DNA from: Candidatus Aminicenantota bacterium
GTDB taxonomy: Bacteria; Acidobacteriota; Aminicenantia; JAMOAD01
DNA length: 22,246 nucleotides
Reading direction: 5' to 3'
Assembly: GCA_027061995.1 (NCBI GenBank)
Contig: JAMOUT010000095.1
Location: 1-22,246 of the forward strand
The translations under genes and the position numbers were made by a program. Numbering within the stretch: the stretch's first letter is position 1; each line of letters starts with the position of its first letter. The notes under the pieces were generated by a model that searched no databases, had not been told where the DNA came from, and saw nothing but the letters and a program-made list of their open reading frames with translations. Below are positions 1 through 22,246 of this stretch, one piece after another.

Positions 1-6
1 AATTCA

Positions 7-1143
7 TTAATCTACAAAAGGGTTATCGTAAGATATAATTACTTCCGATACTTCCGGTCTCATCTGATCTTCGGGAGGTTGTGTTCCTTCTGTTATCATT
101 TTTCTCATCATCTTCCCCGCAAAATTTATGTGATCTTCGGGTCCGTGAGGACAAGTCTTATCACTTGCGATTGCTCTGCATTTTTTACAATAAAAAAAGG
201 CTCTGAAAATAACAGGTTCTATTCCAAGCTCGGGAAATTGTTTGAAAATTTCATGTGCCGCATAAGGATGATAGTAGTCTCCGACTCCCGCATGATCTCT
301 TCCCACTATAAAATGGGTGCAACCGAAATTCTTTCTTATAATGGCATGATGAATCGCTTCTCTCGGGCCTCCGTATCTCATCTCCGTTGGAAGAATTGAA
401 AGAAAAACTCTGTCTTCAGGAAAATAATTATCCGTTAATGCTTTATAACTCTTCATGATAACTTCATCTTTAAAATCACCCTTTTTCTTTTTCCCGATTA
501 TGGGATTGATGAATAATCCGTCAACAACTGTTAATGCGGCTTTTTGAACAAATTCATGCCCGAGATGGGGAACATTTCGGGTTTGAAATCCCACGATTTT
601 TTCCCACCCCCTTTTCTCGAACTCAGCTCTTGTTTGTTCGGGTGTTAAATCATAATCCGGATAAGGGGAAGCGGGTGAATTTAAAAGTGTTATTTTACCG
701 CCTATAGCATAATCTTTAAGTTCCATAACTCTTTTTACTCCCGGATGGTTGATATCATCTGTGGTATAAACTTTTTTTGCGGTTTCCTGCTTAGGTATTT
801 TATAAATATCCTCTATCTCAAAATATGCTATCTTTTCTCCGTTAAATGTCAAAAAGATAAAATTATCTTTGATATTGTTTTTGTCCTCTTCGGAAATATC
901 CAATAATATGGGGATTGTCCAAGCATTACCATCGGGTAAACGCATATTATCGGCAACCGATTTAAGTTGTTTCTCGGTTAAAAATCCTTCAAGGGGTGAA
1001 AAAAGCCCGTTAGCTATGTTTTTTACCTCTTGAGCCAATTCTTTTGATACTTCGTATTCAAATCCTTTTTTTGACAGTAAGGATTCTTTATCCTTTTCGG
1101 ATGCAATCCTATTGATAAGTTTTCCTCCGTGCGGTTTAATCAT
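7..1143 (-). CDS. sat: Sulfate adenylyltransferase (ATP sulfurylase)
   Basis: This 378-residue protein should convert sulfate and ATP to adenylylsulfate and pyrophosphate in the cytoplasm, the first step of sulfate assimilation or dissimilation. Visible family motifs are QTRN at 187-190, HLGH at 193-196 (the HxGH nucleotide-binding motif) and GRDHAG at 281-286. Cys319, Cys322, Cys331 and His333 look like the zinc site found in many prokaryotic homo-oligomeric Sat proteins. The reading frame is open up to 1224, but I place the start at 1143. That ATG has an AGGAGA Shine-Dalgarno just upstream, and MIKPHGG is the usual N-terminus of the family. It is divergent from purD. No aprAB, cysC or sulfate transporter is in view, so the pathway cannot be decided here. 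The stop lies 6 bases from the window edge. Confidence 0.95.
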   Translation of the reverse strand: MIKPHGGKLINRIASEKDKESLLSKKGFEYEVSKELAQEVKNIANGLFSPLEGFLTEKQLKSVADNMRLPDGNAWTIPILLDISEEDKNNIKDNFIFLTFNGEKIAYFEIEDIYKIPKQETAKKVYTTDDINHPGVKRVMELKDYAIGGKITLLNSPASPYPDYDLTPEQTRAEFEKRGWEKIVGFQTRNVPHLGHEFVQKAALTVVDGLFINPIIGKKKKGDFKDEVIMKSYKALTDNYFPEDRVFLSILPTEMRYGGPREAIHHAIIRKNFGCTHFIVGRDHAGVGDYYHPYAAHEIFKQFPELGIEPVIFRAFFYCKKCRAIASDKTCPHGPEDHINFAGKMMRKMITEGTQPPEDQMRPEVSEVIISYDNPFVD

Positions 1144-1180
1144 ATTATTTTCTCCTTTTATTGATAATTGTAAAAAAACA

Positions 1181-1209
1181 ATTATACTATTTATAAGATA
1201 TTTAGTAAA
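1181..1209 (-). promoter_or_regulatory. Sigma70-like promoter of sat
   Basis: On the minus strand a -35 TTTACT (1204-1209) is followed, after exactly 17 bases, by a perfect -10 TATAAT (1181-1186). It lies about 40 bases upstream of the chosen sat start. The repeat element at 1224-1423 begins 14 bases beyond the -35. Confidence 0.6.
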
Positions 1210-1223
1210 GAAACAGTTAACCA

Positions 1224-1423
1224 CCCCCTAAAAATCGAATAATAAAGATAAAAGCAGTGACAAGAAAGTGAAGAATATTATTTCGCACTGTTCAAAAGAA
1301 AGCTGCTCGGCTGATCAGCTTCGATGCTCGGAGACTTTATATTTTATAATTTAGTTCGGAGATAATTCGGAGGCTGTAACAGCTGATCGGCTTAAAATCC
1401 CTTCTTATTCGAGGATTAGGGGG
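1224..1423. repeat. MITE-like intergenic element with terminal inverted repeats (element 1)
   Basis: A 200-base element fills most of the sat/purD divergent gap. Its ends are 19-base inverted repeats matching at 16 of 19 positions: CCCCCTAAAAATCGAATAA at 1224-1242 and the inverse of CCCCCTAATCCTCGAATAA at 1405-1423. The interior is GC-richer than the flanks and holds further inverted words such as AGCTG...CAGCT (1301-1320). It shares TCAGCTTCGATGCTC (1315-1329) in inverted form with 6456-6470. It shares TTAAAATCCCTT (1392-1403) with 18830-18841. No coding frame or clear target duplication is seen. A miniature transposon, a structured intergenic RNA or a regulatory insulator are all possible. 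Confidence 0.6.
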
Positions 1424-1457
1424 CGAATATAGGACTCTTTATAAAGAGAAAAAATAA

Positions 1458-1466
1458 TGTTAAAAT
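1458..1466 (+). promoter_or_regulatory. Probable extended -10 promoter of purD operon
   Basis: TGTTAAAAT (TG at 1458-1459, TAAAAT at 1461-1466) forms an extended -10 about 30 bases before the purD ATG. The -35 (around 1438) is weak, which is usual for extended -10 promoters. No riboswitch or PurR-type operator was recognised. Confidence 0.4.
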
Positions 1467-1495
1467 ATCAAACAATAAATAATTAGGAGAAAATT

Positions 1496-2770
1496 ATGAA
1501 GATATTGGTAGTAGGAAGCGGAGGGAGAGAGCATAGTATTGTCTGGAAAGTCTCCCAAAGTCCTCATGTTAAAGAGATATATGTGGCTCCCGGAAACGGA
1601 GGAACATCCGATATAGCTGAGAATATTGATATTTCCGTAAATGATGTTGTCGGATTAAAACAATTTGCCAAGGATAAAGGGATTGATTATACGATTGTAG
1701 GACCGGAAGTTCCTCTTGTGAGCGGTTTGGTTGATGAGTTTGAAAAAGAGGGGTTAAAAATATTCGGTCCCTCTTCAAGAGCCGCAATAATTGAGGGAAG
1801 TAAAGCATTCTCCAAAAAATTCATGTCAAAATATGAGATTCCGACAGCTGATTATGTTATAGTAAATAACCCTTCCGCAGCCACGGATATTATTAAAAAA
1901 GAGAGATTCAAATACCCCTATGTCATAAAGGCTGACGGACTTGCCGCAGGTAAAGGAAGTATAATTATTAAAAACAAAAAAGAGGCGAAAACAGCCATAG
2001 AAAGATTGATGGTTAAAAAGGAGTTCGGTGTAGCCGGGGAAACGGTTATTTTCGAAGAATTTATCGAAGGCGTTGAAACAAGTTTTATGGTATTTGCCGA
2101 TGGTAAGAGGGGCTTTCCGATGGTTACATCCAAGGATTTTAAAAGATTGGAGAATAATGATGAGGGACCTAATACAGGTGGAATGGGGGCTATATCTCCC
2201 TCACCTTATATGGATTATGATTCAATAAAGGATGTTTATGAAAGAATCATAATGCCTACAATATACGGGATGTCTCTTGAATCAAGACTGTTTAAAGGAG
2301 TTTTATATGCGGGTCTTATGCTTACGCAGGACGGGCCTAAAGTTCTTGAATATAATTGCAGGTTCGGCGATCCCGAGACACAAGCGATGATGATGAGACT
2401 TAATACTGATTTGATTGAAATAGTTGATGGTGTTGTGAATAACACTTTAAAAGATATGAATATCGAATGGAGTTTGGAGCCTTCCGGTTGCGTTGTTCTT
2501 GCATCGGGTGGTTATCCCGAGAAATATGAGAAAGGTAAAGAGATAGTGGGTTTGAAAAGAGCTAAAATGATAAAAGGGGTTCAGATTTTTCACGCCGGAA
2601 CAAAAAAAGAGGGGAATAAAGTTTACACTAACGGAGGCAGAGTGTTAAATGTTTGCGCATCCGCCACATCTCTAAAGAAAGTTATGGAAAAAGTTTACAA
2701 TGCCATATCTTTTATCTCTTTTGAAAATATGGTGTTTAGAACAGATATAGGAGTGGAGAAAGAAAAATGA
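1496..2770 (+). CDS. purD: Phosphoribosylamine-glycine ligase (GAR synthetase)
   Basis: This ATP-grasp enzyme joins glycine to phosphoribosylamine, giving GAR, in de novo purine synthesis. Its 424 residues are the normal bacterial length. Visible signatures are the N-terminal GSGGREH (7-13), GPEVPL (69-74), the ATP-grasp loop KADGLAAGKG (145-154) and the family signature NCRFGDPETQ (287-296). The ATG at 1496 has an AGGAGA site at good spacing. It is the first gene of an operon. Its stop overlaps the purE start by four bases (ATGA), so the two are probably translationally coupled. Nothing in the protein looks abnormal. Confidence 0.97.
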   Translation: MKILVVGSGGREHSIVWKVSQSPHVKEIYVAPGNGGTSDIAENIDISVNDVVGLKQFAKDKGIDYTIVGPEVPLVSGLVDEFEKEGLKIFGPSSRAAIIEGSKAFSKKFMSKYEIPTADYVIVNNPSAATDIIKKERFKYPYVIKADGLAAGKGSIIIKNKKEAKTAIERLMVKKEFGVAGETVIFEEFIEGVETSFMVFADGKRGFPMVTSKDFKRLENNDEGPNTGGMGAISPSPYMDYDSIKDVYERIIMPTIYGMSLESRLFKGVLYAGLMLTQDGPKVLEYNCRFGDPETQAMMMRLNTDLIEIVDGVVNNTLKDMNIEWSLEPSGCVVLASGGYPEKYEKGKEIVGLKRAKMIKGVQIFHAGTKKEGNKVYTNGGRVLNVCASATSLKKVMEKVYNAISFISFENMVFRTDIGVEKEK

Positions 2771-3285
2771 TAGGAATAATTTTAGGAAGTAAATCAGATT
2801 TATCTTATATTGAAAATTATTTATCTCTGTTTGAAGAATTTGATATCCCTTTTACATTTAAAATCAGCTCTGCACACAGAACCCCCGAAGAAACAAAGAG
2901 TATTGTTAAAAGCATGGAAGAAAAAGGGGTTAAAGTGATTATAGCTCTTGCGGGAGCCGCCGCACATCTTCCGGGTGTTATAGCTTCTTTTACCGTTCTT
3001 CCGGTTATCGGAGTGCCTATCCCTTCTTCCGATTTAAAAGGGATGGATGCACTTCTTGCGATTGTTCAAATGCCGGGAGGGATTCCGGTTGCTACCACTG
3101 CGATAGGGAAGGCGGGAGTTAAGAATGCAATCCTTTATTCTTTTGCAATTCTATCCACCGAAAATGAATCTTTAAAAAATAAACTTGTGAAATATAGGGA
3201 AGCACAGAGAGAAAAAGTATTAAAAGATTCGAAAGAGACAGAGGAAAAGATAAAAACCGGTAATGCCAAGTTTTTCAGCCTTTAA
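2767..3285 (+). CDS. purE: 5-(carboxyamino)imidazole ribonucleotide mutase (PurE, class I)
   Basis: PurE converts N5-CAIR to CAIR in purine synthesis. The 172-residue protein shows GSKSD (7-11), SAHRTPE (35-41), AGAAAHLPG (62-70) and QMPGGIPVAT (101-110), the binding-site segments of the family. SAHRTP with HLPG and QMPxGxPV suggests the class I form that works with PurK; no purK lies in the window, so this is inference. Translation is probably coupled to purD by the ATGA overlap. The C-terminal 25 or so residues are lysine- and glutamate-rich, and their last codons overlap the start of the downstream methylthiotransferase by 23 bases. Confidence 0.95.
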   Translation: MIGIILGSKSDLSYIENYLSLFEEFDIPFTFKISSAHRTPEETKSIVKSMEEKGVKVIIALAGAAAHLPGVIASFTVLPVIGVPIPSSDLKGMDALLAIVQMPGGIPVATTAIGKAGVKNAILYSFAILSTENESLKNKLVKYREAQREKVLKDSKETEEKIKTGNAKFFSL

Positions 3286-4498
3286 TTTCGGCTGCAGATT
3301 AAATCAGGCTGAACTTTCCCTTTGGATTGAGGAATTAAAAAGCAAAGGTTTATTTTATACTCAAGATTATTCAAAAGCTGAATTTATCATTGTTCATACT
3401 TGCACATTAACGGGAAAAGCGGATGCGGATGTTCGTAAATTCATAAGAAAACTTAAAAGGGATTACCCTGCTTTAAAGATAATTATAGCCGGTTGTATGG
3501 TGCATACCGATTATGAATTTTTTAAAAAAGAGGGAGTTTTTCTTATCTTGAATAATAAGCAAAAGAATGATTTGGTAAAAAGGGTGATTGATAAACTTTC
3601 ATTTGATAATGATAAAGATGGAAAAGATGATTCTCTTTATCTTTCAAGAGGTTTCCTAAAGATAGCCGACGGATGCAATTTCAGGTGCAGTTATTGCATT
3701 ATCCCTTATATCAGAGGAGATGCCGTAAGTATTCCCGAGGATAAAATAATAGATAATTTTGAAAAACTTATTGATGCAGGTTATCAGGAGATTGTTATTA
3801 CGGGAGTTAACATAACATATTATAAAACGGAAAAAGGAATTAAAAACGGATTTTTAAAATTATTGGACAAAATAACAAAGATAAAGGGGAATTATTATTT
3901 AAGATTAACCTCATTGGATTCAAGGTTTCTTGATGATGAGCTTATGGAATTTATGGTGAATAATAATAAAATAGGGGCTCATTTCCATATATCAATTCAA
4001 AACGGAAGTGATACAATTCTTAAACAGATGGGAAGATATTTTCCTCCCGATAAATATCTTGAAATTATGGAAAAATTAAAAAACAAAAAAGATGTTTTAA
4101 TTTCAGCCGATTATATAGTCGGGTTTGTAGGTGAGGGGGAAAAAGAGTTTGAAGACGGGTATGAATTTTTAAAAAAATCACCATTAAACTATCTGCATAT
4201 ATTCAGATATTCTCCCCGAAAAGGAACCCCCTCTTACGGGAAAAAACACCCTCCCGAGAGAGAAGCTAAAAAAAGATATGATATATTGAAAAATTTCCAT
4301 GATAAAAGATATTCCGATTTTAAAAAAAGTTTTTTGAATAAAAAATTAAGAGGGATTATTATCGGAGACAATAAATTTTTGACTGAAAATTATATCTCGG
4401 TATCCATTGATAAAATAAAAGAGAAGAAAGGAAAGATAAAAGATATTAAAATAGAGAAAATAATTGATGAAAACGCATTAGGAAAAATTATAGATTAA
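3263..4498 (+). CDS. mtaB: MiaB/MtaB-family tRNA methylthiotransferase
   Basis: This is a radical-SAM methylthiotransferase, most like MtaB, which makes ms2t6A at position 37 of tRNAs. The N-terminal UPF0004 domain has its three cluster cysteines at Cys11 (FGCRLNQ), Cys47 (HTCTLT) and Cys78 (AGCMV). The radical-SAM motif CNFRCSYC gives Cys138, Cys142 and Cys145. Both [4Fe-4S] sites are therefore intact. The 411-residue length fits MtaB. A C-terminal TRAM-like region is weak. Choice between MtaB, MiaB and RimO rests on the HTCT and CIIPYxRG context and is moderately sure. The start lies inside purE (23-base overlap) with no strong Shine-Dalgarno, so reinitiation is likely. It converges on cstA with one base between the two stops. 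Confidence 0.85.
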   Translation: MPSFSAFNFGCRLNQAELSLWIEELKSKGLFYTQDYSKAEFIIVHTCTLTGKADADVRKFIRKLKRDYPALKIIIAGCMVHTDYEFFKKEGVFLILNNKQKNDLVKRVIDKLSFDNDKDGKDDSLYLSRGFLKIADGCNFRCSYCIIPYIRGDAVSIPEDKIIDNFEKLIDAGYQEIVITGVNITYYKTEKGIKNGFLKLLDKITKIKGNYYLRLTSLDSRFLDDELMEFMVNNNKIGAHFHISIQNGSDTILKQMGRYFPPDKYLEIMEKLKNKKDVLISADYIVGFVGEGEKEFEDGYEFLKKSPLNYLHIFRYSPRKGTPSYGKKHPPEREAKKRYDILKNFHDKRYSDFKKSFLNKKLRGIIIGDNKFLTENYISVSIDKIKEKKGKIKDIKIEKIIDENALGKIID

Positions 4499-4499
4499 T

Positions 4500-6143
4500 T
4501 TATAATCGTTTTTTTCTGTTTATCGCTTTTATTGCTTCAACTCCGACAATTCCTCCGAGGATTATCAAAATAAAAGATAGGACAGTTAATATTGTATCAC
4601 CCGTTGTTTTTCCGAATTTATTTATATAATTTAAAAACAAAAGATAAAATAAAGCTGATTCCGTTACAATCCACATGAATAAAGCAGGTATATAACTGTA
4701 TAATGTGGGTTTTTTCACCCCTGCAAGATATGCTGTTACAGTAAAGAGTGAAAGAGCCGCTATCAATTGATTTGCACTCCCGAATATAGGCCAGATTATA
4801 TTCCAGCTTTTGGTGGCGGCAAGTATATAAGCGAAGATAACTGATATAAGGGATGCAACCCATCTGTTTGATAGAACGGGTTTATCCTTAACGAGGGCTT
4901 CCTGAAAAACAAATCTTGCGAGTCTTAAAGCAGTATCAAGAGTTGTTAAAACAAAAGCATTCAGCATAAGTATTCCGAAAGCTATCCCTATTTTAAGAGG
5001 TATTCCCATTGCCGAGGAAGCTCTTCCGAAAGCTGTTCCGAATGTGATAATAGGTCCTTTTTTAACTAATCCTTGAAATATGAAGGAGGATAATGCTTCG
5101 GGAGCCTTCTGCCAAAACAATGCTGATGATACTAACATCAAAACAAGCAAAGCCAGAATACCTTCGGAAATCATCCCTCCCATACCTATGATTTTTCCCG
5201 CACTCTCTTTTTTTAATTGTTTTGAGGTTGTTCCCGATGCGACAATGGAATGAAAACCTGAAATAGCACCGCATGCTATTATCACAAAAAGCATAGGGAT
5301 TAACGGTGTATTTTTGGATAAGAAAACCGTATGAATCGGACCATTTATTACGGGGTGAAGAAAAAGCATACCGATATATCCGAGGGTTAATCCCACGAAG
5401 AGAATTGTCATGCTCAGGTAATCTCTCGGTTGAAGAAGAACCCAAACCGGAATTGAGGAAGCTATAAAAGAGTATATTAAAAACAGATAGAACCAAGTTT
5501 GATAAGATGCTGATACGGGAAACCTGAATCCGAGATCAACAAGGATAAAGAGTAATATCCATGCTCCTATGGTAGCCAGAATCAATTTAACTTTCCATCT
5601 GTAAACGGCAAACCCGAATATAATGGCAAGAAAAATCAATCCGATGGTTGGAATGGCTATCTGAGGCTCTGATTCAAGAGTTTTTGCCGTTATTATTGCA
5701 AAAACCGCAACTATCAAAACAAGACTGAGCCAAACGAATATTGAAAAAAGCCATTTTGCGGTCGGTGATATTGATTTTTCGGCAATTTCCGTAATGCTTA
5801 CCCCTTTGTTTCGAACTGAAATCATAAGGGAAAAATAATCATGTGTTATACCTATAAAAGCTGTTCCGAGAAGAATCCATAAAAGAGCCGCTCCCCAACC
5901 GAAAAGAGAGTATGCAAGAATCGGTCCCACTATCGGACCCGCTCCCGCAATGGAGGAAAAATGATGCCCGAAGAGGATAGGTGTGGGAGAGGGAACATAA
6001 TCAACCCCGTCATTTAATTGATTTGCGGGAGTTGGTATTAGGTCATCGGGTTTTATTACATTCTTATCCATAATTTTGCCGTAAATAAAATATATCATCG
6101 CATACCACAATAAACCGAGAAACAGAATAAAAACAGAATTCAT
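4500..6143 (-). CDS. cstA: Carbon starvation protein CstA family transporter
   Basis: A polytopic inner-membrane protein of 547 residues with roughly 15 hydrophobic segments. The conserved CstA N-terminal segment is present: LIPTPANQLNDGVDY followed by FGHHFSSIAGAGPIVGP. Characterised CstA-family members import pyruvate or peptides. Which substrate applies here cannot be read from sequence. It is shorter than E. coli CstA (about 700 residues) but in the range of the short form common in other bacteria. The frame is open up to 6227, but the ATG at 6143 has a strong AGGAGGT site and matches the family N-terminus. Its upstream region is filled by the tandem repeat element at about 6250-6563. Confidence 0.92.
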   Translation of the reverse strand: MNSVFILFLGLLWYAMIYFIYGKIMDKNVIKPDDLIPTPANQLNDGVDYVPSPTPILFGHHFSSIAGAGPIVGPILAYSLFGWGAALLWILLGTAFIGITHDYFSLMISVRNKGVSITEIAEKSISPTAKWLFSIFVWLSLVLIVAVFAIITAKTLESEPQIAIPTIGLIFLAIIFGFAVYRWKVKLILATIGAWILLFILVDLGFRFPVSASYQTWFYLFLIYSFIASSIPVWVLLQPRDYLSMTILFVGLTLGYIGMLFLHPVINGPIHTVFLSKNTPLIPMLFVIIACGAISGFHSIVASGTTSKQLKKESAGKIIGMGGMISEGILALLVLMLVSSALFWQKAPEALSSFIFQGLVKKGPIITFGTAFGRASSAMGIPLKIGIAFGILMLNAFVLTTLDTALRLARFVFQEALVKDKPVLSNRWVASLISVIFAYILAATKSWNIIWPIFGSANQLIAALSLFTVTAYLAGVKKPTLYSYIPALFMWIVTESALFYLLFLNYINKFGKTTGDTILTVLSFILIILGGIVGVEAIKAINRKKRL

Positions 6144-6249
6144 AATTAATCTACCTCCTATGATAAATATTACAACAATAATATATTTTATACTTTTGAG
6201 ATAATTTTTCAATAAAATTAAACACAATAGTTAAATTCAATACAGAAAA

Positions 6250-6563
6250 AAAAGCCAATAGCATAGAGCCGAAGAAGAAGCCAAGAGCCAAGAGCCTCGA
6301 AGCCTCAGAGGCAGCTCTTTGGGCTTAAAGCATTTAAAGCCATCAGCTCTTGCAAAATAAAGCTTAAAGCATAGAGCCTCGAAGCCTCAGAGGCAGCTCT
6401 TTGGGCTTAAAGCATTTAAAGCCATCAGCTCTTGCAAAATAAAGCTTAAAGCATAGAGCATCGAAGCTGAAATGATTCGGAGGCTTTTGGCTTTGGGCTT
6501 CGAGGCTTTTTAAAGGAGAGCGGCTCGGTTGAAAGCTGCTCAGCTTTAATTTAGTTCCCTAAA
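6250..6563. repeat. GC-richer intergenic repeat region between cstA and the M16 gene (element 3)
   Basis: The 539-base gap between the divergent genes (6144-6682) is largely occupied by repeat words such as AGAGCC, CTCGAAGC, AGCTGCTC and TTCGGAGGCT. Apart from the 82-base tandem repeat, it contains AAAGCTGCTCAGCTTT (a 7+7 palindrome, about 6532-6547). It also shares ATTCGGAGGCT (6475-6485) and TAATTTAGTTC (6547-6557) with element 1, and CCCTAAA (6557-6563) with the ends of elements 1 and 2. No open frame of useful length was found. The boundaries are approximate because clear terminal inverted repeats were not found. Confidence 0.55.
6291..6469. repeat. 82-base tandem repeat, two perfect copies plus a partial third
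   Basis: Copy one is 6291-6372 and copy two is 6373-6454, identical as read. A third copy begins at 6455 and is recognisable for about 15 bases with one mismatch. Each unit starts AGAGCCTCGAAGCCTCAGAG and contains small inverted repeats (AGAGC...GCTCT, GCC...GGC), so each copy could fold. Perfect identity against a degenerate surround suggests recent duplication. There are no unique spacers, so it is not CRISPR. Confidence 0.92.
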
Positions 6564-6614
6564 CTCAAAATCTTTCGGGTTAGTAATTGATTAAATCATA
6601 TTATTCGGAAACAT

Positions 6615-6643
6615 TTTACCTTTTTTTTCGTATATGATAAATT
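6615..6643 (+). promoter_or_regulatory. Promoter of the M16 peptidase gene
   Basis: A -35 TTTACC (6615-6620) is followed by 17 bases and then the extended -10 TGATAAATT (TG at 6635-6636, TAAATT at 6638-6643). It sits about 40 bases before the TTG start. Confidence 0.5.
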
Positions 6644-6682
6644 AACAAATATTAATTAATAATTATAATTAAGGAGGAGTAA

Positions 6683-9682
6683 TTGAAAGCAAGAAAATTA
6701 TTAGTTTTATCAGTAATTTTATTAATGTTGGGTTTATTCTCTTTTTCAACTATTCTGAACAGCACCGAACTTGAGATTGGAAAAGTTTATCATGGTTTTA
6801 AATTCCTGAAAAAACAGAAAATCAAGGAATATGATGCAGACGGTCTGCTTTTTGAGCATATAAAGAGTGGTGCAAGATTGATTAAGATAATTACAGATGA
6901 TGACAATAAAACCTTTATGATAACATTTAAAACTATTCCCGATTGTGATTGCGGTATGCCTCACATTCTTGAGCATTCGGTATTGAACGGGTCAAAACAC
7001 TTTCCCGTAAAAAGTCCGTTTGATATTCTTATGAAAGGCTCGTTAAAAACATTTTTAAATGCCATGACTGCAAGTGATCATACGATGTATCCGGTATCAA
7101 GTAGAAATGATAAAGATTATTTTAATCTTATGCATGTTTACCTTGATGCTGTTTTTTTCCCGAATGTTTTAACCGATAAAAGAATTTTCATGCAAGAGGG
7201 ATGGCATTATGAATTGATCAAAAAAGATGGAGAGCTCACTTACAATGGTGTTGTCTATAATGAGATGAAAGGGGTTTATTCATCACCTGAAAGTTATCTT
7301 GAATACTATGTTAACAAGAATCTTTTTCCCGATAATACATATCATTATGAATCGGGAGGACATCCTGATTCTATTCCAAAACTCACCTATGAAAGATTTG
7401 TGAAATTTTATAAAAGATTTTATCATCCTTCCAACAGTTATATCTATCTTTACGGTGATTATGATTTAATGAAAGAGTTAAAATTCATAAATAATGAATA
7501 TCTTTCTCATTTCAATAAGATGGATGTTAATGCTTTCATTCCCATTCAAAAACCTTTTTCCAAAATGAAAGAGATTGTTAAAAATTATCCCGTATCAAAA
7601 ACAGCAAAAACAAAAAATCAAACTTTTTTGGACTTAAGTATAGTTGTCGGTATGGGAACCGATACAAAACTGAATATGGCCATGGATATACTTTCGGATG
7701 TTCTTGTAAATTTACCATCCGCTCCAATCAGACAAGCTTTAAGAAAAGCGGGTATCGGAAGAGAAGTCAGCGCTTATTCTGATGACAGAAGAAAACAAAG
7801 TGTTTTAAGCATAACGGTTAAAAACGCAAATCCCGAAGATGCTCCGAGATTTAAAGAGATTGTTTATAAAACTCTTAAAGAGGTTGTAGCAAAAGGACTT
7901 AATAAAAAAGTATTACAGGGACTTATAAACAGAAAAGAGTTCAGATTAAGAGAACCAAAGAGCGGGTATAAAGGGTTAATGCTCGGCTTGAGAATGTTAT
8001 CAGGTTGGATGTTTAATAATGATCCTTTTTTGACAGCCGGATATGCAAAAGATCTTAAAGCGATTAAGACAAATTTAGAAACCGATTATTTTGAAAAGCT
8101 GATTGTAAATATGATTATAAAAAACAATCATGCTTTGCTTACCGTCCTAAAGCCAAAACAGGGTTTGATGGAGGAGAATATAGCAAAAGTTAAAAAAGAA
8201 CTTGCCGATTATAAAGCGAAACTATCCGATAAACAATTGGACGAGTTAGTAAAACAGACGAAAGCATTGAAAAAATATCAGCAGACCCCTAATTCTCCCG
8301 AAGCATTGAAAACAATTCCTCTTCTTTCTCTTAAAGATATTAAACCGAGAGAAGATTTTTATTCCATTAAAAAGGAAACCGTTAACGGGATCACTTATCT
8401 GACTTATCCTGTTTTTACGAATGATATTGTTTACGGAAAATTATTATTTGATCTCAGAGCTGTTCCTCAAGACCTTATCCCTTATGCAAATCTTTTATCG
8501 GAAGTTTTAGGGTTGTTAAATACTGAGAAATACAAATACGGAGAGCTTAGCACGGAGATAAATATAAATACCGGAGGAGTCAACACATATCTTAATACTT
8601 TTCTTAAAAATTATGACAGCAGAAAACTTATCCCCAAATTCGTATTTAGTGCTAAAGTTCTTAATGATAAATTGGATAAGGTTTTTGAGTTAGCCAATGA
8701 AGTTATTCTTAAAACCAAATTCGATGATAAAACAAGATTAAAACATGTTCTTATGAGAATAAGATCAAATCTTGAATCAATGACTCAATATAATGGTATT
8801 GGTCTTGCAATAACAAGATTAAGATCATATCTTTCTCCTTATGGTAAAATAGGTGAACTTACGAGAGGACTCTCTTATTATAAATTTGTAAAAAATCTGA
8901 CACAGAATTATGATAAAAACTCTACCGAGATAATTAATAATCTCAAAAAGGTAGCTGCTTTATTATTTAATAGAAATAATGTTGAAGTTTCTGTAACCGC
9001 CTCTGAAAAAGATATTAAAGGCTTTATCAAAGCTTCGGAAAAACTTATAAAAGATTTACCCGTTAAAAATGTTAAATTAAACGATTATAAGTTTAAGTTT
9101 AATACAAAGAATGAGGGGATAATCTCACCTTCAAAAGTTCAATATGTCATACAGGGTTACAATTACAAGGATTTGGGATACAAATATTCGGGTAAAATGC
9201 TTGTCTTAAATCAGATATTATCAACCGATTATCTCCAAAAACAGATAAGAGTTCTCGGAGGAGCATACGGAGGTTTTGCAGGATTTACAAAATCCGGATT
9301 CGGTTATTTTGGTTCTTACAGGGACCCACATCTTAAGAGAACTCTTAAGAAATATAAGGAATCCGTTGAGTATTTGAAAAACTTCAAAGCCAATAATAGA
9401 GCAATGACAAGGTATATAATAGGAACGCTAAGTAAGTATGAGATGCCTCTCACCCCTCAGATGAAGGGCAACAGCGCTCTTAATAATTATTATCAGGAAG
9501 TTACAAAAGAGCAAGTCCTGAAAGAGAGAAGAGATATTCTTAAAACAATACCTCAGGATATAAGAGGTTTTGCCAAAATGGTTAATGATATTTTAAGTAA
9601 AAATTATTATTGCGTATATGGTAATGAGAAAAAGCTAAAAGAAAACAAACAACTGTTTACCAATCTTTTGGAATCAAAATAA
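6683..9682 (+). CDS. Secreted M16C metallopeptidase (presequence protease / PreP family)
   Basis: A zinc peptidase of 999 residues, the usual size for the PreP/falcilysin group, which forms a closed chamber and degrades short unstructured peptides. The inverted zinc motif HILEH gives ligands His94 and His98 and catalytic Glu97. Glu194 in YNEMKG lies 97 residues later, the spacing of the third ligand in PreP. The C-terminal half shows the inactive M16 repeat (GGAYGGFAGF, about 860-870). Unlike organellar PreP, it begins with a clear Sec signal peptide (residues 1 to about 27), so it is probably periplasmic or extracellular. The start is TTG at 6683 after a strong AAGGAGGAG site. It stands alone and ends at an intrinsic terminator. 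Confidence 0.92.
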   Translation: MKARKLLVLSVILLMLGLFSFSTILNSTELEIGKVYHGFKFLKKQKIKEYDADGLLFEHIKSGARLIKIITDDDNKTFMITFKTIPDCDCGMPHILEHSVLNGSKHFPVKSPFDILMKGSLKTFLNAMTASDHTMYPVSSRNDKDYFNLMHVYLDAVFFPNVLTDKRIFMQEGWHYELIKKDGELTYNGVVYNEMKGVYSSPESYLEYYVNKNLFPDNTYHYESGGHPDSIPKLTYERFVKFYKRFYHPSNSYIYLYGDYDLMKELKFINNEYLSHFNKMDVNAFIPIQKPFSKMKEIVKNYPVSKTAKTKNQTFLDLSIVVGMGTDTKLNMAMDILSDVLVNLPSAPIRQALRKAGIGREVSAYSDDRRKQSVLSITVKNANPEDAPRFKEIVYKTLKEVVAKGLNKKVLQGLINRKEFRLREPKSGYKGLMLGLRMLSGWMFNNDPFLTAGYAKDLKAIKTNLETDYFEKLIVNMIIKNNHALLTVLKPKQGLMEENIAKVKKELADYKAKLSDKQLDELVKQTKALKKYQQTPNSPEALKTIPLLSLKDIKPREDFYSIKKETVNGITYLTYPVFTNDIVYGKLLFDLRAVPQDLIPYANLLSEVLGLLNTEKYKYGELSTEININTGGVNTYLNTFLKNYDSRKLIPKFVFSAKVLNDKLDKVFELANEVILKTKFDDKTRLKHVLMRIRSNLESMTQYNGIGLAITRLRSYLSPYGKIGELTRGLSYYKFVKNLTQNYDKNSTEIINNLKKVAALLFNRNNVEVSVTASEKDIKGFIKASEKLIKDLPVKNVKLNDYKFKFNTKNEGIISPSKVQYVIQGYNYKDLGYKYSGKMLVLNQILSTDYLQKQIRVLGGAYGGFAGFTKSGFGYFGSYRDPHLKRTLKKYKESVEYLKNFKANNRAMTRYIIGTLSKYEMPLTPQMKGNSALNNYYQEVTKEQVLKERRDILKTIPQDIRGFAKMVNDILSKNYYCVYGNEKKLKENKQLFTNLLESK

Positions 9683-9692
9683 GCTGAAAAAT

Positions 9693-9730
9693 AAAAAAGG
9701 GGCGAAACAATAGTTTCGCCCTTTTTTTTT
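9693..9730. terminator. Bidirectional intrinsic terminator
   Basis: A perfect 9-bp stem (GGGCGAAAC at 9700-9708 with GTTTCGCCC at 9713-9721) closes an AATA loop. It is flanked by A6 on the left and T9 on the right, so it serves both the M16 gene (+) and the convergent LeuD operon (-). Confidence 0.93.
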
Positions 9731-9742
9731 ATTTAAAGTAAA

Positions 9743-10273
9743 TTATTTTTCCGACTTGAAAAGATTCCCTGATAGATAGATATCTTTTTGAACTTTTGAA
9801 AAAGGATCTGTTTTATACTCGAAATTTTTAGATATATTATTGATAATCCCCTTTTCAAGATTCAATTCAACTGTATCACCTGATTCAAATTTCCCTGATT
9901 TAACCAATTCATTTAAGTTTGATAAAGTTAAAATCGGAAAACCGGAATTTATCGCATTCCTCTTATAAATTGCACCGAAAGATATCGCCACTATTGCAGC
10001 AATTCCCAAAGCCCTGAAACAATCGACAGCTTGTTGACGGGATGAGCCTGCACCAAAATTACTTCCCACGAAAAGAATATCACCTTTTGAAGCTTTTTTT
10101 GAAAAATCATTCCACCCTTCCAAGTTACCAAACGCATATTTTCCCATCTCTGAAATATCGGTAATGTGAAGAAAAGCATTGTGATAAATTTGATCTGTGT
10201 CAATATCATTTATAAGTTCTCCATTTTCATCCGTAATCACCCAAATCTTACCTTTTAAAATAAGTTCTTTCAT
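9743..10273 (-). CDS. leuD: Aconitase-superfamily small (swivel) subunit, LeuD-like
   Basis: This 176-residue protein is the swivelling small subunit of a hydro-lyase of the isopropylmalate isomerase/homoaconitase type. Visible signatures are the N-terminal NDIDTDQIYH, then VGSNFGAGSSRQQAVDCFRALG, then YKRNAINSGFP, the substrate-side arginine segment. The catalytic iron-sulfur large subunit is not encoded in this window, so the substrate (isopropylmalate, homoaconitate, dimethylmalate or another) cannot be set. The ATG has an AGGAGAT site. It follows the FAH gene by 14 bases and is last in a three-gene operon with a transporter, which hints at carboxylic-acid catabolism rather than leucine synthesis. 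The leuD symbol marks the family only. Confidence 0.82.
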   Translation of the reverse strand: MKELILKGKIWVITDENGELINDIDTDQIYHNAFLHITDISEMGKYAFGNLEGWNDFSKKASKGDILFVGSNFGAGSSRQQAVDCFRALGIAAIVAISFGAIYKRNAINSGFPILTLSNLNELVKSGKFESGDTVELNLEKGIINNISKNFEYKTDPFSKVQKDIYLSGNLFKSEK

Positions 10274-10287
10274 AGTTATCTCCTGTT

Positions 10288-10932
10288 TTAATCTATTTTT
10301 AATGTTCCGGATAAAATATTTTTTATCTCATATTCCAAAAGATCACCCTTATTAAGGACCCCGACTCCGGCGGGGGTTCCTGTCATAATAATATCATTTT
10401 CATTAAGGGAAAAGTATTCAAGAATCTTTTTTATTATGGTAAAAGGTTTAAAAATCATATATGATGAATTGGATTTTTGTCTTATCTCTCCGTTTATTTT
10501 GAGGGAAAAATCCATATTATCCAATCGTATATCATCTTTTAAAGGGTAAAATTTGCTAAAAAATGCTGCACCATCAAAACCTTTCGCTTTTTCCCATGGA
10601 AGTCCTTTTGATTTCAACCTTGTTTGAAGTTCCCTCAGAGTTAAATCAAGTCCGAAACCTATCCCTTTTATGGAGCTGTTGTCTATATTCGGTATATCAC
10701 TATGATTAAGTTCTTTACCAATTAACAGGCTAAGCTCACCCTCATAGTGAATATTATTAAATCTGTCAAGTATTATTTTATCAGTGATGGAAGAATTTGG
10801 TTTTATAAATAAAACAATATCTTCCGGAATTTCATTATTGAGCTCTTCCACATGTTTTAAATAATTTCTACCCACGCAAATAATTTTTGAAGGATAAATT
10901 TTCTCACCATTTAAAATAATATATTTTTTCAA
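10288..10932 (-). CDS. FAH-family protein (acylpyruvase / oxaloacetate decarboxylase-like)
   Basis: A 214-residue fumarylacetoacetate-hydrolase-fold protein of the compact FAHD1/YcgM type. The metal site is visible: Glu64 and Glu66 in YEGELSLLIG and Asp96 in GLDLTLRELQ. Lys117 in KAKGFD is the family lysine, and TGTPAGVGVL closes the barrel. Known members hydrolyse acylpyruvates, decarboxylate or tautomerise oxaloacetate, or act in aromatic meta-cleavage; which applies is unknown. The apparent start is TTG at 10932, seven bases after the transporter stop. No Shine-Dalgarno is visible, so translation probably depends on reinitiation. No later ATG precedes the conserved IICVGRNY segment. It belongs to an operon with the LeuD-like subunit. 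Confidence 0.85.
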   Translation of the reverse strand: MKKYIILNGEKIYPSKIICVGRNYLKHVEELNNEIPEDIVLFIKPNSSITDKIILDRFNNIHYEGELSLLIGKELNHSDIPNIDNSSIKGIGFGLDLTLRELQTRLKSKGLPWEKAKGFDGAAFFSKFYPLKDDIRLDNMDFSLKINGEIRQKSNSSYMIFKPFTIIKKILEYFSLNENDIIMTGTPAGVGVLNKGDLLEYEIKNILSGTLKID

Positions 10933-10939
10933 TTTTTAA

Positions 10940-12409
10940 TTAAAAAAACACGAGTGTTACAAGGATAAAACTTGTTATCAAAAATGGTAAAGAATATTTA
11001 ATTATATAACCGAAAAAACTTGGCATCTCTATATTATTTTCTTCAGCTATTGATTTAACCATAAAGTTGGGTGCATTCCCTATATAGGTATTTGCCCCCA
11101 TAAAAACAGCTCCGGCAGAGATGGCTTTTAAAACAGCCGGATTATGGGTTAAAAGCAAATGAGCGGCTTGAGCTTCGGTTGCAGGGTTAAAATGTGGAAA
11201 GACAAAATTTCCGAGAGCAGAGTTAAAGAAAGTAAGGTAAGTGGGAGCATTATCAAGAAAACTTGATAGTATTCCCGTTGCCCAGAAATAATGAGCCGGA
11301 TCTTTTACTGACATCATGAGAGAGGCGAGAGCACCTCTTTCACCCGCTTTTAGAATTGCAATTGCAGGAATAATAGTAATAAATATACCCGCAAAAAGAT
11401 ATGCCACTTCAAGTATGGGTTCCCAACTAAACTCATTTCCGTCTCTTATCTCTTTTTTAGTGAACCATAGTGATAAAAGTCCCATTATTATTAATATAAA
11501 ATTTCTAACAATATTTTCTATTTCAACCGGAATTCCGAGAATATTCCATTTTCCGGGATGCCAAACTCCGCTTAATAAAACTCCTCCGATTATCCCGATA
11601 AGGAAAAGTATATTAACGAGTCCTACAATTTTGATAGGTTCTTTTTCTTCATCGTCTCCCATTGTCTTAACTTCATCACTCTCTTTTTTATAATAATATG
11701 TATCAAGAATAAAAAACATAAGCAACAAAATAACGGAAACAAACCCCATTTCCGGAAATATATGAAAAGTCCAAAAGAATGGAACACCGTGTAAAAAACC
11801 GAGGAAAAGAGGGGGGTCACCGAGAGGAGTTAAAGCTCCTCCTATGTTTGCAACGAGAAAAATAAAGAAAGCTATCACATGGACTTTATTTTTTCTATGC
11901 TTATTGGCTCTAATAATAGGTCTGATAAGAAGCATTGCAGAACCTGTTGTTCCAATCCAAGAGGATAAAAATGTTCCTATAATCAGAAGAAAAGTATTAA
12001 CCGATGGCTTGCCTTTCAAACTCCCTTTTATAAGAATTCCTCCGGCAACAGTGAAAAGCGCCCAAAGCAGTATAATAAAAGGGATATAATCCAATAGTAT
12101 TATGTGTAGTGTTTCATGAACAGCTTCATGCGGATAATATATATAAAACGGGATAAACAGCAAAAAAGCCCAAAAGGCGGCAACTTTACCAAAATGGTGG
12201 TGCCAAAATTTAGGAGCGAGAAGAGGAAAAACAGCTATTGAAAGAAGAATCCCGGCAAAAGGGATAGCCGACCACAAAGGTAATTTTTCACCCAGAAGTT
12301 CTTCCTGATCTCCCCCTTTTGCTTTAGCATGTGTTTCTCCTGCAAAAACAGGTGATACGAGAAAAAATATAATGATAAACAGAAATATAATTAAAACACC
12401 TTTTTTCAT
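10940..12409 (-). CDS. Ion-transporter-superfamily permease (CitMHS_2 / NhaD-like sodium:proton antiporter type)
   Basis: A 489-residue membrane protein with about 12-13 hydrophobic segments. It begins with a signal-peptide-like segment (residues 1 to about 23, ending SPVFAGE), unusual for a permease but seen in this family. The re-entrant signature GGALTPLGDPPLF (190-202) and the later GANTYIGNAPN and SSFLDNAPTYLTF segments mark the NhaD/CitMHS branch of the ion transporter superfamily. The cargo may be Na+/H+ or a di- or tricarboxylate. Linkage to FAH and LeuD-like enzymes argues mildly for a carboxylate. The frame is open up to 12469, but the ATG at 12409 has an AGGAGA site. It is first in the operon. 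Confidence 0.85.
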   Translation of the reverse strand: MKKGVLIIFLFIIIFFLVSPVFAGETHAKAKGGDQEELLGEKLPLWSAIPFAGILLSIAVFPLLAPKFWHHHFGKVAAFWAFLLFIPFYIYYPHEAVHETLHIILLDYIPFIILLWALFTVAGGILIKGSLKGKPSVNTFLLIIGTFLSSWIGTTGSAMLLIRPIIRANKHRKNKVHVIAFFIFLVANIGGALTPLGDPPLFLGFLHGVPFFWTFHIFPEMGFVSVILLLMFFILDTYYYKKESDEVKTMGDDEEKEPIKIVGLVNILFLIGIIGGVLLSGVWHPGKWNILGIPVEIENIVRNFILIIMGLLSLWFTKKEIRDGNEFSWEPILEVAYLFAGIFITIIPAIAILKAGERGALASLMMSVKDPAHYFWATGILSSFLDNAPTYLTFFNSALGNFVFPHFNPATEAQAAHLLLTHNPAVLKAISAGAVFMGANTYIGNAPNFMVKSIAEENNIEMPSFFGYIIKYSLPFLITSFILVTLVFF

Positions 12410-12440
12410 ATTTATTCTCCTAAATGTTTTAAAGAGATAT

Positions 12441-12469
12441 ATAATAATATTTGATAGCAAAAAAGTCAA
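12441..12469 (-). promoter_or_regulatory. Promoter of the transporter-FAH-LeuD operon
   Basis: On the minus strand, TTGACT (12464-12469), 17 bases, then TATTAT (12441-12446). Both hexamers match the sigma70 consensus at five of six positions. It lies about 32 bases before the ATG. Confidence 0.65.
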
Positions 12470-12524
12470 TCAATTAAATTTTATTATAAAGATGACAAAC
12501 CGATTTGATTTTTTTTGTTTTACC

Positions 12525-12542
12525 GTAGGAGACTACTCCTAC
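12525..12542. promoter_or_regulatory. Inverted repeat upstream of the C69 gene (possible operator)
   Basis: GTAGGAG, then ACTA, then CTCCTAC is a perfect 7-bp inverted repeat just before the -35 hexamer of the C69 gene. No T-run follows, so it is not an intrinsic terminator for the plus strand. A repressor or activator site is an inference. Confidence 0.35.
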
Positions 12543-12547
12543 TGTCC

Positions 12548-12576
12548 TTTACAATAGAATAAATCTCTGATAATAT
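12548..12576 (+). promoter_or_regulatory. Promoter of the C69 gene, possibly leaderless
   Basis: TTTACA (12548-12553), 17 bases, then TAATAT (12571-12576) preceded by TG at 12568-12569 (extended -10). The expected transcript start is within a few bases of the ATG at 12586, and no Shine-Dalgarno lies between. The mRNA may therefore have almost no leader. Confidence 0.5.
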
Positions 12577-12585
12577 TTAATAATT

Positions 12586-14076
12586 ATGAAGGGTAATATT
12601 ATTATAAGAAAGAAAAGAGTTTTATTTTTCATTATCTTTTATTTTATTTTTTCATTTGTTTTTTTATTTGCGGAATCAGAATGCAATTGCAATTGTTATA
12701 CTATTATTGTCGGGAGAAAAGCATCGTTGAATGGAAATATTATACTTGCTCATAATGAGGATGACTCAGGTGATAACCTTTTTGTTAATATAAGAAAAGT
12801 AAAAAGAATAAATAATGATAATAAGATAAGCTTAATAACACGAAATGGCACAACCGTAGCAATAAATGGTGCAAAAGCCGAATTATTATGGTTTGAAATA
12901 CCGAACATGGTTTTTGCGGATAGTTTTGTTAATGAATACGGAGTCATTATTGTATCAAATGCTTGTCCTTCTAAGGTTAGCAAAAAAAATAAAAAAGGAC
13001 TTAGATATTTATTAAGGAGATTAGTCGCGGAAAGAGCTCATTCAGCGCGAGAAGCTGTTAAAATCATGGGTGCTCTTGTTGAAAAATACGGTTATGATTC
13101 ATCGGGAAGAACATATTCTATCGCTGATAAAAATGAAGGATGGGTTTTGGAGATAGTTAATGGTAAGTTATGGATTGCACAAAGAGTTGACGATGATAAA
13201 TTAATGGTTATTCCCAATCATTATATAATAAGATATGTTAATTTAAAAGATAAGAACAATTTTATGGGTTCTAAAGATATCATTAGTTATGCTGTTAAAA
13301 ACGGGTTATATAATCCTGAAAAAGGGGGAGAGTTTGATTTTGCAAAAATTTATTCTCATAATTTAAAACACCCGGGGAATATTTACAGACATTGGAGAGG
13401 GTTATCTCTTTTATCGGGCAAAAATTTTACTCCTAATCAAAGATTTCCTTTTCAAGTAAAACCTAATGAAAAAATATCGATCAAGAAACTTTTTAATCTG
13501 CTTAAAGATCATTACGAAGGAACAATATATGATACAACGGATGGATATAAATTGGGTGATCCTAACAAAAAAAATAAATATCGTCCCATATGTGTCTCTT
13601 CTACGCAGTATTCCATAGTTGCCGAATTAAGAGACAATCTTCCCAAACCTATTTCCACTCTATTATGGGTTTCTGTCAGAAAACCTGATACCTCAGTATA
13701 TTTTCCTCTGTATTATGGTGTAAATCCTTTACCTGATGATTTTGGAATGATATATAATAGCGAAAATTATACAGAGCTTTTAAAAAAACATTTTAATCCG
13801 TATATTACACCTTCAAATAATCTCTTATATGAGAGAATAATAAAAACAGAGAAAAAAATAGAAAAAAATTATAATCAAAATATTAATATTGTTTCTCGAA
13901 TAAAAGAAAATCTCCAAAATTATTATATTAAAATTCTTCCATTCTTTGAAGAGTCTTATATAAAAATTTATAATAATGATAAAAAAATGGCTCAAAAGTA
14001 TCTGAATTCCTTTTTTTACGGTGAATATTACTATTTTAAAAAAGGGTTTAAAGATATTAATGAGAAAATAAGATAA
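12586..14076 (+). CDS. Secreted C69-family dipeptidase (Ntn hydrolase)
   Basis: A 496-residue member of the peptidase C69 (PepD-like) family, Ntn hydrolases that use an exposed N-terminal cysteine. After a basic, strongly hydrophobic signal segment (residues 8-29, ending FLFA) comes a C-x-C-x-C cluster (Cys33, Cys35, Cys37). It continues as CYTIIVGRKAS, the typical new N-terminus, so Cys37 is the likely nucleophile. HNEDD (56-60) is the conserved second motif. Family members hydrolyse dipeptides, and secretion fits peptide scavenging. The other two cysteines just before the nucleophile are notable. The ATG at 12586 lacks a Shine-Dalgarno. It precedes the regulator gene by 17 bases. Confidence 0.88.
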   Translation: MKGNIIIRKKRVLFFIIFYFIFSFVFLFAESECNCNCYTIIVGRKASLNGNIILAHNEDDSGDNLFVNIRKVKRINNDNKISLITRNGTTVAINGAKAELLWFEIPNMVFADSFVNEYGVIIVSNACPSKVSKKNKKGLRYLLRRLVAERAHSAREAVKIMGALVEKYGYDSSGRTYSIADKNEGWVLEIVNGKLWIAQRVDDDKLMVIPNHYIIRYVNLKDKNNFMGSKDIISYAVKNGLYNPEKGGEFDFAKIYSHNLKHPGNIYRHWRGLSLLSGKNFTPNQRFPFQVKPNEKISIKKLFNLLKDHYEGTIYDTTDGYKLGDPNKKNKYRPICVSSTQYSIVAELRDNLPKPISTLLWVSVRKPDTSVYFPLYYGVNPLPDDFGMIYNSENYTELLKKHFNPYITPSNNLLYERIIKTEKKIEKNYNQNINIVSRIKENLQNYYIKILPFFEESYIKIYNNDKKMAQKYLNSFFYGEYYYFKKGFKDINEKIR

Positions 14077-14082
14077 ATAGTG

Positions 14083-14088
14083 TATAAT
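14083..14088 (+). promoter_or_regulatory. -10 box immediately before the regulator start (possible leaderless promoter)
   Basis: A perfect TATAAT ends five bases before the ATG at 14094, and no Shine-Dalgarno is present in the 17-base gap after the C69 stop. This is the spacing expected if transcription begins at the ATG. The -35 is not convincing. Readthrough from the C69 promoter remains likely as well. Confidence 0.35.
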
Positions 14089-14093
14089 ACTAT

Positions 14094-15512
14094 ATGAAAT
14101 TATTAATAATTGATGATGAAAAAGGGATAAGAGATTCGCTTAAAAAGATATTTTCAAAAGAAAATTTTTTTGTAATTGAAGCTGAAGACGGGATAACAGG
14201 GGAAAAACTTATATTTGAAGAAAAACCGGAAGTTGTAATTGCTGATATAAGAATGCCGGGCAAAAGCGGTATTGATATTTTAAAAAAAATAAGAGAAAAT
14301 CAATTGGCAACCGAGGTGATTATTATTACCGGATACGGAGATATAGAGCTTGCTATTCAGAGCACTAAATTGGGTGCTTTTGATTTTATAGAAAAACCAT
14401 TCTCGCCCGATAGAATAAAGTTAACCGTTAAAAATGCTTTTGAAAAATATTGTCTTAAAAAAACAAGTTATTCCCATATAGAAGAGGAAAAACAAAAGTA
14501 TAGAATCATAGGAGAATCGGATAAAATAAAGAAATTGATAAATCTGATTAAACAAGCGGCAAGAACAAGCTCTACCGTATTAATACTTGGCGAGTCTGGT
14601 TCCGGAAAAGAGCTTGTTGCAAGAAATATCCATTATTTTAGCAATAGGAATTTAAGTCAATTCATATATCTAAACTGTGCGGCCATACCTGAAGAATTGG
14701 TTGAAAGTGAATTATTCGGACATAAAAAAGGTTCTTTTACAGGTGCGATTGATAATAAAACAGGTAAATTCGAAGAAGCTGACGGAGGAACAATATTTCT
14801 TGATGAGATTGGGGATTTATCTCAAAGAGCTCAAGCTAAGGTTTTAAGAGTGATAGAAAACGGAGAAGTTCAAAGAATAGGTGAAAACAGGATAAAACAT
14901 GTTGATGTCAGGATAGTTGCCGCCACAAACAAAAACCTTGTTAAGGAGATTTCAAACGGTAGGTTCAGGCAGGATCTGTTTTACAGACTGAATGTTATTA
15001 CAATAGATGTTCCCCCTTTAAGGGAAAGAAAAGAGGATATACCTGTTTTAATTGAATTTTTTTCAAACAATATTTCCGTCAAGTATGGTGTGACAAAGAA
15101 AGAGTTTGATGAAAAATTATTAAAGTATCTTTCGGAAAAAGATTGGAAAGGGAATGTTAGGGAGCTTAAAAATTTCGTGGAAAGAGTTTATGCTTTTATA
15201 AACAAAAGTGTTATAAGAGTTGAAGATATTTTGCCCCACTGGGATGATAACTCAATATTAATACCTTCTCCCGTAAAATTCAAAGATTACAAAGAGTTTA
15301 TGCTTGAAGCCGAAAAAAGATTTATTGAAAATAAATTAAAAACATATAATTGGAATGTAGCTTTAACCGCACGAAAGATAGGGATGTCTCGCGTTAATCT
15401 GATTAAAAAAATAAATAATTTAAAGATAAAAAATTCCGGGGCAGAGGAGAGATCGCTCCCGCCTGAAGCGGGGGAGGAAAGTCCGAACTCCACAGGGCAG
15501 GGTGCCTTGTAA
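14094..15512 (+). CDS. NtrC-family sigma54-dependent response regulator
   Basis: A 472-residue regulator. The receiver domain (1-120) has acidic residues Asp7/Asp8, phospho-acceptor Asp51, Thr79 and Lys101. The AAA+ domain (about 138-370) has Walker A GESGSGK (166-172), sigma54-contact loop GSFTGA (213-218, serine in place of the commoner alanine) and Walker B TIFLDE (233-238). A Fis-type helix-turn-helix ends near residue 445. It should activate sigma54 promoters on phosphorylation; no partner histidine kinase is in the window. The family normally ends at about residue 445, but here the frame continues to TAA at 15510-15512. Residues 448-472 are thus encoded by the 5' end of rnpB. That tail (GAEERSLPPEAGEESPNSTG) is low in complexity and probably not functional. 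Confidence 0.93.
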   Translation: MKLLIIDDEKGIRDSLKKIFSKENFFVIEAEDGITGEKLIFEEKPEVVIADIRMPGKSGIDILKKIRENQLATEVIIITGYGDIELAIQSTKLGAFDFIEKPFSPDRIKLTVKNAFEKYCLKKTSYSHIEEEKQKYRIIGESDKIKKLINLIKQAARTSSTVLILGESGSGKELVARNIHYFSNRNLSQFIYLNCAAIPEELVESELFGHKKGSFTGAIDNKTGKFEEADGGTIFLDEIGDLSQRAQAKVLRVIENGEVQRIGENRIKHVDVRIVAATNKNLVKEISNGRFRQDLFYRLNVITIDVPPLRERKEDIPVLIEFFSNNISVKYGVTKKEFDEKLLKYLSEKDWKGNVRELKNFVERVYAFINKSVIRVEDILPHWDDNSILIPSPVKFKDYKEFMLEAEKRFIENKLKTYNWNVALTARKIGMSRVNLIKKINNLKIKNSGAEERSLPPEAGEESPNSTGQGAL

Positions 15513-15812
15513 TGCAAGGGTTAGTTTTTAAAACTAATAGGAAAGTGCCACAGAAAACAAACCGCCCCGCACCCACTTTTAAAATCAATTATGATTTTAA
15601 AAGTGGGTGCGGGGCAAGGGTGAAAAGGTGAGGTAAGAGCTCACCGTCCTGATAGTAATATCGGGAGCATGGTAAACCCCACCCGGAGCAAGACTAAACA
15701 GAGATGAAGGGTTGCCCGCCCAATATCTCGGGTAAGTCGCTAAAGATTACGGGTGACCGTAATCTTAGATTAATGATCTCTCTTGACAGAATTCGGCTTA
15801 TACTCTGCCCCG
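15437..15812 (+). ncRNA. rnpB: RNase P RNA (bacterial type A)
   Basis: The catalytic RNA of RNase P, which matures tRNA 5' ends. The ends pair as P1: CGGGGCAGAG (15437-15446) with CTCTGCCCCG (15803-15812), ten perfect pairs. Hallmarks in order are GAGGAAAGTCCG in the 5' strand of P4 (about 15474-15485), GGTGAGGTAAGAGCTCACC (P11 region, 15627-15645), the CCCACCCGGAGCAAG segment (15679-15693) and ACAGAATTCGGCTTA (15786-15800), the 3' strand of P4. The length of 376 is normal. P12 is a long perfect 24-bp hairpin. The first 76 bases overlap the 3' end of the regulator CDS. I found no clear promoter or terminator of its own, so processing from the regulator transcript or an AT-rich internal promoter near 15400-15430 are both open. 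Confidence 0.97.
15564..15615 (+). other. Perfect 24-bp P12 hairpin within rnpB
   Basis: Bases 15564-15587 are the exact reverse complement of 15592-15615, leaving a 4-base loop ATTA. It sits where P12 lies in type A RNase P RNA, just before the GGGTGAAAAGGTGAGG segment. The outer half is GC-rich and the inner half A/T only. Confidence 0.85.
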
Positions 15813-16413
15813 AAATATTTAATTAAGAAAAGCAGAATATAATAATACTTTTTCTCATACTGCATATTAAAATATTAATTTACGAGCACATGGAATCGGA
15901 TAATTTTTTTGTTGGGAAGAAGTTGTTAAAAACAATAAATTTGAATTATTATTTGATGTAAAAACCTATTATTGTCTAATAAATAACTCAATAAGTTGCT
16001 CATAGGTGATTTTTCATCTGATTTATAAAAATGAACAGATTTTTTTATTTGTTTTGTTTCTCTCTTTTACTCACAATTTTACACCTTGTTAAGTGTTTTT
16101 ATTAATATTCAAGCTGTTCAAACCTCAAAGACGGTTTCTACGGTTTTAATATTAAGTGAATATATAATATTGAGATTTAATCCGGGATATATATATTATA
16201 ATTCATGAAAAAGTCTTAAGAAGCGGTTGAATTTTATAAGAAAAATATAAAAATTATTAGAAGGGTGGTGATTTGTTTTAAACAGGCAAATTTTACATTT
16301 TCTCCTTTTTTTCCTATTTTCACATTGTTTTCTATTTTTTCCCTTATTCGAGATTTTGAGTTTATTACCTCTGAATAAAAATTAATTTGTAATGATACAG
16401 TAAGATAGATTTA
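15813..16413. other. 601-base AT-rich region without a confident gene
   Basis: Between rnpB and the 3' end of the S66 gene I see no recognisable protein, tRNA or strong terminator. The longest open stretches are about 46 codons on the minus strand (15929-16066) and about 50 codons on the plus strand (roughly 16220-16375, ending TCTGAATAA). Both lack credible starts and start just after a stop codon. The segment 16290-16350 is strongly pyrimidine-rich (TTTTCTCC, TTTTTTCC, TTTTTTCCC). It may be a decayed gene remnant, or an untranslated region of rnpB. Confidence 0.5.
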
Positions 16414-17310
16414 CTACTCACAATTGAGTTTTCCCGTTAATATTATTTTATTCTCTTTTTGTTCGGTTGAAAATTTGAACGGGATATAGTGACGGGGTGC
16501 GGAGTGTCCGAATTTTCCTCCGTATAAAACAGTATATCTCTTATCTCTGAAAAATTCTTTTAATTTTTTAATCAAATCTTTTTTCTTTCCCCTGTCTCTA
16601 TGCGGAAAATCATTGAAAACAATCCCTCCCAAACCATCCAATTTACCGCTGTTTTCAAGATGCTCCAAATATCTTATTATTCTTGATGAATCTTCATTAA
16701 CATCCTCCAGAAAAAGAACTCTCCCTTTAAGGTTAGGCTCAAAAATCGTTCCCATCGATAAACTTAAAAGGGTAAGACATGAAGCAAAAGATTTTCCTTT
16801 GATCGGACCTCCCTGTTTTATGATTTTTTTAAAACCCAATTTTATTACAATCTCAATATTATCCGAAAAACTTTTAATAATCCTTTTAAACTCTCTCTTA
16901 TTAATTCTCTCCATAGCAAAATCAGATATAAGCATAGGTCCGAGAACAGGTTTTACATCGGGAAAATATCTGTCAAAATAAAGATGAAGCGCGGATACAT
17001 CACTCGAGCCGAAAAACAGTTTTTTTCCCGAAATATTCATCCCCTTCAAATCTTTTAAAAGAGCGGTAGCTCCGTATCCCCCTCTAACCGCCATTATTAT
17101 GCTATGTTCGGATGAAAATCCCTCTTTTATCTCCTCTACCCTTCTCTCTTTTGTTCCCGCATAATTAAAATTTCTATCAAAAATATCTTTTCTGAAAACA
17201 CAGTTAATTCCAAGATTTTCAAGAGATTTCACCCCTTTGGCAAACTCCTTTTTCTTAAAAGACGAGGAAGGGGCAATTAAAAAAAGAGATTTATTCCTCT
17301 TTTTGCTCAT
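16414..17310 (-). CDS. S66-family LD-carboxypeptidase (LdcA/MccF-like)
   Basis: A 298-residue cytoplasmic serine peptidase. The family Ser-Glu-His triad is visible: Ser103 in GSSDVSALH, Glu202 in LFLEDVNE and His269 in GKFGHSAP. RGGYG (76-80) and GPM (124-126) are family landmarks. LdcA members remove the terminal D-alanine from murein tetrapeptides during wall recycling, while MccF members detoxify microcin C. The genome context does not favour immunity, so recycling is the better guess. It overlaps the DUF2007 gene by 20 bases with only a weak Shine-Dalgarno, so translation is probably coupled. It is last in its operon, and no terminator hairpin was found after it. Confidence 0.88.
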   Translation of the reverse strand: MSKKRNKSLFLIAPSSSFKKKEFAKGVKSLENLGINCVFRKDIFDRNFNYAGTKERRVEEIKEGFSSEHSIIMAVRGGYGATALLKDLKGMNISGKKLFFGSSDVSALHLYFDRYFPDVKPVLGPMLISDFAMERINKREFKRIIKSFSDNIEIVIKLGFKKIIKQGGPIKGKSFASCLTLLSLSMGTIFEPNLKGRVLFLEDVNEDSSRIIRYLEHLENSGKLDGLGGIVFNDFPHRDRGKKKDLIKKLKEFFRDKRYTVLYGGKFGHSAPRHYIPFKFSTEQKENKIILTGKLNCE

Positions 17311-17545
17311 TTAATATTTTTTCCGCTTCATCTTTTTTATCAGCCGGAACAAATATATCAACATTACCCATTCCATCCATGGTCAGTCCCATAACAGTTC
17401 TCATAGCCTCATAACTTATATTCACGGGAATCCCGTATGATTCCAACAATGATTTTACTATATCAACCTCGGGTCCACCCGATACACTCGTAAGATATAC
17501 AAAACCCGGAACTTTTGATTCCATCTTTTTTTTTCTAAAAAACAT
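17291..17545 (-). CDS. DUF2007 family small protein
   Basis: A small soluble protein of 84 residues. The segment VPGFVYLTSVSGGPEVDIVKSLLESYGIPV, together with VDIFVPADKKDEAEKIL, is the ferredoxin-like pattern of DUF2007 proteins, called putative signal-transducing proteins in databases but without established function. An N-terminal RKKK patch precedes Met8, which could be an alternative start. The ATG overlaps the upstream radical-SAM stop (TAATG), and its own end overlaps the S66 gene. It is therefore the middle gene of a fully overlapping trio and surely co-expressed with both. Confidence 0.8.
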   Translation of the reverse strand: MFFRKKKMESKVPGFVYLTSVSGGPEVDIVKSLLESYGIPVNISYEAMRTVMGLTMDGMGNVDIFVPADKKDEAEKILNEQKEE

Positions 17546-18561
17546 TATAATCCCTCTCCTTTTATATTTTCACCGCAAAACGAACATCTACCGTCTCGGA
17601 TATTATACTCTGAAATTTTATAACCTGTTCTTTTTATCAATATTTTTCCGCATGAAGGGCAATAAGTGTTTTCCCCCTCATCGCCCCACAAATTTCCCGA
17701 ATATACGAAGTTAAGCCCTTGCTCCAACCCTCTCTCTCTTATTTTTTTAATAGTTTCATTCGGTGTGGGGGGATAATCGGACATCTTATACGAGGGGTGA
17801 AATTTAGAGATATGCCAAGGGGTATCAACACCTATCTCATCTTTTATAAAACCGATTATATCATCTATCTCTTTTTCATCATCATTTACCCCGGGGATTA
17901 TAAGGGTTGTAATTTCAAGCCAAACCCCCATCTTTTTCCATTTTTTTATTGTTTCCAAAACCGGTTTTAAACTTGCTCCCGTATATTTTTTATATTTTTT
18001 ATCGGAAAAAAATTTCAAATCATTGTTTACAGCATCAACAAGTCCCTCCATTGCAAGCTGGGGTTCCTCCTCAATATAACCGTTTGTTACCCACACATTT
18101 TTTAAGCCGTTTTCTTTTATTTTAACGGAGATATCCTTTAGATATTCGTAAAAAACGGTAGGCTCATTATATGTGTAAGCTATACCCATGGAATCATACT
18201 TTTTTGCTATCAAAACCAAGTCATCGGGTGAATATTCTTCCCCGACAATCTCCTCTGTTTTACCTTTTCCCTCAAAAAATGAGAGCGTATAATTTTGACA
18301 AAACCTACAAAACATATTACAACCGAGAGTAGCTATCGATAAAATATTTTTTGAGGGATGAAAATGGAACAAAGGTTTTTTCTCTATGGGATCAACGGCT
18401 ATTGATGCCGCCCGATTATAAACAAGTGTATGGAGTTTATCCCCTTTTCTGACTCTGACTCCGCATATCCCTATCTCATTATCCTTTAATTTGCACCTGT
18501 GGGGACAAAGTTCGCATATTATTTTATCTTCTTGCTTTTTATAAAATTCAGCTTCTCTCAA
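17545..18561 (-). CDS. amrS: AmmeMemoRadiSam-system radical SAM enzyme (PflA-like)
   Basis: A 338-residue radical-SAM protein of the PflA-like group found with AMMECR1 and Memo proteins. The cluster motif CNMFCRFC gives Cys81, Cys85 and Cys88. An N-terminal cysteine set (Cys16, Cys19, Cys23, Cys33; CELCPHRC) precedes it. A C-terminal zinc-ribbon-like pair follows (CPSCG at 301-305, CSFCG at 326-330). The reaction of the family is not firmly established. The usual partners AMMECR1 and Memo are not adjacent here; DUF2007 and S66 genes follow instead. The start appears to be TTG at 18561, about eight bases after an AAGG site. No in-frame ATG occurs earlier than the conserved region. Confidence 0.88.
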   Translation of the reverse strand: MREAEFYKKQEDKIICELCPHRCKLKDNEIGICGVRVRKGDKLHTLVYNRAASIAVDPIEKKPLFHFHPSKNILSIATLGCNMFCRFCQNYTLSFFEGKGKTEEIVGEEYSPDDLVLIAKKYDSMGIAYTYNEPTVFYEYLKDISVKIKENGLKNVWVTNGYIEEEPQLAMEGLVDAVNNDLKFFSDKKYKKYTGASLKPVLETIKKWKKMGVWLEITTLIIPGVNDDEKEIDDIIGFIKDEIGVDTPWHISKFHPSYKMSDYPPTPNETIKKIRERGLEQGLNFVYSGNLWGDEGENTYCPSCGKILIKRTGYKISEYNIRDGRCSFCGENIKGEGL

Positions 18562-18582
18562 TCTTTCAACCTTTTTTTTATT

Positions 18583-18611
18583 ATAATAACTTTGACAGAG
18601 TATTTTGTCAA
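18583..18611 (-). promoter_or_regulatory. Promoter of the radical SAM-DUF2007-S66 operon
   Basis: On the minus strand a perfect -35 TTGACA (18606-18611) is followed by 17 bases and TATTAT (18583-18588). The -35 hexamer is also one arm of an inverted repeat with TTGACA on the plus strand at 18592-18597, an arrangement that could be an operator. Confidence 0.65.
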
Positions 18612-18624
18612 GTTTTGGGCTTTA

Positions 18625-18869
18625 CCCCCTAAAAAAAATCGAAAAAGAGCGGAAAGCCTCGGAGTATTTTCAAAGCCGGACAGCTGAGCAGCCCAAAGAT
18701 ATTCCAGCCGGTAAGCTTTTGCTGTTTTGAGCTAAGCGACTTTTTTAAAAAAATAGTCCGTGATCTCTTCGCATTCACTCCAACACTTAGCTTCGACTTT
18801 TGGGATTTCAGAAATTTTAGCTCTCAGCTTTAAAATCCCTTACTCAAGTTTAGGGTATAATAACCCTAA
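18625..18869. repeat. Intergenic element related to element 1 (element 2)
   Basis: This fills the divergent gap between the radical SAM and DUF401 genes (18562-18921). It begins CCCCCTAAAAAAAATCGAA (18625-18643), near-identical to the left end of element 1. Near its right end it has TTAAAATCCCTT (18830-18841), identical to 1392-1403, then TTTAGGG (18849-18855), the inverse of CCCTAAA at the left end. The interior holds GCCTCGG, AGCTGAGCAG and AGCTTCGA words also typical of elements 1 and 3. No open frame of note was seen. Confidence 0.5.
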
Positions 18870-18899
18870 CTTTTTACCTGGGTAATCGTATGTTATAAT
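18850..18899 (+). promoter_or_regulatory. DUF401-alaX promoter region with a -10-containing palindrome
   Basis: The probable promoter is TGTTATAAT (TG 18891-18892, perfect -10 at 18894-18899), an extended -10, about 22 bases before the ATG. Just upstream, TTAGGGT (18850-18856) and ACCCTAA (18863-18869) form a perfect 7-bp inverted repeat whose centre contains another TATAAT (18856-18861). The palindrome could be an operator or a second promoter. Confidence 0.5.
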
Positions 18900-18921
18900 A
18901 CATTTTCAATTAAGGTGAAAA

Positions 18922-20142
18922 ATGTTTATTGAGATATTAAAACTTCTTATCCCCATAATTATACTTTTAGTTTTGATTGTGCTAAAAGTCCGGCTTTCCA
19001 TAGCTATTTTTTCCGGAGGTTTATTACTTGCTTTTATATTCGGCATACCGCCGGCGGAAATATTAAAACTAACTATCAAAGCTACCATTGCACCCGATAC
19101 ACTCCAACTTCTTATAATAATATTTATGGTTCTGCTGCTCGGTCAAATCCTAAAAGCAAAAAATTCACTTAAAATATTTGTCGGAGCAACCGAAAAAATA
19201 TTAAGAAAAAAATCTTTGATAATCTCTTTCTCTCCCGCCCTCATCGGACTTTTACCCATGCCCGGAGGAGCCCTTGTTTCAGCCCCTATCCTTAATGAAA
19301 CACTTGAAAAAGATAATATCAGCCCCGAGCTTAAAACATATATAAATTTCTGGTTCAGACATATTTGGGAATATATTTGGCCATTGTATCCGGGACTAAT
19401 TCTGACAGTCGGAATCTTTAAGGTTGATTTTGTATCACTCTTCAAACATCAATTCTATTTCACGATTCTTGCAATAATCATAGGTGCCGTATTTATGAAA
19501 ATCCATCTTCCCGAACTGAAAAATAATGAGATAACCCCCCAACCACTATGGAAAAACCTGTTTCAATTTATCTTAGGTCTCTGGGAAATACTGCTGATAA
19601 TAGCAATTGTCATGATATTTAAAATCAAAGTTTATCTTTCGATAACAATGGTTGTTATTTTCTCTTTTATTATTTTGAAAAAAAGTTTAAAGGAAAAATA
19701 TAAAATATTTCTTGCTTCATTAAAACCATCAATTCTCTTAACGATAATCGCAGTTATGGTTTTTAAAACATATATACTTCATTCGTCCGTAATATTAATT
19801 ACAAAAAAATTGATACTCGGTGCAGGCTCATACAAATTTCTCATAATGTTTTTTGTCCCTTTTATCATAGGTTTTCTGACCGGTGTTAATTCCGCTTTTG
19901 CGGGGATATCTTTTCCTTTGTTTATCTCAATCGTGGGAACAACAAATCCCGACATGTGGAAAATAATGTATCTTTATGTAAGCGGGTTTTCGGGAGTTTT
20001 ATTATCCCCTGTTCATTTTTGTTTTGTTTTAAGCGCACAATATTTCAAAGCAAAATTAAAAGATGTTTACAAATATCTTCTCCCGTCCGTATTAATACTT
20101 ATAATAATATCCACAATAATATTTATTCTTATAGAGAGGTGA
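18922..20142 (+). CDS. DUF401 family membrane permease
   Basis: A 406-residue integral membrane protein with about 10-12 hydrophobic segments. It matches the DUF401 family, related to the ion-transporter/ArsB-like permeases: LLPMPGGALVSAPIL (about 109-123) and FWFRHIWEYIWPLYPGL (about 143-159) are its most conserved-looking segments. The GFLTGVNSAFAGISFP stretch near residue 320 resembles a re-entrant loop. No substrate is established for the family. The ATG follows AAGGTG. Its last codons contain the Shine-Dalgarno (GAGGTGA) for the AlaX-type gene four bases on, so the two are coupled, suggesting an amino-acid-related cargo. Confidence 0.85.
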   Translation: MFIEILKLLIPIIILLVLIVLKVRLSIAIFSGGLLLAFIFGIPPAEILKLTIKATIAPDTLQLLIIIFMVLLLGQILKAKNSLKIFVGATEKILRKKSLIISFSPALIGLLPMPGGALVSAPILNETLEKDNISPELKTYINFWFRHIWEYIWPLYPGLILTVGIFKVDFVSLFKHQFYFTILAIIIGAVFMKIHLPELKNNEITPQPLWKNLFQFILGLWEILLIIAIVMIFKIKVYLSITMVVIFSFIILKKSLKEKYKIFLASLKPSILLTIIAVMVFKTYILHSSVILITKKLILGAGSYKFLIMFFVPFIIGFLTGVNSAFAGISFPLFISIVGTTNPDMWKIMYLYVSGFSGVLLSPVHFCFVLSAQYFKAKLKDVYKYLLPSVLILIIISTIIFILIER

Positions 20143-20146
20143 GTCA

Positions 20147-21310
20147 ATGAAAAAACTTTATCATGAAAATCCGTATATTAAAGAGTTAGACACAATTGTT
20201 AAAGAACAATATAATGAAAATAATCTGACCTATATTATCCCGGAGGAAACAATAATTTACCCCGAAGGGGGAGGACAGCCTTCCGATAAAGGGTATATAA
20301 ATGATAATGAGATTATTGACATCAAGATTGACAATGATAAAATCGCATACGGTGTAAACAGTAATATAAAAAAGAATAGTATCAGGATGAGTATTGATTT
20401 TGAAAAAAGATACGATCATATGCAACAGCACACGGGGCAACATCTTTTATCCGAAATTATCATGAGAAAATTTAATGCTCAAACACTCTCTTTTTCAATA
20501 GGGGAAAAACACTCCTCCATAGAGATAGGTTTAAAATCATTATCGGAAGAAAGCATAAGAGAGATAGAAAAAGATTGTTTTAATATTATCCTTGAAAACA
20601 GAAAAATCAAAACATATATAATAGATGATAAAGACCCGGTAATGGATAAACTCAGAAAACCGCCCAAAGTTCAAAATAATATTAGGATTATCGAGATAGA
20701 TGATTTTGATTATTCGGCATGCGGGGGCACACATCTCAAAAGCACGGGAGAGCTCGGATTATTAAAAATAATTAAAACGGACAAAGTAAGAGGTAATATA
20801 AGGCTCTACTATGTGGCGGGGAACAGAGCATTAAAAGATTATCAAAATAAAAACACTATTGTAAATGATATTCAAAAAGAACTCGGAAAACAGATTGATA
20901 AAATCGCGGATACAGTTAAAAAATATAAAACGGAAAATGAAAGATTAAGGAAAGAGTTAAAGCACTATAAAAAGATTGAGATGGATAAAGATATAGAAGA
21001 GATGAAAAATTCAACTGATAATTTTATAGTTCGGGAATTTAATGATTTTGATATAAAAGATATAAAATATTTTGCAAAAAACATGGTTGGTGCGGGGAAA
21101 AACCTTCTTGTTTATTCAAAATCTCCCAAACAATATATGATTGTGGCAACAAGCAATAATGATATTGATTTAAGAAAACGCTCACAAGAGATATTTTCAA
21201 TCCTTAAAGGGAGAGGCGGGGGACGAAATGATTTTATTGAAGGGACGGTCGGAGATTTCTCGAAAATAGCCGAATTAACGGAGTATCTGAAAAATACTCT
21301 TAATTTTTAA
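20147..21310 (+). CDS. alaX: AlaX-type alanyl-tRNA editing protein with DHHA1 domain
   Basis: A free-standing relative of the editing half of alanyl-tRNA synthetase, expected to hydrolyse Ser-tRNA(Ala) or Gly-tRNA(Ala). The N-terminal part has GGGQPSD (41-47). The zinc/editing site is HTGQH (95-99) and CGGTH (192-196), so all four ligands are present. A charged, probably coiled-coil segment (about 230-285) leads to a C-terminal DHHA1 domain ending in GRGGGR (355-360). The 387-residue length fits the long AlaX-L form. There is no catalytic aminoacylation domain. It is translationally coupled to the DUF401 permease through a GAGGTGA site that overlaps the upstream stop. No clear terminator follows. 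Confidence 0.92.
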   Translation: MKKLYHENPYIKELDTIVKEQYNENNLTYIIPEETIIYPEGGGQPSDKGYINDNEIIDIKIDNDKIAYGVNSNIKKNSIRMSIDFEKRYDHMQQHTGQHLLSEIIMRKFNAQTLSFSIGEKHSSIEIGLKSLSEESIREIEKDCFNIILENRKIKTYIIDDKDPVMDKLRKPPKVQNNIRIIEIDDFDYSACGGTHLKSTGELGLLKIIKTDKVRGNIRLYYVAGNRALKDYQNKNTIVNDIQKELGKQIDKIADTVKKYKTENERLRKELKHYKKIEMDKDIEEMKNSTDNFIVREFNDFDIKDIKYFAKNMVGAGKNLLVYSKSPKQYMIVATSNNDIDLRKRSQEIFSILKGRGGGRNDFIEGTVGDFSKIAELTEYLKNTLNF

Positions 21311-21499
21311 GCTTTTACCATCACACTTTTTAAAACTTACCGTATAAATACCACCTCTTCATACAGATTGCAAGCTTAACTTTCAATTTGCATCTCAATT
21401 TTAAAACAAAAAAGATAAACAAGCACGATTTTAACAAAAGCTTCCGAGCCGGTAGTAATTATGAATTATGAATTATGAATTTCAAACCATGAATTTTGT

Positions 21500-21528
21500 T
21501 TGACAATATAATCCGTTTATTTTATAAT
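21500..21528 (+). promoter_or_regulatory. Perfect consensus sigma70 promoter with no clear gene
   Basis: TTGACA (21500-21505), exactly 17 bases, then TATAAT (21523-21528). Transcription would start near 21535. The only frame just downstream is 34 codons (21540-21644). Confidence 0.7.
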
Positions 21529-21539
21529 AATTTTTAAGG

Positions 21540-21644
21540 ATGGGAAAAAACAAGATAATTTGCGGAGTTAAAAGTATATGGGGCGGTAGCATGTCAGAAC
21601 GAGTGAAACGAGTGGAGATCCTGCACCAATTTATAAATCCATAA
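21540..21644 (+). CDS. Possible 34-codon small ORF downstream of the consensus promoter
   Basis: ATG at 21540 opens a frame of 34 codons ending TAA at 21642-21644, rich in basic residues with a central WGGSMSERVKRVEIL segment. The only purine-rich sequence, AAGG, directly abuts the ATG, which is poor spacing for a ribosome site. The coding stretch includes GAACGAGTGAAACGAGTGGAG, which looks like a DNA repeat rather than protein-driven sequence. I do not recognise any family, and it may be chance. Confidence 0.15.
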   Translation: MGKNKIICGVKSIWGGSMSERVKRVEILHQFINP

Positions 21645-21719
21645 TGCTTATTTTAAGAAAAACTTTTAAGGATGATAATAAACGAAATAATAAAATTGGT
21701 GCTGGGTAGAATTAATTAT

Positions 21720-21744
21720 GGGCACTTGTCAAGAAAGTTGTGTA
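21720..21744. mobile_element. Probable terminal inverted repeat of an IS256-family element
   Basis: GGGCACTTGTCAAGAAAGTT, continuing GTGTA, lies about 55 bases beyond the transposase stop. It resembles the outer ends of IS256-family elements, with a tip followed by an internal TTGTGT. The other end is outside the window, so the repeat and any target duplication (candidate ATTAATTAT, 21711-21719) cannot be confirmed. Confidence 0.45.
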
Positions 21745-21799
21745 TGAGTAAAAAATATACAATATGAAAAAGGATAAGAATAATAAAAATGCCATCATA

Positions 21800-22246
21800 T
21801 TAAGCACTCCTAAGGTTTAGATTTTTCTTATCGGAATCATAATTATTCATCTCGGAAATAGCATCTTTGATACTGTCATCAAGCTTCATACTCCCGAACC
21901 TGAGCCTGTGAAGTTGTAATAACTCATACTCACAAGCCTTAAACATCGGCTGAGGAGATTTCCATTTATTCTCCTTAAGTCTTTTAATCTGTAGAATTAT
22001 ATTAATTCCCAAGACCTCCTCACTCTGAAAATAACCCGAAAGCCTGACTCTAATCTGTTCAATCCTTCTGTTAAAATTCTCAGCCACATTGGTTGTATAG
22101 ATATATTTTCTTATTCTCTCGGGATACTTTATAAAGTTCAAATATCTCTGTCTTCTCTGCCACACATAAGCGATAAAACTTTTATAAGAGTCTTTTTGTT
22201 TTATAAGAGCTTTTTCAAATCTCATCATAGCCTCATCGAATGTTTT
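21800..22246 (-). mobile_element. IS256 (Mutator)-family transposase, C-terminal part, truncated by window edge
   Basis: About 148 C-terminal residues of a DDE transposase are visible. The family landmark YPERIRKYIYTTNVAENFNRRIEQIR is intact, with the conserved glutamate of the DDE triad expected in the TTNxxExxNR segment, here VAEN. The frame remains open through the window edge (residues KTFDEA precede the first methionine), so the gene continues to the right and the methionine at 22228 is not its start. No internal stop is seen. It lies on the minus strand, so its 3' end faces the alaX gene. Activity cannot be judged without the N-terminal half. Confidence 0.9.

Follow-up and report, generated by a model that had tools for sequence, protein, structure and literature searches.

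Can the same DNA serve for long as both the end of a DNA-binding protein gene and the start of the gene for an essential ribozyme and, if so, how would the two products be obtained separately? The question is raised by a 22,246-nt sequence (the window, meaning the whole stretch of DNA analyzed), in which the reading frame of a response regulator passes without a stop into rnpB, the RNase P RNA gene. The first-pass annotation placed the entry into rnpB at 15437 and the stop codon, TAA, at 15510–15512, with 76 nt in common; the ORF reading of the window and the covariance-model match agree with these positions to the base.

The answer we favor, and consider quite likely, is an overlap of three layers (helix-turn-helix codons, promoter and ribozyme), with rnpB transcribed separately and two transcripts produced. 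Thus, the 3′ end of the regulator gene and the 5′ end of rnpB would have been the same DNA since the common ancestor of most of the class. The first layer would be the end of the DNA-binding helix-turn-helix and a tail of 12–30 residues; the second, an extended −10 element of rnpB made of the codons for Gly-Ile-Lys/Met, alongside or replaced by, in some lineages, a TTGACA-17-TATAAA element made of the codons for Ile-Asp-Thr...Leu-Tyr-Lys; and the third, the 5′ strand of ribozyme P1–P4 and the whole of P3. From the embedded promoter, rnpB would be made as its own RNA; such transcripts would lack the regulator's start site and would adopt the RNase P RNA fold. The regulator would be translated from a longer mRNA whose 3′ end includes at least the beginning of rnpB, and ribosomes would halt at a UAA supplied by rnpB, located in L8, or in the P3 loop in the case of many members of a single family. 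The two transcripts, the start site at rnpB +1 and the translation of the tail are what we infer from the sequences compared below.

Regulator and RNase P RNA in the window

The window's regulator has the domains of an NtrC-type protein. Pfam places Response_reg (PF00072) at residues 4–112, Sigma54_activat (PF00158) at 138–304, AAA_lid_14 (PF25601) at 310–383 and HTH_8 (PF02954) at 405–441, that is, receiver, sigma-54 AAA+ and Fis helix-turn-helix in that order. Like other NtrC-type sigma-54 response regulators, it carries the GSFTGA motif, and sigma-54 itself (rpoN) is found in the same genome (PF04552, 3.7e-58). Proteins of this family usually end shortly after the helix-turn-helix, as do the orthologues in the outgroups and in family f4 of the class. 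The window's regulator departs from this with a tail of 25 codons, and an rnpB-encoded tail of 25–30 residues behind the helix-turn-helix sets the overlapping regulators apart from NtrC-type proteins, including their own outgroup orthologues. The short end is usual but not defining, and the assignment to the NtrC type therefore rests on the domains. Directly 5′ of the regulator, at 12586–14076, lies a gene for a C69-family peptidase (PF03577); the window's ORF list shows no histidine kinase gene adjoining the regulator.

The rnpB match is full length (RF00010 model positions 1–367), as expected of a class A RNase P RNA, and is the only RNase P RNA match in the window's genome (Table 1). It is entered at the third base of codon 448, and the last 25 codons of the regulator lie inside it. 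By the RF00010 alignment, the overlap takes in the 5′ strands of P1, P2 and P4 and the whole of P3, and continues into the P8 hairpin as far as the loop. In relatives, the P1 pairing reaches 4–12 bp 5′ of the Rfam start; the true overlap there would thus be about 80–100 nt, and in family f3 the RNA likely starts about six bases after the −10 element. In the window itself, this upstream extension of P1 is broken by a mismatch. Compared with class A RNase P RNAs at large, the rnpB of this class is distinct in that P1 and the putative promoter double as codons and that, in the overlapping lineages, P3 has frame-preserving length steps and a strand bias. Further into the window's rnpB, at 15566–15613, P12 contains a perfect 20-bp inverted repeat, which was flagged as terminator-like for the minus strand.

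Table 1. Features of the regulator–rnpB locus in the window, and copies of the shared segment in genomes where the two genes have parted
Feature	Position	Strand	Basis or remark
Sigma-54-dependent NtrC-type response regulator, 472 aa	14094..15512	+	ORF, Pfam, rpoN in genome
Fis-type helix-turn-helix codons (HTH_8, residues 405–441)	15306..15416	+	Pfam
Linker codons L-K-I-K-N-S, site of the relatives' extended −10 (TGGTATAAT)	15420..15436	+	Degenerate here (AAGATAAAA)
rnpB, RNase P RNA class A (RF00010)	15437..15816	+	Covariance-model match, 303.4 bits (cut-off 100)
Overlap: regulator codons 448–472 and stop / 5′ part of rnpB	15437..15512	+	ORF and RF00010 alignment; 76 nt
P3 of rnpB	15457..15473	+	Species differ in its length, by multiples of three where the frame crosses it
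P8 hairpin of rnpB	15505..15519	+	Loop (L8) provides the regulator's UAA, 15510–15512
Shared copy, G044			122 nt, 89%
Shared copy, G036			94 nt, 81%
Shared copy, G096			126 nt, 75%
Shared copy, G067			140 nt, 80%; regulator about 3.5 kb from rnpB
Shared copy, G008			131 nt, 92%; regulator on another contig
Shared copy, G048			79 nt, 94%
Shared copy, G042			77 nt, 81%

Spread and origin of the overlap

The first-pass annotation had allowed that the assembly might be wrong and that relatives' regulators might end upstream of rnpB, and had proposed a comparison of this junction in sister genomes. We carried it out on rnpB and the DNA 5′ of it in 110 genomes of the class, many of them fragmented drafts, and extended the survey to other classes of the phylum. 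Within the class, the combined objection failed: in 89 of the 110 genomes, from ten families, the orthologous regulator lies directly 5′ of rnpB and its frame ends inside rnpB. The end points fall in L8 in 71 of them (+73 to +90) and in P3 in 18 (+31 to +45, with many f5 members stopping in the P3 loop instead of L8), and nowhere else. The other 21 comprise seven f4 genomes without the overlap, 13 in which the genes have parted (f5, f7, f9 and f12) and one, G030, where rnpB sits at a contig edge; the 50 nt upstream of this last rnpB resemble those of overlapping neighbors. Recurrence on this scale puts the overlap far beyond chance; with 89 assemblies from ten families, faulty sequencing or assembly is ruled out, as is the recent loss of a stop in a single genome.

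Where the overlap came from is suggested by lineages that lack it. In other classes of the phylum, the same regulator is found immediately 5′ of rnpB at 10 of 84 rnpB loci, with its stop 9–128 nt before rnpB; the gene order is thus older, and the overlap derived. The f4 regulators are likewise without an rnpB-encoded tail. In G011, an f4 genome, the regulator's TAA comes 11 nt before rnpB and lies inside a −10-like TAAAAT. On the regulator tree, f4 groups with the outgroups on a long branch, outside the overlap clade, and the overlapping families form one group (f1 with f5, and f6, f2, f8, f3, f11, f12, f9, f10 and f7). The simplest history is an old regulator–rnpB neighborhood in which the stop just before rnpB was probably lost in the ancestor of the class minus f4. 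Since f1 and f5 enter rnpB in another frame than the remaining families, this history also has to include a frame switch or a second origin. The earlier proposal that the regulator had lost its stop is accordingly borne out by the outgroup orthologues and the tail-less f4, although not as a recent accident: the event is old and common to most of the class. Once formed, the overlap would persist because neither gene can lose the shared segment.

A different frame runs into rnpB at locus L152 of genome G157 (same phylum, family f14), where a membrane-glycosyltransferase-like ORF from about −1499 to +58 extends 58 nt into the RNA gene. No such long frame is listed for the f14 relatives G170 and G143, and this overlap may be a separate, recent event.

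Frame-keeping in P3 and the parting of the genes

We took the length of P3 as the distance from TCGC to GAGGAAAGT. In f2, f3, f6, f7, f8, f10 and f11, it is 20, 23, 26, 29, 32 or 35, all of which are 2 modulo 3; in f1 it is 21, or 0 modulo 3, as required by the differing entry frame of that family. The outgroup lengths are spread 24/34/26 over residues 0, 1 and 2. Among changes inferred on the regulator tree, 12 of 15 in overlapping lineages other than f5 are multiples of three, as against 6 of 43 in the controls, with the caveat that these parsimony counts come from one tree and that one or two events hinge on how ties are resolved. The controls are P12 in the same genomes (5 of 22; Fisher p = 8e-4), P3 in non-overlapping lineages (1 of 11; p = 5e-4) and P3 in f5, where the frame mostly stops early (0 of 10; p = 9e-5). 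Of the three non-triplet changes, one separates f1 from the remaining lineages, whose entry frame differs, and two involve G126, where the regulator reading ends early, within P3.

What would be lost with the frame can be read from the sequences. Frame GAG+0 ends 39 nt past GAGGAAAGT in 73 of 83 genomes, and the other two frames at medians of 118 and 128 nt; loss of frame may have been selected against since ribosomes out of frame would run on for these longer distances. P3 also shows a pyrimidine/purine strand bias (0.90 in genomes with the frame running through versus 0.59 in outgroups, genomes being treated as independent), by which stop codons are removed, and in overlapping genomes it holds TCT/TTC and GAA triplets.

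The same composition feeds the main rival to selection on the frame. In stems rich in TTC/GAA-like triplets, slippage could by itself favor steps of three. It is conceivable, if rather unlikely, that the overlap is passive: after a single stop loss, rnpB and its promoter would be conserved only on their own account, the tail would be junk that is tolerated, and P3 would change by triplet slippage. Both the bias and the triplets agree with this, as does the free variation of the amino acids encoded by P3, which are weakly constrained, third positions being slightly more variable. Several observations argue otherwise. First, in f9, P3 measures 28, 30, 30, 31 and 33 where the regulator has moved away and 29 where the frame runs through. 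Second, f5, with its early stops, makes none of its ten changes in steps of three. Third, the read-through members of f1 and f5 have P3 lengths that fit their own entry frame. Furthermore, the strand bias excludes stop codons and may itself result from selection. We retain the three-layer overlap, with its frame probably under selection, and would note that P3 of RNase P RNAs in this class is not to be read as though shaped by RNA constraints alone.

The 13 genomes in which the genes have parted show what becomes of the shared segment. In all 13, the regulator retains an rnpB-like tail, and in seven a plain DNA copy of the segment is seen, of 77–140 nt and 75–94% identity (Table 1). In f9, the DNA copy is weak, and the tail peptide and matches of 13–28 nt remain; the regulators of f9 and of G095 retain rnpB-like peptides, e.g., TAGVGET. 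Tail peptides more generally are exemplified by those around GEESPNSTGQDGR. The rnpB copies, for their part, lose the frame after separation. It thus seems that regulator and rnpB can part only through duplication of the segment they have in common, and the copies then tend to specialize, each shedding the function of the other.

Retention of the tail also raises the possibility that it is a working part of the regulator, for instance a stability or contact element, and that the protein rather than rnpB maintains the overlap. Separated regulators of f9, f12, f7 and f5 indeed keep the first 7–12 residues of the tail (TAGVGET, ADEESP). The tail is, however, absent from the f4 and outgroup orthologues, variable in both length and sequence in its P3 part, and shortened in f5, and we regard this explanation as doubtful.

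Some class genomes contain a second, short or partial RNase P RNA-like match (G008:C250:18862-19050, G051:C18:33770-33973, G036:C50:6415-6503, G100:C48 and G139:C37). All score below the family cut-off; they are possibly decayed rnpB copies or relatives.

A candidate rnpB promoter in regulator codons

In the three-layer overlap, the promoter of rnpB has to be sought in codons. When applied to the window by itself, a sigma-70 scan gave no plus-strand promoter. At the expected site, the window retains an ATA codon (15426–15428), and its extended −10 is poor, with three mismatches in eight; for the window's own genome, the argument for an embedded promoter would be drawn from its relatives. Judged by codon bias and consensus match across the class, the sequences qualify as ORF-embedded promoters (promoters inside coding sequence), the window being a weak case.

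In the relatives, Gly-Ile-Lys/Met immediately 5′ of rnpB is encoded as GGT ATA A.. much more frequently than the same genes predict. With the expectation taken from the rest of the same genes and genomes treated as independent, Ile is ATA in 48 of 54 genomes (expected 10.6) and in 21 of 21 in f5 (expected 3.7), a total of 69 of 75 against about 14, and Gly is GGT in 34 of 51 (expected 6.9) and in 17 of 17 in f5 (expected 2.9). In the separated f9 regulators, the same test gives 0 of 4. The extended −10 TGGTATAAT, allowing one mismatch in eight, is found in 49 of 83 genomes versus 2.5% of background windows, at a position mostly fixed per family (−16 in most, −21 in f5). A TTGACA-17-TATAAA-like element is also present in the last helix-turn-helix codons of relatives. 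There, the Tyr of Leu-Tyr-Lys is not preferentially encoded by TAT (20 of 54 overlapping genomes, expected 32.6), so the argument for this second element comes from relics and from some lineages.

Those relics are found beside rnpB in parted genomes: six sequences of TTGACA or TTGACC, 17 nt and TATAAN, five of them with a single mismatch in 12, compared with 0 of 600 background windows. The relic promoter resembles, and by its position probably descends from, the helix-turn-helix codons for Ile-Asp-Thr-Pro-Arg-Ser-Asn-Leu-Tyr-Lys. On the regulator side, seven copies (G036, G096, G016, G053, G120, G122 and G049) keep Gly-Ile with GGT ATA changed to GGC ATC; in f5, GGTATAATG is retained by the copies of G008, G044 and G042, which match closely. 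Taken together, the promoter of rnpB appears, as far as sequence can tell, to be written in the last codons of the regulator.

It had also been suggested at first pass that rnpB is cut from the regulator transcript. On that account, rnpB would have no promoter of its own, and the level of RNase P RNA would track expression of the regulator. There is no space for a terminator between the genes, and the poor −10 of the window would fit. Nevertheless, the codon bias for TGGTATA(AT) lies exactly where a promoter is expected, promoter relics stay with rnpB once the regulator is gone, and the rnpB genes of f4, which have no overlap, sit behind TGGTATAAT or a similar −10. We thus do not favor processing as the source of rnpB and think it has a slim chance of being right, although some readthrough transcripts that need processing are possible. 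The first-pass annotation had further proposed that ribosomes might interfere with RNase P folding and that regulator expression might be linked to tRNA maturation. Improbable to a like degree as processing is a switch, in which a ribosome on the readthrough transcript would unfold P1–P4 up to L8, full-length RNase P RNA would form only when the regulator is untranslated, and tRNA maturation would be tied to the two-component signal.

Our search of open-licence papers found no report of a protein gene overlapping rnpB in this way, and the nearest parallels are of two kinds. Small RNAs such as DapZ, MicX, MicL, ArgX and ApcZ have ORF-embedded promoters at mRNA 3′ ends (PMC9438474). As in those cases, a non-coding RNA would arise here from a codon-made promoter at the 3′ end of a protein gene and have sequence in common with the mRNA. 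Unlike those regulatory RNAs, the product is by homology the RNase P ribozyme, for which Hfq-bound trans-acting behavior is not expected; moreover, the frame enters 5′ strands of the catalytic domain, takes its stop from the RNA and is kept through indels class-wide. In Thermus, rnpA and rpmH overlap and have control signals in common (PMC9841429). That case likewise has an RNase P subunit gene in overlap with a second gene, but the two are protein genes that overlap where they share translation starts, whereas here a ribozyme gene overlies the end of a regulator gene.

The interest of the locus is that a protein gene has long overlapped a ribozyme that is both essential and widely conserved, and that the ribozyme's promoter would lie in the last codons of a DNA-binding protein. 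It offers a natural record of how such an overlap may form, by stop loss beside a promoter, and be held by frame-keeping indels in a ribozyme helix, and also of how it is undone, the shared segment being copied and the copies then tending to shed each other's function. In practice, automated gene calling in this class is bound either to add a tail that is spurious or to cut off one that is real.

At two of the parted loci, L029 (G049) and L106 (G095), a small GC-rich hairpin (GAGCCG-GCAA-CGGCTC and GCGGC-GCAA-GCCGC) lies between the relic TTGACA-17-TATAAG and rnpB, within about 35 nt upstream, which suggests that rnpB RNAs started at the upstream promoter carry a structured 5′ leader.
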